Source: Desulfoscipio geothermicus (GTDB taxonomy: Bacteria; Bacillota; Desulfotomaculia; Desulfotomaculales; Desulfallaceae). From it: a DNA stretch of 64,000 nucleotides. Below are positions 1 through 64,000 of the stretch, one piece after another. The notes beneath the pieces were generated by a model. The model was not told the DNA's origin, did not search any database, and saw only the letters and a program-made list of their open reading frames with translations. The position numbers and the translations under genes are program-made. The DNA lies in assembly GCA_016841205.1 (NCBI GenBank), contig JAENZP010000007.1, positions 1-64,000 of the forward strand. The letters are read 5' to 3'. The first letter of the stretch is position 1. The number at the start of each line of letters is the position of its first letter.

Positions 1-84
1 TTATGCTACTAATTCCTTGATTTTATTGGGGATTTGTTCTGTTCAGCAAACCCTACATAGTCTGGGGGAACATAAAACCCCAAA

Positions 85-106
85 CAAAAAAAAGGGCCGA
101 AGCCCC
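85..106 (-). terminator. Intrinsic terminator after the rlmD remnant
   Basis: On the minus strand the stem GGGGC, loop TTC and GGCCC are followed by eight T residues. It lies just downstream of the decayed rlmD 3' end and reads in the same direction, so it is probably that gene's original terminator. Confidence 0.75.
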
Positions 107-124
107 AAAACCTTATATATCAAG

Positions 125-281
125 CTATTTCCGCTCTATCAACGCGACTGTCTCCACATGCCGGTATGGGGGAACATGTCCACCGGCTGTACCTCCTGCA
201 GCATAAAATTTAGACTGGTGCAGGCAATATACGTCCTGACCTAAGTCACCCGGTCACAGGAAACGTAGACCACCCTCCGGG
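125..281 (-). pseudogene. Decayed 3' end of an RlmD/RumA-type 23S rRNA uracil-C5 methyltransferase
   Basis: Read on the minus strand in shifting frames, this stretch spells hallmark pieces of the TrmA/RlmD family C-terminus. RRVVYVSCD (catalytic Cys motif) comes first. EVQPVDMFPHTG follows, and HVETVALIERK comes last, before a stop at 125-127. The pieces lie in different frames, with one missing base between the MFPHTG and HVETV segments and at least one more disruption after VSCD, including an in-frame TAG. The rest of the gene is not visible upstream. In the family this enzyme methylates 23S rRNA with SAM and often carries an Fe-S cluster. Here it is a non-functional relic. Sequencing error alone would not explain the loss of the 5' part. 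Confidence 0.7.
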
Positions 282-455
282 CACCGTTAGGACAGAGCAT
301 TTACTAGCTGCCATAGCTGCTATAGCCTTTGTAAAACCTTGGTTAGTGTAAAATGTATAATCTTTTTTACAACGCTACAACTGAACTATATCTGTTTTTG
401 CGTGATGCATACACTGATCGTTACCGCGACCCCATGCCCTCACCTGTGCTAATAG

Positions 456-490
456 AAAACCGCTCATATAATTTCTTAATGAGCGGTTTT
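456..490. terminator. Bidirectional hairpin terminator downstream of glmS
   Basis: A perfect 12-bp stem (AAAACCGCTCAT / ATGAGCGGTTTT) encloses an 11-nt loop and has T-rich flanks on both strands. It lies beyond the 20-bp tandem repeats downstream of glmS and can end glmS transcripts on the minus strand. Confidence 0.75.
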
Positions 491-500
491 GTTTAAATTT

Positions 501-580
501 GGTTACCAACTTTATTTATAAGTTACCAACTTTATTATGAAGTTACCAACTTTATTTTCTGGTTACCAACTTTATTTTCA
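501..580. repeat. Four tandem 20-bp repeats with core GTTACCAACTTTATT
   Basis: Four head-to-tail copies start at 501, 521, 541 and 561. Each has an invariant 15-bp core preceded by A or G and followed by a variable 4-bp tail. The period is exactly 20 bp, close to two helical turns, so every core faces the same side of the DNA. The array lies 31 bp beyond the glmS stop codon and before the hairpin terminator. It could be a protein-binding array or the relic of a mobile element. No spacer-like variation is present, so it is not CRISPR. Confidence 0.85.
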
Positions 581-611
581 TTTAACATTATTTATTACGT
601 TACCCCATCCT

Positions 612-2441
612 CTACTCCACCGTTACACTCTTCGCCAAATTCCTGGGCTGGTCAACATCGCAGTCCCGGGCCACGGCCATATGGTAGGCCAACAACTGCA
701 TTGGAATCACCGCCAGCACCGGAGCAAGTACCTGGTGGGTGCGGGGGATATACATGACATGGTCAGCTTCCTTAGCCACTTCCTCGAGGCCACGCATGGC
801 CACAGCCAGCACTGAGGCATCTCTGGCCTTGACCTCTTTAATATTGCTAAGCATTTTTTCAAACAGTGTCTCCTGGGTGTTCAGAGCAATAACGAGTACA
901 TCCTCGACAATAAGCGCCAGGGTACCATGTTTCAGCTCGCCGGCGGCATAAGCCTCAGCATGAATGTAGGATATTTCCTTGAGTTTTAATGATCCTTCCA
1001 TAGCCACGGCGTGATCCAGGCCCCGGCCAATGAAGAATACGTTGGAACAACTGCTGTATTGCCGGACAAAGGATTCGATGTCTTTACCGTTTTCTAAAAT
1101 GGCGCTTACTTTGTCCGGCAACTTACGTAGACCGGTGACAATTTGAGTCATTTCTTCCGGTGTTAATGTACCCCGCTGCTGGGCCAGGTACAGGCCGATG
1201 AGATACATGGAAACCAACTGCGTGGTATATGCTTTAGTAGAAGCCACGGCAATTTCCGGGCCGGCCCAGGTGTAAAGCACATCATCGGCTTCCCTGGCTA
1301 CGGAGCTGTCTACTACATTGGTAACTGCAAGCACCCGGGCACCTTTGCGCTTGGCTTCCCGTAGTGCCGCCAGGGTATCGGCGGTTTCGCCGCTTTGGCT
1401 GATCACAACCACCAGAGAATGCCGATCCAACAGCGGGTCACGGTAGCGAAATTCCGAAGCGATATCTACTTCTACCGGCATACGAGCCAGGGTTTCAATA
1501 ATGTGTTTACCTACCAGACCTGCATGGTAGGCCGTACCGCAGGCTGTAATAAAGATTTTATTGATTTCCAGAAGCTGTTCTTCTGGAATATTTATTTCCT
1601 CCAGCGTCACACCACTGCCATCAATAGCGATACGTCCGCTCAGGGTATCTTTGAGCGCCCGGGGCTGTTCGTTAATTTCCTTGAGCATAAAGTGGGCGTA
1701 GCCGTCCTTTTCGGCTTGTTTAGCCTCCCATTTAACAGTAAATATTTGCTTATCAACCAATTGCCCGGTCCGGTCCAGTACCTGTACCCGATCCCGAGTA
1801 AGTACGGCTATTTCCCCGTCCTCCAGTATATAAGTCTGCCGAGTGTGGGCCAGCAGCGCCGGTATATCGGAGGCCAGAAAGTTTTCCCCGTCCCCCAGAC
1901 CTACCACCAGCGGGCTATCGTGGCGGGCGGCCACCAATTGATTGGGTTCGTCCAGAGACAGCACCACTATGGCGTATGAGCCATCCAATTTCTTTAGGAC
2001 CTGCTGCATGGTTTCCACGAGATCACCCATGTAAAATTCTTCAATTAAGTGCGGCAGCACCTCGGTATCGGTTTCCGAGCGAAACACATGCCCCTGTGAA
2101 ATTAACCACTCCCGCAGGGTAAGATAGTTTTCTATGATACCGTTGTGTACCACTGCAAACCGCCCGGAACAGTCCAGGTGAGGATGTGAGTTGGCATCAC
2201 TGGGCCGGCCGTGGGTAGCCCAACGGGTATGCCCGATGCCCACAGTGGACGTAGGCAGGCAATCATTTATTTGCGTCCGCAGTTCAATAATTTTGCCTTT
2301 TTTCTTTTGCAGTTCTATGGCGCTATCCTGAATTACAGCAATACCGGCAGAATCATAACCGCGATACTCCAGCTTCTGTAATCCATCCAACAATATAGGC
2401 GCCGCCTGGCGGCTGCCAATATACCCTACAATGCCGCACAT
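612..2441 (-). CDS. glmS: Glutamine-fructose-6-phosphate aminotransferase (isomerizing)
   Basis: This enzyme makes glucosamine-6-phosphate from fructose-6-phosphate and glutamine, the first step towards UDP-GlcNAc for peptidoglycan. The protein has 609 residues, the usual length. It begins MCGIVGYIG, with the N-terminal nucleophile Cys2 of the class II glutaminase domain (about 1-220), followed by two SIS sugar-isomerase domains (about 285-600). It ends with the conserved PRNLAKSVTVE tail. GGAGGT lies 8 nt before the ATG. It is the last gene of cdaA-cdaR-glmM-glmS and is controlled by a self-cleaving ribozyme in its leader. Confidence 0.98.
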   Translation of the reverse strand: MCGIVGYIGSRQAAPILLDGLQKLEYRGYDSAGIAVIQDSAIELQKKKGKIIELRTQINDCLPTSTVGIGHTRWATHGRPSDANSHPHLDCSGRFAVVHNGIIENYLTLREWLISQGHVFRSETDTEVLPHLIEEFYMGDLVETMQQVLKKLDGSYAIVVLSLDEPNQLVAARHDSPLVVGLGDGENFLASDIPALLAHTRQTYILEDGEIAVLTRDRVQVLDRTGQLVDKQIFTVKWEAKQAEKDGYAHFMLKEINEQPRALKDTLSGRIAIDGSGVTLEEINIPEEQLLEINKIFITACGTAYHAGLVGKHIIETLARMPVEVDIASEFRYRDPLLDRHSLVVVISQSGETADTLAALREAKRKGARVLAVTNVVDSSVAREADDVLYTWAGPEIAVASTKAYTTQLVSMYLIGLYLAQQRGTLTPEEMTQIVTGLRKLPDKVSAILENGKDIESFVRQYSSCSNVFFIGRGLDHAVAMEGSLKLKEISYIHAEAYAAGELKHGTLALIVEDVLVIALNTQETLFEKMLSNIKEVKARDASVLAVAMRGLEEVAKEADHVMYIPRTHQVLAPVLAVIPMQLLAYHMAVARDCDVDQPRNLAKSVTVE

Positions 2442-2544
2442 ATATTTAAACCTCCGTTTACACGTTTATTCTAAAATTAACTGTTTATCAGAACCAGAGA
2501 ATAAAAAACACAAAAAAATAGCCACAAAAGAACATACTTTCCTG

Positions 2545-2711
2545 ACGGCTTTGTCGGTATTTATGCCTTTGCCCGGCCACCCGGCACCTTTGTCCCCGCA
2601 GTTACCCGCAGGTTTTGTAGTACCTTTGACGGTTGTGACCGAACCGGGGAGCATCCGCCGAAATTTCGATAACTCCCTCCTCGTCAACCCGGACAAACCG
2701 GGTTCTGGCGC
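2545..2711 (-). ncRNA. glmS self-cleaving ribozyme
   Basis: The leader of glmS contains the conserved ribozyme core on the minus strand. AGCGCCAGAAC is followed by a G+C stem, GACGAGG, then TTATCGAAATTTCGGCGGA and TGCTCCCCGG. The predicted cleavage lies between A2712 and G2711, just before GCGCC. Glucosamine-6-phosphate acts as cofactor for cleavage, after which the downstream mRNA is degraded, giving feedback control of GlmS. The 3' limit is approximate, since the pseudoknot stems downstream were not fully folded. Confidence 0.93.
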
Positions 2712-2792
2712 TTACTATTTTATTCAATGAAACATTGCGCACTCTAACTGTAGTCTAATAAATCACCCCCCTCACATGATAAATCAATATTA

Positions 2793-4127
2793 TTAAAGTC
2801 CCTTAACTACATTCACCAATTCATCCACAACAGCCCGCAGTTGCTCCATATCCCGGCCCTCCGCCATTACCCGCACCAGCGACTCGGTGCCCGAGGGGCG
2901 CACCAATATCCGGCCCTGGCCGGCCAGTCGCTTTTCCATTGCCGCAATGTTCTGCTCCAACACCGGGCTGGTCATTACCAGATGTTTATCCGCCACTTGA
3001 ACATTTTCCAATATCTGTGGCAAGCGTTCCATTTGCCCGGCCAACTCGGCCAGGCTGCGCCCGGTAGATTTCACCACCGTCAGCAATTGAAGCGCTGTAA
3101 GCAGTCCGTCACCCGTGGTGCTATGTTCCAAAAACAATATATGCCCGGACTGTTCACCACCGAAAACCGCTCCGCTATGCAACAGTTCCTCCAGCACGTA
3201 ACGATCCCCCACCTTGGTTTGCAGCACCTCAATACCCGCTTCCCGCATGGCCAGGTGCAGACCAAGATTGCTCATTACCGTAACTACCACGGTGTTTTTA
3301 GACAGCCGGTTTTGCGCTTTCAAGTGGCGGGAGCAAATAACCATAATCTGGTCGCCATCCACCAGGTTGCCCCGGTGATCCACGGCAATCAAACGGTCGG
3401 CATCCCCATCGTGGGCCAGGCCCAGATCCGCGCCATACTGCACCACCGCATCCCGAAGTTTTTCCGGGTGGGTGGAGCCGCACCCGGCGTTGATATTCAC
3501 CCCGTCCGGAATGTTAAAAACAGATATTACCTTGGCACCCAATTCTTCCAACGCCCGGGGGGCCACCCGGTATGCAGCGCCATTGGCGCAGTCCACTACT
3601 ATTTTAAGACCACTAAGATCGCCGGGAATGGTTCCTTTAAGGAACGCAATGTAGCGGTCATCAGCATCCGCCACCCTTTGTATTCGACCAACGCCGGCCC
3701 CTACCGGCGAGGGTAATTCAGCATCGCTATCCAGCAGTAGTTCCTCAATCTGCTCTTCTTTGTCATCGGTCAGTTTATAGCCACTGGGACCGAAGAATTT
3801 AATGCCATTATCCTCCACAGGGTTGTGCGAAGCTGATATCACCACGCCTCCGGCAACGTTTAGTTCCCTGGTCAAAAATGCTATGGCAGGCGTTGGGATA
3901 ACTCCAACTGGTAACACATCCACTCCGGTGGAGCAGATACCGGCGGACAAAGCGGCTTCCAGCATATCTCCGGATACCCGGGTGTCCCGGCCTACCACCA
4001 GCCGTCCAGGCCCGTGATCTTTCGCCAGCACATATGCCCCGGCCCGGCCCAGCTTATAAGCCAGATCAGGGGTGAGATCCTTATTGGCAATGCCGCGCAC
4101 CCCATCTGTACCAAATAACCGTGTCAT
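2793..4127 (-). CDS. glmM: Phosphoglucosamine mutase
   Basis: GlmM interconverts glucosamine-6-phosphate and glucosamine-1-phosphate. The 444-residue protein has all four alpha-D-phosphohexomutase domains. The active-site serine lies in SASHNP (98-103, Ser100), the metal-binding loop DGDADR is near residue 240, and the sugar/phosphate loops GGEQSGH and RPSGTE follow. It begins [12 protein letters not shown], typical of the family. It lies between cdaR and glmS with a strong promoter of its own about 160 bp upstream. In Bacilli GlmM also binds and inhibits CdaA, which fits this cluster. Confidence 0.97.
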
Positions 4128-4248
4128 TAATACAACTACCTCCTGAAGCGGTAAAACAATTGATTAAAGCCCTTAGCTTGTCTGTATAATATCGATGTAC
4201 TCGGGTTATTGCTCGGGCACTTCAATTTATTTGTTTTTAGCCAGATTT

Positions 4249-4322
4249 TAACTTTTGCGTTATAACAATTTTTATATAAATAATAGTATTTAATTATAAC
4301 TTTTGCGTTGTCTATGTGTCAA
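4249..4322 (-). promoter_or_regulatory. glmM promoter with a repeated 13-bp candidate operator
   Basis: On the minus strand TTGACA (4317-4322) and TATAAT (4293-4298) are separated by 18 bp. The motif AACGCAAAAGTTA occurs twice: at 4297-4309, filling the -10/-35 spacer, and at 4249-4261, downstream of the start site. Two copies 48 bp apart, one inside the promoter, suggest an operator pair. The regulator is unknown. The rest of the 300-bp gap 4128-4428 shows no gene. Confidence 0.7.
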
Positions 4323-4428
4323 TTTAAGTAAAAGAGAATAAATAAATATTTAACTTTTATTGCTTTATAATATGCTCCAACAGCCGCTGCCGTTCAATAG
4401 TATCTTTTAACAAAATAGAAAGACATTT

Positions 4429-5394
4429 TTACTGCACATTTGTATTTTCGCTGTTTTCTTCCCCAGTTTCTTCTGCCGGAGCCGGAAGTGATTCTTTTTC
4501 CAACGGCTCAATGCGCACCGCAATATGCACCTGCTCAGGCTGTATCGATATAGCCCCTTTCGGCAAGGCAAGCCAAACTTCTCTCTCAACATCTTCAGTA
4601 ACACCGGAAATATCCACATCCAATGAGTCTACCGCTGTGAGAGTGTCAATTACTTGTTGTGGCCCGGTTACCTGTACATAAGTAGGTTCCACCAATATTT
4701 GGCCCACCGAATATCCTTCTGCCGGTTCACCGGTAAGATTGACATGCACCGGTAAGTCTACTGCGGGCAGTAATGTCACCGGCACGGTCACTAAAACCCG
4801 GACAGGGCTGACTGTAACGCCTTTAACACCGGTCTGCACAGCCACATCCTCAATCAAAGTGTCTTGAACTCCGGTTACATCCACCGACACGCCTAATTTA
4901 TTTATTTCAGCCAGCAGTTTGCTTGGCCCGTGCATAGTCACTACTGTAGGTTCCAATACAGGCTCTCCCCTCAGAAAACCTTGCGCAACTTCCCCCTTTA
5001 TATTAAGCGTAACCGATACATTTTTTTGTGTTACTTTATCCACTAAAACCCCTACCACCTGAGGTATAATTTGCAATACCTCAACACCCGGCGGCGCAGT
5101 AACCAGCACAGGCAGTTGCTGATTACCTTCCGCAATACCTAAAAGGTTGACCTTGGCGCTGAAATCGCTCACACCCAAGGCAGCACCAATATTTCTGGGG
5201 CTTTTCACCCTAATACTCACTTTTTCCGGCAACCCGCTGGTCACATAACCTTCAGGTTCTCCTTGTACCGCCAGAGGGATCTGGTAGGTACGGCTGATTA
5301 TCGGATTTTGCTCGTTGGTCACATATACCCAAAGCAGCACAGCCATTAAAAAAGCCACTATTTTAATGGAATTATCCCGCCAGCGGAACACCAT
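4429..5394 (-). CDS. cdaR: YbbR-domain regulator of diadenylate cyclase
   Basis: CdaR is a membrane-anchored extracytoplasmic protein that modulates CdaA. The 321-residue product has one N-terminal membrane segment (about 9-28) followed by repeated YbbR modules of about 80 residues rich in V/I/G/P. The C-terminal tail is Glu/Pro-rich. The ATG at 5394 is chosen because a full AAAGGAGGTGAT site lies 6 nt before it; a longer frame exists upstream but lacks this. It starts just after the cdaA stop, so the two are co-transcribed and probably coupled. Confidence 0.93.
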   Translation of the reverse strand: MVFRWRDNSIKIVAFLMAVLLWVYVTNEQNPIISRTYQIPLAVQGEPEGYVTSGLPEKVSIRVKSPRNIGAALGVSDFSAKVNLLGIAEGNQQLPVLVTAPPGVEVLQIIPQVVGVLVDKVTQKNVSVTLNIKGEVAQGFLRGEPVLEPTVVTMHGPSKLLAEINKLGVSVDVTGVQDTLIEDVAVQTGVKGVTVSPVRVLVTVPVTLLPAVDLPVHVNLTGEPAEGYSVGQILVEPTYVQVTGPQQVIDTLTAVDSLDVDISGVTEDVEREVWLALPKGAISIQPEQVHIAVRIEPLEKESLPAPAEETGEENSENTNVQ

Positions 5395-5401
5395 GAGGAT
5401 A

Positions 5402-6238
5402 TCACCTCCTTTGCCAAAATGAGGATAGAGCACTGCGTGTGGTGTTAGGCTTTAAAAACTTAACCAACAGTTCATGCAATCCCGCTTCATTTAAACGCCG
5501 GTAAAGGACTCCTTCCAAGGCCAAAGACACATAGCTAGTCTCTTCGGATACCACCACCGCCAGAGCATCCGATTGCTCCGTCAAACCCACAGCGGCCCGG
5601 TGTCTGGTGCCCAAATCCCTGCCTAAGTTCCTGCTTTCAGATAACGGCAAAACGCAGGCCGCGGCAATTAGCCTGTCTCCCCTGATAATGGCAGCTCCAT
5701 CATGCAGCGGTGACTTGTTAATAAAAATATTCATCAGCAGCTCAGCTGATACAATACCGTCAACCTTGACGCCGGTATCTATAAATTCTTGTAGGCCTGT
5801 AACGCGTTCCAATACAATTAGCGCTCCGGTTCGGGCAGCGGACATATTTTGGGTAGCCCGCACCACCTCATTAATTAAGGCGCTCCGGTCGTCTTCGGCC
5901 ATCTGGGTCAGCGGGCGAACAAAGAAGTCACCACCGCCCAGTTTCTCCAGAGCGCGGCGCAGTTCCGGTTGAAACACGATGGGTAGCGCCACCACTAGGG
6001 CCGTCATAGCTTGCCTGAGCAGCCAGTGCACGGTATTTAAATTAAGCAGACTGCTCACCGCAGTGGCTATCAGCAGCACTGCCAGACCTTTGATCAGCTG
6101 AACTGCCCGTGTGCCCCGGATAAGCATCATCAGCCGGTATAATACAAAGGCCACGATTAAAATATCAACAATGCTAAAAATATTGAATACGTCTAAATTA
6201 AGATTAAGATTCTCTTTTAGCCCTCTAAGATATTCCAT
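5402..6238 (-). CDS. cdaA: Diadenylate cyclase CdaA
   Basis: CdaA condenses two ATP into the second messenger c-di-AMP, which controls potassium and osmolyte balance and cell-wall homeostasis. The 278-residue protein has three N-terminal membrane segments (about 20-110) and a cytoplasmic DAC domain. The catalytic DGA motif lies in SPLHDGAAI, and the RHR motif in GTRHRAAVG. Length and layout match the CdaA/YbbP class. Its neighbours cdaR, glmM and glmS form the standard Firmicute cluster. Confidence 0.97.
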   Translation of the reverse strand: MEYLRGLKENLNLNLDVFNIFSIVDILIVAFVLYRLMMLIRGTRAVQLIKGLAVLLIATAVSSLLNLNTVHWLLRQAMTALVVALPIVFQPELRRALEKLGGGDFFVRPLTQMAEDDRSALINEVVRATQNMSAARTGALIVLERVTGLQEFIDTGVKVDGIVSAELLMNIFINKSPLHDGAAIIRGDRLIAAACVLPLSESRNLGRDLGTRHRAAVGLTEQSDALAVVVSEETSYVSLALEGVLYRRLNEAGLHELLVKFLKPNTTRSALSSFWQRR

Positions 6239-6302
6239 GCCATTGCCTCCGTATTTAACACTTGCGTAAATATTTTAACACATGGCCTATGATAATAACG
6301 AA

Positions 6303-7499
6303 TTATCTTTTTAACATATTCTCTGTGGCCAGCATTGCTGCCCAATATACATTTTGCACCGGCACGCTACGATCCCGTGCCCTGGCCTGGCAATCTTCAA
6401 ACTCAGGTGCGTATCTCAAGGGCTGCCCCCCCGGTTCATCCAAGGCCAGCTTGACCTGGACCGCACCATAATCAGTCTGGACAGTAACAAACTCCCGGTG
6501 CAAACACGTGCGCTGCTCGGTACGCAAGCGCACACCCAAGGTAGAGGTTTCTGAAAAAATCACCTGTAATAAAGCATCCTGCCGGTCTTCCCTGGCCAGC
6601 ACTGAAAGTAATACCCCGGGCCGCCCCTTCTTCATGATTATGGGTTTCATGTAAGCGTCCAATGCCCCGACCTCTAATAGCCGAGCCACCAGGTAGGGAA
6701 AAAACTCCGGGTTCATATCATCAATAGCGGTTTCCATTATCAGCACCTTTTCGTAAGTTTTCCGCTTAAGTTCACTGTTTAAGACCGGTTCTCCAATAAC
6801 TACATTAACCAGTGCCTTAAAACTTATACTTGCTAAGCAATCGCCTTGCTTATTACCGGTAAAATTATCGTCTATCATCTCTCCCCCACAACCCGTTGCT
6901 TGCACAGTAAACTCGGGCATTTGTCTGTCAGGTTCAGCCAGACATTTAATCAATGCAGCCCCTAAGGGTGTGATAACGGCTTCCTGACATGATGAAGGAC
7001 AAACGACAAAACCACTGAGTATTTTCGTTACATTTAAATGCTCGGATCGCCTGCCGCCAACTCCGCCCAGCGGCAGCGGCGAAACAAATAACTTCTTTGC
7101 CTGAAGTGATTCCAAAGCCAATAAAGCGCCCAGCAGTTCCACTATTTGCCTGTCTGAAAGATAAAATGGTGTTGCTATCCCGGCGCTATAGTAATCTATA
7201 AGCAGCCCTATTACCTGAGAAAACTTATCCGCTGTACCGGCGTCCAACCCTCTAGCCCTGATATCTTCGGGCAGCCCAACTGCCGGGTAATGTTGGCCGG
7301 TGGTAGGCGGTAAATGCAATCCGGTATACAGCAGCCCGTTCTCATCACGACCGGTAAAAGAGCTCAACTGACCCTGCATTAGTTTTAAGGCTGATAACCG
7401 GCTATTGATATATTTCATATCGGCACCCGCTTCAATTAATGCGGCCAAGGCGGCCCCGGGGGTAAAACCATATTTACAGTTAAAATGAGCATAAGCCAT
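6303..7499 (-). CDS. larC: Nickel-insertion protein LarC (Ni-pincer cofactor synthesis)
   Basis: LarC inserts nickel into the pyridinium dithiocarboxylate precursor of the lactate racemase cofactor in a CTP-dependent reaction. The product (398 residues from the ATG at 7499) matches the LarC/TIGR00299 family across its length, with the conserved core ETAIDDMNPEFFPYL and KKGRPGVLLSVL. Its N-terminus is slightly divergent: the usual DCFSGxSGDM reads NCKYGFTPGAAL. GGGAGGGTG precedes the chosen ATG. In Lactobacillus larC is read through a ribosomal frameshift; here it is one continuous frame. larE lies upstream. No larA or larB is in the window, so the client enzyme is unknown. Confidence 0.85.
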   Translation of the reverse strand: MAYAHFNCKYGFTPGAALAALIEAGADMKYINSRLSALKLMQGQLSSFTGRDENGLLYTGLHLPPTTGQHYPAVGLPEDIRARGLDAGTADKFSQVIGLLIDYYSAGIATPFYLSDRQIVELLGALLALESLQAKKLFVSPLPLGGVGGRRSEHLNVTKILSGFVVCPSSCQEAVITPLGAALIKCLAEPDRQMPEFTVQATGCGGEMIDDNFTGNKQGDCLASISFKALVNVVIGEPVLNSELKRKTYEKVLIMETAIDDMNPEFFPYLVARLLEVGALDAYMKPIIMKKGRPGVLLSVLAREDRQDALLQVIFSETSTLGVRLRTEQRTCLHREFVTVQTDYGAVQVKLALDEPGGQPLRYAPEFEDCQARARDRSVPVQNVYWAAMLATENMLKR

Positions 7500-7650
7500 T
7501 TTACACCCTCCCGCTTGAGCAATTTTTTTCAATATGTATCAGCAACTTCAGCCACACTTACCAAACGGCTAATGTGCCGGGTAGAAGATTAAAAAAAGCA
7601 ATGCACACCACAACCTTTAAATAGGCAGAGGCATGATTGCCGGAGTGTAT

Positions 7651-8466
7651 TTAAAACCGTAATACTTCATTTAAACTGCCGCTTCGAAAACCTTGCAGAT
7701 CCAGAGTAACATATTGGAAACCTAGCTTTCGCATGTAGCTTTGTACCTTGGATAGCATATGCGCGCTCAAAAGGTCGGCCATTTTATCGATAGGAATTTC
7801 TATCCGGGCCAAATGGTCATGGTGCCGCAACCGGACCTCGAGGAAGCCGGCTTCCTTTAAGAACTTTTCACCAAACTCTATCTGTCGCAATTTAGTAAAT
7901 GTAATCGGGCTGCCGTAGGGAATACGTGAGCACAGGCAGGGCGAGGATGGCTTGTTCCAGGCGGACATTCCCAGATCCCTGGATAGCTGTCTGATTTCTT
8001 GCTTGGTTAACCCGGCGGTTTGCAGGGGGCTAAGCACATGTAATTCCCGCACCGCCTGCATACCGGGGCGATAATCAAGCAAATCGTCGGCATTGGAGCC
8101 TTCGGCCACTATGGCCAGCCCTTTTTGCTCCGCCAGGGCCAGTAGTTTTTCCAGAATAGTATGCTTGCAAATGTAACAACGGTTGGGCGGATTGGCACAG
8201 AAATCAACGTTGCCCAGCAATCCGTTATCCCCAATGACCTCCAGCCGGCAGTTAAAGCGGGTGGCCAGTTCTCGCACTGCTGTCAATTCGCCTTCCCCGT
8301 GGAAGGCGGCATGGAAGTTGACCGCCAGCACGTTGTCCGGTCCAAGAGCGTCAATTGCCGCACCAAGGAGAAAAGCGCTGTCAACACCGCCGGAAATAGC
8401 CACCAGTATACTTTTATACGCCCGCAAATTATCCTTTAACTGCCGGTATTTTTGCTTTTCCAGCAA
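7651..8466 (-). CDS. larE: Sulfur transferase LarE, probable [4Fe-4S] type
   Basis: LarE is a PP-loop ATPase that adenylates the cofactor precursor and adds sulfur during Ni-pincer cofactor synthesis. The 271-residue protein carries the PP-loop SGGVDS (25-30). Two cysteine groups, C97-x2-C100 (NRCYICK) and C177-x-C179 (SPCLCSR), resemble LarE proteins that hold an Fe-S cluster and act catalytically instead of sacrificing one cysteine. The cluster type is inferred from this pattern. The gene starts 18 bp after cimA and is probably the tail of the branched-chain amino acid operon. Confidence 0.88.
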   Translation of the reverse strand: MLEKQKYRQLKDNLRAYKSILVAISGGVDSAFLLGAAIDALGPDNVLAVNFHAAFHGEGELTAVRELATRFNCRLEVIGDNGLLGNVDFCANPPNRCYICKHTILEKLLALAEQKGLAIVAEGSNADDLLDYRPGMQAVRELHVLSPLQTAGLTKQEIRQLSRDLGMSAWNKPSSPCLCSRIPYGSPITFTKLRQIEFGEKFLKEAGFLEVRLRHHDHLARIEIPIDKMADLLSAHMLSKVQSYMRKLGFQYVTLDLQGFRSGSLNEVLRF

Positions 8467-8484
8467 GTTGTATTCCCCTTATTA

Positions 8485-10122
8485 TTAGCATTTACCACGT
8501 ATAATCCCGGTAATTATTTTGTTGGTATCCGGTTCATCCTTGTTTTCCAACCGCAATAAACCATAGGCAATACTATCCACCAGGGCCTCCCAACTGGCCT
8601 CGATGATATTGGGACTCACCCCCACCGTACCCCAAGAACAATGACCGTCTCCGGATTCCACCAGCACACGCACCACAGCCCCGGTGCCGTCTTTTTCATC
8701 CAGCACACGCACCTTGTAGTCATTGAGTTGAAAACCGGAGATTTCCGGGTAAAACCCTTCCAGGGCTTTGCGCAATGCATTATCCAGGGCATTCACCGGG
8801 CCGTTTCCCTCGGCGGCAGTATGCACCACTTCACCATTGACATTAATTTTAATAATGGCCTCTGAATAAACAGTTCCATCACGCGCTTCAATTAATATTT
8901 TGAGACTTTCCAAGGCGAACGGCTCCCGATAATCGTAGAAGGCCTTACGCACGCGCAGTTCAAAGGAACCCTCCGCACCTTCAAATTGGTAGCCCTGGTT
9001 TTCCAGTTCTTTTAACTCGTCAAGCAGCTTGCGGTTGTCCTCTTTATCCAAACCAAGCCCTAAGTCAAACTCCTGGTATTTATACACTAAGTTGCTTAAA
9101 CCGCTCAGCTCGGAAACAAGCACCCGGCGCCGGTTGCCCACCTTCTCCGGCTCAATATGCTCATAGGTGTGGGGGTTTTTCAACAACGCGTTAACATGCA
9201 CCCCGGCTTTATGGGCAAAGGCGCTGCCCCCCACATAAGGCTGGTTGTTCATGGGATGCATATTGGCCAGCTCGCTGACAAAACGGGATAATTCGGTTAG
9301 CTCCGCCAGGCTTTGCTCCGGAAGGCTGGGTAACTGGCATTTAAAGGCCAGGTTGGGTATGATTGAGCAAAGGTTGGCATTGCCGCAGCGCTCGCCATAA
9401 CCGTTTATCGTGCCCTGCACTTGAATGACCCCGGCCTGTACAGCGGCTATTGAGTTAGCCACAGCCAGCTCGCCATCGTTATGACAATGCACCCCCAAAG
9501 GCACATCTATAACCTGAGTAACCGCCGATACCATATCAAAAATCTCATTGGGCAGGTGGCCGCCATTGGTATCACAAAGAATAATCCGGGAGGCGCCCCC
9601 TCTTTTGGCCGCCTGCAATGTTGCCAGGGCATATTCCCGGTTGGCTACAAAACCGTCAAAAAAGTGCTCGGCATCATAAAAAACTTCCATACCTTGCTGT
9701 CTCAAATAAACCACTGAATCTTCAATCATGTTAACATTATCTTCCAGGGTCGTTTGCAAGGCATGCAGGACATGAAAATCCCATGTCTTTCCAAATATAG
9801 TAGCCACCGGTGCTTTGGAACGGACAATTTGCTGCAAATTTTCATCCTGGCCGGCGGCCACACCGGATTTTCTAGTGCTGCCAAAAGCACAAATGCGAGC
9901 GTTTTTCAGTTGGTGCTCCCTGATCAGTTCAAAAAAACGTAAATCTTTAGGATTGGAACCAGGCCAGCCCCCTTCAATATAATGGAAGCCCAGTTCATCC
10001 AGCCTGAGGGCTATTTTAACTTTATCCTTGGCAGATAAGGAAATACCCTCTCCCTGGGTTCCGTCCCGCAAGGTCGTATCATATATTTCCACTCTTGGCA
10101 AGTCTATCTCCGTTCCTTTCAT
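8485..10122 (-). CDS. cimA: (R)-citramalate synthase
   Basis: CimA condenses pyruvate with acetyl-CoA to citramalate, the first step of the threonine-independent route to 2-oxobutyrate and isoleucine. The 545-residue length and sequence fit the clostridial/archaeal CimA family (TIGR00977) rather than LeuA. DTTLRDG is at 15-21, the metal-site HCHNDGELAVANS is near residue 218, and a C-terminal LeuA-like allosteric domain occupies about 400-530. It follows leuB after a 119-bp gap with a hairpin. The enzyme shares its next steps (LeuCD, LeuB) with the leucine pathway encoded upstream. Confidence 0.93.
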   Translation of the reverse strand: MKGTEIDLPRVEIYDTTLRDGTQGEGISLSAKDKVKIALRLDELGFHYIEGGWPGSNPKDLRFFELIREHQLKNARICAFGSTRKSGVAAGQDENLQQIVRSKAPVATIFGKTWDFHVLHALQTTLEDNVNMIEDSVVYLRQQGMEVFYDAEHFFDGFVANREYALATLQAAKRGGASRIILCDTNGGHLPNEIFDMVSAVTQVIDVPLGVHCHNDGELAVANSIAAVQAGVIQVQGTINGYGERCGNANLCSIIPNLAFKCQLPSLPEQSLAELTELSRFVSELANMHPMNNQPYVGGSAFAHKAGVHVNALLKNPHTYEHIEPEKVGNRRRVLVSELSGLSNLVYKYQEFDLGLGLDKEDNRKLLDELKELENQGYQFEGAEGSFELRVRKAFYDYREPFALESLKILIEARDGTVYSEAIIKINVNGEVVHTAAEGNGPVNALDNALRKALEGFYPEISGFQLNDYKVRVLDEKDGTGAVVRVLVESGDGHCSWGTVGVSPNIIEASWEALVDSIAYGLLRLENKDEPDTNKIITGIIRGKC

Positions 10123-10151
10123 CTAAGAAAATTTGTTGCTTATTAACACAG

Positions 10152-10177
10152 GGCGGGAAGCAAGATCTTTTCCCGCC
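10152..10177. other. Hairpin between leuB and cimA
   Basis: GGCGGGAA and TTCCCGCC form a perfect 8-bp stem around a 10-nt loop. On the plus strand it is followed by TTTT, on the minus strand by CTGTG. It lies within the leuB-cimA gap and may be an mRNA processing or partial-attenuation element within the operon. Confidence 0.5.
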
Positions 10178-10241
10178 TTTTGCCGGCTAAGTTTTGCTAT
10201 CCCAATTATCGCTTAGCCCGCTTTATGGATTAAAGTAAGTT

Positions 10242-11318
10242 TTAAGCAAGTTTAACCTTATTAGCGATCAGCTCGGTCATCTCACGGGTACCTACCTGCT
10301 GCATCCCCGGCTGCATGATATCCTGGGTCCGGCAACCTTCTTCAAGCACGCTCGACACGGCCTGTTCCACCAGGGCAGCGGCTTCAGGCAGGTCAAAGGA
10401 ATAACGCAGCATCATGGCCAGCGAAAGAATCGTGGCGATAGGGTTAGCCAGGTTTTGTCCCGCAATATCCGGGGCGGAGCCGTGGATTGGTTCGTATAGC
10501 CCAACCTTACCGCCCAGGCTGGCCGAAGGCAGCATGCCGATGGAACCGGTCAATTGCGAGGCCTGATCACTGAGTATGTCGCCAAACATATTCTCAGTGA
10601 GCATTACGTCAAATTGTTTCGGATAGCGCACCAACTGCATAGCGCAATTATCCACCAGAATGTGATTCAATTCCACATCGGGGTATTCCCCGGCCAGAGA
10701 CGTAACCACCTCCCGCCACAGGCGCGAGCTTTCCAGTACATTGGCTTTATCCACCGAAGTAAGTTTGCCGCTTCTTTTACGGGCCAGGTCAAAGGCCACC
10801 CGGGCGACCCGCTCGATTTCCACGGTGCTGTATTCCAAAACATCCACCGCTTTCACACTGCCGTCCGGCAGCGTTTCCCGGTGCTTGGCACCGAAATAGA
10901 TACCGCCGGTGAGTTCCCGCACCACCATAATATCCAGGCCGTCCACCACTTCGCTTTTCAGGGTGCTGGCATCAGCCAGGGCTGAGAAAATCATCGATGG
11001 CCGCAGGTTGGCAAAGGCCCCGAGTTGTTTGCGCAGGGGCAGCAGTGCGCCTATTTCGGGGCGCTTCTCTACCGGCAGAGTATCCCACTGGGGACCGCCC
11101 ACCGCCCCCAGCAGCACAGCATCACCCTCCAGGCAAAGCTTCTGGGTTTCCTCCGGAAACGGATCGCCGGTTGCATCATAGGCGCAGCCGCCAAAGAGCG
11201 CCTCCCTGGTTGTAAACTGCGCGCCGGTACGTTCCTGTACCGCCTGCAGCACCTGCACGGCACCGGCCACCACTTCCGGTCCGATACCGTCACCGGGCAA
11301 TAGTGTGATAGTATACAA
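10242..11318 (-). CDS. leuB: 3-isopropylmalate dehydrogenase
   Basis: LeuB oxidatively decarboxylates 3-isopropylmalate with NAD+, and probably also 3-methylmalate in the citramalate route. The 358-residue protein begins [15 protein letters not shown] and contains the substrate loop [10 protein letters not shown], the metal-binding [16 protein letters not shown] region and the NAD-site GSAPDIAGQ. It starts with TTG, 5 nt after the leuD stop, preceded by AAGGAG. Length is standard. Confidence 0.97.
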
Positions 11319-11323
11319 TTAAA

Positions 11324-11830
11324 TCACTCCTTGTTCTGCCCCTGTAATCTCTTGGCAACGTAATCGATCAGTCCCCCGGCATCAATGATTTGCTGCATAA
11401 ACTCGGGCACCGGGGTGGCTTGGTAGGTCTCGTTTTTAGTTATATTTTTAACTATCCCCTGAGCCGCATCAACCGCCACTTCGTCGCCTTCCTCGATAGC
11501 CTCGGCAGCTTCCGAGCACTCAAAAATAGGCAGACCGATGTTAAAGGCGTTGCGGTAAAAGATCCGGGCATAGGACTTGGCAATCACACAGCTTACTCCC
11601 GCCGCCTTGATGGCTATGGGGGCATGCTCCCGGGAACTGCCACAGCCAAAGTTCTTACCGGCAACAATAATGTCACCGGGTTGCATTTTGTTAGGGAACT
11701 CCGGGTCGGCATCCTCCATGCAATGTTTAGCCAATTCGGCAGGGTCCGAGGTATTAAGGTAGCGAGCCGGAATAATAGCGTCAGTATCTACATCAGCGCC
11801 AAATTTCCACACATTTCCTTTTAGCGTCAT
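11324..11830 (-). CDS. leuD: 3-isopropylmalate dehydratase small subunit
   Basis: LeuD is the swivel-domain subunit that pairs with LeuC to isomerize 2- to 3-isopropylmalate. The 168-residue product contains the [11 protein letters not shown] and [14 protein letters not shown] motifs. The ATG at 11830 is preferred over an upstream in-frame start because GGGAGGTGG, located within the end of leuC, lies at the correct spacing. It begins 1 nt after the leuC stop, so translation is probably coupled, giving equal subunit amounts. Confidence 0.96.
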
Positions 11831-11831
11831 A

Positions 11832-13097
11832 TTATTCCACCTCCCACGGAGCGGCGATGCGGCCCAGCACTGCTGAAGCTGCAGCCACTGCCGGATTGCA
11901 CAGGTATACTTCACTTTCGGGATGCCCCATCCGGCCAACAAAATTTCGGTTGGTAGTGGCCAAGGCCCGCTCTCCTTTGGCCAAAATACCCATGTGCCCG
12001 CCCAGGCAAGGCCCGCAGGTAGGCGTGCTCACCGCAGCGCCGGCATTGATAAACTGCTCCACCAGTCCCTCCCGCAACGCTTGCAGGTAAATGTCCTGGG
12101 TGCCGGGGATCACCAGCAACCGCAAATTATCGCTTACCCGGTGACCTTTTAACACCTCGGCAGCCAGCTGTAAATCCGATAGACGGCCGTTGGTGCAAGA
12201 CCCGATAACCACCTGGTCAATAGTTACATCAGCGGCCTCGCTTACCGGACGCGTATTTTCAGGCAGATGCGGAAAAGCAATCTGTGGCTCTAGTTTGCTA
12301 ACGTCTATTTCAATCACTTGGGCATAGCGGGCATCCGGATCGCTTTGATAGAATGTATACGGCCGCTTGGCCCGGTTTTCCACATAGTTCCGAGTTATCT
12401 CATCCGGAGGAACGATCCCGTTTTTGGCCCCGGCCTCGATGGCCATATTAGCCATTGTCATCCGCCCGTCAATGCCCAAACCTTCAATAGCCGGGCCGGT
12501 AAATTCCATAGCCATGTACAGCGCCCCGTCGACGCCAATTTGGCCGATGGTATAAAGTATCAAGTCTTTACCACCCACCCATCTGGGCAGGTTACCATTA
12601 TAAACAAATTTAATGCTTTCAGGCACCTTGAGCCAGGTTTCCCCCAAAGCCATGGCAGCTGCTAAATCGGTGCTGCCCACTCCGGTGGAAAATGCCCCTA
12701 GGCCGCCGTAGGTGCAGGTATGACTGTCGGCGCCGATGACTAGATCGCCCGGGCCCACCAGACCCTGCTCAGGCAGCAGACAGTGCTCAACACCCATACG
12801 GCCCACTTCGTAATAATTAGTAAGCTGATGCTTATGCGCAAATTCCCTTAATTGTTTGGCCTGTTCAGCAGACATAATGTCTTTGTTGGGCACAAAATGG
12901 TCGGGCACCAGCACTACCCGCTCCCGGTCCCAAACTGTATCCACACCTATTCTGTCAAATTCATGGATAGCCACGGGGGCGGTAATATCATTGCCCAAGA
13001 CCAGGTCAACTTTAACATTGATCAACTGCCCGGGCTCCACCCGGTCTATCCCTGCATGGGCGGCCAGTATCTTTTCAGTGATGGTCATACCCATCAT
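11832..13097 (-). CDS. leuC: 3-isopropylmalate dehydratase large subunit
   Basis: LeuC is the [4Fe-4S] aconitase-family subunit of isopropylmalate isomerase. The 421-residue protein is of the shorter archaeal/clostridial type. Cluster ligands are visible in GSCTNGR and TCGPCLGGH, and the active-site [15 protein letters not shown] stretch is present. The start overlaps the leuA stop by 4 nt; nearby ATGs at 13094 and 13088 are possible alternatives. It probably also dehydrates citramalate, since only one LeuCD pair is encoded here. Confidence 0.96.
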
Positions 13098-14620
13098 TTG
13101 TCACCCCTATTTTTCTCGTAAATCATTTTATTAACCGCGTCAACGTAAGCCCGGGCACTGGCCTCCAGTACGTCGGTGCTGATGCCCCGGCCCATGTACT
13201 GTTTATCCTGGTTATCCTCGGCTATGCGCAGGGTCACCTCACCTAAGGCGTCCTTACCGGACGTGATCGCGTTAATGCTCCAGCTGGCGAGGCTGCAGCT
13301 GTAGCCCGTAATTTTATCCACCGCCTTACAGATGGCGTCTACCGGGCCATTGCCGCAGGCTGCATCCTCAAGGATTTCCTCACCCTTGGCCAGACCCACT
13401 GTGGCGGTCGGCACCACGGTGGTACCGCTGCTGATGTGCAAGTAGGACATTTCATAAACCGCCGGAACCTTGTGAATCTCGTCCTCCACAATCGCCTCAA
13501 TATCCTGGTTGGTAATATCCTTCTTGCGATCGGCTAGATCCTTGAAACGCTTAAAGGCCTTGTTGAGCTCTTCATCATCTAAATCAAAACCCAACTCCAC
13601 CAGCCGATTACTAAAAGCATGCCGCCCGCTGAGCTTGCCCAGCACCAGGTTGGTGTGCAGTCCGACCATAGCCGGGTTCATAATCTCATAGGTGGTGCGC
13701 TCCTTGAGCACCCCGTCCTGATGGATGCCCGATTCATGGGCAAATGCGTTCCTACCCACCACAGCCTTGTTGGCCTGCACCTCCATGCCGGTGAGCTTGC
13801 TCACCAGCCGGCTGGTGCGGATGATTTCCCCGGCCTTAATACCGGTATCCATTCCGTAGCAGTCCCGCCTAGTATACAAAGCCATGGCAATTTCCTCAAC
13901 GGAGGCATTGCCGGCCCGTTCACCGATCCCGTTGATAGCCCCCTCGATTTGCCGGGCCCCGGCCACTACCGCCGCCAGGGAATTGGCCACTGCCATGCCT
14001 AAATCGTCATGGCAGTGCACACTAAAGATGACCTTTTCAGCGCCCTTGGTACGGGTCATAACAGTGCGAATGAACTCGGCATATTCATTCGGAGTAGCGT
14101 AGCCCACGGTGTCGGGTAAATTGATGGTGGTGGCCCCGGCTTCAACCGCCGCCTGCACCACCTGGCACAAAAAATCTACATCACTGCGGGAAGCATCCTC
14201 GGCGGAAAATTCCACGTCGGCGGTGTAACTTTTAGCCCGTTTCACACCGGCCACCGCGGATTCGATGACCTGCTCCCTGGTCATGCGCAGCTTATGCTGC
14301 AGATGAATGTCCGAGGTGGCGATAAAAGTGTGAATGCGCGGCTGTTCGGACTCTTTAACGGCTTCCCAGGTCTGATCGATGTCCTCGAAATTGGTGCGGG
14401 ATAATCCAGCCACGGTTACTCCCCGCACCTCCCGGGCAATGTTCCTTACCGCTTCAAAATCGCCCTGGGAACTAATGGGAAAACCCGCCTCAATGATGTC
14501 CACACCCAACCGGGCAAGTTGTCTGGCAATCTCCAACTTCTCGCTGGCATTTAAACTCACCCCCGGGGATTGTTCCCCATCCCGCAGGGTAGTATCAAAA
14601 ATATATACCCGGTTGTTCAT
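13094..14620 (-). CDS. leuA: 2-isopropylmalate synthase
   Basis: LeuA condenses acetyl-CoA with 2-oxoisovalerate, the committed step to leucine. The 508-residue protein has the [12 protein letters not shown] motif (9-20), the TIM-barrel metal site [13 protein letters not shown] and a C-terminal regulatory domain (about 390-505) that in the family binds leucine. It is clearly distinct from CimA in the same operon. It follows ilvB by 15 bp. Confidence 0.97.
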
Positions 14621-14635
14621 GTGGATCCCTCCATT

Positions 14636-16300
14636 TTAACAATCAATAGCTTCACTGATCGATTTACCGGCCAGCACCATGGGGCTAACCCATTCCTCGG
14701 CGCTAACCAGACAATTAATCAAAACCGGCCCCGGCTCAGTTAGAGCCTGGGGAAGCAGTGTATCCACTTCTTCCTTGCTGCGCAGGGTATAACCTTTAAT
14801 GCCGTAGGCCTGGGCCAGGATAGCAAAGTCCGGGTTAAACTTTAAATCTATCGCCGTATATCGGCCTTCGTAATATACCTTTTGCAGCTGGCGCACCATG
14901 CCCAGCACAGAATTGTTGAAAATAATGATCTTTACGGGCAGCTGCTGTTCTACAATAGTGCCCAGCTCCTGCATGGTCATTTGGAACCCGCCGTCACCCA
15001 CCACTAAAATCACCTGTTCACCGGGCAGGCCTATTTGGGCACCCATGGCCGCAGGCAGCCCAAACCCCATGGCCCCCAAGCCACCGGACGAAATAAGACC
15101 GCCGGCCCGTCTAAACCGGTAATATTGGGCCACCCACATCTGATGCTGGCCCACATCGGTGGCCACCACGGCCTGGCCCCCGGTAATCTCGTCGAGCTTC
15201 TCCACCACATATTGAGGTTTAAGCATACCTTCCACCTCGTAGCGCAACGGATATTCTTGCTTCCAGGTACTCACCTGTTCCAGCCACGAGGGGTCAGTTC
15301 TTTTTTCCAGGCGGGGCAGCAGTTCCTGCAGTACTTGTTTCACATCGCCCACAATAGGTACGTGTACCGGTACATTCTTGCCTATTTCCGCTGGATCAAC
15401 ATCCACATGAATAACCCCGGCCTGAGGCGCAAACTCGCTAATCTTGCCGGTCACCCGGTCATCAAACCGGGCCCCCAGGGCAATGAGCAAATCGCAGTTG
15501 GTTACCGCAAGATTAGCCGCCCGGGTGCCATGCAAGCCCAACATACCGAGAAACAACGGGTGGTCACCGGGAAAGCTGCTTAACCCCTGCAGGGTGTTGG
15601 TAACCGGCGCGTTAATGGTTTCAGCCAAAGCTAGTAGCTCGGCGCTGGACCGGCTGCTGGTGATACCGCCCCCGGCGTAAATTACCGGTCTTTCGGACTG
15701 GGCAATCAGCTTAGCAGCCTCGGCTATTTGATTGGGATGCCCGCGAAAGGTAGGCTTATAGCCGCGCAAATATACCGTTTCAGGATACTGGAACTTAATC
15801 TTGGTCTCGGCCATGTCCTTGGGCAGATCAATTAGCACCGGGCCTGGCCGCCCGGTGGCGGCAATATAAAAAGCGTTTTTAATCATCCTGGGTAACTGGG
15901 CAGCGTCTTTAGCCAGGTAATTATGTTTAGTTATCGGCATGGTAATGCCGGTGGTATCCACTTCCTGAAAGGCATCGGTACCCACCATACCGGTGGAAAC
16001 CTGGCCGGTGATAATGACCAGGGGTACCGAATCCATATAAGCGTTGGCTATCCCGGTGACTAGGTTAGTGGCACCTGGTCCCGAGGTGGCCACTACCACG
16101 CCCACTCGCCCGGTGGCCCGAGCATAGCCGTCCGCCGCGTGCACCGCACCCTGCTCGTGCCGCACCAACACATGCTTGATGGCTGAATCATGCAGAGCAT
16201 CGTACACTGGTAAAATAGTCCCACCGGGGTAGCCGAAAACCAATTCTACTTGTTCTTTTTCCAGGCACTGCACCAGGGCTTGGGCAGCCGTTATTTCCAT
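14636..16300 (-). CDS. ilvB: Acetolactate synthase large subunit, second copy
   Basis: This is a ThDP-dependent acetohydroxyacid synthase catalytic subunit of 554 residues, with the catalytic-glutamate segment RHEQGAVHAADGYARA near residue 50 and the ThDP/Mg motif GDGGFQMTMQEL near 430. A homologous ilvB lies 1.6 kb upstream in the same operon, but only one ilvN is present. The C-terminus (EEWVSPMVLAGKSI) is more divergent than in the first copy. It may share IlvN, act alone, or have a different substrate balance between pyruvate and 2-oxobutyrate. Confidence 0.93.
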   Translation of the reverse strand: MEITAAQALVQCLEKEQVELVFGYPGGTILPVYDALHDSAIKHVLVRHEQGAVHAADGYARATGRVGVVVATSGPGATNLVTGIANAYMDSVPLVIITGQVSTGMVGTDAFQEVDTTGITMPITKHNYLAKDAAQLPRMIKNAFYIAATGRPGPVLIDLPKDMAETKIKFQYPETVYLRGYKPTFRGHPNQIAEAAKLIAQSERPVIYAGGGITSSRSSAELLALAETINAPVTNTLQGLSSFPGDHPLFLGMLGLHGTRAANLAVTNCDLLIALGARFDDRVTGKISEFAPQAGVIHVDVDPAEIGKNVPVHVPIVGDVKQVLQELLPRLEKRTDPSWLEQVSTWKQEYPLRYEVEGMLKPQYVVEKLDEITGGQAVVATDVGQHQMWVAQYYRFRRAGGLISSGGLGAMGFGLPAAMGAQIGLPGEQVILVVGDGGFQMTMQELGTIVEQQLPVKIIIFNNSVLGMVRQLQKVYYEGRYTAIDLKFNPDFAILAQAYGIKGYTLRSKEEVDTLLPQALTEPGPVLINCLVSAEEWVSPMVLAGKSISEAIDC

Positions 16301-16348
16301 GGCTAATCCCCCTCAAGCATATAATTTCAAAGTTATGATCGTAACTCT

Positions 16349-17353
16349 CTATCTCCTGCTCTTTTTTAACCAAGGCATCAACGCCCGGATCTCTGAGCCT
16401 ACCTCTTCAATGAGGCTTTCTTTTTCCTGCTTGCGAATGGCGTTCATAAACGGTTTATTAACCTGGTTCTCCAGTAAAAATTCCTTGGCAAACACGCCGG
16501 TTTGAATCTCAGACAGCACAGCCCGCATTTCCTCCCGGGTTTCCTCGGTGATAATGCGCGGTCCCACCATATAGTCGCCGTACTCAGCAGTGTTGCTGAC
16601 CGAGTAACGCATTAAGCTCAGCCCGCCCTCGTTAATCAGGTCGACGATTAATTTCATTTCGTGCAGGCACTCAAAGTAAGCCATCTCAGGAGCGTAGCCG
16701 GCTTCCACCAGCGTATCAAAGCCGGCTTTAATCAGCTCAGTGACCCCGCCGCACAGCACGGCCTGCTCGCCAAACAAATCGGTTTCAGTCTCTTCAGCAA
16801 AGGTGGTTTCAAATACCCCGGCTCTGGTGCAGCCGATGCCCTTGGCGTAGGCCATGGCGATGTCCCGGGCCTTACCGGTGTAATCCTGTTGCACCGCAAC
16901 CAGTCCCGGCACGCCCGCGCCCTCGGTGTACATCTGGCGCACCATGTGGCCGGGGCTCTTGGGGGCTACCATGATTATATCTACATTGGCCGGCGGTACA
17001 ATTTGGCCAAAGTGAATATTAAAGCCGTGGGAAAACATCAAGGCTTTGCCTTCAGTCATATAAGGCGCAATTTCCTCAGCGTATACCTTAGCCTGGAGTT
17101 CATCGGGCAGCAGGATTTGGATCAAATCAGCTTGATTGGCCGCCTCGGGCACCGTCATCACCGTCATGCCGGCCTCTTCCGCCTTCTCCCAGCTGTCGTC
17201 GATGCCCTTGGCCAAGCCTACTATTACATCCAAACCGCTTTCCTTCAAGTTCTGGGCCTGGGCATGCCCCTGGCTGCCGTAACCCATCACGGCAATCTTT
17301 TTCCCTTTGAGCACCGCTAAATCTGCATCTTGATCGTGAAATACCTGTACCAT
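16349..17353 (-). CDS. ilvC: Ketol-acid reductoisomerase (class I)
   Basis: IlvC isomerizes and reduces acetolactate or acetohydroxybutyrate with NAD(P)H. The 334-residue length is that of the short class I enzyme. The nucleotide-binding [13 protein letters not shown] loop lies near residue 25, and the metal-binding acidic helices of the C-terminal knotted domain are present ([23 protein letters not shown]). It lies between ilvN, 5 bp upstream, and the second ilvB. Confidence 0.98.
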
Positions 17354-17358
17354 AATTA

Positions 17359-17877
17359 TTAATTCTCCTCCTTGGTACCAATATCTTGGTAGCCTGTATT
17401 TTTTGTACCTCTAACCATAGCAATTTTGCCTGTGCGCACCAGTTCCTTGATGCCATAAGGGCGCAGCGTTTCTTCCAAGGCATTTATTTTACCGTGATTG
17501 CCCGTGCATTCCAGGGTTAAAGTCTTGCGGCCCATATCCACGATCCGAGCGCGGAATACATCACAGATTTGAATCACTTCCACTCGCTGACTATGGTCCG
17601 CATTTACTTTTATTAACACCAGTTCCCGGTCAACATATTCATCAGCGGTAATATCATTTATTTTAATAACATCCACCAGCTTGTGCAATTGCTTGGTGAC
17701 CTGTTCCAGCACTCTGTCGTCGCCATCAACCACAATGGTCATCCGGGACACTTCGGGATCTTCAGTGCGTCCCACCGCCAGACTGTCAATATTATAGCCG
17801 CGCCGGCTGAATAGGCCGGCCACCCGGGCCAGCACGCCCGGGCTATTTTCTACCAGCACCGTTAGGGTATGTAGCAT
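17359..17877 (-). CDS. ilvN: Acetolactate synthase regulatory subunit
   Basis: This is the small subunit that activates AHAS and confers valine feedback inhibition. The 172-residue protein has an N-terminal ACT domain ([19 protein letters not shown], about 1-75) and the C-terminal ACT-like domain typical of the long IlvH/IlvN form. It starts 11 bp after the first ilvB, its obvious partner. It is the only small subunit in an operon with two large-subunit genes. Confidence 0.96.
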
Positions 17878-17888
17878 ATCTACCCCTC

Positions 17889-19547
17889 CTATCCCAGCAT
17901 TTTATGAATGGGTTCGCCGGGAGCAACCATGGGATATACATTTTCCTCCCGCTCAACCGGAATATCCAGCACCACCGGTTTGTTCACCGCCAAGGCTGCC
18001 TCCAAGGCAGAACGCAATTCTGATTTCTTGTTCACCCGTATGCCTACAGCGCCATATGCCTCGGCTAGTTTGACAAAGTCGGGATTATCGAGCTCAGTGT
18101 AAGAATAACGGCGGTTATAAAACAGCTCTTGCCACTGCCTGACCATGCCCAGGAAACCGTTATTCACAATAGCTATCTTTACCGGTAAATTATAGTTTAC
18201 CGCCGTGGCCAGCTCCTGGATGTTCATTTGGATACTGCCGTCCCCGGCAATATCGATCACCGTTTCATCCGGGCAGGCCACCTGCACGCCAATGGCCGCA
18301 GGGAACCCAAATCCCATAGTACCAAGCCCGCCCGAGGAAATGAAAGTCCGCGGCTTGGTGAAGGTATAATACTGGGCGGTAAACATCTGATGCTGGCCCA
18401 CTTCAGTGGTAATCCGGGCATTGCTTTGGGTCACATTGCAAATCTCCCGCACGACCTCCTGGGGTTTAATGTGTCCGTTTTCTTCAAAATTTAAGGGATG
18501 TTCCTTTTTCCAAACCGTGATTTTATCCCGCCACTGGCTGGCCACCCTGGGCTTAAGCCGGTCAATGATCTGGCGCAGGGCTAGGCGGACCTCCCCGACT
18601 ACGGGTATATCCACGCCCATATTTTTACCTATTTCCGCCGGATCTATGTCAATATGCATGATAGTGGCGCCGGGTGCGAATTCCTCGAGCTTACTGGTTA
18701 CCCGGTCATCAAAGCGCACCCCCACGCCAATCAATAAATCGCATTCGCTAATCGCATAATTGGCATATTTGCTGCCGTGCATGCCCAGCATACCCACCGA
18801 CAGCGGGTGGTTACCGGGAAAGCCGCCCAAACCCATCATCGTAGTGGCCACCGGCATAAGCAGCATTTCGGCCAATTCCAGCAACTCCCCATGCGCCCCA
18901 CCGCTTACCACACCGCCACCAGCATAAATAACGGGCCGCTCGGATTCTTCAATTGCCCTGACGGCCCTTGCTACTTGTTCAGGATTTGGCTCTTTATTAA
19001 ATCTATACCCCGGCAGCTGTACCGGTCCGGGATCTAAATGCTCCGTCATACCTGCGGATACGTCTTTGGGCATGTCGATAAGTACCGGACCGGGCCGGCC
19101 GCTGGTGGCGATGTAAAAAGCCTCCCGCACCGTCCTGGCAATATCTTTTGGGTCTTTGACCAAAAAATTGTGTTTGGTAATAGGTAAAGTTATCCCTGTA
19201 ATGTCGGCCTCCTGAAAAGAATCCCGGCCTAATAACGGAGTAGCCACCTGCCCGGTAATCGCCACCATGGGGACCGAATCCATATAGGCATTGGCAATGC
19301 CGGTTACTAAATTGGTTGCCCCGGGTCCCGATGTGGCTAGACACACTCCAGGTTTACCGGAGGCCCGGGCATAGCCGTCGGCGGCATGGGCAGCGCCCTG
19401 TTCGTGCCGGGTCAGTATATGTCTAAGCTCAGAATCGTATAGCACATCGTAAATTGGCAGTACCACCCCGCCCGGGTAGCCGAAAATAGTATCCACCCCC
19501 TCGGCCAGGAGACTATCTACCAGGATTTGTGCCCCGGTTTTTTGCAT
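17889..19547 (-). CDS. ilvB: Acetolactate synthase large subunit, first copy
   Basis: This is the catalytic AHAS subunit (552 residues) acting on pyruvate and 2-oxobutyrate, with ThDP, Mg and FAD. The RHEQGAAHAADGYARASG segment near residue 48, the GDGSIQMNIQEL ThDP motif and the C-terminal EENVYPMVAPGEPI tail are canonical. It is directly followed by ilvN. A 218-bp gap separates it from ilvE upstream; no terminator or second leader was recognised there. Confidence 0.97.
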   Translation of the reverse strand: MQKTGAQILVDSLLAEGVDTIFGYPGGVVLPIYDVLYDSELRHILTRHEQGAAHAADGYARASGKPGVCLATSGPGATNLVTGIANAYMDSVPMVAITGQVATPLLGRDSFQEADITGITLPITKHNFLVKDPKDIARTVREAFYIATSGRPGPVLIDMPKDVSAGMTEHLDPGPVQLPGYRFNKEPNPEQVARAVRAIEESERPVIYAGGGVVSGGAHGELLELAEMLLMPVATTMMGLGGFPGNHPLSVGMLGMHGSKYANYAISECDLLIGVGVRFDDRVTSKLEEFAPGATIMHIDIDPAEIGKNMGVDIPVVGEVRLALRQIIDRLKPRVASQWRDKITVWKKEHPLNFEENGHIKPQEVVREICNVTQSNARITTEVGQHQMFTAQYYTFTKPRTFISSGGLGTMGFGFPAAIGVQVACPDETVIDIAGDGSIQMNIQELATAVNYNLPVKIAIVNNGFLGMVRQWQELFYNRRYSYTELDNPDFVKLAEAYGAVGIRVNKKSELRSALEAALAVNKPVVLDIPVEREENVYPMVAPGEPIHKMLG

Positions 19548-19765
19548 ACCCCTTCCACACCTCCGGTAAAAATTATTTATTTGTGTTCCGGCCCGTCGAA
19601 CTTTATTTTACAGTTAAAAATCGCGTAAGACTCAACTATACAAGATCCGACAGCTCCGGCGTAGTATTAATGCAAGCTTATTGCTTTACATACTGACAGC
19701 GATAACATCGCCCTTTTGAATTTGCTTAATAAGCGCCTATCAGAATTACTAATTTGCTTAAAACA

Positions 19766-20644
19766 CTATTCAAATATTACTGGTCCGTCCTCTTTGGTCA
19801 ATTCCCGGAAATCATTTAGCAGGCCCCAAAATACTTCGCCGGGCTTACCTGTACCGATGGTCCGGCCATCCACCCGCACACAAGGGATTAACTCGGCCGC
19901 CGAACCGGTAAGGAAGCATTCATCGGCGTTGTACACATCATGCCGGGTAAATACCTTTTCCTCAACTACAATACCCTTATTCCGGGCCACTTCCATTACA
20001 GTATTACGGGTAACCCCCTCCAGCAGTCCAACATAAACAGGAGGAGTAATCAGGTTGCCCTTTTTAACCAAGAAAAGATTATCCCCGGTAGCCTCAGCCA
20101 CATAACCCTCCTGGTTAAGCAATATAGCTTCAGGCACACCTGCTAAATTAGCCTCAATTTTGGCGTAAATGTTATTCAGGTAATTGAGCGACTTAACCCT
20201 GGGATTGCAGGCCTCGGAAAGATTGCGACGAGTAGCCACGGTAACCATCTCAAGGCCCTGTTCATACAATTCATCAGGATAAAGCTGAATGGACGAAGTA
20301 ATGCAAAAAACAGTCGCCCGTGGGCATTTACGGGGATCCAGGCCCAGATCACCCTTGCCCCTGGTCACTACCAGGCGAATGTAAGCATCCCGCAAACTAT
20401 TGCGGCGCAAAGTTTCCAGCACTACTTCCTGCATTTCCTCAATGCTGATGGGAATCTCCAAGATCAGGGTGCGAGCCGATTCATACAACCTTTCCAAGTG
20501 CTCGGACAGTTTAAAAACCCTGTTGTTATAAGCGCGGATACCCTCGAATACACCGTCACCATATAGTAAACCATGATCAAATACAGATACAACCGCTTCT
20601 TCTTCAGGTACATATTTACCATCCAAATAAATTATCATGCCCAT
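19766..20644 (-). CDS. ilvE: Branched-chain amino acid aminotransferase
   Basis: This is a PLP fold-type IV aminotransferase that makes Leu, Ile and Val from their 2-oxo acids using glutamate. The 292-residue protein carries the PLP lysine in RVKSLNYLNNIYAK and the family motif EATGDNLFLV near residue 190. D-amino acid transaminase cannot be fully excluded by sequence, but position as first gene of the ilv-leu operon supports IlvE. It is the gene directly behind the tandem RNA leader. Confidence 0.94.
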   Translation of the reverse strand: MGMIIYLDGKYVPEEEAVVSVFDHGLLYGDGVFEGIRAYNNRVFKLSEHLERLYESARTLILEIPISIEEMQEVVLETLRRNSLRDAYIRLVVTRGKGDLGLDPRKCPRATVFCITSSIQLYPDELYEQGLEMVTVATRRNLSEACNPRVKSLNYLNNIYAKIEANLAGVPEAILLNQEGYVAEATGDNLFLVKKGNLITPPVYVGLLEGVTRNTVMEVARNKGIVVEEKVFTRHDVYNADECFLTGSAAELIPCVRVDGRTIGTGKPGEVFWGLLNDFRELTKEDGPVIFE

Positions 20645-20794
20645 AACATCACACTCCTGTTATGATTCAGTTAACATAATACCATTTACACAAAACAATT
20701 GGCTAAAATCAACCAATGTTTTGGAAGATTTAACTTACCGCTGCGGTTTAATCTGCGGAGATTGTTTTCACCCCCAATGCTAACTTTAAAAAAC

Positions 20795-20955
20795 TATAAA
20801 ATAAATAAGACCCCGCTGATATTTTCCAAGAGTGGAACCTATCCGCTTGGGTCTTTTATCCCCACGGTGTAACCTCCGGCAATTAAACCCCGGCGGCCTG
20901 TACCGCTTGGTCCAGTCCCTCCATCGGAGGCGGAACCCTAGGTACACTTCCCTCC
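20795..20955 (-). promoter_or_regulatory. ykkC-family riboswitch, probably ppGpp (subtype 2a), with terminator
   Basis: On the minus strand the conserved ykkC core elements occur in order: CTAGGGTTCCG, GACTGGACCAAGCGG, ACACCG and GGGGATAAAAGACCC. These are hallmarks of the ykkC class, whose subtypes sense guanidine, ppGpp, PRPP or nucleoside diphosphates. Position before ilvE of a branched-chain operon is typical of the ppGpp subtype. AAGACCC within the aptamer can pair with GGGTCTT 36 nt downstream, which is followed by a T-rich run. Ligand binding would block this terminator, giving an ON switch. The subtype is inferred from context. Confidence 0.85.
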
Positions 20956-21004
20956 ATTAAAATCGACCGCTAAATTCGACCGCATAGCTAACCATTTGCT
21001 AATA

Positions 21005-21303
21005 TAAAAACAAAAACCTCTCGCTCCTGATGAAATAATACCAGGGACGAGAGGCGTAAATTGCTCCCGCGGTACCACCCTGCTTGTTTCCGCGCGACGG
21101 CAAAAACCTCTTGAGTGTGTCAGCGACACAGTGGCAATAACGGGCCACCTGTTCCCGACTCTGCCTACCGGGCGATACCTTTCGACAAAGCAGTTCCGGG
21201 GCGATGTTTTAACCTGTTCCGGCGCTGGTTTTCAGCACCCCAGCTCTCTGTGGCGCGGCTTGCAGGTATTGCTCCCCTTCATAACCTTTAATATAAAAAC
21301 TTA
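21005..21303 (-). promoter_or_regulatory. T-box leader, isoleucine specifier, with terminator
   Basis: On the minus strand Stem I carries ATGAAGGGGAGCAATACCT and the AGAGAG bulge. The specifier loop is bracketed by CAGGT and CCCC and contains ATC (21203-21205) followed by a purine, reading isoleucine. The 14-nt T-box AGGGTGGTACCGCG is at 21068-21081. The terminator stem CCTCTCG / CGAGAGG with T-run is at about 21007-21056. Uncharged tRNA-Ile would favour the antiterminator. It lies directly upstream of the ykkC element in the same leader. Confidence 0.95.
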
Positions 21304-21309
21304 CCTCTC

Positions 21310-21338
21310 AGTATACAGTAAACCATAATTAAGGTCAA
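21310..21338 (-). promoter_or_regulatory. Promoter of the ilv-leu operon
   Basis: On the minus strand TTGACC (21333-21338) and TATACT (21310-21315) are 17 bp apart, just downstream of the DUF445 gene and a few bases before the T-box Stem I. The start site would be near 21303. Confidence 0.85.
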
Positions 21339-21350
21339 CAGTTTTTACCT

Positions 21351-22907
21351 TTATTTCATCATATATTGCATAACAACTGTAACTACGCCCAGTATGGCCC
21401 CCAGCAGCGCGCCCAACCAGGTGATCGCCATCAACTCCCGGCGCATAATGCCCAGCAACATTTCTTCCACCTGCAGCTCGTCAAGCTCCTTCACCCGCTG
21501 TCGCACAATGCCCCTGATATCAACAAAACGTAACAGCCCCGGCACCTGTCTTCGCACCAAGTAGCGGTATAACCTGGTGGCCATTCCACCCGAGTCTGCC
21601 ACAAAACTTTCGGGCAAATAATCCAATACGCGGTTAAGCGGCAACTGCCAAGCAGCGGTAATTTCCCGCCGCACCAATGCATCTACATTCCGGGCCAGCG
21701 TATCACGCTCCCAAAGGTTTTCCAACAGGCGGTCTAAAAATTCGGTCAGTTTGGTGGGCCATACAGGGATCACCTGATTAATCATTTCCCGCAAGGTCCG
21801 GTTGCGGTTTTTATCCAGAACTTCTTTGACCGCACCGGTCAGCGCAGAAGCTACACCGGGGTCACACAGTTTATCCATTGCCCAGGCCGCAATCTCGGCA
21901 GCCTTTTCCCGCTTACCGGCATCATCCAGGCCCGCGGCAATATCACTAATACTTTTTTCCAGCGCTTCATCCACCAATAAATGCAAGCGTTCCACAATTT
22001 CAGCCCGGTTTTTTTCATCAGCAAAAAACCGGGTTATTTCCACACCCAAACGCTGCACCAGCATATCCGTGCCACTACCCATGAGCTGAAATAGCCCATT
22101 GACAAAACGCTTGACAGCCGAACTATCGAAAAAACCCTCAATCCGGCCTTTAATAACTTGCCGGGCAGCCGGTGAATTGACATACTGCTCAATGGCCTCA
22201 ATAATACGAGGGGCCTGGTCATTAATAAACTGATGGATGCCCTCCTGCACAGCCCCGGGCAAGTAATACCCTACTGTTTGGGGGCTGTTGAAAAAATTTT
22301 CTATTTGCACAGCCATCCGGCGCTGCAAATCCTGTTGAACGGCCGGCTGCTGCAGTATTAATGCAGGCAGTTGCTCCAGGGTGTCTGCAATACCACCTGA
22401 GCCACCAGCATCAACCATTGTTGCTACAGTTTGGTCAAGCAGGTAATCTGCAGCTTCCTGTACCAGGCTATTCACCGCCCGGCGCGATGACTCACCCCGG
22501 GCCAACTTTACTGCCAGGTCGGAAAACAGATCAGTTATCTCCGGCAAAAATGACGATTCCCCCCCGGGGTCACCCAGCATTTCACCAACGCTAACCCCGC
22601 GATCCCGAACCTTGGCCATACTATCGGCCAGATAACGCCGCATTTGTTCTTCCGCCTCGGGCTGCAGCAGATGCTGCACCACCTTTTCCTCGGTGAGCAG
22701 TGTACCGCCCACCGCTTCACCGATGGCAACGGCCAGGCGTTCTTTACCCCGGGGGATAACACCCGGGGTAAAGGGCACGCTCAGGCCCAGCAACCTTTTT
22801 TCATACAGGGGCCGGAACAACATACGAATGGCAATCCAGTTGGTAGTATAACCTATAACAGCCCCCGCCAGCACCAACAGGGCCATTTGCTGCCAGTTCA
22901 TAATCAT
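21351..22907 (-). CDS. DUF445 family membrane protein
   Basis: The 518-residue protein matches the DUF445 layout: an N-terminal membrane helix (about 7-27) with the conserved TNWIAIRMLFRP segment, a long helical soluble part, and a C-terminal membrane helix (about 492-515). Its biochemical role is unknown; related YheB proteins of Bacilli are sporulation-associated. It follows argH on the same strand with a 29-bp gap and ends 13 bp before the ilv-leu promoter. Confidence 0.88.
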   Translation of the reverse strand: MIMNWQQMALLVLAGAVIGYTTNWIAIRMLFRPLYEKRLLGLSVPFTPGVIPRGKERLAVAIGEAVGGTLLTEEKVVQHLLQPEAEEQMRRYLADSMAKVRDRGVSVGEMLGDPGGESSFLPEITDLFSDLAVKLARGESSRRAVNSLVQEAADYLLDQTVATMVDAGGSGGIADTLEQLPALILQQPAVQQDLQRRMAVQIENFFNSPQTVGYYLPGAVQEGIHQFINDQAPRIIEAIEQYVNSPAARQVIKGRIEGFFDSSAVKRFVNGLFQLMGSGTDMLVQRLGVEITRFFADEKNRAEIVERLHLLVDEALEKSISDIAAGLDDAGKREKAAEIAAWAMDKLCDPGVASALTGAVKEVLDKNRNRTLREMINQVIPVWPTKLTEFLDRLLENLWERDTLARNVDALVRREITAAWQLPLNRVLDYLPESFVADSGGMATRLYRYLVRRQVPGLLRFVDIRGIVRQRVKELDELQVEEMLLGIMRRELMAITWLGALLGAILGVVTVVMQYMMK

Positions 22908-22936
22908 ACCTTCCTTAACATCGCAAAATATACTTA

Positions 22937-24313
22937 TTACCTACCCAGCTTCTGCCGAGCCGCTTGGATGGCTTTTTGCACCGCCTCGGGAGCAGGACCG
23001 CCGATTACACTGCGCGCCGCCACGCAGCGATCCACAGCAATGGCCTCGTATACATCCTCGTCAATGTACGATGAAAAATCGCGCAATTCCTCCAGGCTTA
23101 ATTCGTCCAAGGATTTATTATGTTCCAGGCAATAGGCCACCGCCCTCCCCACGATTTCATGGGCCTCACGGAAAGGCACATCCCGCTGGACCAGATAATC
23201 CGCCAGGTCAGTGGCATTAGTAAACCCACCCCGGGCCGCCCGTGCCATGTTTTCTTTTCTAACCCGCATGGTAGCCACCAGGGGCCGGAAAATCAGCAGG
23301 CACTTTTTCACTGTATCCACCGCATCAAACAGAGCCTCCTTATCCTCCTGCATGTCCTTGTTGTAGGCCAGCGGAAGCCCTTTCAGCACCGTTAAGAGGG
23401 CAGTTAGATCCCCAAATACCCGGCCACTCTTACCCCGGATTAACTCAGCCACATCCGGGTTTTTTTTCTGGGGCATCATACTGCTGCCTGTACTGTAAGC
23501 ATCATCCAACTCTATAAATCCAAATTCGGCGGAGGACCAGAGAATGATTTCCTCACAAAAACGGCTCAAGTGCATCATTATAAGGGATGCGGCGGCAGCA
23601 AACTCAACGGCAAAGTCCCGGTCGCTTACAGCATCCAAGCTGTTCTCCGTAACAGCATCAAAGCCCAATTCCCGGGCCACGTACTCCCGGTCCAGGGGGA
23701 AGGTGGTACCGGCAAGCGCCCCGGCACCCAAGGGCAGCACATTAACCCGCCGGCGGCAATCCGCCAGGCGGTCCATATCCCTATTGAACATCTGACAATA
23801 AGCCAGCAGATGATGAGCCAATGAAATGGGCTGAGCCCTTTGCAGATGCGTGTAACCGGGCATTACAGTATCCAGATGTTTTTCCGATATATCCAGCAGC
23901 ACACTTATAAGCTCAGACAACAGCTGTCTGACCCCGTCTATCTCATCCCGCAGGTACATGCGTACATCCAGCGCTACCTGGTCATTGCGGCTGCGGGCAG
24001 TGTGCAGTTTTTTACCTACATCCCCAATACTTTCTATTAATAATTGTTCCACGTTCATATGAATATCCTCGGCGGCAACGGAAAATTCAACCTGGCCCGC
24101 TTCAATACCGGCCAGTATAACTGTAAGGCCGCCAACAATGGTATTGGCCTCCTGGTGACTGATAATGCCCACCTGCGCCAGCATTTTGGCATGAGCAATA
24201 CTGCCGGTAATATCGTATTTATAAAGACGGCTATCAAAGGAGATGGAAGAATGAAAATCATCTACCATCCGGTCAGTCTCCTTTTGAAAGCGCCCACTCC
24301 ACAATTTAGCCAT
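22937..24313 (-). CDS. argH: Argininosuccinate lyase
   Basis: ArgH splits argininosuccinate to arginine and fumarate. The 458-residue protein (ATG at 24313, preceded by AAGGTGG) contains the fumarase-superfamily signature [12 protein letters not shown] and the TARSRNDQ and [10 protein letters not shown] motifs. It is complete but lies 18 kb from argG and the other arg genes, with its own promoter region. A remnant of argG sequence lies just beyond the neighbouring glpX gene. Confidence 0.97.
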
Positions 24314-24654
24314 TAAATCCACCTTCTTTTAATAAAGTGTTGACAACGAAGCGGCTTTAATACCAAAGCTGCTTCATTTTGCCAAGAAATATGCTAAAAT
24401 ATTATAACACGGCTGTGCCAAAGTTGGAAAAAGGTCAAATAAAAAATCAGCTGCTTGGTATATCTTGCATTTTCCGTAAATATACTTTTTCATGAATTGG
24501 CATATGCTTAGTTGTCTATATGAGGCCGGCCAAGCACTACCTACAAAATAATAGGTACTTTTTTAAAAAAATGTTATACTAATTCACCCATTAAGCCTCA
24601 TATATGATAAAATAAAATTAATTAAACAGTTTGTTAACAAAGGAGACGACATAT
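24314..24654. promoter_or_regulatory. Divergent argH/glpX region with inverted repeats
   Basis: This stretch holds no gene. TATATGAGGC (24517-24526) and GCCTCATATA (24595-24604) form a perfect 10-bp inverted repeat around the likely glpX promoter, whose -10 is TATACT at 24575-24580. TACCTA / TAGGTA forms a smaller palindrome within. On the argH side a TATAAT lies near 24400. The near-perfect hairpin GAAGC-A-GCTTT / AAAGC-C-GCTTC at 24338-24365 would sit in the argH leader. Confidence 0.45.
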
Positions 24655-25632
24655 ATGGAAAGAGAACTGACGCTGGAATTGGTGCGCGTTACCGAAATGG
24701 CCGCTCTGGCTTCCGCCCAGTGGATGGGCCGTGGGCTCAAAAACGAGGCCGACGGAGCCGCCACCAACGCTATGCGGGCCGTGTTCGATTCAATAGCTGT
24801 AAACGGTACCGTAGTCATCGGCGAAGGTGAAATGGACGAGGCTCCTATGCTATATATCGGTGAGCGGGTGGGCAACGCTGAGACACCGGAAGTGGATGTG
24901 GCGGTAGACCCGCTCGAAGGTACCAACATTCTGGCCAAGGGGCTGAACAATGCCATGTCGGTAATTGCCATTGCCGATAAGGGCAACCTGCTGCACGCCC
25001 CGGATATGTACATGGATAAACTGGCCGTAGGACCGCGGGCTGCCGGCCTGATCAACCTGGACGATCCCATTGAAAAAACCCTGGAAATTGTGGCCAAGGC
25101 TAATAATAAGCGCATCGTGGACTGCACGGTGATGATATTGGATCGCCCCCGGCACGAGAAGCTGATTCAAGGGGTAAGGGAGGCAGGCGCCCGGGTACGC
25201 CTCATCGGCGATGGTGACGTAGCCGCAGTATTGGCCACGGGCTTTGAAGAAACGGGCATCGATATTTGCGCCGGTATCGGCGGCGCCCCGGAGGGCGTAA
25301 TCGCCGCAGCAGCCCTAAAAGCCCTGGGCGGAGATATGCAGGCCCGCCTAGTACCCGAGGATGACGCCGAATTCCAGCGCTGCCTGGAGATGGGCATTGC
25401 AGACCCCCACCGCATTTTAACCTTGGACGACCTGGTATGCGGGGATGACGCCATATTCGCGGCCACCGGTGTCACCGACGGCGAGTTACTTAAAGGAGTG
25501 CGTTTTAAGGGCGGTGAACAGGCTGAAACCTATTCACTGGTACTGCGAGCCAAGAGCCGTACAGTGCGCTTTATCAATACCATACATAACTTAAAATATA
25601 AGCCGCTGTACGGGCTAATTAAAGATGAGTAG
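24655..25632 (+). CDS. glpX: Class II fructose-1,6-bisphosphatase
   Basis: GlpX hydrolyses fructose-1,6-bisphosphate to fructose-6-phosphate in gluconeogenesis, supplying the substrate of GlmS. The 325-residue protein has the lithium-sensitive phosphatase motifs GEGEMDEAP and VDPLEGTN and the N-terminal [12 protein letters not shown]. The ATG at 24655 is preceded by AAGGAGACGAC. It is transcribed divergently from argH as a single gene and ends in a strong terminator. Confidence 0.96.
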
Positions 25633-25646
25633 TTTTCCTGCACACA

Positions 25647-25677
25647 AGCGGGGCGCGTTAACCGGCCCCGCTCTTTT
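25647..25677 (+). terminator. glpX terminator
   Basis: AGCGGGGC / GCCCCGCT forms an 8-bp stem followed by CTTTTC, 15 bp after the glpX stop. Confidence 0.8.
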
Positions 25678-25740
25678 CATTTCTGCCCAGGGCTAATCCC
25701 GCTTCATAAACACTCCGCGACTTTAGGCCTGGCGCTAATC

Positions 25741-25768
25741 TGGACAGGCTTAAAAAAATGGATATAAT
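25741..25768 (+). promoter_or_regulatory. Promoter of the nitroreductase gene
   Basis: TGGACA (25741-25746) and TATAAT (25763-25768) have 16-bp spacing. The same boxes recur in copy B of the duplicated segment, which supports their importance. Confidence 0.7.
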
Positions 25769-25851
25769 TGGACAAGAACGGCAGAAGGCACTTGCGGAGA
25801 TATACGGGCAGCGAGACAACCAATCCAAAATAGAAAGGGCAGGTTGATCAA

Positions 25852-26370
25852 ATGAGTTTTTTAGACATCGCTAAACAAAGATACTCGGTAAGGAAATACG
25901 AGACCAGGCCGGTGGAAGAGGACAAGCTGGAAAAAATTCTCGAAGCCGGGCGGGTTGCGCCCACAGCGGTAAATTTCCAGCCCCAGCGTCTCATCGTAGT
26001 GCGTGAACCGGCCGGGTTGGGCAAAGTACAAAAAGCAGCCAATATCTACGGCGCCCCACTAGCTATTATCGTCTGCGCGGACTACAACGCGGCCTGGAAA
26101 AGACCGCATGACAACAAAAACTTCGCCGATATTGATGCCAGCATAGTTACCGACCACATGATGCTGCAGGCTACCGAACTGGGTCTGGGAACGGTATGGG
26201 TAGGTCATTTCAAACCGGACGTGATCAGAAAGGAATTTAACATCCCCGACCACGTTGAGCCGGTAAATATTTTAGTCGTCGGTTATGCCGCCGGGGAAAG
26301 CGCTCCGACGGATAGACACACAGACCGCAAACCGCTAAAAGATACGGTATTCTTTGAAACCTTCCGGTAA
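25852..26370 (+). CDS. Nitroreductase-family flavoprotein
   Basis: The protein is an FMN-dependent oxidoreductase of the nitroreductase fold with 172 residues. FMN-binding features are the N-terminal RYSVRKYETRPV, the APTAVNFQPQ loop near residue 37 and GLGTVWVGHF near 118. The natural substrate cannot be told from sequence; candidates are nitro compounds, quinones or flavin. It is a single gene with its own promoter. A truncated copy of its first 35 codons exists at 41798. Confidence 0.9.
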   Translation: MSFLDIAKQRYSVRKYETRPVEEDKLEKILEAGRVAPTAVNFQPQRLIVVREPAGLGKVQKAANIYGAPLAIIVCADYNAAWKRPHDNKNFADIDASIVTDHMMLQATELGLGTVWVGHFKPDVIRKEFNIPDHVEPVNILVVGYAAGESAPTDRHTDRKPLKDTVFFETFR

Positions 26371-26462
26371 TAATCCTGCGGCTTTAAAGCCAAAGGATAT
26401 TTTGCTGCTCAGCAGTTACTTAACAAAAAACTGGAAAACTAAAAGTAACCTCGCCATCAAGC

Positions 26463-26495
26463 CCTTGCCCCTAATCAAGAGGGGTAAGGTTTTTT
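26463..26495 (+). terminator. Terminator after the nitroreductase gene
   Basis: A perfect 10-bp stem CCTTGCCCCT / AGGGGTAAGG is followed by six T. Beyond it, to 26672, only a short open stretch ending in DDVKKR and the helicase leader are seen; no gene was recognised. Confidence 0.85.
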
Positions 26496-26672
26496 GTGTT
26501 CTCATGGCCAATAAATAAACAGAAGAATTTTCAACTTGGACAGCTTAGATAAGCACATTGCTGAAGTGAAAAGCAAAATTGACGATGTCAAAAAACGCTG
26601 AGTCAACAAAATAAATTGTTAAAAAGATTATACTATGTTAAATTGGAACCTATACAGATAAGGTGGTGACCG

Positions 26673-28835
26673 GTGAGGATGAGCGATATTCTAGAGGGAC
26701 TCAACGAGCAGCAGATACAGGCGGTAACTACTACAGAAGGCTTCATCCGCGTAATCGCGGGGGCGGGTTCCGGCAAAACGCGGGCATTGGCGCACCGGTT
26801 TGCCTATCTGGTTAACGAGATCGGCATCCTACCCTCTAACATTCTCTGCGTTACCTTCACTAATAAATCAGCCAATGAAATGAAACAACGGATCCGCCGC
26901 CTGACCGGCGACAACGATACGGGCTATATCAGCACCTTCCACAGCTTCTGCGTGTCCGTGCTGCAAGAGGATATCAACACCATGCAATACCCGAAAAGCT
27001 TTCTGGTGCTGGATAACGCAGACATCGACGCCATGCTTAAGATCATCTATGAGGAGCGCGGTCTAACCCTGCGCCACATGACCTTTTCCAAAGCTCGGGA
27101 TATGATCGAGATGCGCAAGATATTCAAGGAACCGGAGTATTACGAAGACATGATCGCCTTGCCGCTTGATCAGCTGCAGCAGAAATATTTAAACGCGGTG
27201 CAGGCAGATGATATCATTTTCTATGGCTATCTGTACCAGCAGAAGAAATGCTTTGGCCTCGACTACAACGACCTGATCAATTATGCGCTGTATATCTTCA
27301 GCGTCAATGAGGAGATCAGATTAAAGTGGCAGCAGCGGCTGGAATACATCATGATCGACGAGTACCAGGACATCGACGAGCTGCAGTACCGGCTGATGAA
27401 GGTATTATGCGGGTACCACCAAAACCTCTTTATTGTGGGCGATCCGGACCAGACGATTTACACCTGGCGGGGTGCCAGCGTGCGGTACCTGTTAAACTTT
27501 GATCAAGAGTTTCCCAATGTGCGCACCATCATGATGATGCAGAATTACCGATCTACGCCGCAGATTTTAGCCGTGGCTAATTCACTGATCGGGAACAATA
27601 AAAACCGCATCCCCAAGGACTTGCTCCCCATGCTGCCGAAGGGCGCCCCCGTGGTTTACCACCACGCCAGGACAACGGAAGACGAGGCCAAATGGATCGC
27701 CGGGCAGATCAAAGAGCTGGCCGGTCAGGGCATCAAGCTCAGCAACGTCACCATCTTGTATCGCGCCCACTACATCTCCCGCACCCTGGAAGAGGTGTTC
27801 CTGAAGGAAGAATTGCCGTACACCATCTACAGCGGTGTGCAGTTCTTCGGGCGCATGGAAATCAAGGACGCCCTGTCCTATCTGCGGTTGATCATCTATA
27901 AGGACGACTTGTCCTTCCTACGCGTAGCCAACGTGCCCAAGCGCAACATCGGCGAGCGGCGGATGAAATTTTTGCAGGACTATGCCGCGCAGAATAAATG
28001 CTCGCTTTACAGCGCACTAGAGAGGACCATAGACCACGAAATTTTCAAGAGCACCAGGGCCAAGAAGTTCCTGGTCCTGATCGAGCGTTTCTCCGCCGGT
28101 TATCAGGATATGCCCATCTCAGAGCTTTTAAGCGCCATCCTTGACCAGAGCGGTTATGAGGCGATACTCCGGACTGAGGGCAGCCAGGAGCGGCTTGACA
28201 ATTTGGCGGAACTAAAACAATCGGTCTATGCATACGAGATCTCCTGTGGTGAGGAATGCACGCTGGAAAACTACCTGGCGCATGTGGCCCTGCTGACCAA
28301 CACCGACGCAGCTTCCGGCAAGAACGCGGTTAAGCTGATGACGGTGCATACCGCGAAGGGCTTGGAGTTCCCCTGTGTGTTTCTCTGCGGCCTCTCGGAA
28401 GGCGTGTTCCCCTCAAAGAAAACCGCGACCCTGGAGGGCATGGAGGAGGAACGGCGGCTGGCCTTCGTCGCCTTCACCCGGGCGGCAAAGGCGCTGTACC
28501 TCACAGATGCGGAAGGACGGAATTTGGATGGTTCATACCGCTACCCTTCCCGCTTCATTTTTAATGTAGACAAAACCCTGCTTGCCTACACGGGCGAATT
28601 GGACGATAGCCTGGTATATGATACCAATTGGCATATCAACAGCAGCGAAAAAAGGCTGAAAGCGTCGGCTGCCAGACTCTCCTTCAAGCCGGGCGACCGA
28701 ATCGTGCACAGCATCATGGGCGCCGGGGAAGTGGTTGCTATCGACCGCGACCAGGCTGCCTATTTAATCAAGTTCGATAACCTCGGCACGCTGCGCAAAA
28801 TCAGTTTCAAAGCAAAACTGGAGGCGCAATTATAA
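26673..28835 (+). CDS. UvrD/PcrA-like superfamily 1 DNA helicase
   Basis: This is a 720-residue ATP-dependent 3'-5' DNA helicase of the UvrD/Rep class. Visible motifs are Q-motif LNEQQIQAV, Walker A AGAGSGKT (about 29-36), STFHSF (Ia/Ib region), Walker B DEYQD, motif III GDPDQTIYTWRGA, motif IV QNYRST, motif V TVHTAKGLEF and motif VI VAFTRA. The C-terminal GDRIVHSIMGAGEVVAI segment is the Tudor-like RNA polymerase/DNA-binding tail of PcrA. It is a little shorter and more divergent than housekeeping PcrA, so probably a paralogue. GTG start with AAGGTGG upstream; an ATG follows two codons later. Confidence 0.9.
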   Translation: MRMSDILEGLNEQQIQAVTTTEGFIRVIAGAGSGKTRALAHRFAYLVNEIGILPSNILCVTFTNKSANEMKQRIRRLTGDNDTGYISTFHSFCVSVLQEDINTMQYPKSFLVLDNADIDAMLKIIYEERGLTLRHMTFSKARDMIEMRKIFKEPEYYEDMIALPLDQLQQKYLNAVQADDIIFYGYLYQQKKCFGLDYNDLINYALYIFSVNEEIRLKWQQRLEYIMIDEYQDIDELQYRLMKVLCGYHQNLFIVGDPDQTIYTWRGASVRYLLNFDQEFPNVRTIMMMQNYRSTPQILAVANSLIGNNKNRIPKDLLPMLPKGAPVVYHHARTTEDEAKWIAGQIKELAGQGIKLSNVTILYRAHYISRTLEEVFLKEELPYTIYSGVQFFGRMEIKDALSYLRLIIYKDDLSFLRVANVPKRNIGERRMKFLQDYAAQNKCSLYSALERTIDHEIFKSTRAKKFLVLIERFSAGYQDMPISELLSAILDQSGYEAILRTEGSQERLDNLAELKQSVYAYEISCGEECTLENYLAHVALLTNTDAASGKNAVKLMTVHTAKGLEFPCVFLCGLSEGVFPSKKTATLEGMEEERRLAFVAFTRAAKALYLTDAEGRNLDGSYRYPSRFIFNVDKTLLAYTGELDDSLVYDTNWHINSSEKRLKASAARLSFKPGDRIVHSIMGAGEVVAIDRDQAAYLIKFDNLGTLRKISFKAKLEAQL

Positions 28836-28943
28836 CTCCTTTAAATCCGCCAGGACCTGTTCTACTTGCCCTTTTACATTGGGGTCATTTTCCATATCAT
28901 AGTACCGCCCAAAACAGATAAGCTGCACGCAAACCGCACTCTT
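28830..28943 (-). pseudogene. 3' fragment of an unrecognised gene
   Basis: On the minus strand a 37-codon open stretch ends with LADLKEL and a stop that overlaps the helicase stop codon tail to tail. It contains FGRYYDMEND. It is preceded in frame by TAA and has no start or ribosome site. It looks like the truncated end of a small gene. Family unknown, and chance is possible. Confidence 0.3.
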
Positions 28944-28950
28944 TTAGCCC

Positions 28951-29000
28951 CAAAAAGGCCGGACAACCGCTGAACAAATAGAGTTCAGCAATTATCCGGC
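28951..29000 (-). terminator. tyrS terminator
   Basis: A long imperfect hairpin pairs GCCGGATAATTGCTGAAC with GTTCAGCGGTTGTCCGGC on the minus strand and is followed by CTTTTTGG. It lies between the convergent tyrS and UvrD-like genes. Confidence 0.75.
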
Positions 29001-29065
29001 ATTGGTAATTCATTGTTATAGATTACCGTTGCTTGCTTCCACGGCTATGTCGGGAGCAGCTTTCT

Positions 29066-30289
29066 TTACTTCATCAAAGCCTTGTGGTAAGTTTTCTTAC
29101 CTTTACGTATCTTGACACTGTTTTGCAATTGTTCTACAGTAATTTTATCATCGATGGATTCAACTTTAGTATCATTAATAATTACACCACCCTGTTGCAC
29201 CAGACGTCTTGCTTCACTCTTAGAAGCCGATAAACCACACAACACCAGTAAATCGATAATACCGATCGCGCTATTGGTCAGCTGCTCGTTTTCAATTTCA
29301 GTGGTTGGCATGTTAGCATCATCCGTACCGGCTGCGAAAAGAGCGTGAGAAGTGTTCTTGGCCTTTTGGGCTTCTTCTTCACCATGCACCAGCTTAGTCA
29401 ATTCATAGGCCAGAATTTCCTTGGCTTCGTTTAGCTGACTGCCTTCCCATTGGTCCATGGCATCAATTTGTTCCAGCGGCAAGAAGGTTAGCATACGAAT
29501 GCACTTGAGAACATCGGCGTCACCAATATTACGCCAATACTGGAAGAATTCAAAAGGTGAGGTTTTGTTGGGGTCAAGCCAAACAGCACCCTTTGCAGTC
29601 TTACCCATCTTTTTACCTTCGGAGTTCAACAGTAGGGTAATGGTCATGGCGTAGGCATCTTTGCCTAACTTGCGCCGAATCAGCTCCGTACCACCCAACA
29701 TATTTGACCACTGGTCATCGCCGCCAAACTGCATATTGCATCCGTAATTTTTATATAGATAATAAAAATCGTAGGACTGCATAATCATATAATTTAATTC
29801 TAAGAAGGACAGTCCCTTTTCCATTCTCTGCTTATAACATTCTGCACGCAACATTTGATTTACAGAAAAATAGACTCCAACATCACGAAGTAATTCAATA
29901 TAATTCAGCTTTGAGAGCCAGTCTGCATTATTTACCATAATAGCCTTGTCTTCACCAAACTCGATGAAGCGTTCCATCTGCTTTTTAAAGCAATCAATAT
30001 TGTGCTGGATTGTTTCAAGCGTCATCATAGAACGCATGTCCGTCCGGCCGGATGGATCACCAATTAAACCTGTTCCGCCGCCAAGCAGAACAATCGGTTT
30101 GTTGCCTGCCATCTGCAAACGTTTCATCAGGCTTAGGGCCATAAAATGACCGACATGCAAGGAATCAGCAGTTGGATCAAAGCCAATATAAAAGGTTGCC
30201 TTACCATTATTAATAAGTTCTTTAATTTCTTCTTCGTCGGTAACCTGGGCAATCAAGCCACGAGCGACCAGTTCCTCATAAATTTGCAT
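29066..30289 (-). CDS. tyrS: Tyrosyl-tRNA synthetase
   Basis: This class I aminoacyl-tRNA synthetase attaches tyrosine to tRNA-Tyr. From the ATG at 30289 (AAAGGAG upstream) the product has 407 residues. The HIGH-type motif reads HVGH in ADSLHVGHF, the tRNA/Tyr loop SYDFYYLYKNY is present, and the KMSKS-type loop reads KKMGKT. The S4-like RNA-binding domain (about 340-405) is complete. It is controlled by a tyrosine T-box and ends in a strong hairpin. Confidence 0.97.
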   Translation of the reverse strand: MQIYEELVARGLIAQVTDEEEIKELINNGKATFYIGFDPTADSLHVGHFMALSLMKRLQMAGNKPIVLLGGGTGLIGDPSGRTDMRSMMTLETIQHNIDCFKKQMERFIEFGEDKAIMVNNADWLSKLNYIELLRDVGVYFSVNQMLRAECYKQRMEKGLSFLELNYMIMQSYDFYYLYKNYGCNMQFGGDDQWSNMLGGTELIRRKLGKDAYAMTITLLLNSEGKKMGKTAKGAVWLDPNKTSPFEFFQYWRNIGDADVLKCIRMLTFLPLEQIDAMDQWEGSQLNEAKEILAYELTKLVHGEEEAQKAKNTSHALFAAGTDDANMPTTEIENEQLTNSAIGIIDLLVLCGLSASKSEARRLVQQGGVIINDTKVESIDDKITVEQLQNSVKIRKGKKTYHKALMK

Positions 30290-30309
30290 TACCACAACTC
30301 CTTTGTCCC

Positions 30310-30590
30310 ATATTAATAATAAAACGCCCCCTGCTCCAATTGGAACAGAGGGCAATAATTGCGGTACCACCTCTGACTCGGGAATTCCTCACGAAAATTC
30401 CCCTCAACGAGTGCAAACACACTCACCCGCTGTACCGGGCGTACCCGTCAAACCCTACTAGCAATTCAGGCAGCGGCTCCAGGATGTATTCGAATCAGTG
30501 CATCTGCAGCCTCTCACCAACCGGATGCTCTCTGAATGATGTAACTGACCTACTTCTTCCCTTCATCGCTTTTGCTTAATTCAATTTTAT
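30310..30590 (-). promoter_or_regulatory. T-box leader of tyrS, tyrosine specifier
   Basis: Stem I contains GATGAAGGGAAGAAGTAGG and AGAGAG on the minus strand. The specifier loop reads GAATACA with TAC (Tyr) at 30486-30488. The T-box AGGTGGTACCGC is near 30361-30372. The terminator stem GCCCTCTGTTCC / GGAGCAGGGGGC with TTTTATT is at about 30313-30354. Uncharged tRNA-Tyr would permit read-through. Confidence 0.96.
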
Positions 30591-30592
30591 TA

Positions 30593-30621
30593 ATTTTAGT
30601 TGAGGAAGCAGCAAAAGTAAA
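30593..30621 (-). promoter_or_regulatory. Promoter of tyrS
   Basis: On the minus strand TTTACT (30616-30621) and TAAAAT (30593-30598) are separated by 17 bp, immediately upstream of T-box Stem I. It lies within the 3' part of a ybjQ remnant. Confidence 0.6.
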
Positions 30622-30750
30622 GTCACAAATGACACATGGGTGATATCTACGCCAATTACTGAATTTGCCCCCACCTTTTCCGCTTCTGTGATACAGTTAT
30701 TAGTATAACCCGATATTGTATATTTTTCTGCGCCGAGTTTGGGTTATTAG
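30620..30750 (-). pseudogene. Remnant of a YbjQ-family (DUF74) gene
   Basis: A minus-strand open stretch reads EAEKVGANSVIGVDI, closely matching [16 protein letters not shown] of the intact YbjQ-family gene at 31937-32254. Similarity also shows at DNA level (ATCTACGCCAA, TTTGCCCCCACC). It is preceded by stop codons and lacks the N-terminal part. The remaining 30751-30835 shows nothing recognisable. Confidence 0.65.
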
Positions 30751-30835
30751 TATGAGACGTCACCGGTTTAACATCCACCCCGTGCGTGGTTTTATTGAAT
30801 TACCGTCGGGGCGGCTCCAGGAAGCGTGAAAAAGT

Positions 30836-31744
30836 CTATCTCCCCGTCGGTTTTGATATCATACCACGATTGTATTTTATATTTGATTTTTTTCTAAAAT
30901 GATATAACTCGCTAAATGCAGCACCGCCTAAAATAAAAATCGCACCAAGAATTTGAACCGTACTCAGATGTTCGTTAAGAATGATTGCCGAGAATACCAG
31001 AGCGGATAAAGGATCAATATAACTACATATAGCCACTGACTGCGCTGGAAGCTCATGAATGGAAGAAAAATACAAATAACAGGCAATCCCCGTATTAACC
31101 ACCCCGAGAAATAAAATCGGTATAAAATCTGTTCGGGATATAGAAATTGTTCCTTTGTGCATCAGCAAGGTGTAAAAAGCAACTACAGCACAGGCAGTAA
31201 CAAGTTGAACGAAGGTAATTTCAAGTCCGGTAAGTTTTTCCATTTTTTTATTTGAAATTATCATTATCGCATAAAACAACGCAGAAATTATTCCACACAT
31301 AAGTCCCCAAGACATACCCTCAGTTACAAAATCCGAACCGTTTACTAACACCATGCCCAAAACAACCAAGCTAATACCGATCACTTTGCCGGCTGTCATT
31401 TTCTCGTGGAATATAAAAGGCGCAACTGCTATCACCATAACAGGTCCGCAATAATAGGCAAGAGTTGCAGTACTGACACCGGTTAGGCGATAAGCCTCGA
31501 ATAAAAATATCCAACTTAATCCCAGAGACATACCGGAACCCAGCAAATAAAACCATTGTTTTTTTATTTGCTGGTATGCTATTCTTTTCCGTCCAATGAT
31601 AAAAACGAGCCCCAAGAATACGCTTCCTATAATAGTTCTTGAAAGTACGATTTCAGCACTGCTGAGTAAAATATAACTGGCCACTATGCCATTTGAACCA
31701 AAAATAAGCAGGGATAATATATATTTTAAATATGATTTCGTCAT
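30836..31744 (-). CDS. EamA/DMT-superfamily membrane transporter
   Basis: The 302-residue product has about ten hydrophobic helices arranged as two repeated EamA units of five, the drug/metabolite transporter fold. Conserved pieces include the C-terminal unit QSVAICSYIDPLSALVFSAII. Members export amino acids, metabolites or drugs; the substrate here is not deducible. The gene is AT-richer than the biosynthetic operons nearby. Downstream lies the ybjQ remnant and the tyrS leader. Confidence 0.88.
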   Translation of the reverse strand: MTKSYLKYILSLLIFGSNGIVASYILLSSAEIVLSRTIIGSVFLGLVFIIGRKRIAYQQIKKQWFYLLGSGMSLGLSWIFLFEAYRLTGVSTATLAYYCGPVMVIAVAPFIFHEKMTAGKVIGISLVVLGMVLVNGSDFVTEGMSWGLMCGIISALFYAIMIISNKKMEKLTGLEITFVQLVTACAVVAFYTLLMHKGTISISRTDFIPILFLGVVNTGIACYLYFSSIHELPAQSVAICSYIDPLSALVFSAIILNEHLSTVQILGAIFILGGAAFSELYHFRKKSNIKYNRGMISKPTGR

Positions 31745-31880
31745 TTATTTAGTTGCATTCCTTTCGGGGTCTTGCTCCATCTAATATAAAATAGTCTAAC
31801 ACGCCCTACTGCCGTTATGTAGCCTAATAATACTTGATGAAATTACCTATAGGCAGTTTGCCGGATATAATGGCCAAAAC

Positions 31881-31914
31881 AAAAAGGACCATGAAGTTAA
31901 TTCACAGTCCTTTT
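31881..31914. terminator. Bidirectional terminator after the YbjQ-family gene
   Basis: AAAAGGAC-CA-TGAA pairs with TTCA-CA-GTCCTTTT, with T-rich ends on both strands. It lies downstream of the YbjQ-family gene. Confidence 0.75.
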
Positions 31915-31936
31915 ATGGTTTAATCAGGCCCAATGC

Positions 31937-32254
31937 TTATTCCACTTTTACTGCAGTCCCGGACGCTGTTACCATAAGCATGTTGCCTTGCCCCAACACT
32001 TCGTAATCAATATCTACGCCAACTACTGCATTTGCCCCCACCATTTCAGCCCTTTTTTCCAGTTCCCTTAACGCATCTTCACGGGCTTTTATTAATTCAC
32101 CCTCGTATGAACCAGATCTGCCACCAAATATATTAGTTAAACTTGCAGCAAAATCTTTTATAAAATTCACACCTGTAATTACTTCGCCAAAAATAATCCC
32201 TTTGTATTCAATTATTTTTTTGCCTTCAATATTAGGTGTTGTAGTAATAATCAT
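31937..32254 (-). CDS. YbjQ-family (DUF74, heavy-metal-binding-like) protein
   Basis: A 105-residue soluble protein of the YbjQ/UPF0145 family, a small alpha/beta fold that forms pentamers. The family motif is [14 protein letters not shown], and the N-terminus [16 protein letters not shown] is typical. The function is not established; older annotations as heavy-metal-binding rest on structure similarity only. A partial second copy lies at 30620-30750. Confidence 0.9.
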
Positions 32255-32414
32255 TTTTATCCTCCCTGTGGAATAATAACACGAACCACTTATATTTAAT
32301 AATATTTACTGAGCACTTCGATATCAGACACTGTTATCCTCTTTTTGTAACTATTTTTCCCAAGCATTCGCTAGATATCCATTATTACCAGCCAACGATG
32401 GTATTTAACCTGAA

Positions 32415-33887
32415 CTATTTCACGAATCGTTCCCAATTTTCCACTTCAAGGAATGCAGCACGTTGGAATGCACTCTTCAACTCGAAGGGTACTGTGCAGT
32501 CAAAGATCGTTTTACAAGCCAGTCCGTTGTCATGGTAATCCGTATATTCACGTTTTTGCGAGGGATCAAGCGGGTGGCAGCGTGTCGCCGGAATGGTGAT
32601 GATATCCTTGTCTGCTTCAAAGCGTGTTGTCATTGCCCATAACACATCATTCGTGTCAAATATATCTACATCTTCATCCACCAGGATAATATGCTTCAAT
32701 TCGCTGAATGCAGAAAAGGCCAGAAGTGCTGCCTGGCGTTGTTTTCCTTCATCAGATGGCACTGATTTTTTAAATTGCATGACAGCAACATATTTACCGC
32801 CACCGGAAGAATGTGCATAGACATTGAGCACCTTGCCAGGCATTGCGCGCTCTACCAATTGCATAATAGAAGCTTCTGTTGGGATGCCTGCCATGCTGAC
32901 ATGTTCTTCAGATGGTCCGATGACAGTTTGCATAATTGGATTGTCCTGGCGATGTGTCACAGCTTTTACTTTGATCACAGGAACAGCACTTTGTGCACCA
33001 CCTGTATACCCGGGAAATTCTGGCATTGCTTTTCCGGTATTTGTATTTTGGTCTTCAACGACCCGGTATTTTGGCAGCAGTTCTCCTTCAATGATCCATT
33101 CTGCGTTGGCGATTCCTTTTTGATCAACTGTTAAGGCTTGTACTAATTCTACAGGCTGTTCGCGGATAGCGCCTGCCACGCCAAGTTCATCATAGCCAAG
33201 CGGTGTTGTTGGTGGCTCGAAACAAGATCCTATTTCGATGGCCGGATCTACTCCTATACTGATGGTTACCGGCATTGGCCTGTCCATTGCTTCATATTTT
33301 TGATAAAATGCACCTAAATGACGTGCTCCGGGTACAATATACATAGATATCTCATCCTTAGATTGCAGGCACAGGCGGTGGATAGTCACGTCGCTTTCAC
33401 CTGTTTCCGGATCATTGCCATACACCATTCCTAATGTAATATATGGACCGGCATCCTCCGGTGTATTTGTTGGCGCCGGAACGAGTTTACGCACGTCAAA
33501 GCCCGGGTCTGTTGCCAGATGTACCACTTCCTGTGCCGGAGCCTGTTCTTTGGATACCGTCACCGGCATTATAGGGGTAGACACTGCATCATTCAGCAAC
33601 TTCCCAAGATTTTCCGGTTCCGTTTCAAGCATGGCAGCCACACGTTTACGACTCGCCAAAAGGCCAATCAATACACGTGTTCCAGCAAATCCCTTCACGT
33701 TGTTGAACATCATTGCCGGTCCTTCCTTGGTAGGACGTTTTACCGTACCGCCAGCTCCTACATAACGGTAAACTCCTGATAGCTCGGCTTCCGGATTTAC
33801 CTCTTCATTAGTCTCAATGTATTGTCCGTCCAGTTCTTTCAAACGAGCCAATACGGAACGCAAATCATAATTCTTTTTTTCTGCCAT
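32415..33887 (-). CDS. UbiD-family prenyl-FMN-dependent decarboxylase (gallate/LpdC-like)
   Basis: The 490-residue protein belongs to the UbiD family, non-oxidative (de)carboxylases of aromatic or unsaturated acids that need prenylated FMN. Length and sequence are closest to the phenolic-acid branch (LpdC/BsdC type): the IHRLCLQSKDEISMYIVPGARH segment around residue 165-190 and the acidic catalytic region EWIIEGE. Substrate could be gallate, protocatechuate, 4-hydroxybenzoate or a related acid. It is the last gene of ubiX-lpdD-ubiD, starting 5 bp after lpdD. Confidence 0.92.
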   Translation of the reverse strand: MAEKKNYDLRSVLARLKELDGQYIETNEEVNPEAELSGVYRYVGAGGTVKRPTKEGPAMMFNNVKGFAGTRVLIGLLASRKRVAAMLETEPENLGKLLNDAVSTPIMPVTVSKEQAPAQEVVHLATDPGFDVRKLVPAPTNTPEDAGPYITLGMVYGNDPETGESDVTIHRLCLQSKDEISMYIVPGARHLGAFYQKYEAMDRPMPVTISIGVDPAIEIGSCFEPPTTPLGYDELGVAGAIREQPVELVQALTVDQKGIANAEWIIEGELLPKYRVVEDQNTNTGKAMPEFPGYTGGAQSAVPVIKVKAVTHRQDNPIMQTVIGPSEEHVSMAGIPTEASIMQLVERAMPGKVLNVYAHSSGGGKYVAVMQFKKSVPSDEGKQRQAALLAFSAFSELKHIILVDEDVDIFDTNDVLWAMTTRFEADKDIITIPATRCHPLDPSQKREYTDYHDNGLACKTIFDCTVPFELKSAFQRAAFLEVENWERFVK

Positions 33888-33892
33888 GTTTC

Positions 33893-34333
33893 CTACCCCT
33901 CCAAATTCATATTGATCTTATTCTTACCCTTATTTAACCTGTTTTGCGTTTCCTGATTGAATTTGACTTTGCCTATCAGATTCTCTGAAAGTTCTTGTAT
34001 ATTTGCGCATAGTATGGCTATGTCATCCTTCTTTGCATTATCGATGTGGACCCCGGCTGAAACTGTGACAACGCACTGCCATGCGGAGCTAAGACGCAGT
34101 GCTGTTTGACGAGCTATTTCATCTTCTTTATGACCTGTAATGCATATAACGCTGGCGCTTGCCGAATCACTGCCGTCTCCGGTCAGGCTTTTTCTGGGAA
34201 CAGCAACCGCAACTGCACCGATGTGGGGCACATCTCCGCCAAAAATACATACGGAAACATCTTTACCGCAAATCAATGCATGGAGATGGACCTGATACTT
34301 TCCTTCCCCGGCTTTAAGAGAAAATTCATTCAG
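33893..34333 (-). CDS. LpdD-like accessory protein of the UbiD decarboxylase
   Basis: A small protein (146 residues) with GGDVPHIGAVAVA, TGHKEDEIARQTA and VTVSAGVHID, matching the small subunit D/chaperone family (LpdD, BsdD-like position) found with phenolic acid decarboxylases. Its proposed role is delivery or maturation of prenylated FMN. The conserved N-terminus NEFSLKAGEGKYQVHLHA is in frame upstream of the first TTG, and the only initiation codon matching the strong AAAGGAGG site is CTG at 34333, which is therefore chosen. A TTG at 34276 is the alternative but would truncate the fold. Confidence 0.75.
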   Translation of the reverse strand: MNEFSLKAGEGKYQVHLHALICGKDVSVCIFGGDVPHIGAVAVAVPRKSLTGDGSDSASASVICITGHKEDEIARQTALRLSSAWQCVVTVSAGVHIDNAKKDDIAILCANIQELSENLIGKVKFNQETQNRLNKGKNKINMNLEG

Positions 34334-34388
34334 GCTTGTTCCCTCCTTTATTATAAAAATCTTGTCATGCTTTCATTTGCGCCTATTT

Positions 34389-34970
34389 TTAACCAGATTC
34401 CCAGCTTTCTTTCAGACCATCCCAACGCTTTAATTCCGGCAGAATGATTCCCAGTTGATCCATTGTTCTATAGGCAATATGATTTATTATGTCACCGACA
34501 GTTTGGGGATGGTTATAAAAGGCTGGCATTGGCGGTAAAATGACGGTGCCCATATGAGACAACGCCAGCATATTTTCTAAATGAATGGTGTTCAGCGGTG
34601 TTTCTCTTGTTAATAAAATTAATTTTTTTCGTTCCTTCAGGATAACATCCGCTGCACGTGATATAAGGTTGTCCGCAAGACCCATGCGAATAGAGGCAAG
34701 TGTCTTCATACTGCAAGGTGCAATAATCATGGCATCTACCCGGAATGATCCACTGGAGATTCTTGCGCCAAGATCTGTTATTGCATAGGTGAAGTCTGCA
34801 AGCCGTTCTACTTCTTCTGCTGTATAATTTGTTTCCGATGCTAATGTTTTTTTTCCCCATTCTGACAATATGACATGTGTTTCCACTTCTTTAACATTTT
34901 TCAAGATTTCTAAAATACGGATGCCAAATATTGCTCCCGTTGTTCCCGTAATTCCAACAATTACTTTCAT
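34389..34970 (-). CDS. ubiX: Flavin prenyltransferase UbiX
   Basis: UbiX joins dimethylallyl phosphate to FMN to make the prenyl-FMN cofactor of UbiD enzymes. The 193-residue flavoprotein carries GITGTTGAIFG (5-15), SSGSFRVDAMIIAPCSMKTLA (FMN/prenyl site) and the conserved RETPLNTIH. It is the first gene of the decarboxylase cassette, separated from lpdD by 55 bp. Its neighbours establish it as the cofactor supplier. Confidence 0.95.
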   Translation of the reverse strand: MKVIVGITGTTGAIFGIRILEILKNVKEVETHVILSEWGKKTLASETNYTAEEVERLADFTYAITDLGARISSGSFRVDAMIIAPCSMKTLASIRMGLADNLISRAADVILKERKKLILLTRETPLNTIHLENMLALSHMGTVILPPMPAFYNHPQTVGDIINHIAYRTMDQLGIILPELKRWDGLKESWESG

Positions 34971-35352
34971 TGGCTCACCTCTTTCTTTTATTATACACAG
35001 GAGTTATGCTGTCGATATGAATTATAACTTTCTTTGTAAATATTCCTCATTATGTAGATATTACCTTGCTTCCTTAACAGTCTCAGTTATTACAAGATAA
35101 AATAAAGAGTACTACCGAATCAAATTTTATAGTACTCTCCAATAACGCTGTAAGGTTAAGCCCAGCTCAGCATGTCCCATGAAAATATTGCCTAACGATA
35201 GGCCAAGCTATATAATGCAAATGTAATGGTTTTAAGTTTGTTATCATTATATAAATGAGCTGCGTTTCTTGCTATAGACACCAAAGTTTGTATGAGCCAA
35301 GGAAAGCAGCTGCGGAAATTATTATGTCTGGAATTTTCCCAAAGGAGGACCC
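34971..35352. other. Intergenic region between ubiX and moeA
   Basis: No gene was found. An inverted repeat AGAGTACT / AGTACTCT (about 35106-35139) is followed on the minus strand by TTTATTTT and resembles a terminator or leader hairpin reading towards ubiX. No molybdenum-cofactor riboswitch core was recognised before moeA. AAAGGAGGA precedes the moeA start. Confidence 0.45.
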
Positions 35353-36567
35353 ATGAAAAACATGTCTCTCGGCCTGAAAGAGGCCTTGCGTTTGACTCTG
35401 GAGATAATCAAGCCGCTGGCTGCTGAAAATGTTTCCCTGGTGGACAGTATCGGCCGTATCGCGGCCTCAAATCTCAATGCCCTGGTGGATTCCCCGGCCA
35501 TCGATACCTCACGTAAAGACGGCTATGCAGTGATAAGCCAGGAGGTCGCCGAAGCCACTGCCGAAAACCCTGTCCGACTGCGACTTTTAGGTTCGATGGC
35601 CGCAGGCGGGGATAATGATTTTCAAGTCACACCGGGAACCACGGTGCGAATATTGACCGGGGCTCGTATCCCGGCCGGTGCCGACAGTGTGGTGTCTGAA
35701 GAATTTGTGCAGCAGCTGGACAGTGAGGTGCTGGTAGAAACCTTTACCGGGCCCGGAAGGAATATCCGGCCGCGCGGCAGCGACGTGGCCTTGCGGGAAC
35801 CTATTCTCAAGGCCAATCGGCGGATAACGCCTGCCGTAGCCGGCCTCCTGGCCGCGGCAGGATACAGTACAATCCCTGTCTTTAGAAATCCCGTGGTCGG
35901 GATTATTGGCACCGGTGACGAAATCGTCGAGCCGGGTAAGCCCTTGCCGGAGGGCGGGGTCTACGCCAGCAATATCATGACCTTGGCCGGCTTCTGCCAT
36001 AAATATAATATGCAGGCCCGGCTGACCATTGCCAAAGATGATTATACTGATCTTTACAACGCCCTAAAGCTAATGTCCAGCGAAACGGACGCCGTGCTCA
36101 CCAGCGGCGGGGCCTGGACGGGTGAACGTGACCTGATGGCGCAGGTTCTCGGGGAGCTTGGCTGGCAAGGGGTATTTCACCGGATTCGCATTGGACCCGG
36201 CAAGGCAGTCGGCTTTGGCCTGCTGGATAAAAAACCGGTCTTCATTCTGGCCGGCGGGCCGTCCTCTAATTTGATGGGCTACCTGCAGATTGCTTTGCCC
36301 GGCCTGCTCGCTCTTTCCGGTCATGCCAACCCGGGTTTGCCTTGGATTAAGGCAAGGCTGGCCCTTGATCTCAAGGGTGAGCCCGGCTGGACTGATTTTT
36401 TCTACGGTACGATTGAATATGCCGGTGACGGGCTGCCTGAGTTTTATCCAATGAAAAAACACGCCCCGGTGACCTCCATCGCTAAAGCCACAGCAGTGGC
36501 CTCATTAACTGAAAAACAGGATTGTCTTTTGGCGGGTGAGATAATTAATGTTCAATTTCTGAGGTAA
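35353..36567 (+). CDS. MoeA-like molybdopterin molybdotransferase (divergent)
   Basis: MoeA inserts molybdate into adenylated molybdopterin. The 404-residue protein has the domain order of MoeA: DTSRKDGYAV near residue 50, PGTTVRILTGARIPAGADSV near 95, a MoCF-fold domain with GIIGTGDEI near 184 and a C-terminal beta-barrel. Two usual motifs are altered: SGGVSVGD reads SGGAWTGERD, and GLPGNP reads AGGPSSN. This suggests a subfamily distinct from housekeeping MoeA, perhaps tungsten- or enzyme-specific. It is a single gene without other moa/moe genes nearby. Confidence 0.85.
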   Translation: MKNMSLGLKEALRLTLEIIKPLAAENVSLVDSIGRIAASNLNALVDSPAIDTSRKDGYAVISQEVAEATAENPVRLRLLGSMAAGGDNDFQVTPGTTVRILTGARIPAGADSVVSEEFVQQLDSEVLVETFTGPGRNIRPRGSDVALREPILKANRRITPAVAGLLAAAGYSTIPVFRNPVVGIIGTGDEIVEPGKPLPEGGVYASNIMTLAGFCHKYNMQARLTIAKDDYTDLYNALKLMSSETDAVLTSGGAWTGERDLMAQVLGELGWQGVFHRIRIGPGKAVGFGLLDKKPVFILAGGPSSNLMGYLQIALPGLLALSGHANPGLPWIKARLALDLKGEPGWTDFFYGTIEYAGDGLPEFYPMKKHAPVTSIAKATAVASLTEKQDCLLAGEIINVQFLR

Positions 36568-36626
36568 GCATCAAATCTCATCGCTCCCCTTTTATTTGTG
36601 AATGATTTAAGATATTGATTATTAAT

Positions 36627-36682
36627 ATTGTTAATAATTAATTGACACAACTATTATCCTAGTTTATAATTATTCTAACAAT
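36627..36682 (+). promoter_or_regulatory. marR promoter flanked by an inverted repeat
   Basis: TTGACA (36642-36647) and TATAAT (36665-36670) have ideal 17-bp spacing. ATTGTTAATAATTA (36627-36640) and TAATTATTCTAACAAT (36667-36682) form an inverted repeat bracketing the promoter. This fits an operator for the MarR protein encoded directly downstream, i.e. autorepression. Confidence 0.75.
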
Positions 36683-36702
36683 GTTAAAGGAGCCCTTACA
36701 CC

Positions 36703-37167
36703 TTGGTTAAAAAAGAAAAGTTAATTGAATTTGATACTTTGTTTCAGGAGTTGGTTAAAAATAGTACCTGCCAGCTCAAAGGGCTCTTAAATGGCCTGGT
36801 AACCGAAACCCAATTTTTTTTACTTAAACTTATGGCAATCCACGATCATTGTAAAGCAGCGGATATTGCGCATATATTAGACATTTCCCCGTCTGCTGCT
36901 ACTACGATCATTGATCGTCTTTACAAAAATGGCTGGATTGAAAGGGATCGCTCTGAGCAGGATCGGCGTATCGTCTGGCTTAACTTAACTGCTCAAGGGG
37001 AAAAATTGTTAGCCGATATTGAGACTAAAAGGCTCCAATTATTAGTGGAACAGTTTGATAATCTAACCGAAGAAGAAATAGAACAGACCTGTCAAGTATT
37101 CAAAAAAATATTCGCTGGAATTGAAAACCGTGAATCTAGAAAGGGGTGTACGCATGGGAGTTCTTGA
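36703..37167 (+). CDS. MarR-family transcriptional regulator
   Basis: The 154-residue protein is a winged-helix dimeric regulator: recognition region IAHILDISPSAATTIIDRLYKNGWIERDRSEQDRR (about 55-90) includes the conserved wing DRR. It begins with TTG, 10 nt after AAAGGAG. It overlaps the following TRASH-type gene by 14 bp, so both are translated from one mRNA. The MFP/ABC exporter genes lie downstream and may be its targets. The ligand is unknown. Confidence 0.93.
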   Translation: MVKKEKLIEFDTLFQELVKNSTCQLKGLLNGLVTETQFFLLKLMAIHDHCKAADIAHILDISPSAATTIIDRLYKNGWIERDRSEQDRRIVWLNLTAQGEKLLADIETKRLQLLVEQFDNLTEEEIEQTCQVFKKIFAGIENRESRKGCTHGSS

Positions 37168-37447
37168 AGGGATTGTTAATTTCTTATTAGCTTACTTAAT
37201 CGTAAATGGAATATTTAATTATTTAGCCTTTACGAGAGCAAGAAAAGCAGCTCAGCAGGCGCAGGCCGAAAAAGAGCAGGCAGCCATAAACCTGGAAGTT
37301 AAAGAAGAGATTGAGATGGTCCGTGATAACATTTGTGGGTGTACTTTACCAAAATCGGAAGCATATGTCTTATTTAAGAATGAAATAAAACATTACTTTT
37401 GTAGTTGGAATTGCAGAGAAAAATATATTGCCGACAATCAAATGTAA
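37154..37447 (+). CDS. Membrane-anchored TRASH-type cysteine protein, copy 1
   Basis: A 97-residue protein with one N-terminal membrane helix (about 5-26), a charged linker, and C61-x-C63-x19-C83-x3-C87. The last three cysteines match the TRASH metal-binding consensus C-x19-22-C-x3-C, with FCSWNCREKY resembling TRASH/YHS domains. The ATG at 37154 is preceded by AAGGGGTG and lies inside the end of marR. A paralogue of identical length and cysteine spacing is at 41980. Metal sensing, storage or delivery is likely by analogy; no function is known. Confidence 0.75.
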   Translation: MGVLEGIVNFLLAYLIVNGIFNYLAFTRARKAAQQAQAEKEQAAINLEVKEEIEMVRDNICGCTLPKSEAYVLFKNEIKHYFCSWNCREKYIADNQM

Positions 37448-37474
37448 GACCCCAAATGCCATTGCACATTATAT

Positions 37475-37516
37475 AAAACCCCGCCGTTCTTAGCATAAAA
37501 TACCGGCGTGGGTTTT
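37475..37516. terminator. Bidirectional terminator between the TRASH-type gene and the GNAT gene
   Basis: AAAACCCCGCCG pairs with CGGCGTGGGTTTT around an approximately 17-nt loop. The T-rich 3' arm allows termination in both directions for these convergent genes. Confidence 0.7.
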
Positions 37517-37545
37517 AGCTCATTTTCATGATAATTATATACGGA

Positions 37546-37998
37546 TCACCTATTCTTTTCGAGATAAATAAATTTTAAATTTGGCGCAACCTGCTTGACC
37601 TGATATTGAACATACCCCAATCGCTCATATAGCTTTATGTTCCTAATGCTTTTATCGCTTGTAAACAGCTCATACCGTGGCTGGGGGCAGACCTTTTCAA
37701 TTTCATTCAACAATTGTGTGCCTATTCCCCTGCCTTGATGGCCTGGATGAACTATTAGTTTACCTATGTAAAGCGTATCATTTTCAACGTATCCACGGAC
37801 CGAGCCGATTATTGATCTGTTTTCGTCGATAACTTTCAATACAATCCCTTTTTCATATTCTTGTTTAATTTCCTCTAAAGTTTGCATTAAAGGCGGTATT
37901 GAATAATTATTATTCAATTTGGCTTCACTCTGATAAGCCAAATATTGCAACTCAAGTATCGAAGATAAATCACTCATTTCAGCTTTTAAGAGTTTCAT
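37546..37998 (-). CDS. GNAT-family N-acetyltransferase
   Basis: The 150-residue protein has the GNAT fold, with the acetyl-CoA pyrophosphate loop HPGHQGRGIGTQLL near residue 82-95 and the C-terminal LYERLGYVQYQ motif. Substrate is unknown; members acetylate amines of antibiotics, peptides or polyamines. It is a single gene on the opposite strand within the MarR/exporter region, convergent with the first TRASH-type gene. Confidence 0.9.
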   Translation of the reverse strand: MKLLKAEMSDLSSILELQYLAYQSEAKLNNNYSIPPLMQTLEEIKQEYEKGIVLKVIDENRSIIGSVRGYVENDTLYIGKLIVHPGHQGRGIGTQLLNEIEKVCPQPRYELFTSDKSIRNIKLYERLGYVQYQVKQVAPNLKFIYLEKNR

Positions 37999-38303
37999 AT
38001 AATCCCCCTTCCCCTTACAAGCTACTTATCGGCCGCTTGAATTTTCATTATATACTTGTTTCACTATATAATATTTCACTCAAAAAAACACGTAGCTGGG
38101 GTAATTCAATCTTGCATATCGTAAACGGTAAAAAAATCGAACGAATGATGTACCACCATGGATTAATGACAAAGATCGATAGAGTTATTTGTCAAAAAAA
38201 TTACTAACTGGTTGAAATAAATCAGCCTTTTGTTATGTCTATAGTATAGGGGATTAAATAATTTCAATGCAGGGTTTGACCCGTTATTAAGGGAGAGATT
38301 AAT
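37999..38303. other. Divergent GNAT/exporter intergenic region
   Basis: No gene was found. The inverted repeat ATTATATA (38047-38054) / TATATAAT (38065-38072) overlaps a likely -10 of the GNAT gene. A TATAGT near 38240 may serve the exporter operon, but no good -35 was found. No copy of the marR operator motif was seen. Confidence 0.35.
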
Positions 38304-39602
38304 TTGCAATCTTTAAAACAAAAATTAGCGAACATATCATGGAAGAAGCTTTTGGCCGGGGTATTAACTCTCGGCCTTATTGGAGCGTTGGTTTCGGCCA
38401 TCATCATCAAAAACAGTAAACCTACAGGTATACCGGTAAAAATAGCCCAAGCGGAGGTACAACACATTCAGGACAATGTTTTCGCCACCGGACGGGTGAG
38501 ACTGGTGGAAAAACAGGAGTTTTACAGCTACGAAGAAACAACGGTGAAAAAAATAAATGTCAACCCTGGTGAAATAGTACATAAGGATCAGGTGCTCGGG
38601 CTGCTGGATGCCGGTGATTTAGAGGACAAGCTAAGCAACGCCAAATCAAACTACGCTATACAACAATCCAATCTGGAAAACGCGCTTAATCCCCGGCCGG
38701 AGGAAATAGCACAGCTAAGGGCCGACTATAACAAAGCCGGGGCCGACTACCAAAACGCCAAAAAAAAATACGAGAGAATCAAACAGCTGTATGATCAAGA
38801 TGCTGTAAGTGTCCAGGAGCTGGAAACAGCGGAACTTGAGCTGATAGCAAAGGAAACGGAGTACAATAACGCCGACGCCAGGCTAAAAATCAAAGAATCA
38901 GGTCCCACGGGCCCGGAACTGGCTTCATTTAATGCACAGGTGGAGCAGGCCCGCGTTCAGATGGAACTGGCCGAACGGCAATTAGCAAGAACTACCCTTA
39001 CGGCGGAAATGGACGGCGTTGTAATTTCCGTAGAGGTGGCCGAGGGGGACCACATCGATCCCGGTACAAGGCTTATTACCATCGGTAACACGGACAAGGT
39101 GGAGGTAACGGCCGGGGTGAGCGAAGCGGACAGCGGCAGGCTAAAAACCGGGCAGCAGGTTAAAGTTACTGCCGCAGCGCTGCCGGACCGTGAGTATACC
39201 GGGGTACTGCACAGCGTTTCTCCCGGCGCCCTGGTCCAAACCGGTAATCAGGGCAGCCAGATCGAAGTGCCGGTGATTGTCAGAATAACCGGCAATTGCG
39301 AGGGCCTTCGCACGGGCTATACTGTAGATTTGACCATTACCACTGTGGACGTAGAAAATGCACTGGTAGTACCATATGAAGCTGTGATTGAAAAAGACGG
39401 TAAACACAAAGTTTACATGGTGAAAAACGATATCGCCAGAGAAAAAACAGTGGAAATCGGCCTAAATACCGAACTTTATACTGAAATAAAATCTGGACTT
39501 CAGAAAGGCGATACCGTTGTTGTAAGCCCGGATAAATCTCTAATGGATGGTGCCCGGGTGTCAGAAGTTAAAAATGTGCCGACAGCCGGAGGAACGACAT
39601 AA
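38304..39602 (+). CDS. HlyD/MacA-type membrane fusion protein of an ABC exporter
   Basis: The 432-residue protein has an N-terminal membrane anchor (about 17-36), a split biotinyl-lipoyl domain, an alanine/glutamate-rich coiled coil (about 115-210), beta-barrel and C-terminal membrane-proximal domains. It fits the MacA/YknX class of periplasmic or extracytoplasmic adaptors working with MacB-type ABC transporters. TTG start with AAGGGAG upstream. The stop overlaps the next start (TAATG), so it is coupled to the ATPase gene. Confidence 0.9.
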   Translation: MQSLKQKLANISWKKLLAGVLTLGLIGALVSAIIIKNSKPTGIPVKIAQAEVQHIQDNVFATGRVRLVEKQEFYSYEETTVKKINVNPGEIVHKDQVLGLLDAGDLEDKLSNAKSNYAIQQSNLENALNPRPEEIAQLRADYNKAGADYQNAKKKYERIKQLYDQDAVSVQELETAELELIAKETEYNNADARLKIKESGPTGPELASFNAQVEQARVQMELAERQLARTTLTAEMDGVVISVEVAEGDHIDPGTRLITIGNTDKVEVTAGVSEADSGRLKTGQQVKVTAAALPDREYTGVLHSVSPGALVQTGNQGSQIEVPVIVRITGNCEGLRTGYTVDLTITTVDVENALVVPYEAVIEKDGKHKVYMVKNDIAREKTVEIGLNTELYTEIKSGLQKGDTVVVSPDKSLMDGARVSEVKNVPTAGGTT

Positions 39603-40354
39603 TGATTCAAGTTTTTAATTTGACTAAAATATACAGCACAGGGGCTCATATGGTAGCGGCATTGAAAGACGTAAACCTCACAGTCAAGGCCGGCGAGTTT
39701 GTATCTATAATGGGGCCATCAGGTTCCGGCAAATCAACCTTTATGAACCTCCTGGGCTGTCTGGACACCCCGACCTCCGGCTCATATAAGCTGGACGGCA
39801 TTGATATAAGCACTCTGGATGAAAACGGCATGGCCAGGGTGCGCAATCGGAAAATAGGCTTTGTTTTTCAGAACTTTAACCTGCTGCCCCGAATGACCGC
39901 CCTGCGCAACGTGGAACTGCCTATGTTATATGCCGGTATAGATGCCCGGGAAAGGATGAAAAGAGCTAACTTGGCATTAAAACGAGTGGGGTTGGCAAAT
40001 CGAATCAACCACCGCCCCAACCAGATATCCGGTGGCCAGGTGCAAAGGGTAGCCATAGCCCGGGCACTGGTTAACGAACCGTCGATATTACTTGCCGACG
40101 AGCCTACGGGCAATCTGGATACCCGCTCCGGGGAAGAGATAATGGCTATTTTTCAGGATTTAAACCGGGGCGGAGCCACCATAGTGCTGGTCACCCACGA
40201 GCGGGATATTGCCCTGCACTCCTCAAGGATTATCCACTTTCGGGACGGCAGACTGACGGCCGATGAAAAGGTGGAAAACCCTTTGGACGCTGTAGAACAG
40301 TTAAGTAATCCGGGGCTATCCGACTCGGATACTGGGAGGGGGGAAACTCAGTGA
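39602..40354 (+). CDS. ABC exporter ATP-binding protein (MacB/LolD type)
   Basis: The 250-residue ATPase carries Walker [10 protein letters not shown] (38-46), Q-loop VFQNFNLLP, signature [15 protein letters not shown], Walker [13 protein letters not shown] and the H-loop LVTHERD. It belongs to the class that powers mechanotransmission transporters exporting peptides, lipoproteins or antibiotics. It overlaps the fusion protein gene by 1 nt and the permease gene by 4 nt, forming one operon of three. Confidence 0.95.
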
Positions 40355-41532
40355 ACCTGTTGGAGAGTATCCGGGTGGCCCTGGAGGGTATCAGGACCAA
40401 TAAGCTGCGCTCTTTTTTAACTACCCTGGGCATTATTATCGGCATTGCCGCGGTTATCGCGGTAGTCGCCATCGGTCAGGGGGGGCGGGCTATGTTGATG
40501 GTGGAGATGGAAAAGGTAGGTACCAACATCTTTGCCATCTATGTGAACTGGCGTAGCGGCGAGCAGCCCACCGGCAGAATGTTTGAACTTAGTGACGTGC
40601 AGGTACTCAAAGACAAAGTGCCGGGAATAAGATATCTTTCCGCCAACAGCACCACCATGGCTGATGTCAGGGGCTCCAAGGACAAGAAGTATTCCCAGGT
40701 CTGGGGCGTATCTTCGGACTATGAGCAGATCAGAAAGCTAAATATGAAAAACGGTCATTTTTTTAGCCAGGAGGATGATTCTTTGGGCCGGAGGGTTGCC
40801 GTGATGGATGAGGCGCTAGCGGATGAAATTTTTGGCCGCTCCGAACCCGTGGGGAATATGGTGCGCATTGGCAGCACACCATTTCTGGTGGTTGGCGTGG
40901 TAGCCAAGGGCGACTCCATGTTGGGCTTTTCGGAAGAAGCCCGGGTATTTATTCCCAGCCGGTCCTGGCACAACATGTTCGGTACATATGTAAACAACCT
41001 GGAAGGCAGCGCTGTTTCCAGGGAAAAGGTCCAGGAAACTATGGATCAGACTGTAAAGGTGCTGGAACGGAGGCATCGTAGTTCCGCCCAGTACATCAGT
41101 TATAGCATGGAGCAGCAGATGCAGTCGGCCAACCAAATAACCGGCATTATGACCTTGATTATCGGTGCCATTGCCGGGATATCACTTTTAGTTGGAGGCA
41201 TCGGGGTTATGAACATCATGTTGGTTTCCGTCACCGAGCGCACCAGGGAAATCGGCATCCGTAAGGCACTGGGGGCCAGGCGCAGGGACATATTGACCCA
41301 GTTTCTCATCGAATCGGTGGTGCTCTGCTTGCTTGGAGGCACAATCGGCATGATGCTGGGTGTCGGAGGAGCCTTTCTGATCGCTAAGTTGGCCAAGTGG
41401 CCGCCCCTAGTATCATGGTGGACGATGTTGATAGCATTTTTCTTCTCCGCTACCATCGGTATAATTTTCGGCATGCTCCCCGCCAACAAGGCGGCCAAGA
41501 TGGACCCCATCGAAGCATTGCGGAGAGATTAA
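40351..41532 (+). CDS. ABC exporter permease (MacB/FtsX type)
   Basis: The 393-residue protein has the four-helix MacB permease layout: one N-terminal helix (about 20-45), a large extracytoplasmic MacB_PCD domain (about 46-255), and three C-terminal helices of an FtsX domain containing GGIGVMNIMLVSVTERTREIGIRKALGARR. GTG start overlapping the ATPase stop. Together with the two preceding genes it forms an efflux system, possibly for a peptide, antibiotic or metal-linked compound. The substrate is unknown. Confidence 0.95.
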   Translation: MNLLESIRVALEGIRTNKLRSFLTTLGIIIGIAAVIAVVAIGQGGRAMLMVEMEKVGTNIFAIYVNWRSGEQPTGRMFELSDVQVLKDKVPGIRYLSANSTTMADVRGSKDKKYSQVWGVSSDYEQIRKLNMKNGHFFSQEDDSLGRRVAVMDEALADEIFGRSEPVGNMVRIGSTPFLVVGVVAKGDSMLGFSEEARVFIPSRSWHNMFGTYVNNLEGSAVSREKVQETMDQTVKVLERRHRSSAQYISYSMEQQMQSANQITGIMTLIIGAIAGISLLVGGIGVMNIMLVSVTERTREIGIRKALGARRRDILTQFLIESVVLCLLGGTIGMMLGVGGAFLIAKLAKWPPLVSWWTMLIAFFFSATIGIIFGMLPANKAAKMDPIEALRRD

Positions 41533-41572
41533 AAATTATTTTTCCATTACACCGTGTAATGATACATTTAAA

Positions 41573-41906
41573 AAAATGAGCGGGGCGCGTTAAGCAACCC
41601 CGCTTTTTGATTTCTATGATGGGCTACGTTTTCAAAATATGTCAAATAACTCAGGCGTTTCATAGACACTCCGGGACTTTATACCGGGTTCTCCAATAGT
41701 ATCATAATATGGACAGAATTAAAAAAAATGGTTATAATTAGAGTAGAATTGCACAATAACCTAAATTGGTAAATTATAGAACGACCAGGGTCAATAAATG
41801 AAAGATCTGGCGAGAAAAAGATACTCCGTAAGGAAATATGAAACTAAGCCGGTGAAAGAGGATAAGCTGGAAAAAATCCTTGAATCTAGCAGGGTTGCAC
41901 CTGATT
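41573..41906. repeat. Duplicated segment, copy B
   Basis: This segment is similar to 25641-25960 in the same order. A GCGGGGCGCGTTAA terminator is followed by a minus-strand argG-like piece at about 41653-41690 reading IKSRSVYETPE. Next come a promoter TGGACA (41710-41715)/TATAAT (41733-41738) and the nitroreductase 5' end. The argG-like piece closely matches DNA of argG itself at about 42692-42720 (GGCGTTTCATAGACAC shared). Similarity stops after about 35 nitroreductase codons. Confidence 0.7.
41579..41608 (+). terminator. Exporter operon terminator
   Basis: AGCGGGG / CCCCGCT stem with a 12-nt loop and five T, 46 bp after the permease stop. It is part of duplicated segment B. Confidence 0.75.
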
Positions 41907-41953
41907 TTACTGGGCTTGTTGGTGGCAGGACTCTAAACTTTCAACTTGAGTAA
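41798..41953 (+). pseudogene. Truncated nitroreductase gene (5' fragment)
   Basis: The 51-codon open frame begins MKDLARKRYSVRKYETKPV and continues to about residue 35, nearly the same as the intact nitroreductase at 25852. It then diverges into an unrelated tail and stops. The promoter is retained. It may still produce a short peptide, but it lacks most of the FMN fold. It directly precedes the second TRASH-type gene, and may serve to drive it. Confidence 0.8.
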
Positions 41954-41979
41954 AACATGATATGAAAGGGGTGTAAGAA

Positions 41980-42273
41980 GTGGAAGTTACTGAAAGTGAA
42001 AATATTTTCAATTGCATATTATTTTACCTTGCAATATGTGGAATATTTAATTTTTTAGCCCTGCCGCTAGTAAGGAAAGCAGCTGAAAAAGCAGATATAG
42101 AGAATACGGAATTAAAACCGGAAGCAAAAGATGAGATTGAAATGGTCATTGATAGTATTTGTGGATGTACTCTGCCAAAGTCAGAAGCATACGTCTTAGT
42201 TAAGGATGACATAAGACACTACTTTTGCAGTTGGGATTGTAAAGAAAAATTTATTGCCGGCAATCAAATGTAA
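41980..42273 (+). CDS. Membrane-anchored TRASH-type cysteine protein, copy 2
   Basis: A 97-residue paralogue of the protein at 37154, with GTG start and GAAAGGGGTG upstream. It has one membrane helix (about 9-29) and the same C61-x-C63-x19-C83-x3-C87. The second half (DEIEMVIDSICGCTLPKSEA) is almost identical between copies, while the first half and membrane segment have diverged, so the cysteine domain is under selection. It lies after the exporter operon and a truncated nitroreductase gene, probably transcribed from the promoter of the latter. Function unknown. Confidence 0.75.
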   Translation: MEVTESENIFNCILFYLAICGIFNFLALPLVRKAAEKADIENTELKPEAKDEIEMVIDSICGCTLPKSEAYVLVKDDIRHYFCSWDCKEKFIAGNQM

Positions 42274-42298
42274 GCGGGGCTTATTTATCGCCCCGCTT
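42272..42298. terminator. Bidirectional terminator between the TRASH-type gene 2 and argG
   Basis: A perfect AAGCGGGGC / GCCCCGCTT 9-bp stem lies between the two convergent genes, overlapping the end of the first. Confidence 0.8.
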
Positions 42299-42302
42299 CT
42301 TG

Positions 42303-43511
42303 TTATTTCCGCAATCCCGCTTTTCTTTCCATAAGCGCACGTACCTGCAGCGGCAGCCCAAACAGGTTGATAAACCCGGCAGCGTCTGCTTGTGTGTATA
42401 CTTCGTCCCGGCCAAAGGTGGCCAGTTCTTCGTTATAAAGTGAGTAAGGCGAGGTGGTTCCAGCTGGTGTGCAGTTACCCTTGTAAAGCTTCATACGTAC
42501 CGTACCGGTAACCGTGCGCTGGGTTACGTTCACAAAGGCGTCCAACGCCTCCCGCAGTGGAGAAAACCACATCCCGTCATATACCAGCTCGGCATAGCGG
42601 GAGGCCACTATTTCCTTATAATGCAGGGTGGCCCGGTCAATAGTAAGCAACTCCAGCTCACGGTGGGCCAGAAAGAGTATGGTGCCCCCCGGCGTTTCAT
42701 AGACACCCCGGGACTTCATGCCCACCAGACGGTTTTCCACCATATCCACAATGCCAATGCCGTTGGCTCCGCCCAATTCATTCAGTTTCATAACCAGTTC
42801 ATCGGGGGGCAGCTCCCGGTCATTAACTTTTTTAGGAATACCCTGTTCAAAATATATTTCCACGTAAGTAGGCTCGTCCGGAGCCTTTTCGGGCGGCACG
42901 GTGAGCAGCAGCACATCCCCGGGCGGCTCCTGGCCCGGATCCTCCAGTGCGCCGCCCTCGTGGGAAAGGTGCCAGAGATTGCGGTCCATGCTATAGGGCC
43001 GGGATTTAGTTACCGGCACGGGGATACCCCGAGCTTCGGCATAATCAATGGCATCATCCCGGGAGCGAATGTCCCACTCCCGCCAGGGAGCAATTATTTT
43101 TAATTCCGGCTTTAAGGCCTTCACGGCCAGCTCAAAGCGCACCTGGTCATTGCCTTTGCCGGTCGCGCCGTGAGCTACCGCTTCAGCCCCTTCCTGCTCA
43201 GCGATTTCCACCAGCTTTTTGCCGATCAGCGGCCGGGCCATGGAGGTGCCCAGCAGATACTTGCCTTCATAGATCGCCCCCGCCCTCAAAGTGGGATAAA
43301 TATAATTGGTGACGAATTCCCGCTTCACGTCCTCAATATACAGCTTACTGGCCCCGCTCTTTAAAGCTTTTTCATGGAGCGGCTCGAGTTCCTCTCCCTG
43401 GCCCAGATCCGCGGCCATGGCAATAACTTCGTAGCCATAGTTCTCCTTCAGCCAGGGTATGATTATGGAGGTATCCAGCCCTCCTGAATAGGCTAAAACT
43501 ATTTTTTTCAA
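42303..43511 (-). CDS. argG: Argininosuccinate synthase
   Basis: ArgG ligates citrulline and aspartate using ATP. The 402-residue product starts [15 protein letters not shown], containing the ATP pyrophosphatase P-loop SGGLDTS. The initiation codon is TTG at 43511, preceded by AAGGGAG at 8 nt; a longer upstream frame runs into argF sequence and is rejected. Citrulline/aspartate site motifs [14 protein letters not shown] and [18 protein letters not shown] are present. It is the last gene of the argCJBDFG operon. Confidence 0.97.
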
Positions 43512-43566
43512 ATCCGCCAACTCCCTTCTTAGTTGCAGCAACAGTCCGGTTGTAGCATCTGATTCG

Positions 43567-44514
43567 TTATTTCGCCATAAGCAGGGCCATAATGGCCTTA
43601 TGAGCATGCAGGCGGTTTTCAGCCTCGTCAAAAACTACTGAATGGGGACCGTCGATTATTTCAGCGGTCATCTCTTCACCCCGGTGAGCGGGCAAGCAGT
43701 GCAGGAATATGTAATCCGGCGCCGCCATGGCTGTCAGCCGGTCATTGAGCTGGTAAGGCTCAAAAACTTTCATCCGGTCTAGCTGCTCGCTTTCCTGGCC
43801 CATGCTGGCCCAGACGTCAGTGTACAATACATCGGCCCCGGCCACAGCCTCCTCCGGGTTGGTAGTTATTGTAATAGATGCACCTGTTTCCAGAGCATCC
43901 TGCCGGGCCTCCGCCACAATCTCTTCCTTGGGCAGATAACCTTCCGGGGAAGCCACGCTGATATGCATCCCTGTTTTAGCGCAGCCGTGCAATAGAGCGT
44001 GGCAGACGTTATTGCCGTCACCTACAAAGGCCATCTTTAGGCCGGCCAGTTTGACTTTGTACTCCTTGACTGTCTGCAAATCCGCGATTACTTGGGTAGG
44101 ATGCAGCAGGTCGGTAAGACCGTTAATCACGGGTATAGACGCATTGGCGGCCAATTCTTCCACCTCACTTTGGTCAAAGGTGCGGATCATGATCCCATCC
44201 AGGTAGCGTTCCAGTACCCGCGCGGTATCCGCAATACTCTCCCCCCGGCCCATCTGGATATCGCTGGGGCTTAAAAAGAGGCCCCGGCCGCCCAGTTGGT
44301 AAATACCCACCTCAAAGCTAACCCTGGTCCGGGTGGAAGATTTTTGAAAAATCATGCCTAGCGATTGCCCTCTGAGCAATTCATGAGGTTCGCCCCGTTT
44401 TTGCATTTGTTTAAGCTGTGCGGCAAAATCAATCATCAAGGCAATTTGCTGCGGGGTAAAATCATGCAGGGAGAGAAAATCCCTCCCCTTTAATGTCTCC
44501 TTGAGAGAGTTCAT
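43567..44514 (-). CDS. argF: Ornithine carbamoyltransferase
   Basis: ArgF makes citrulline from ornithine and carbamoyl phosphate. The 315-residue protein carries the carbamoyl phosphate motif [10 protein letters not shown] near residue 53, HPTQ in [11 protein letters not shown], and the ornithine-site motif [10 protein letters not shown] near 270. It lies between argD and argG; an 87-bp inverted-repeat element precedes it on the argD side. Confidence 0.97.
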
Positions 44515-44546
44515 TTATATCACCACTTTCCTTGAAAAATTACCGC

Positions 44547-44633
44547 GCCAGGGGGACGGTTTCCGAACCACCCCGTCAGCGGCTTCGCCGCTGCACCCCT
44601 CCAAGGGAGGGGAATATCATCCGTCCCCCTGGC
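44547..44633. repeat. Compact palindromic element with 13-bp terminal inverted repeats
   Basis: GCCAGGGGGACGG (44547-44559) and CCGTCCCCCTGGC (44621-44633) are perfect inverted repeats enclosing two further hairpins, CAGCGGC-TTC-GCCGCTG and CCCCTCC-AA-GGGAGGGG. The element begins 4 bp after the argD stop. It resembles dispersed REP/MITE-like palindromes of Clostridia and would fold strongly in the arg operon mRNA. Confidence 0.75.
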
Positions 44634-44637
44634 TTCG

Positions 44638-45834
44638 CTAAGCCCTGTGCTCCTGCAGCACTTCGTCTAAAATCTCCACGGCTGTATCCACGTCCGCAGT
44701 GGTAATAACCAGCGGCGGTACAAACCGCAACACGTTGTTATTAGCGCAGTTAATCAACAGACCCCGCTCCCGGCAACGGTTGACAAAACTTGCGCCCGGC
44801 ATGGTCAACTCCATTCCCAGCATCAGTCCCAAACCGCGCACTTCCTTGATAAAACTGTATTTACCAGCCAGCCCATTCAGTTTCTCTTTAAAGTATGCCC
44901 CAACCTGATTACAGTTTTCCAATATACCGCACTTAATAGTAGTCTGCATGGCGGCTATACCCGCGGCGCAGGCCAGCGGATTGCCCCCGAAAGTGGCAGC
45001 GTGATCACCCGGCGCAAAGGCCGCAGCCACCTGATCTTTGGCCAGCATGGCTCCAATGGGGAAGCCGCCGCCCAGCGCCTTAGCCAGGGTGAATATATCA
45101 GGTTCCACACCGTAATGTTGATAGGCTAAAAATTTACCGGTGCGCCCCAAGCCGCACTGTACCTCATCAAAAATCAGCAGCAGCCCGTTTTTATCACACA
45201 GTTCCCGCACGCCGAGCAAGTATTCTTTAGTGGCAGGCCGCACACCGCTCTCACCCTGCACCGGTTCCAGCATGATGGCGCAGGTGTGGAGGTCAACCGC
45301 CTTGGCCAGCGCATCCAAGTCGTTATAAGGAACGTACTTAAAACCCTGCGGCAGCGGTTCAAAGTCTTTTTGATATTTCGGTTGCCCGGTGGCTGTAATG
45401 GCAGCCAGAGTACGGCCGTGAAACGAATTCTCCGCAGTGATAATTTCGTAACTTTCGGAACCATGTTGTTTTTTTGCCCATTTACGGGCCAGTTTAATTG
45501 CCCCCTCATTGGCCTCGGCCCCGCTATTGCAAAAGAATACCTTGTCGGCACAGCTATTCTCAACTAAAATCTCCGCCAGCCGCGCCTGGGATTCTATATA
45601 ATACAGGTTGCTGACGTGCATCAGCCGGTCGATTTGTTCCTGCAACGCCTGCACCACAGCCGGATGGCAGTGCCCCAGTGAATTAACGGCAATACCGGCT
45701 ACAAAATCCAGGTATTCCCGGCCTTCAGCGTCCCACAGCCGCGCCCCCTCGCCCCGTACCGGGGCCATGGCAATACGCCCGTAAGTATGCATAACATACT
45801 TATCACTTAATTGCATAATTTCATTAGTATTCAA
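44638..45834 (-). CDS. argD: Acetylornithine aminotransferase
   Basis: ArgD is a class III PLP aminotransferase converting N-acetylglutamate semialdehyde to N-acetylornithine. The 398-residue protein has the ornithine-site NSGAEANEGAIKLARKW, the PLP aspartate in LLIFDEVQCGLGRTG and the catalytic lysine in TLAKALGGGFPIGAM. Position between argB and argF makes ArgD more likely than an omega-amino acid transaminase. Confidence 0.95.
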   Translation of the reverse strand: MNTNEIMQLSDKYVMHTYGRIAMAPVRGEGARLWDAEGREYLDFVAGIAVNSLGHCHPAVVQALQEQIDRLMHVSNLYYIESQARLAEILVENSCADKVFFCNSGAEANEGAIKLARKWAKKQHGSESYEIITAENSFHGRTLAAITATGQPKYQKDFEPLPQGFKYVPYNDLDALAKAVDLHTCAIMLEPVQGESGVRPATKEYLLGVRELCDKNGLLLIFDEVQCGLGRTGKFLAYQHYGVEPDIFTLAKALGGGFPIGAMLAKDQVAAAFAPGDHAATFGGNPLACAAGIAAMQTTIKCGILENCNQVGAYFKEKLNGLAGKYSFIKEVRGLGLMLGMELTMPGASFVNRCRERGLLINCANNNVLRFVPPLVITTADVDTAVEILDEVLQEHRA

Positions 45835-45881
45835 CTATTTCGACCTTCTTTCTGTCAGTGCCCGGAAAAGGCAAGGGACGA

Positions 45882-46775
45882 TTATCTCACTTTAGTTACC
45901 ATGGTACCTACACCTTGATCGGTAAATATCTCCAGCAGCACCGAATGAGGCACCCGGCCATCCAAGATATGAGTGGTACCCACTCCTCCCTCTAGTGCGG
46001 ATACGCAGCACTCCACTTTGGGAATCATTCCCCCGTCTATAATGCCCTTCTCCACCAGTTGGGGCACATCCTGCCTGGTTACTGTGGAAATCAGCGATTT
46101 TTTATCGTTGCGATCGGCTAATATACCTTCTACATCGGTGAGAATAATCAGTTTATCGGCATTAAGGGCCACCGCCAGGGCTCCCGCGGCACTATCCGCG
46201 TTCACATTGTAACTGTTGCCGCCCTCACCCACTGCTACCGGTGCCACCACGGGAATATAACCTTCCCTGATAACTGTGGCCACAATGCCAGGGTTTACCT
46301 GACGTACCTCACCAACCAGGCCTATATCCACTATATCCTCAGTACCGTCCGACCTACGCACGTGGCCCATTTTTTTATCGGCCACCAGCAGGTTGCCATC
46401 CTTACCGGAAAGGCCCACCGCGTGACCGCCAATATCGTTGATCATACCTACAATATCTTTGTTGATTTTACCCACCAGTACCATCTGGGCAATTTCCATG
46501 GTTTCAGCATCCGTGACCCTAAGACCGCCTACAAAATTGCTTTCCTTACCCAATCTTTTTAACATGCCGGTTATTTCCGGACCCCCACCATGAACAATAA
46601 CGGGATGCATACCCACATATTTCATTAAAACTGCATCTGTCAATACCGCTTTTTTTAACTCACAATTAACCATAGCATGGCCGCCATATTTAATAACCAC
46701 TGTTTTACCGTAAAACTTTTTTATGTAAGGCAGGGCTTCCACCAGGATACCCGCCTTTTCCATAGGGCTTGGCAT
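45882..46775 (-). CDS. argB: Acetylglutamate kinase
   Basis: ArgB phosphorylates N-acetylglutamate. The 297-residue protein begins [18 protein letters not shown]; the ATG at 46775 follows a very strong GGAGGAGG, and an upstream extension is rejected. Conserved motifs are [18 protein letters not shown] and the C-terminal [13 protein letters not shown]. The N-terminal helix [14 protein letters not shown] is of the type that in arginine-sensitive hexameric kinases mediates feedback inhibition. Confidence 0.96.
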
Positions 46776-46882
46776 TCCCCCACCTCCTCCTTTCTTTAGG
46801 GTCAGGCCTGTACTTTCCAAACTAACTGGATAATCTTTGTATAAGGATAAAACCACAATGGCAGTAGCTAAAACTTCATAAT

Positions 46883-48097
46883 TTAAGTTCGATAACTGCC
46901 ATTAATGCTCACATAATCATACGTCAGGTCACAACCCCAGGCAATAGCGCAGCTGTCGCCGTTATGTAGGTCAATGGTAAACACCGCCTGGTTACCGGAC
47001 AGCATCTCGGTGGCTCGTTCCTCACTGAAGGGCAGCCCCCCGCCGTTTTTGGCCACCTGTATATCTCCCACATATATATCCACCGTATCCGGGTTAAAAC
47101 TGGCCCCGGAATACCCGGCAGCACAGATAATCCTGCCCCAGTTGGCGTCCTTGCCAAACACGGCCGCCTTAACCAGGTTGGATGAGGCTACCGCCCTAGC
47201 CACCAAGCGGGCATCATGCTGGGTGGCAGCGCCCTGTACCCGCACCTCAAGAAGCCTGGTAGCCCCCTCGCCGTCTGCAGCAACAGCCATGGTTAGTTTG
47301 AGGCACACCGCTTCCAGCGCTGTAGCAAAGGTTACATAATCCAAGTCCTCATCACTTATTTTCCGGTTACCCGAGGCACCGTTGGCCAGGACTAGTACCA
47401 TATCGTTAGTGCTGGTGTCCCCATCTACGGTGACCATGTTAAAAGTGTTCTCCACCGCTACGTTCAGCGCCTGATGCAGCAATCTGGAATCAATGGCGAC
47501 ATCGGTGGTAATAAAACATAGCATTGTTGCCATATTGGGGTGAATCATCCCCGAGCCTTTGGCCATGCCGCCAATGGTGGCTTTAACTCCGCCCAGTTCC
47601 ACTGTCACCGCCGCTTCCTTGGCCACGGTATCAGTGGTCATAATGGCGGTCGCGGCATCATGGCCACCCTCACTGCTTAATTCCGCTACCGCCCGCTGCA
47701 CACCGGACAATACCCTATCCATAGGCATAGGCTGACCTATTACACCGGTGGAAGCCACCAACACCTGCTCCGCAGGCAGGCCTAAAAGTTTCGCAGCCTC
47801 GTTGGCCATGGCCCGGGCATCATCTAGCCCCCGGGGTCCGACACAGGCATTGGCATTGCCACTGTTAACCACCACAGCTCTGGCAATACCATCCTTAATA
47901 TGCTCCATGGTTAAAAGAACTGGCGCTGCTTTAACTATATTAGTAGTAAAAACCCCGGCCGCAGAAGCCTCCCGGTCCGAATACGCGAGGGCCACATCTT
48001 TTCTTTCATACTTGATAGCCGCCACCGCCCCGGCTGCCGTAAATCCCCGGGGGGCTGTCACTCCGCCGGTAGTTTCTACGTACGCTATTTGCGACAT
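46883..48097 (-). CDS. argJ: Glutamate N-acetyltransferase / ornithine acetyltransferase
   Basis: ArgJ recycles the acetyl group from N-acetylornithine to glutamate and, in bifunctional forms, also uses acetyl-CoA. The 404-residue precursor self-cleaves at the conserved ATML site ([11 protein letters not shown]), where the threonine becomes the nucleophile. The [12 protein letters not shown] motif precedes it. No argA or argE is present in the cluster, consistent with the cyclic pathway. Whether it is bifunctional cannot be told from sequence. Confidence 0.96.
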
Positions 48098-48243
48098 GCT
48101 CGCTTTCCTCCAAACTAGCTGTTTTAACTAACCCCATCCCTATCGTGTTTATTTACCTCACATAGGGCTGACCAAGCTTATCGGACCAACCGGTAAAGCC
48201 GGTATCATACTGATAGCATCGGTATAGACTTTAGATTTAATGC

Positions 48244-49287
48244 TTAAGGATATAAACCCGGCCGATCCAGACCCATAGTTTCCGGTAAATCGTACATCAG
48301 GTTCATATTTTGCACAGCCTGACCTGCTGCTCCCTTAATCAAATTATCGATGGCGGAAACAACCACTACCCGACCGGTGCGCGGGTCCACCACAGGCACC
48401 ACGTCACAGTGATTTGAACCAGCTACCGCTTTAGTCTGGGGCAGCATTCCCGAGGGCAGCAAGCGCACAAAAAATTCGCTGCGATAATATTCCTCATATA
48501 TTGAACGCACCTGTTCCGAGGTCATTTCTTGTTTTAGTTTGGCATAAATCGTGCTTAAAATGCCTCTGTTCATGGGTGTTAGGTGTGGAGTAAACGATAT
48601 AACCATCTCTTTACCAGCCAGCTTACCCAGTTCCTGTTCGATTTCTGGCGTATGCCGGTGCATGCCAACATTATAAGCACGAAAATTTTCATTAACTTCG
48701 GCAAAATGAACGCCCAGGGATAACCCCCGGCCGGCACCCGAAACCCCCGATGTACTATCTGACACCACCGTGCTGGTATCCACCAAACCATTGGATAAAA
48801 GGGGTGCCAGCCCCAGTATTACGCTGGTTGGATAACAGCCTGGGTTACCCACCAAGGAGGCTGACCTAATTTTATCCCGGTGTATTTCGGGCAGCCCGTA
48901 AACCGCCTGTTCCAATAACTCCGGTGCGGTATGTTCAACTTTATACCACTGCTCATATACATCCTTACTATCAAAACGGAAGTCTGCACCCAAGTCAATA
49001 AACTTTTTCCCTTGCCTCAATGCTTCCTGAGCCACCGGTATGGCATGCCCGTGGGGCAGTGCGGCAAATATGACATCAGATTCGCTGACCAGGGCCGGCA
49101 CATCCAGCTCCTGACATTTCTGTTCTACATATTTGTATAAATGCGGATAAACATTATAAAACAATCGACCCTCATAGCTCTGTGTAGTTAACGCCACCAG
49201 CTGGGCCTGCGGGTGCGACACCAATATACGCACCAGCTCCGCCCCGGCATAACCCGTAGCACCGATAATACCAACTTTAATTTTCAT
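48244..49287 (-). CDS. argC: N-acetyl-gamma-glutamyl-phosphate reductase
   Basis: ArgC reduces N-acetylglutamyl phosphate with NADPH. From the ATG at 49287 (GGAGGG upstream) the product has 347 residues and starts MKIKVGIIGATGYAGAELVR with the NADP-binding loop. The catalytic cysteine lies in SLVGNPGCYPTS near residue 150. It is the first gene of the arginine operon, directly behind a promoter overlapped by an ArgR box. Confidence 0.96.
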   Translation of the reverse strand: MKIKVGIIGATGYAGAELVRILVSHPQAQLVALTTQSYEGRLFYNVYPHLYKYVEQKCQELDVPALVSESDVIFAALPHGHAIPVAQEALRQGKKFIDLGADFRFDSKDVYEQWYKVEHTAPELLEQAVYGLPEIHRDKIRSASLVGNPGCYPTSVILGLAPLLSNGLVDTSTVVSDSTSGVSGAGRGLSLGVHFAEVNENFRAYNVGMHRHTPEIEQELGKLAGKEMVISFTPHLTPMNRGILSTIYAKLKQEMTSEQVRSIYEEYYRSEFFVRLLPSGMLPQTKAVAGSNHCDVVPVVDPRTGRVVVVSAIDNLIKGAAGQAVQNMNLMYDLPETMGLDRPGLYP

Positions 49288-49317
49288 AGTAAATGCCCTC
49301 CAAAAAGCAACAAAATA

Positions 49318-49347
49318 ATTATACATAAATATGAATAATAATACAAC
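49318..49347 (-). promoter_or_regulatory. argC promoter overlapped by an ArgR/AhrC box
   Basis: On the minus strand TTGTAT (49341-49346) and TATAAT (49318-49323) have 17-bp spacing. On the plus strand TATGAATAATAATACAAC (49330-49347) matches the ARG box consensus TNTGNATWWWWATNCANA at all but the last position and covers the -35 and spacer. A weaker second box extends over the -10. Arginine-dependent repression is the expected outcome. Confidence 0.85.
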
Positions 49348-49430
49348 ATTTTTCCCCGCACATCTTAAAGTCTATTTTCATAAATTACCTGTAACAAAAA
49401 AATTATTAAAAAGGAGGTGTACCGGCTAGT

Positions 49431-49658
49431 ATGCCAGACAATAACCAAACTCCTTTTAACAACCCCCTGGTCACACTGATGCTGTTGATGGTTGCTAACA
49501 CCCCTGATCCAGCCGGAAGACTGAACAACTTGGGTCAGGCGATTAATTCCATGCGTGAAGCATTGATCAGTATCAATGCGGGGATGGAGTCCTTTCATAG
49601 CCAAGTGGTACCGCTATTCATGAAGCCACCGGAAAATGAAACCAAGAAAGGCAAATAA
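49431..49658 (+). CDS. Small protein of unknown function (75 residues)
   Basis: An ATG preceded by AAAAAGGAGGTG opens a 75-codon frame. The product has a hydrophobic patch LVTLMLLMVA (about 13-22), a central amphipathic part and a basic C-terminus ending KKGK. No known family is recognised. The excellent ribosome site and a following hairpin terminator support a real gene. It is divergent from argC. Confidence 0.65.
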   Translation: MPDNNQTPFNNPLVTLMLLMVANTPDPAGRLNNLGQAINSMREALISINAGMESFHSQVVPLFMKPPENETKKGK

Positions 49659-49959
49659 TTTTGTCGGAAACAGCACTTATAACGTGTTCAGGCAAAACCA
49701 TCCATCGGAGATCACCGCTGGCCGGTGGATGGTTTAACTTAACTAGTCCCCTTACCTTCCTTGCCTGCTGCAATGCAATATAAAAAGCCGCATAGACTGG
49801 ATTATTTCCAGGCTGGCGGCTGTATTCGCTCTCTCCCCAGCCCCAACATGACTGTCCCCAGTACCAACATTATTTTTTTAAAGACAGAAATTCTTGTATT
49901 TTTACGTCAATTCCTGCCTATTTAGGACAAAACGATTTATTTAATAAGGAGGTTGAATT
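49659..49959. other. Intergenic region with two hairpins
   Basis: No gene was found. AACCATCCATCGG pairs with CCGGTGGATGGTT (49696-49735), the probable terminator of the 75-residue protein gene. A second hairpin (about 49785-49822, GCCGC...GCGGC with inner CTGG/CCAG) is followed by TTTTTAT on the minus strand and would terminate transcription from the right, though no minus-strand gene precedes it closely. Confidence 0.5.
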
Positions 49960-49998
49960 ATGATAGTATTTATAAAACACCCAAAGCAGGTGAAATAA
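49960..49998 (+). CDS. 12-codon leader peptide overlapping the start of the IMPase gene
   Basis: ATG at 49960, 7 nt after AAGGAGG, opens MIVFIKHPKQVK followed by TAA whose last A is the first base of the next ATG. The strong ribosome site belongs to this short frame; the IMPase start has only a weak CAGGTG. It probably serves for translational coupling. Confidence 0.5.
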   Translation: MIVFIKHPKQVK

Positions 49999-50822
49999 TG
50001 AATAACAAATACCAAGAGGAACTAAACCTGGCTGTCCGGGTGGCCGTAGAAGCTGGTAAGTTTATAAGGGATAAAATATACCGGCACAAGGTTGCCGAAA
50101 CTAAGTCCTGCTTGTCCGACCTGGTAACAGAGGTTGACCGACAAGTGGAGACTTACATTGTCCAACTGATTCAGCAGCATTTCCCGGGACATGCCGTGGT
50201 AGGCGAAGAACAGCAAGGCAACTGCACAGGAGAGCCCGGTGGGGCCATGACCTGGTATGTGGACCCGCTGGACGGCACCACCAATTTTGTATTCGGGCTG
50301 CCCTTCTGCGCGGTTTCCATTGCCCTTGCCAACCACGATGTACCGGTGCTGGGAGTAGTGCACGACCCCTTCCGGGAAGAAACCTTCACCGCTGTGCGAG
50401 GCGGTGGTGCCCAAATAAACGGCTCCCCTATTAGTGCGGACAGTTCCATTGCTACCCTAGAGCGCAGTCTTTTAGTAACAGGCTATCCGGGCAACATCGC
50501 CAAGCGCCCCCGCATGCACCTGGTAAACTACAAGCAAGTAATTGACCGCTGCAATAACCTGCGTGCCCTGGGCTCCGCCGCCCTGGAGCTGGCTTACGTG
50601 GCCAGCGGCAGGCTTACAGGCTTTTGGGAGGTTTCCCTGCGCCCCTGGGATGTGGCTGCAGGTATGGTACTGGTGGAAGAGGCGGGTGGAGCGGTGAGCG
50701 ACCTGGCCGGGCAACCGCTGCAGCTTACCGAATACGTGGATATCGCGGCATCCAACGGTTTAATTCATAAAGAACTGTTGGAGTGCCTGGAATGGCCGGG
50801 TGATAGAAGTAATCGAGAATAA
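49998..50822 (+). CDS. Inositol-monophosphatase-family phosphatase
   Basis: A 274-residue Mg-dependent, lithium-sensitive phosphatase of the SuhB/IMPase family. Metal-site motifs are visible: GEEQ in VVGEEQQGN, WYVDPLDGTTNFVFG (DPLDGT) near residue 92, and the C-terminal LRPWDVAAGMVLVEEAGG. Substrates may be inositol phosphate or a related sugar phosphate; histidinol phosphate and PAP cannot be excluded. The ATG at 49998 overlaps a 12-codon leader frame; a TTG at 49953 lies too close to the ribosome site. Confidence 0.92.
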   Translation: MNNKYQEELNLAVRVAVEAGKFIRDKIYRHKVAETKSCLSDLVTEVDRQVETYIVQLIQQHFPGHAVVGEEQQGNCTGEPGGAMTWYVDPLDGTTNFVFGLPFCAVSIALANHDVPVLGVVHDPFREETFTAVRGGGAQINGSPISADSSIATLERSLLVTGYPGNIAKRPRMHLVNYKQVIDRCNNLRALGSAALELAYVASGRLTGFWEVSLRPWDVAAGMVLVEEAGGAVSDLAGQPLQLTEYVDIAASNGLIHKELLECLEWPGDRSNRE

Positions 50823-50838
50823 ACCTTTCTGAGCACGC

Positions 50839-50874
50839 AAAAAGCCCTTAACCGCCTGAGCAGGGGTAAGGGCT
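50839..50874 (-). terminator. Terminator of the DUF2889 gene
   Basis: On the minus strand AGCCCTTA pairs with TAAGGGCT and is followed by TTTTTGCG, 10 bp after the DUF2889 stop codon. The two genes here converge. Confidence 0.75.
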
Positions 50875-50883
50875 CTGAAAATC

Positions 50884-51762
50884 TTACAGGCCACCACGCC
50901 GGTTAGCCGTCATATTAACAGCTATCAGCGCGTCATACACCGTATCAATCAGATGCACACAGCCGTCACCCTGGCCTAGAACTTTGGCCAGTTGTTTTTT
51001 GACTGGATTTTTAGCATCATACCCCGTGAGCTGCTGCAGGTAAACATTTGTTCCCGGGCAAATAGCATGCGGTGTGCGCAGCAATACACCAGCAGCCCTG
51101 GTGATGACCAGGTTACTTTCTGTGTCAAACTCAACGCTGATTTCGTGAAAAGTATCACTATATGTACCGATTACGCGGAGACCTCCACCCGGCAGCACAA
51201 AAACAGACTGCGAGGCAAACCGGTTGAACAAAATGCTGGTACGCGTGTAGTCAGAGAAATCCCACAGTTCACTAGCTGTGTCCAGGCTGCTGTAATAGCG
51301 GCAGGCATTGAGATAGATCACATCCCAGTATTCGCGGTAAGCAGCATATGAAGCAAAACCCCGTTCCTTTATCAAAAAAGGTTCCGATAGAATAACGCAG
51401 CCTATTGTTTCATTAAACGTTGTGCGTGCAACAGGACCCAGGTCAGCCAAAGCCTTAGTAAGGGCCGGCCCGCTATTAAAATAAGCCACCGCGCCGCGCA
51501 GCCCGGGAAGATCCGTAATGGTCACCGGTAGCGAATAGGTTTCCCAGGTGGCTTCCATAATTTCAAAGCTGTTTGGGTCCAGCCGCAACCGGGCACCAAC
51601 CTCACAATCGGTATCGCAGTAAATCGTTTCTGCAATAAGCTCCCCTTTGGGCTGTTGTCCTGGTTCCATTACAGCAGCAGCACCATCTGCGTCTGCCTTA
51701 CCTGGCTTGGGTGGGCTAAATCGCGTAGAGGCGTGCCAGTGGCGTTGAAAAATATTAATCAT
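50884..51762 (-). CDS. DUF2889 family protein
   Basis: The 292-residue protein carries the C-terminal DUF2889 core (about 170-285): HEISVEFDTESNLVITRAAG, then RTPHAICPGTN and the conserved GDGCVHLIDTVYDAL. The function of the family is unknown. The N-terminal part is a less conserved beta-rich region. The ATG at 51762 is preceded by AAAGGGGTGAAACC and preferred to one seven codons earlier. It stands alone with its own terminator. Confidence 0.8.
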   Translation of the reverse strand: MINIFQRHWHASTRFSPPKPGKADADGAAAVMEPGQQPKGELIAETIYCDTDCEVGARLRLDPNSFEIMEATWETYSLPVTITDLPGLRGAVAYFNSGPALTKALADLGPVARTTFNETIGCVILSEPFLIKERGFASYAAYREYWDVIYLNACRYYSSLDTASELWDFSDYTRTSILFNRFASQSVFVLPGGGLRVIGTYSDTFHEISVEFDTESNLVITRAAGVLLRTPHAICPGTNVYLQQLTGYDAKNPVKKQLAKVLGQGDGCVHLIDTVYDALIAVNMTANRRGGL

Positions 51763-51876
51763 GGTTTCACCCCTTTGACTCATTATACTGAAAATTTAAC
51801 GTTTTGTTGTTCCTTGGTAGTCAAAATTTTATGTTATTTTAAACTTTTTTAAATGTATAAGCGGAGGTGCAGAGAA

Positions 51877-52062
51877 ATGGCGGGTTTACATGTTTATGTG
51901 GAGGCCAAGGGGACCGTTATACTGTCCATATCCGGGGCTGTGACAAATATCTTTTTTTTGAGCGCAGCGCCAGCCCCAGGGGGAACAACCTTGGGCGGTG
52001 GTTCGTGGAATGAAGCTGGTCAAATCGGCCCTGTAACACAGGTTCTTTCTAGCCAGGTGTAA
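51877..52062 (+). CDS. Small protein of unknown function (61 residues)
   Basis: ATG at 51877 follows GGAGGTG at 7 nt. The product has a central hydrophobic stretch TVILSISGAVTNIFFLSAA (about 13-31) and a Gly/Ser/Thr-rich C-terminal half (PGGTTLGGGS). No family is recognised; a small membrane or surface-exposed protein is possible. It is divergent from the DUF2889 gene. Confidence 0.55.
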   Translation: MAGLHVYVEAKGTVILSISGAVTNIFFLSAAPAPGGTTLGGGSWNEAGQIGPVTQVLSSQV

Positions 52063-52082
52063 TAATTCCATGCTATTTATTA

Positions 52083-52340
52083 CTAAAAGAAAAGCCGATC
52101 AGGGTAATCACTCACCCCAACCGGCAATTTAAAAATCTTATTCAATTTCACAAGAATTTTTTCCACCACTGTCAGGCTACCGAACCTCTCGCCTACCCAG
52201 TTTTTAATTTCATCAGTCAATACCAATTCACCCATGTCTTGCTATATATCAAATAAGCGGTCAAAAACAATGCGGGGATGACCCACCATACCCCGTACCA
52301 GTGAAATCAGTTCATTTATCTGCAATTTATTGGCCCCCAT
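52083..52340 (-). pseudogene. 85-codon frame with an in-frame amber codon, downstream of DUF441
   Basis: On the minus strand an ATG 10 bp after the DUF441 stop opens MGANKLQINELISLVRGMVG, reaches TAG at codon 33 (52242-52244), and continues in the same frame for 52 codons (MGELVLTDEIKNWVGERFGS and onward) to TAG at 52083-52085. The coding character on both sides suggests one gene broken by a nonsense mutation. No Shine-Dalgarno was found before the ATG. Read-through, e.g. pyrrolysine, is conceivable but not supported by anything else in the window. Confidence 0.5.
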
Positions 52341-52349
52341 TACACTGAA

Positions 52350-52811
52350 CTAACCGCGACCCAAAAATCCAGCTATCAGCGCCACCAAACCTCCGGCAAT
52401 AAGCGGCCCCACCGGCACGCCCCGGAAAAAAGCCACTCCCACAATAGTGCCCACCATGAGCCCCACCATCACTTGAGGCTGAATAGTTAGAAAACCAACC
52501 CCCCGTCCTCCTAAATAGGCCACAAAAATACCTGTTGCTATGGCCACCAATCCGGTAGGACTGGCTAAAGTTCCGAACAACTCGGACCAGCCAATCCCAC
52601 CACTGGCAATGGGGATTAAAATAGCCAGAGTAATTATGCCGATACCAACATTGAGAGCGTTTTTTTCCAATATGGGAAACAGTGCCTCGCCGTGCAGCAA
52701 GCGCAACGCTAACAGCACCCCTGCAGCAACCGCAACCACATAATTATGTCCTACAATGCCTAGTAATATAATGGCCAGGAGAAGTACACCGACTTGTCCA
52801 AAAGCTGCCAC
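52350..52811 (-). CDS. DUF441 family membrane protein (YeaL/YtwI type)
   Basis: The 153-residue hydrophobic protein has about four membrane segments, with FPILEKNALNVGIGIITLAILIPIASG and GLMVGTIVGVAFFRGVPVGPLIAGG typical of DUF441. Function is unknown. GTG start with AGGAGGG upstream, 11 bp after the helicase C-part stop, so probably in one operon with the two helicase genes. Confidence 0.92.
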   Translation of the reverse strand: MAAFGQVGVLLLAIILLGIVGHNYVVAVAAGVLLALRLLHGEALFPILEKNALNVGIGIITLAILIPIASGGIGWSELFGTLASPTGLVAIATGIFVAYLGGRGVGFLTIQPQVMVGLMVGTIVGVAFFRGVPVGPLIAGGLVALIAGFLGRG

Positions 52812-52822
52812 GTAACACCCTC

Positions 52823-54373
52823 CTAAATCAGTACGGCTACCTCGTCCCGATCCAATATACCCCGAATATCATTCATGACCTGCCTGAAAGAATGGTCTTC
52901 ACCGGCGGCACGCTCAATCTGCCGCAGTACATCAATTTCTCTGCGGATAGTGGAGAATATATCTCCCTCATGCAAATTACAACGTTTCTGCAATTCCTCA
53001 AAGGTAGCGCTGTTATACCAGGCTTCAGCCAGCGGACCGGGCAGTGGTGACCACATACAAAGGTTTTCAGGAACACCTGCTTCCAGCAGCTCATTTCTTA
53101 ACAGAGCTACATTGTCCATGTTATATACACCGGGTAAAACAACTTCGTCACGTCCGGGCTCGTAGTCAATACCCGCTAAAATAGCGGCAGCTTCAGCTGG
53201 TTCGGCTTCTCGCAGTATTCCGGAAAACACCAGCTCGGTTACTAGTATTTCCTGCACGTGCAAGTGTAGTGCAAAAATCCCCCGGGGTAATAACGTTTTA
53301 CCCTCGATAAATCCTAGCTTTTCCAGCAAATTACACATACGCCGAAATTCCTGATGATAATCCACGGCAAATTTTTTCAGCTGCCGGTTACGCCGCACCA
53401 ATTCCTTCTTGCGCTCTACAAGAGCGGTAATTTCATCATGGGCGTCTCGACAGTCATGATGCAAACATCCCTTATCGGGTTGAGCCAAAATGGACTTTAT
53501 CTCAGCTATCCGCCCCGGCACCTCCGGTTTATGACGACGCTTGCGGTTGCGCAGGCGGTTTAGTTCTTTTTTGAGTTTTTCCCGCAACATGGGGCAGGAT
53601 GGCCCATCTTTATCTGCACAAAAGTTTTTGCGCAAGGTAAAGATTTTTTCCTCCACAGTTTCCAGTTCCCCGGCCAGACCGGCAATCTCACGGTTATTCT
53701 GGTATACCGCCAGGTTCTGAGAAAGATAACGTTCTATTTCAGCCTCGGTTTTCCAGTGTAGCAAGCTGAGCGCGGTATTAGGGGAAATAACCAACCGACC
53801 CCGCACCGGCTCCACCTTGTCTTCATCAAAAAAGCCTGTTTGCTCGGGGAATTTTTCATCTATATTGACATAAACGTGCCCCACCTTATCAAAGCCGCGC
53901 CTACCGGCCCGGCCGGCCATTTGAAAAAATTCCCGGTTCAGCAAACCGCGGTGATTGCGCCCATCCCACTTCCGGGTGGCATCGAATACCGTACTCGCCG
54001 CGGGAAAATTAATACCAACAGCAAAAGTTTCCGTGCAAAAAAGAACAAAAATCAACCTGGCCTCGTAAAGAGTTTCCACCAGTTCCTTCAAAGCGGGTGA
54101 CAGGCCGGCATGGTGGTAACCAATGCCCTGTAATAGCAAACGTCGCAAGTGCTTGCGACGTCCCCCGAATAGCCCCGGGGATCCATGCTCAGCCTTTTCG
54201 ATTAACTCACCCACCCGGTTCTTTTCTTCAGGTAACAAAAAGTCCCACTCCCGGCTTAACTCCTCGGCCAAAAGTTCCGTACGACCTCTGCTAAATACAA
54301 AGTAAAGGGCGGGCAGATGATCCTGGATCGACTCTATCACGCCCACGCAGGTGGCGCTATTTACCAGAGCCAT
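52823..54373 (-). CDS. Ski2-like helicase, C-terminal half (RecA2 and accessory domains)
   Basis: This 516-residue protein holds the second half of a Ski2/Mtr4-like superfamily 2 helicase. Motif IV region is VFSRGRTELLAEEL, followed by IGYHHAGL (84-91), motif V TETFAVGINFPA (114-125) and motif VI QMAGRAGRRG (151-160). After that a helical region with cysteines (GPSCPMLRE, KGCLHHDCRDAHDE) and a C-terminal helical domain follow. It lacks Walker A and B, which lie in the upstream gene. Its ATG comes 2 nt after that gene's stop and has its own strong GGGAGGGGG, so it is made as a separate protein that presumably binds the N-terminal half. Confidence 0.9.
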   Translation of the reverse strand: MALVNSATCVGVIESIQDHLPALYFVFSRGRTELLAEELSREWDFLLPEEKNRVGELIEKAEHGSPGLFGGRRKHLRRLLLQGIGYHHAGLSPALKELVETLYEARLIFVLFCTETFAVGINFPAASTVFDATRKWDGRNHRGLLNREFFQMAGRAGRRGFDKVGHVYVNIDEKFPEQTGFFDEDKVEPVRGRLVISPNTALSLLHWKTEAEIERYLSQNLAVYQNNREIAGLAGELETVEEKIFTLRKNFCADKDGPSCPMLREKLKKELNRLRNRKRRHKPEVPGRIAEIKSILAQPDKGCLHHDCRDAHDEITALVERKKELVRRNRQLKKFAVDYHQEFRRMCNLLEKLGFIEGKTLLPRGIFALHLHVQEILVTELVFSGILREAEPAEAAAILAGIDYEPGRDEVVLPGVYNMDNVALLRNELLEAGVPENLCMWSPLPGPLAEAWYNSATFEELQKRCNLHEGDIFSTIRREIDVLRQIERAAGEDHSFRQVMNDIRGILDRDEVAVLI

Positions 54374-54375
54374 AT

Positions 54376-56670
54376 TTAATCCCCCTCCCCTCCGTTACCA
54401 TACATATACCGACGACGACTGCCCACTTGGCGCAGCGCCTCAATTTCATCAAGTGCCTCATCTTCATCCAATACCTCATTGTCCGGGGTTATCCAATTAA
54501 TTTCCAGAGGGACTGCCCGCCGGTATTCCTCCACCACCAATACCTTGCTGCCCCGTACTTCTTCAATCCATTGGGCTATTTCATGAATGTTTGGTACAGT
54601 GGCCGAAAGACCTAATATACGCACGTGAGGCGGCGCGAAAATGATACTTTCCTCCCAAGCCGTGCCTCTTTCCACATCATCAAGGTAATGAACTTCGTCA
54701 AATATCACATGAGATATATTATCCATCCACTCCGGATTGGCAAAGCACCAGTTGCGAAAAATTTCCGTTGTCATCACCAAAAGCTGCGCCCGCTCGTTAA
54801 TAGATACGTCACCGGTAATCAGACCCACCCGGTAATGACCGTACTGGCGGGCAAAATCACGGTATTTTTGATTAGAAAGGGCTTTAATAGGAGAAGTGTA
54901 CACCACCTCACGGCCTTGCTCTAAAATGCTATCTACCAACCGTTCAGCGATCAGCGTTTTACCAGTGCCGGTAGGTGCCGCCACCAGCACCGAGTGACCA
55001 TTTAGCAGGGCGGTAATGGATTTTTGTTGGTATTCGTCCAATATTATAGGCCCGGAGGCCCGGACCTCCCTGGTTTTGCTCCGCTTGGGACGTCTTAATT
55101 TGTGCCACACCGGTCGGTCGGGGCTTTGACCGGGTATATCACCCCATCCCCCCCGAATATCAGGCAGACGAGCGAGTAAGTCTTCCACATCACCCCGACG
55201 CAGTAGGTTCGAACCTTTCTCCGAACGCCCCACACTGCGCAGGTGTCCCTCCCGGATCAACCGCTTGATCTGGTCCTGGGTTATAGTTAGTATTCTAGCA
55301 GCGTCGCCTGTTTTTATTTTCTCGGCCCGCCGCAGCATCCTTTCCATATTTGGAGAACGGCGTAAAATGTCAACGAGGACACGCCAGTAGCGTATAACGC
55401 CTTCCATTTGAAAACCCTGCAGGTGTCCCAGTTCCAACAAGCTGGCGACATCACCTGGATGCACACCCAGCAAGCGCCCCGCTTCCCGGGCAGTGTAAGA
55501 GTTATCAAGGAGGTATGCCACCGGCACCGTCGGGCCTCCCCTTACCGGCAATTCCAACCCGGTAAGTTCATTAAGCTCACGGGCAATTTTGCCGGGATCC
55601 GCCTTAATAGGCGCACAAAACAGCTCCCGCCGATTTAATTTGAGTTCCACACAGCCGGCCTGCAAAGCCTCATGCCGGGCTAATTTACGTTCACGGGGGG
55701 CGAAATCCTCCAAGGTAAAAAATGAGCGTCCACCCATCTTTTGCTTGAGTGTGTAATGTACATAGGCCAGTATTTCCCGGCGTCGCAACTCCTCAGCGCC
55801 CTCGGGCCGTGTATCCACAGTAACACGCCCGTCGGACAGAATAACAAAAGGAGGCTCCTCACGTCCTTTTTTTATTTGGGCCACTAGTTTCTTATGACGT
55901 TTGAACATACGGACAAATTCCTTACGGCTGATGGGTTCACAATGGGACAAGTACCGCCCCACCTCATCCCAGGCCGCATCGCTGTCCGGATGGGCATAAC
56001 GCCCGCCGGGCAGAATAATCAAATGAGCCACTGCCTCAAGCTGTAATTTTTCGCCCAGGAATTGGCTAATTTCTTCTTCTGTAAGGGCTTCATGTTTCTC
56101 AAACAATTCATCAACTTTTTGGCGCTGCCGCCGCACCCGCTGATTGTGAGCATTGGCCTCTTCAGCCCGGCGGGCCAGTTCAGCCTGTCCTGCCGGTGTA
56201 TCCCGCAACGTATAGGTATGGTCGGGCCGCATGATAACATCGGGCATACCTCCGGGCAGTCTGGGAGGCAGTTCCTCATGCAGCATTTCCGATAATTGCT
56301 CCCGGGTACGGGGAACCCCGTCACCCAACAGCTCCCTGATCATTTCTTGAGCCTGAAGCAGTAACCTGCCTTTCAAAACGGGCATGTTGGAAGCAATGAT
56401 TTTAGCGGCCAACCGTTTTTCTCTTCCGGCAGGTATAACGGCAACATCCCTGTTACCGTTAGGGTGACTCAATAAAACCTGTTCCGGAGGGCCACCTTGG
56501 GGCCCGGCCACCGTCACCTCACCCCGGACAACCAGGGATTGCAATGCACTTGACAGTTCACCAAGACCGCTTCCGGCCATACTGCATAAATCAGTTAGAC
56601 TTACATGCCCTCCCGCAGGTATATGATTAAGTAATATTTTTTTTAGTTCTTCTGTTCTGGCGTTTGCCAA
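54376..56670 (-). CDS. Ski2-like helicase, N-terminal half (wHTH-rich extension and RecA1)
   Basis: The 764-residue protein ends with the RecA1 half of a DExH helicase: Walker A AAPTGTGKT (564-572), motif Ia SPIKALSNQKYRD, DEVH (658-661) and SAT (689-691). Residues 1-530 form an unusual extension rich in short helical winged-helix-like modules, including an excisionase-type stretch YTAREAGRLLGVHPGDVASL and a second DAARILTITQDQIKRLIREG, both of the kind that bind nucleic acid. TTG start with AGGAG upstream. Motifs IV-VI are absent and encoded by the next gene. Confidence 0.88.
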   Translation of the reverse strand: MANARTEELKKILLNHIPAGGHVSLTDLCSMAGSGLGELSSALQSLVVRGEVTVAGPQGGPPEQVLLSHPNGNRDVAVIPAGREKRLAAKIIASNMPVLKGRLLLQAQEMIRELLGDGVPRTREQLSEMLHEELPPRLPGGMPDVIMRPDHTYTLRDTPAGQAELARRAEEANAHNQRVRRQRQKVDELFEKHEALTEEEISQFLGEKLQLEAVAHLIILPGGRYAHPDSDAAWDEVGRYLSHCEPISRKEFVRMFKRHKKLVAQIKKGREEPPFVILSDGRVTVDTRPEGAEELRRREILAYVHYTLKQKMGGRSFFTLEDFAPRERKLARHEALQAGCVELKLNRRELFCAPIKADPGKIARELNELTGLELPVRGGPTVPVAYLLDNSYTAREAGRLLGVHPGDVASLLELGHLQGFQMEGVIRYWRVLVDILRRSPNMERMLRRAEKIKTGDAARILTITQDQIKRLIREGHLRSVGRSEKGSNLLRRGDVEDLLARLPDIRGGWGDIPGQSPDRPVWHKLRRPKRSKTREVRASGPIILDEYQQKSITALLNGHSVLVAAPTGTGKTLIAERLVDSILEQGREVVYTSPIKALSNQKYRDFARQYGHYRVGLITGDVSINERAQLLVMTTEIFRNWCFANPEWMDNISHVIFDEVHYLDDVERGTAWEESIIFAPPHVRILGLSATVPNIHEIAQWIEEVRGSKVLVVEEYRRAVPLEINWITPDNEVLDEDEALDEIEALRQVGSRRRYMYGNGGEGD

Positions 56671-56780
56671 TCTAACAACTCTCCTGATAACTCATTTTTT
56701 TTTATGCTTATTGCATAAAAACCGTTATATATATTATAAACTATAATACATATTGTTAATTGCTACATTCCAGATACAGC

Positions 56781-57782
56781 CTACATGATCAAAGGTATTT
56801 TTTCTCCGCATTGCAAGCAGGTTCCGCCTGACATCTCTGTAACCCGTGTTTGATACCCCTCCCGATCGATAAGTACTATACCGCAACCCGGGCAGGTTGT
56901 GCTGGAAGAGTCTACCTGAGGGGCGTTGCCAACATACACATAACGCAGTTTTTGCTTGGCCAAGTCTCTGGCCAGCCTTAATGTCTCCTCGGGGGTAGGC
57001 GGTAAATCCAACTTGTAGTTGGGAAAATAACGAGAAAAATGTAATGGTATTTCAGGATCCACACGGGCCAGCCAGTCCACTAAACGATTAATTTCCTCCG
57101 GGCTGTCATTTAAGCCGGTTACTAAAAGGGTAGTAATTTCTATATGACAGTGCCCGTGTGCCACCTCCACAGTATGCAAAACAGGATCCAGCCGGCCCGA
57201 ACACGTAGAACGATAAAAATCATCGGTAAAAGCCTTAACATCAATGTTCATTGCATCTATATAAGGAAGCAGTTCCCGCAGCGGTTGTCCGTTGACATAT
57301 CCATTGGTTACCAGCACATTTTTTAGACCGGCGTCACGGGCCAGCTTGGCAGTGTCATACACATATTCATACCACATAAACGGCTCCGAGTAGGTATACG
57401 CCAGCCCTACACAGTGATAACCGCGCTCTTTTTGCTGTAAGGCCAACTTTACCGCCTGCTCCGGGTTTAAACGGGTGGTAGGTGGAGTTTCCTGGGCAAT
57501 TTGCCAGTTCTGGCAAAAACCGCAGCGTAAATTGCAGCCTACCGTGCCCAAAGAGAATATCAGACTCCCGGGGTAAAAATGGTAAAGCGGTTTTTTTTCA
57601 ACAGGGTCAAGAGCATAGGAGGAGCACTCAGCATAATTGGTGGCATATAGAGTGCCCCCATCATTTTCCCGCACCCGGCAAAATCCCCGCTTACCAGGGG
57701 CGATATTGCATAGTCTGGGACACACCTTGCAATTTATCTGATCTCCGGGACCCTTGATATAAAACATAACCTCGTGCCGCAC
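56781..57782 (-). CDS. AmmeMemoRadiSam system radical SAM enzyme
   Basis: A 333-residue radical SAM protein of the AmmeMemoRadiSam family, related to pyruvate-formate lyase activating enzymes. The cluster motif CNLRCGFC (C-x3-C-x2-C) lies in GTVGCNLRCGFCQNW, and extra cysteine sites occur at both ends (CKVCPRLC and TCPGCG/TCLQCG). GTG at 57782, 8 nt after AAGGAG, is preferred to an earlier start. It follows the fused A/B gene by about 40 bp; the reaction is unknown. Confidence 0.92.
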   Translation of the reverse strand: MRHEVMFYIKGPGDQINCKVCPRLCNIAPGKRGFCRVRENDGGTLYATNYAECSSYALDPVEKKPLYHFYPGSLIFSLGTVGCNLRCGFCQNWQIAQETPPTTRLNPEQAVKLALQQKERGYHCVGLAYTYSEPFMWYEYVYDTAKLARDAGLKNVLVTNGYVNGQPLRELLPYIDAMNIDVKAFTDDFYRSTCSGRLDPVLHTVEVAHGHCHIEITTLLVTGLNDSPEEINRLVDWLARVDPEIPLHFSRYFPNYKLDLPPTPEETLRLARDLAKQKLRYVYVGNAPQVDSSSTTCPGCGIVLIDREGYQTRVTEMSGGTCLQCGEKIPLIM

Positions 57783-57822
57783 CCAACCAACTCCTTGCAT
57801 AGACAATACACTCTGCCTGGTC

Positions 57823-59232
57823 CTACCGATACCTGACTACCTCAAAACGCTCCAAGTGAACTTGTTCTCCCGGACTAATGCCCGCTTTTTGACTAGCGAT
57901 AGCCACCTGCTCCTCTACGGTATCTATACCCTCTAAATCAGGCAGCAGCAACCCCCGCCTGCCGCCCATGGAAACAATGACTCCATATTGATGGGGATCC
58001 AGTTCATCCATACCCCGCACGGGTTCGGGATCGGTTAAAATATCCACTGAAATATCCAGTTCCGGCAATTCCTCTCGCTCCACCGGGTTAAAACGATAAT
58101 CCCGGGTGGCTGCGCTAATGGCGTTTTCGGCAATCTCTTCAGCAATATTATTATATGTGGGAGCGATAGTGCCAATACAACCCCTTAGGTGGCCGTGTTT
58201 TTTTAACGATACAAACACCCCCGCCCGGCGCTTGGCAAATGCGTCCGGCACCCCCTGCGGTTCAAACAATTTGTCCTTTTGATCAATATAATAGTGCTCC
58301 AGCACCTTACGAGCTAGCTGTACGGGATAACTTTCAGCCGCTCGTTTTTTACTTGTGCGGTCCAATGCCATTCTCTGTAATTTTTCCTGCAACCGGCGTT
58401 TATCGTCCTGAGCACCGGGCACTAGCACGGCCACAAGGTAACCGACCCCGAAAGGCCCTTCATAAGACAGCACCTCACTCTTTATATCCACCCCGTCCAG
58501 TGCTCCCAGCATCATAATGATAGACCTCAGTCCACACTCACCGGCTTTTTCCACCAGGTCGGTATCAAGTCCACAAATCCCCTCAACATCCGCCGCACCC
58601 ACCAACTCCACTAATTGATGATCAAATTCCTTACCGAATGGATGGTAGCCATTCGGTGCGTCCGGGGTCAAACGGTGGGAAAGATCCGAACTGGCTAGCA
58701 CAGCTACTTTTTTATCTAATTTCGAAGCAGCATCCCGCACGGCCACCCCAAAGGAATACAACTGGTAAAAGGGCAACAACCCCATGGAAACATGCACCAG
58801 AGGGATATGCACACCCGCTTCCCGGATGAAATACAGTGGTGCCGTTATGCCATGGTCCAATTCAGTGGGTACGCCAAAGCGGGCAGCCAGAGCAGCGTCA
58901 ATACAGGCTACCGTGATATCTTTCAAACCGGCCATTTCCTTTATTTTATGCGCCAATTCCAAATCGTTGGGCAATGCAAAGCGCACACCGGCAGCGTTGA
59001 ACTGGCCAAGGTTTCCTTTAAGTTCTTTAACGGTATTGATACCAATACCATCGCTAAATACTGTGCCATGCGGAGTAATCATCACAAGGGTATCCGCACC
59101 ACTATCATTTACCCGCTGTCCCAATTCCAACATAGCTTTTTTAGTGTTGGCCACCTCAATGTCCCGGCCCTGTCCCACCTCAGGCACCATCACAGGCGGA
59201 TGGGGACAAATACCACATAATACAATAGACAC
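57823..59232 (-). CDS. AmmeMemoRadiSam protein: fused Memo-like (B) and AMMECR1 (A) domains
   Basis: The 469-residue protein joins two partners often encoded apart. Residues 1 to about 270 are Memo-like, of the LigB/extradiol dioxygenase fold (ICPHPPVMVPEVG, TPHGTVFSDG, VASSDLSHRL). Residues from about 290 to 465 are AMMECR1-like (GVFVSLKKHGHLRGCIGTI, the conserved LRGCIG hexapeptide). The fusion supports a physical complex of the two functions with the radical SAM enzyme next to it. GTG start without an obvious close ribosome site. Biological role unknown. Confidence 0.93.
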   Translation of the reverse strand: MSIVLCGICPHPPVMVPEVGQGRDIEVANTKKAMLELGQRVNDSGADTLVMITPHGTVFSDGIGINTVKELKGNLGQFNAAGVRFALPNDLELAHKIKEMAGLKDITVACIDAALAARFGVPTELDHGITAPLYFIREAGVHIPLVHVSMGLLPFYQLYSFGVAVRDAASKLDKKVAVLASSDLSHRLTPDAPNGYHPFGKEFDHQLVELVGAADVEGICGLDTDLVEKAGECGLRSIIMMLGALDGVDIKSEVLSYEGPFGVGYLVAVLVPGAQDDKRRLQEKLQRMALDRTSKKRAAESYPVQLARKVLEHYYIDQKDKLFEPQGVPDAFAKRRAGVFVSLKKHGHLRGCIGTIAPTYNNIAEEIAENAISAATRDYRFNPVEREELPELDISVDILTDPEPVRGMDELDPHQYGVIVSMGGRRGLLLPDLEGIDTVEEQVAIASQKAGISPGEQVHLERFEVVRYR

Positions 59233-59310
59233 AGGCGTACCCGCATTACGGCCAAGCCGATACGGGTGATCAGCTCCTTTCCTTAAAAAACTAGATATAC
59301 TTATTGTGCA

Positions 59311-59970
59311 TTAAGCCAGGCCACTATATACAAAATAACTACCCAGCCCCACCAAAAATGCCCCGCAAACAGCTATAACTCCGCGATAGAATTGTTGATT
59401 TATAAACCGGCGCCCGCCGGCAACCGCGCCCGAAACCAGCCCGTACCAAACGAAATCAGCCAACAGGTGCCCGCTCATAAACGCTAACAGCCCGGCCGTA
59501 CCCCGGGTCATTGAAGTAGTAATATAGGTCAACCCTACCGTAGCCCACCAAAGACTCCAGTAGGGGTTGGACAAACTTACTAAAATGCCTGCCAGTACCG
59601 GATGCAAGCTAAACCGGCCAGAGGCTACCTGTCCACCAACAACTCCCCCATCATCAGGTGTCAGCTGCAGTGAAACACTGCCCCGCCGGGCGTCCCGGCA
59701 CATGGTCCAGCCCATATAAATTAAAAAAGCTCCTCCGACCAAAGCAATAATAGTATGCACTTGTTCCGCCAACAATAACTCCACTGCTCCCCAGACCAAC
59801 AAGAGCACCAGCAAAATTTCTAACAAGGCATGCCCCACCATTAAAAGAGGCCCGGCTATAAAACCACGCCTAACGGATTCCCCAATGGTTACTGTTAGCA
59901 ACGGTCCCGGCATGGCTGCGCCGGAAAAGCCAACCAGTAGCGCTGTCACAAAAATTGTTTCTAAGTCCAT
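59311..59970 (-). CDS. LysE-family translocator
   Basis: The 219-residue product has about six hydrophobic helices and the LysE/RhtB N-terminal signature GFSGAAMPGPLLTVTIGESVRRG. The family exports amino acids or related small molecules; the substrate is unknown. The ATG at 59970 is preceded by AAGGGAG and gives the usual length; an upstream in-frame extension of 37 residues is rejected. It is on the same strand as the AmmeMemoRadiSam genes, 78 bp before them. Confidence 0.88.
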   Translation of the reverse strand: MDLETIFVTALLVGFSGAAMPGPLLTVTIGESVRRGFIAGPLLMVGHALLEILLVLLLVWGAVELLLAEQVHTIIALVGGAFLIYMGWTMCRDARRGSVSLQLTPDDGGVVGGQVASGRFSLHPVLAGILVSLSNPYWSLWWATVGLTYITTSMTRGTAGLLAFMSGHLLADFVWYGLVSGAVAGGRRFINQQFYRGVIAVCGAFLVGLGSYFVYSGLA

Positions 59971-60218
59971 ACCTAACTCCCTTAAAAGTAAAGCTGTTAT
60001 TTCTAATAATGCTAGTATTATACACCATTGGCTTCTCAAAAAGAATTTTGTCCAGCATGCATGATACTTAATTTTCGCCAATTAACTGGCAAAACCTGCC
60101 GAACCAACCCTGATATTTATTTATAATATAACTTTATAACCCTGCTGAGCCGCAAATAGCCTGTTTACCATTGTCGCTTATTGGGCAAAAAGCCTTTTAT
60201 AAAATTACTCCCTATCGC

Positions 60219-61025
60219 TTACGGAGCTCCATAATTTTTCCCTTCATTTTGCATAAAAGTCTCCAATGCCTTTTCCTTGTCCACAGAACCACTGGTAGGT
60301 GTAGCATTCTCAGCAAAGTATCTAACTATACCGGAGTATATTACATATGCCAGTTTCCCCTGATAATCAATATCACACATCAATTTTTCTTCTTTGGGGT
60401 TGCTGATAAAACCGATCTCCACAATTACTGCAGACATTTTAGCATTTCGAGTGGTATAATAATCCACTGCTTTGGCCTGGCGTCCGGTATTTTTTAGCAG
60501 CCTGACCAATTCGGACTGAATGCTTGTGGCCAATTTCTGTCCCTTTTCCGAGCCCGGCTGATAAAAAGTTTGTGCCCCGTGCTCCATTGGGCCGCTCTTA
60601 AAACTATTGACATGCACACTAATAAATGCATCTGCGTTATGTTCGTTAGCCAGAGCCACTCGCCTGGATAAATCCTGTCTTTTACGTGTAATCAGGCTTC
60701 CACCGTCCGCATCGCTAAGATCCATATCGGACTCTCTGGTCATAAGTACAATAGCACCGGCCTGACCTAAAACTGCGGCCAATTTGCGAGAAACCTCCAA
60801 GGTTATATCTTCTTCAATTACTCCGTTTGCCCCCTTAGAACCGGGGTCAATTCCACCGTGCCCCGGATCTACAACGATAACCTTATTAGCCACCGACCAT
60901 GATAAGGCTGCAACCCGGCGGTTTTCCAGGTTGTCATAAATTGTGCGAACTGTAGTATAACCTATAACCATAATTAAGGCTAGTAGCAATAAATAACGAA
61001 ATCTCACCCTGATTACCCGCAGCAT
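60219..61025 (-). CDS. cwlD: N-acetylmuramoyl-L-alanine amidase CwlD
   Basis: CwlD cleaves peptide side chains from spore cortex peptidoglycan, required for muramic-delta-lactam formation and thus for germination. The 268-residue protein has an N-terminal membrane/signal segment (about 9-24) and an Amidase_3 domain, with zinc ligands in VVDPGHGGIDPGS (His56), a glutamate in EEDITLEVS, and ISVHVNS, plus the catalytic VEIGFISNPKE. Position after rpsI matches many spore formers. It indicates a sporulating host. Confidence 0.93.
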   Translation of the reverse strand: MLRVIRVRFRYLLLLALIMVIGYTTVRTIYDNLENRRVAALSWSVANKVIVVDPGHGGIDPGSKGANGVIEEDITLEVSRKLAAVLGQAGAIVLMTRESDMDLSDADGGSLITRKRQDLSRRVALANEHNADAFISVHVNSFKSGPMEHGAQTFYQPGSEKGQKLATSIQSELVRLLKNTGRQAKAVDYYTTRNAKMSAVIVEIGFISNPKEEKLMCDIDYQGKLAYVIYSGIVRYFAENATPTSGSVDKEKALETFMQNEGKNYGAP

Positions 61026-61186
61026 TAATCCATCCCTCCCGCACTTAACAGGGTTTACTTTTCCCCCGTTAAAAAATATGCAGGTGGTAAACTAGATATG
61101 AAGGAAAAAGCTTTCGCGCAATCATCAAACGCCCAAAGATCAACTAAGAAGTTATCGTACAAACTACCCAAAGCCTAATTTCGAAC

Positions 61187-61217
61187 AAAAAAAGACCACC
61201 TAAATATATGGTGGTCC
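61187..61217 (-). terminator. rplM-rpsI terminator
   Basis: On the minus strand GACCACC / GGTGGTC encloses a 9-nt loop and is followed by seven T, 27 bp after the rpsI stop. Confidence 0.85.
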
Positions 61218-61243
61218 GGGTTTTAATGCTATGTTTATTGAGT

Positions 61244-61636
61244 TTAACGTTTGGAGTACTGTGGGGCGCGCCGGGCTTTTTTCAGGCCATATTTGCGCCT
61301 TTCCTTCATACGTGGGTCACGGGTTAAAAACCCCGCTTTTTTAAGCACAGGCCTTAAGTTAGGGTCTGCCTCAATCAATGCGCGGGCAATACCCATTTTA
61401 ACAGCGCCGGCCTGACCGCTAACGCCACCGCCTAAAACTTTGGCCATGACATCGAAACGAGTTCCCGCACCGGTTAACTCCAATGGCTGGCGAGCTACAA
61501 TCTGGAGCGTCTTCCTGCCGAAATACTCCTCTATGCTTTTATTGTTTATTGTCATCTTGCCTTCACCGGGGCGAAGAAAAACTCTGGCTACCGCATCTTT
61601 CCTACGTCCGGTACCGTAAAACTGAACTAGAGCCAC
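61244..61636 (-). CDS. rpsI: Ribosomal protein uS9
   Basis: The 130-residue 30S subunit protein has the family signature [19 protein letters not shown] and the basic C-terminal tail [12 protein letters not shown] whose last residues reach the P-site tRNA. It follows rplM by 21 bp in the usual rplM-rpsI operon. Confidence 0.99.
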
Positions 61637-61657
61637 TCATGCTCCTCCTTCCGACCA

Positions 61658-62089
61658 TTACATTTCCCAAATTTCCGGCTTCTGGGACTCATGGGGATGT
61701 TCACTACCGCGATATACCCTTAATTTTGTGGCCATATCTCTGCCCAGGCTGTTATGGGGCAACATCCCGGTAATTGCCTTGTAAACGGCCAATTCGGGTT
61801 TGTCTTGCATCAGTTTCTCATAACTGGTAGCTTTCAATCCACCAGGATAGCCTGAGTGCCGGTAATACATCTTTTGGCGCAATTTATTACCGGTAAGGAT
61901 AACCTTATCGGCGTTAATAATCACTACATGATCACCGGTATTAACATGAGGCGTAAAAATTGTTTTATGCTTCCCTCTTAATAGCCTGGCAGCCTCAGAT
62001 GCCAGACGTCCCAGGACCTTGCCCTCGCCGTCAATTATGTACCACTTGCGCTGTACATCGGCAGGTTTGGCCATATATGTCGTCCTCAT
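61658..62089 (-). CDS. rplM: Ribosomal protein uL13
   Basis: The 143-residue 50S protein begins [17 protein letters not shown] and contains the conserved [14 protein letters not shown] and [19 protein letters not shown] motifs. GGGAGGTAATAATAGT precedes the ATG. It is transcribed from a strong promoter just downstream of truA. A short structured leader may allow autogenous control. Confidence 0.99.
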
Positions 62090-62203
62090 ACTATTATTAC
62101 CTCCCGTGTGTTGAAAAGAAACCTTACTGGCTAACCGGGGGCTCTTCGATTGCCATTAGGTCACACATGTAGTTATTTTAATACATAGTATTTCCAGTGT
62201 CAA
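62090..62203 (-). promoter_or_regulatory. rplM promoter and short leader (possible L13 leader RNA)
   Basis: On the minus strand TTGACA (62198-62203) and TAAAAT (62175-62180) are 17 bp apart. The leader of about 75 nt has GTGTG and CACAC arms enclosing GCCCCCGGTTAGCC, ending just before the ribosome site. This is compatible with an L13-type leader, but the fold was not verified against the known motif. Confidence 0.6.
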
Positions 62204-62223
62204 GGTAAATAAATTTGCAGGCA

Positions 62224-62967
62224 TTAATATTCTACATATTCAAGGCATAAGCCATGGGGTGGCATTGTCGGCCCGGCTAGTGCCCGCCGGCGGGATTCAA
62301 GTACCGATTTAATCGATTCCGGGTCAGTTTTGCCCATGCCAACCTGCAAAAGTGTTCCTGTCATGATGCGCACCATGTTATAGAGAAAGCCATCTCCTTT
62401 AAATATAAAGCGCACCAGGGACCCCTCACGTATAACCTCCACCCGGTAAAGCGTACGAACAGTGGTTTTCACGGTAGCTCCCGCAGCCTGAAAACATTTA
62501 AAATCATGTGTTCCCATTAAATGCACACAGGCCGTTGACATAGCTCCATCATCCAAGGGTACCGGTTGAAAGCTGCTATACAAGCGATTAAAAGGCGAGG
62601 GAACTCGATTATTCCATATCGAATACAAGTAGGTTTTAGTCCTGGCGGATCTACGGGCATGAAAATCTTCCCCTACCTCCCGAGCGTCCGTCACTATAAC
62701 ATCAGCAGGCAATAAACCATTTATGGCCAAAGGGATGCGTTCAACCGGTATGGGCCACCCCGCCGCGTTAAAGTTAACTACCTGACCATGGGCATGCACC
62801 CCGGCATCGGTTCGCCCCGCTCCAATTACCTGCACCCGCCGTCCCACCAGACGGCCAAGGCAATGCTCCATCACTTCTTGTATAGTGGCCAGTCCGGTGC
62901 CCCGCTGTTCCTGAAACCCGTGGTAATTTGTACCGTCATAAGCCACAGTTAACTTAACATTACGCAA
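62224..62967 (-). CDS. truA: tRNA pseudouridine(38-40) synthase
   Basis: TruA modifies uridines 38-40 of the tRNA anticodon arm. The 247-residue protein starts RNVKLTVAYDGTNYHGFQ and carries the catalytic aspartate in GAGRTDAGVHAHGQVVNF near residue 52. The C-terminal GDGFLYNMVRIM motif is present. It lies between ecfT and rplM as in most Firmicutes, with a 74-bp gap from ecfT. Confidence 0.98.
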   Translation of the reverse strand: MRNVKLTVAYDGTNYHGFQEQRGTGLATIQEVMEHCLGRLVGRRVQVIGAGRTDAGVHAHGQVVNFNAAGWPIPVERIPLAINGLLPADVIVTDAREVGEDFHARRSARTKTYLYSIWNNRVPSPFNRLYSSFQPVPLDDGAMSTACVHLMGTHDFKCFQAAGATVKTTVRTLYRVEVIREGSLVRFIFKGDGFLYNMVRIMTGTLLQVGMGKTDPESIKSVLESRRRALAGPTMPPHGLCLEYVEY

Positions 62968-63041
62968 GGGATCACCTCGCGAAAAAGATTAATAGGTATC
63001 TAACGCAACTACCAGGCAGGCAAATTGCTTGACAGTCTACA

Positions 63042-63839
63042 TCATAATGTTCTCATGGCGAACACTACCACCAAAATAGCCATGCTAACCAACAAAGCTG
63101 CATAATCCACTGAGGCAAACCGCAATACATGCATCCGGGAACGAACGGCACCTACCTGGTAACACCGGATTTCCATAGCCAGAGCTAGTTCGTCGGCCCG
63201 GCTAAAAATATTCGTAAGCAGTGGCACCATAAAAGGAATCAGTCTATTAACTCGTTCCTTAATACTACCGCTGGTAAAATCGGCCCCTCTGGAACGCTGC
63301 GCTAATAGCAAAAGCCTGGCCTCGTCAAAAAGGGTAGGGACAAAACGCAGCGCTAAATTAATTATCATGGCCAATTCCTGTACAGGAATCCGCACCCGGC
63401 GCAGTGGTGACAACAGCCATTCCAGTGCCGTAGTCAACTGCAGGGGAGTGGTGGTAAAGGTAAGCACAGCTGCAACCAATAGCAGCACACTGATACGCCA
63501 TAATAACCATCCACTTAGCACAATCCCTTCACGGGATATCTTAACAAATCCGGCGGTAATAAGTGGTTCACCAGGTGTGAAAAAAACTTGTAATAAAAAA
63601 CTAATAAGTAATAGCACCCATAAAGGCTTTAAACTACGCCAGTAAACACGGGGCTTTATTCCCGACAATATCACCGCCAGCAGCGTCCATAAAGAGACAA
63701 GAGCCAAAGGTAGAAGATTTATTGTCATTAGTACAGCGGGAACTTCCAATGCGGTACATATTAATTTAGCTCGGGGGTCCAGGCGGTGTACCAGTGAACA
63801 AGCCGGCAGATATTGTCCCATGGAGATATTGTCCATCAT
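63042..63839 (-). CDS. ecfT: Energy-coupling factor transporter transmembrane protein EcfT
   Basis: EcfT is the shared membrane coupling protein of ECF vitamin and metal transporters, linking the two ATPases to interchangeable substrate-binding S components. The 265-residue protein has an N-terminal HRLDPRAKLICT motif, about five to six membrane helices, and the coupling-helix motif ARG-type segment RSRGADFTSGS near residue 205. Its ATG overlaps the ecfA2 stop (ATGA). Confidence 0.97.
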   Translation of the reverse strand: MMDNISMGQYLPACSLVHRLDPRAKLICTALEVPAVLMTINLLPLALVSLWTLLAVILSGIKPRVYWRSLKPLWVLLLISFLLQVFFTPGEPLITAGFVKISREGIVLSGWLLWRISVLLLVAAVLTFTTTPLQLTTALEWLLSPLRRVRIPVQELAMIINLALRFVPTLFDEARLLLLAQRSRGADFTSGSIKERVNRLIPFMVPLLTNIFSRADELALAMEIRCYQVGAVRSRMHVLRFASVDYAALLVSMAILVVVFAMRTL

Positions 63840-64000
63840 TGCACCCCCCCGGACCCGGCTCCGGTGGTCTTTATAAGCCCGTAAAGCAATCGCGCGGCCT
63901 CTTCTACGGTTAGCGGCATAGTAGGTAGTTTTATGCCCAATTCATTTAATCTCTGCGCTAGTTCCACAGCAAATGGTGCCTTTAGGCCGGCTTTATGCAA
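63836..64000 (-). CDS. ecfA2: Energy-coupling factor ATPase (EcfA2), C-terminal part
   Basis: The last 54 codons of a gene that runs off the right edge. The tail reads LKAPFAVELAQRLNELGIKL and ends at a TGA overlapping the ecfT start by 4 nt. This matches the C-terminal dimerization region of EcfA ATPases. The position before ecfT-truA identifies it as the second ATPase of the usual ecfA1-ecfA2-ecfT operon. Confidence 0.85.
   Translation of the reverse strand: MHKAGLKAPFAVELAQRLNELGIKLPTMPLTVEEAARLLYGLIKTTGAGSGGVQ

Follow-up and report, generated by a model that had tools for sequence, protein, structure and literature searches.

Organization of the ilvE leader and its operon

The window analyzed here, a stretch of 64,000 nucleotides, belongs to a Desulfotomaculum-type clostridium, of which the nearest named records are a Desulfoscipio MAG, Sporotomaculum syntrophicum, and a Desulfallas sp. 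(positions are those of the window unless a contig is given; a minus sign marks the strand). A branched-chain amino acid operon opens with ilvE (19766–20644, −; TIGR01122, 332.9 bits) and continues with nine genes assigned by NCBIfam matches (8485–19547, −), giving the full order ilvE-ilvB-ilvN-ilvC-ilvB2-leuA-leuC-leuD-leuB-cimA, all on one strand. Terminator-like sites in the ilvB-cimA stretch showed no excess over shuffled sequence. The second ilvB-like gene, encoding an acetolactate synthase large subunit (14636–16300, −), lies 3′ of ilvC without an adjoining small subunit gene of its own.

The ilvE leader is about 660 nt long and follows a sigma-A-like promoter, TTGACC-17-TATACT (21310–21338, −), which scored 10/12 in a consensus scan and is kept in most of the 24 aligned relatives. 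Behind it on the minus strand come a T-box, terminator 1, a ykkC-class aptamer, terminator 2, and the ilvE-led operon, in this order, i.e., each switch has its own intrinsic terminator, terminator 1 for the T-box and terminator 2 for the aptamer. The consensus scan returned, at its threshold, no internal promoter between the T-box and the ykkC aptamer. This DNA directly shows these parts in their order, as well as the specifier triplet, the residues that tell the ykkC subtypes apart, and the structures that exclude one another (all described below), and the claim of the original prediction that an isoleucine T-box and a ykkC aptamer stand in tandem before the ilv-leu-cimA operon is confirmed by Rfam matches, by folds, and by 24/24 relatives.

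For the comparison, RF00442 matches were gathered in 101 class genomes and sorted by the next downstream gene, with gene names assigned by visual inspection of the protein N-termini. The next-gene groups were ilvE, purE, SMR transporters, NUDIX hydrolases, azgA, BMP-lipoprotein, and adenine deaminase. All of the ilvE-associated ykkC aptamers (24/24) have a T-box core 90–193 nt upstream, and none was found upstream of the other tabulated ykkC matches (purE-, SMR-, NUDIX-, and azgA-associated); the combination of T-box and aptamer is therefore not a product of chance.

The T-box and its specifier

The T-box leader (21040–21291, −) is a full-length match to RF00230, and its 97.0 bits (E 1.7e-21) exceed the curated gathering score of 93. 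The Rfam alignment and the fold reveal both an antiterminator containing AGGGTGGTACCGCG (21043–21081, −) and a competing intrinsic terminator, terminator 1, made of a hairpin and a U-tract (21006–21055, −; hairpin 21055–21016; −23.8 kcal/mol, z −5.76).

The specifier placed by the Rfam alignment is ATC (Ile; 21203–21205, −). It is invariant in 24/24 ilvE leaders of the class, the flanking bases of which vary, and four more tandems, belonging to further families in the phylum, have ATC too. As a control, the genome's remaining T-boxes were listed with their downstream genes, and their specifiers are ATC for ileS (in the same loop context), CTC for leuS, GTC for valS, and TAC for tyrS. Because ATC is invariant and the same-genome controls match their genes, the T-box upstream of ilvE is, judged by its codon, isoleucine-specific, and the isoleucine reading of the original prediction is thereby supported. 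A second leuA-like gene in the genome has its own leucine T-box with the specifier CTC (L005; own-genome contig C36, 311826–312086, −), so that leucine control exists apart from the ilvE operon.

The ykkC-class aptamer and terminator 2

The aptamer (20832–20953, −) comprises P0, P1, P2, and P3, its bounds being set by a covariance model built from relatives. Three lines of evidence support the ykkC core fold, namely the RF00442 match at 20952–20842 (−; 56.9 bits, E 7e-9, under the gathering score of 63), the relative-based model, and covariation in the alignment of ilvE aptamers, in which P1b (the stem of the P1 loop) and P2 covary beyond all 500 shuffles; P0, P1a, and P3 hardly vary among the relatives, so covariation is no test of those helices. 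The 5′ strand of P0, GGAA (20948–20951, −), is paired with UUCC (20834–20837, −) in 19/19 relatives and is almost invariant.

Terminator 2 (20795–20855, −; hairpin about 20855–20807) is formed by AAGACCC...GGGTCTT followed by a U-tract (−25.5 kcal/mol, z −3.5; constrained folds), and its arms are kept in the relatives having sequence there. The segment AAGACCC (20855–20849) serves P3 as its 3′ strand and terminator 2 as its 5′ arm, just as the original prediction had it, and the folds and the relatives' alignment place the 3′ strand of P0, UUCC, in a pairing within terminator 2 as well. Since these two segments are common to both structures, the aptamer with its ligand held and terminator 2 are mutually exclusive. 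Free folding of the leader without a ligand favors the terminator by about 11 kcal/mol, and the ON state would accordingly rely on cotranscriptional folding together with the ligand. Free minimum-energy folding was also tried for the structure of the aptamer and abandoned for the comparative structure, as it yields the terminator state with the aptamer absent.

Ligand assignment of the aptamer

Published rules allow the ykkC subtypes to be told apart by single residues: position 49 splits guanidine-I (A) from subtype 2 (pyrimidine), position 96 is G in over 97% of PRPP aptamers and is not G or is absent in ppGpp aptamers, and the change G96A turns a PRPP aptamer into a ppGpp aptamer (PMC6031431). 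We mapped residues 49, 75, and 96 by alignment to the consensus, not to a structure file, using an alignment of ilvE, purE, SMR, and NUDIX relatives that was read directly where pattern parsing missed some distant purE, SMR, and NUDIX sequences. The window aptamer has C at the C49 equivalent (20905, −), as do its subtype 2a and 2b relatives, whereas the SMR-linked (guanidine) set has A. The C75 equivalent is also C (20869, −), invariant in the alignment and the proposed partner of the ppGpp guanine (PMC6031431). At the G96 equivalent of PRPP aptamers the window has A (20847, −), the ppGpp signature, and G is found in 20/20 purE aptamers of the alignment, own genome's included.

A covariance model, R1, was built from 19 ilvE aptamers. 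It gives the window aptamer 143 bits, a value obtained with the window in the training set, as against 85 bits for the purE aptamer of the same genome; tandem aptamers outside the training set score 110–122 bits, and guanidine and NUDIX aptamers 38–49 bits. With C at 49, A at 96, and the P0 helix present, the aptamer is, on bioinformatic grounds, best called subtype 2a, i.e., ppGpp-type, a call consistent with model R1, with the RF00442 match, and with the covariation. The guess of ppGpp in the original prediction thus gains support from published diagnostic residues (PMC6031431) read on the relatives' alignment.

Nominally, the Rfam search of the leader speaks against that guess, as Guanidine-I was the only aptamer match and no ppGpp or PRPP family matched; however, 56.9 bits is below the RF00442 threshold of 63, and the match does not discriminate because PRPP-type and NUDIX-linked relatives match the family too. 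A guanidine-I riboswitch, for which this sole match speaks, we give practically no chance: residue 49 is C rather than A, the P0 helix is present, ilvE rather than an SMR transporter gene lies downstream, and the class's true guanidine-I aptamers reach 80–92 bits with RF00442 but only about 40 with R1. The aptamer might instead sense PRPP (subtype 2b) or another nucleotide, e.g., NDP (subtype 2c), considering that one point change is enough to switch the ligand (PMC6031431). We regard this as very unlikely, since position 96 is A and not G, the PRPP signature is carried by another aptamer of the genome, the one before purE, which R1 scores far below the window's, the NUDIX-linked 2c aptamers differ from the window at several core positions, and the genes downstream are those of branched-chain amino acids. 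The purE aptamer, the genome's second ykkC RNA, is located 5′ of purE and carries the signature CCC-A-G-G-C (L001; contig C13, 322113–322231, −). Rfam was dropped as a classifier of ligands, as all subtypes of the window and the class genomes land on RF00442.

Proposed mechanism and gate logic

We consider it very probable that the leader is a two-input transcription-attenuation device with a T-box and a ppGpp switch in series; ligand binding, switching, and AND logic are inferred from published relatives. Briefly, a polymerase starting at the 21338–21310 promoter would meet the T-box first, where uncharged tRNA-Ile is expected to pair with the specifier AUC and, by its NCCA end, with the UGGU bulge, stabilizing the antiterminator and letting the polymerase pass terminator 1. 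The subtype 2a aptamer would be transcribed next, and binding of ppGpp or pppGpp would hold P0 and P3, so that AAGACCC and UUCC are kept from the terminator 2 hairpin; terminator 2 being blocked, read-through into ilvE and the ilv-leu-cimA operon would follow. Because the T-box and the ppGpp switch would both be ON switches in series, they would act as an AND gate, with full expression upon isoleucine starvation plus a stringent-response signal.

A RelA-type synthetase was found in the genome, and CodY as well. RelA is activated by uncharged tRNA. With uncharged tRNA-Ile itself an activator of RelA, the two inputs would be correlated, and the leader may work more like a noise filter than like a strict AND. 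Carried further, this argument makes both switches redundant or sequential filters on one starvation signal instead of a real two-input gate, given that uncharged tRNA-Ile itself triggers ppGpp synthesis; the presence of the RelA-type synthetase is in line with it, and so is that of CodY. Yet ppGpp rises in other starvations too, tRNA-Ile can be the sole uncharged species, and the leader has two separate terminators, all of which leave the redundant arrangement, in our judgment, unlikely though deserving of some weight, and a two-input device the preferred reading. Loss of CodY was considered as a reason for the riboswitch and was ruled out; as CodY is present, the RNA gate is no stand-in for it.

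Relation to known systems

The tandem arrangement itself is already published. A T box/ppGpp tandem was described as an AND gate by Sherlock et al. in eLife in 2018 (PMC5912903, Fig. 6C; see also the discussion of PMC6031431), a T-box review cites it too (PMC7583486), and a 2022 review counts 16 T-box-first and 15 ppGpp-first tandems, labelled T box-Leu (PMC9481103, Table 2). The remark of the original prediction that T-box tandems are reported is borne out by PMC5912903 and PMC9481103. As in the published gate, the two elements share a single leader in our case, each has an expression platform of its own, both would be ON switches, and the context is that of branched-chain amino acids; the T-box-first order is among the orders counted (16 examples in PMC9481103). 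The one difference is isoleucine instead of leucine: the T-box of the published gate is leucine-specific in PMC9481103, whereas the window and its 24 class relatives read ATC. Cases with isoleucine may already be contained in the primary ppGpp paper (PMC6003355).

Upstream of branched-chain genes, ppGpp riboswitches act as ON switches (PMC7266159), and one of them, in front of ilvE of Desulfitobacterium hafniense, drives a (p)ppGpp reporter in Bacillus subtilis (PMC12373219). This is the same riboswitch class before the same gene, and it is reported to respond to ppGpp and pppGpp; it differs from our case in the genus and in that the reporter carried the riboswitch alone (PMC12373219). A PRPP riboswitch (subtype 2b), such as the one before purE in our genome, shares the fold, the P0 helix, C49, and C75 with the window aptamer, but it has G at 96, controls purine genes, and comes without a T-box. 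Guanidine-I (RF00442) shares the core ykkC fold and differs in A at 49, in the lack of P0, and in its SMR transporter genes.

The window's example leaves the understanding of the T box/ppGpp device class unchanged. It would be a clean case of an AND gate made of RNA in nature, strongly backed by comparison (24 class relatives, one specifier, and one gene), and it suggests that an isoleucine T-box/ppGpp gate is the standard branched-chain control in these sulfate-reducing and syntrophic Desulfotomaculum-type clostridia. A bolder reading, which we hold to be quite doubtful, is that the isoleucine gate is fixed throughout the class, occurs in further families of the phylum, and is distinct from the leucine gate of the literature, possibly with a third layer in some species, namely a short open reading frame whose strong ribosome-binding site lies in a hairpin in the stretch separating terminator 2 from ilvE.

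In more than half of the relatives the gap between terminator 2 and ilvE is longer by 60–140 nt, and many of these gaps carry a Shine-Dalgarno-like GGGGGTGA or GGAGGTGA in a small hairpin (window 20775–20757, −; loci L103, L106, L040, L045, L046, and L094). With codons read by eye, the Shine-Dalgarno-like site in L103 and L106 starts an open frame of 44–46 codons that ends beside ilvE, and the counterpart in the window is a frame of only 7 codons, GTG AAA ACA ATC TCC GCA GAT TAA (also read by eye). The short frame before ilvE is possibly a decaying leader open reading frame or a translational control element.

Other regulatory RNAs of the window and the genome

A glmS ribozyme-riboswitch (2723–2571, −; 105 bits) and the T-box of tyrS, with the specifier TAC (30575–30345, −), are also located in the window. 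Elsewhere in the genome, the T-box leader of leuS, with the specifier CTC, encloses a complete tRNA-Ala(GGC) gene with an encoded CCA (L017, 1501–1788; contig C17, 37094–37381). The nested gene sits between two covarying arms of an apparent Stem III, just before the antiterminator. A literature search found no precedent for a tRNA-Ala gene nested in a leuS T-box leader, and this nesting may surprise more than the ilvE tandem does. ARAGORN detected the nested tRNA-Ala(GGC) in 20/20 loci fetched across the class (L193–L212 in relatives), with leuS confirmed downstream only in our own genome and three relatives. At four of these loci (L205, L208, L210, and L212), the position is taken by a tRNA-Ala(GGC) of a different lineage.

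Follow-up and report, generated by a model that had tools for sequence, protein, structure and literature searches.

Genes for the two RecA domains of a putative two-subunit Ski2-like helicase lie side by side in Desulfotomaculum relatives

In a 64,000-nucleotide stretch of DNA from Desulfoscipio geothermicus, referred to as the window, two adjacent genes were found that, judged from their sequences, very probably each encode one subunit of an obligate heteromeric helicase of superfamily 2 (SF2) of the Ski2/Mtr4-like type. In SF1 and SF2 helicases, a single chain normally contains both RecA domains in tandem, and models of translocation are based on the coupled opening and closing of these domains. 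Here, RecA1 and RecA2 are encoded separately, and this arrangement is conserved across the class. The features of the window are as follows.

52823..54373, minus strand: gene 2, an ORF of 516 aa comprising RecA2 (motifs IV, V and VI), a helical insert and a C-terminal DSHCT domain (ORF and Pfam)
54371..54395, minus strand: junction, consisting of a purine tract resembling a Shine-Dalgarno (SD) sequence, the gene 1 stop (TAA), a 2-nt spacer and the gene 2 start (ATG) (sequence and SD scan)
54376..56670, minus strand: gene 1, an ORF of 764 aa for the predicted RecA1 subunit (Pfam DEAD, 2.2e-27)
54376..55068, minus strand: RecA1 part of gene 1, from residue 535 onward (RecA1 matches in 90 of 113 class genomes, motifs in 75 of 75 split loci)
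55081..56670, minus strand: N-terminal extension of gene 1, residues 1-530 (AlphaFold pLDDT 86.5, partial Foldseek matches, HTH_17)

According to the ORF and the sequence, gene 1 starts with TTG and ends with TAA at 54376-54378. Its product consists of the N-terminal extension, RecA1 with motifs I, Ia, II (DEVH) and III (LSAT), and an 'RxVPL' linker strand plus helix; Pfam places HTH_17 at residues 454-501 and DEAD at residues 546-697. Gene 2 begins with ATG, 2 nt behind the gene 1 stop and in a different frame. It contributes motifs IV, V and VI (QMAGRAGRRG) and matches Helicase_C (1e-7) and DSHCT (PF08148, 1.9e-15). A purine-rich SD sequence, GGAGG, is located 10 nt 5' of this ATG within the last codons of gene 1. 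An earlier note on this DNA had claimed a split between a gene with Walker A, DEVH and SAT and a gene with motifs IV-VI, with a spacing of 2 nt and with a start codon and a strong SD sequence belonging to gene 2; the coordinates, motifs, spacing, ATG and GGAGG were all confirmed. Both halves match complementary stretches of the same NCBIfam models, in the case of Hel308 27-193 (gene 1) and 247-403 (gene 2). A search of the genome yielded no additional copy of gene 2. The helical insert of gene 2, which lies between RecA2 and DSHCT, contains two cysteine pairs, C-x7-CP and C-x4-C (window ~53590-53620 and 53450-53470). By a simple pattern scan these pairs occur in 47 of the 75 split loci, and they may form a metal site.

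For structure prediction, a read-through translation of the core of locus L034 (a close relative, gene 2 85% identical), in which the frame-0 stop was read as Q, was folded with an alignment of 61 rows. The AlphaFold model has a pLDDT of 84.7 and a pTM of 0.79, and the junction (residues 217-237) has a pLDDT below 50. Structure comparison with human MTR4 (6ieg_B) gave a Z-score of 40.6 and an rmsd of 2.6 over 649 residues; the core also resembles Ski2 (Z 36) and, less well, Hel308 (Foldseek and structure comparison). A sequence profile search of the PDB ranked DOB1/MTR4 at the top (E ~1e-123) and SKI2 at ~1e-117. Within SF2, the pair is thus nearest to Ski2, Mtr4 and Hel308. On the basis of this fold, which was modelled for an artificially joined single chain, and of the profile matches, the two products are predicted to jointly complete a Ski2-like helicase. 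In the model, the break falls in a disordered, flexible loop that follows the RxVPL linker/helix and precedes RecA2. The C-terminal DSHCT helical domain is a feature of the Ski2/Mtr4 branch. The arch/KOW domain (rRNA_proc-arch) of Mtr4 and Ski2 proper had no Pfam match in gene 2 up to E 0.1.

The survey set consisted of 113 genomes of the class, and RecA1 homologues were accepted at E <= 1e-30. RecA1 was detected in 90 genomes and RecA2 in 88; the former are the same 88 plus two genomes (G084 and G091), in which the RecA1 match is located at or near a contig end. Except at these two contig ends, the halves always occur together, and they adjoin each other. Gene 2 homologues were found in 47 of 60 near relatives and are nearly always an open frame of ~515-580 aa without RecA1. 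Among fifty loci taken from named genomes (Desulfoscipio, Sporotomaculum, Desulfallas, Desulfotruncus, Desulfofundulus, Desulforamulus, Pelotomaculum and others), nearly all contain the same gene pair. After duplicates and fragments had been dropped, 75 split and 8 fused loci of the class and 17 fused outgroup loci were compared. The 75 distinct split pairs span more than a dozen families, and some of the genomes are single contigs; recurrence of the same split in so many loci is far beyond chance. Whether the split is conserved in relatives, a check that the earlier note had suggested, can thus be answered with yes. The carriers are relatives of Desulfotomaculum and belong to a bacterial order that lives in soil and sediment. 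In families f17 and f7, neither half was present in any listed genome, which is consistent with the joint loss of both genes. Gene 2 of genome G074 (L079 and L150, named Desulforamulus aquiferis Bs105 in L079) contains several stops and frame changes; this genome is 72% complete, and the gene is either a pseudogene or poorly assembled.

Outside the class, the homologues of the phylum are single chains of ~750-900 aa, and no convincing split was found among 398 phylum genomes. In the maximum likelihood tree, a supported branch separates all class members. Explaining the split and fused states on this tree requires three changes, the simplest solution being one split and two re-fusions; constraining the split rows to one clade was rejected (AU test, p = 0.0002). 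Most simply, the sequences would therefore reflect one ancient split at the base of the class, followed by re-fusion in at least two lineages. One re-fused case is L078 (771 aa), which lacks the N-terminal arm; the other is the L112-L118 group (1120-1226 aa), which contains it and with which the split locus L130 groups. The re-fused proteins retain the old gene 1 tail (..ALRN.R.W..), followed by a few residues and the old gene 2 start (..LPE.SCSEI..). At all junctions the break is in the same loop. Re-fusion is classical evidence for two proteins working as one. Two further split pairs, L139 (G024) and L140 (G018), belong to two other families and are very divergent (31-34% identity). Their position at the base of the tree depends on long branches, and they possibly represent an older or paralogous split lineage.

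The layout of the junction varies considerably among the 75 split loci. Relative to ORF1, ORF2 is in frame 0, +1 and +2 in 15, 34 and 26 loci, respectively, and the spacing ranges from ORF overlap to a gap of 158 nt. Even within the genus of the window two layouts exist, with gene 2 starting 5 nt past the first stop-codon base in one and 14 nt ahead of that base in the other. According to the SD scan, most junctions offer a recognisable SD sequence and a plausible gene 2 start; in loci of the Pelotomaculum type, the final gene 1 codons (..GAGGAG-TGA) double as the SD sequence. The overlapping or closely spaced ORFs suggest that both genes are translationally coupled. In three loci of genus g27, family f8 (L124, L133 and L137), gene 2 has no ATG, GTG or TTG combined with a good SD sequence at the conserved place. 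Instead, an ACG preceded by GGAGGAG occupies the homologous start position, which implies that translation begins either at ACG, a rare start codon, or 21 nt further upstream. The idea of a split intein at the junction was rejected: junction-spanning sequences have short linkers only, with no room for intein halves.

All motifs are retained on the half to which they belong. Motifs I, Ia, II, III and V are present in 75 of 75 split loci and motif VI is exact in 71; the remaining four have a QMAGRSGRR variant (two of the four were inspected). Walker A never occurs in ORF2 and motif VI never in ORF1 of the split loci. The pair therefore has the motifs of SF2 (I, Ia, II and III; V and VI), but not the tandem RecA-like domains in one polypeptide, which reside on separate ORFs in 75 loci. 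Within the genus, pairwise dN/dS values are 0.03-0.04 for RecA1, 0.05-0.08 for gene 2, 0.06-0.13 for the gene 1 tail and 0.12-0.16 for the N-terminal extension. Both halves are under strong purifying selection.

The N-terminal arm of gene 1 is less widespread than the split. Its AlphaFold model shows winged-helix-like units in tandem and, C-terminal to them, two MerR-type HTHs; the pLDDT of 86.5 and the pTM of 0.53 indicate that the units are well modelled and their arrangement is uncertain. Foldseek gave partial matches only, namely to MerR, BldC, RacA, GlnR and MarR-type domains, and found no full-length relative in the PDB. UFL1, the sole Foldseek match with E <0.001, was discarded as a relative because its TM-score of 0.14 is too weak. 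The arm is present in 51 of 113 class genomes, all from families f1, f18, f12 and f8. In most other families, gene 1 encodes just a RecA1 of ~250-290 aa; this applies to f5, f9, f11, f15 and f3, and no separate upstream gene for the arm was found in the short-ORF1 loci examined. Judged from this distribution, the arm is a lineage-specific add-on that the split enzyme should not need. The winged-helix/MerR-like N-part of about 530 residues described in the earlier note is hence present and was modelled as such, but it is not a general component of the split system.

Two ORFs that lie 2 nt apart in different frames and jointly amount to one ordinary helicase are what a recent nonsense or frameshift mutation, or a sequencing or assembly error, would leave of a broken gene. 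Such an accident is extremely improbable here, given 75 distinct split loci (single-contig genomes included) with differing frames and spacings, strong purifying selection on both halves, and a junction that is always in the same loop. Alternatively, the ORFs might be joined by programmed ribosomal frameshifting or stop readthrough, the split product being a by-product. The purine-rich tract ahead of the stop indeed resembles an SD-stimulator, and readthrough would be possible in L034, L036 and L039, which are in frame 0 with a single stop. We nevertheless consider recoding very unlikely: no single event could serve all three frames and the whole range from overlaps to wide gaps, and gene 2 frames are often closed upstream of the junction. 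With frame and spacing so variable, neither sequencing error nor programmed frameshifting can serve as a general explanation. Together with the SD sequences, this pattern fits two translationally coupled genes, and not one recoding signal or an assembly error. The preference of the earlier note for a genuine split enzyme over a fresh nonsense or frameshift mutation is therefore borne out at the sequence level by the class-wide split, co-occurrence, selection, variable frames and spacings, and re-fusions.

It is also conceivable that the halves have become functionally separated and act alone or with other partners, no longer as a helicase. One could argue for this from gene 1, which in some families has acquired a large, lineage-specific arm of DNA-binding-like type and in other families consists of RecA1 alone. 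We regard it as unlikely in view of the strict co-occurrence and adjacency of the halves, the re-fusions in at least two lineages, and the fact that both halves have kept every motif, among them motifs that depend on each other. In any SF2 enzyme, ATP hydrolysis requires that Walker A and DExH meet the arginines of motif VI; conservation of these motifs is meaningful only when the two chains come together. It is for this reason that the pair is taken as an obligate heteromeric helicase. For such a helicase, it is slightly more probable than its opposite that the split is neutral, i.e. that fission was tolerated due to tight self-assembly and has no regulatory meaning; this is a sub-case of the two-subunit helicase, and the two likelihoods overlap. 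The re-fusions without obvious consequence and the position of the break in a disordered loop favour neutrality. Long retention in over a dozen families, though fusion seems reachable, hints at a benefit but is not a test. It is conceivable, though less probable, that the RecA lobes are untethered, along the lines of the regulated assembly raised in the earlier note: subunits A and B might meet on the substrate, exchange or be withheld, so that assembly would switch the helicase and the winged-helix/MerR-like arm of A would pick the site.

In the two-subunit helicase that we favour, subunit A (gene 1) would provide RecA1 with Walker A, DExH and SAT, and subunit B (gene 2) would provide RecA2 with motif V and the motif VI arginines as well as the helical DSHCT domain. 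Only at the A-B interface would the ATP site and the track for the nucleic acid form, and translational coupling would yield matched amounts of the subunits. The ancestor would have been one chain of ~760 aa; at the base of the class, it would have been cut once within the disordered loop that connects RecA1 and RecA2. The fission would then have been maintained, and at least two lineages would later have rejoined the chains. Homology to Ski2 and Mtr4 suggests RNA as the substrate, and in the family of the window the arm of A probably binds the target. We infer that A and B assemble physically and possess ATPase/helicase activity.

With other Ski2-like SF2 helicases (Mtr4/Dob1, Ski2 and bacterial DSHCT proteins), the pair shares motifs I-VI and a winged-helix/helical-bundle C-terminal half with DSHCT. 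It differs from them in that RecA1 and RecA2 are on separate genes, arch/KOW is missing by Pfam, and some lineages have the extra arm; its core comprises ~748 residues compared to ~910 in MTR4. The single-chain homologues of the phylum (L092-L110, ~750-900 aa) have the same domain order and 45-60% identity in the RecA domains but, unlike the pair of the window, are one ORF without the arm. To our knowledge, no clade-wide gene split between RecA1 and RecA2 has been reported, and searches of open-access literature turned up neither a description of a Ski2-like helicase in split form, nor one of RecA1 and RecA2 on separate genes, nor anything relevant on Ski2 in Desulfotomaculum. Reverse gyrase, an enzyme with an SF2-type motor, naturally consists of two polypeptides in Nanoarchaeum equitans and Methanopyrus kandleri; in N. 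equitans, the break separates the helicase domain from the topoisomerase domain, and the RecA pair remains on one chain (PMC8185306). These are single-organism cases, whereas the split described here is class-wide. In DISARM, DrmA and DrmB together form an SF2 helicase complex. The partner of DrmA lies against both RecA domains, and DrmA itself is a single chain with its RecA modules in tandem, 'as expected for a superfamily 2 (SF2) helicase' (PMC9142583). Only an accessory domain is thus provided in trans, in contrast to the RecA1/RecA2 split. A large bacterial clade would have kept its RecA domains on separate genes for a long time and rejoined them on at least two occasions. With both split and fused forms of one enzyme existing naturally, one could test whether the covalent tether matters, and the pair might serve as a ready-made split motor for engineering. 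Annotation pipelines will report two 'partial' helicases where one enzyme would exist.

The conserved unit is the pair itself, which is kept together while the neighbours vary between families. The earlier note had asked whether the gene order with DUF441 is preserved; this is generally not the case. DUF441 follows gene 2 only in the genus of the window and in one further genus of the family (G010), and with so restricted an occurrence it is no part of the unit. None of the neighbours (ABC transporter, arginase, GGDEF, pyruvate-kinase C-terminal-like, DUF441 and AmmeMemoRadiSam genes) is conserved so as to provide a functional hint. In the window, the AmmeMemoRadiSam genes are located directly upstream on the same strand (56781-59232) and encode a radical SAM enzyme and a fused LigB/MEMO-AMMECR1 protein.
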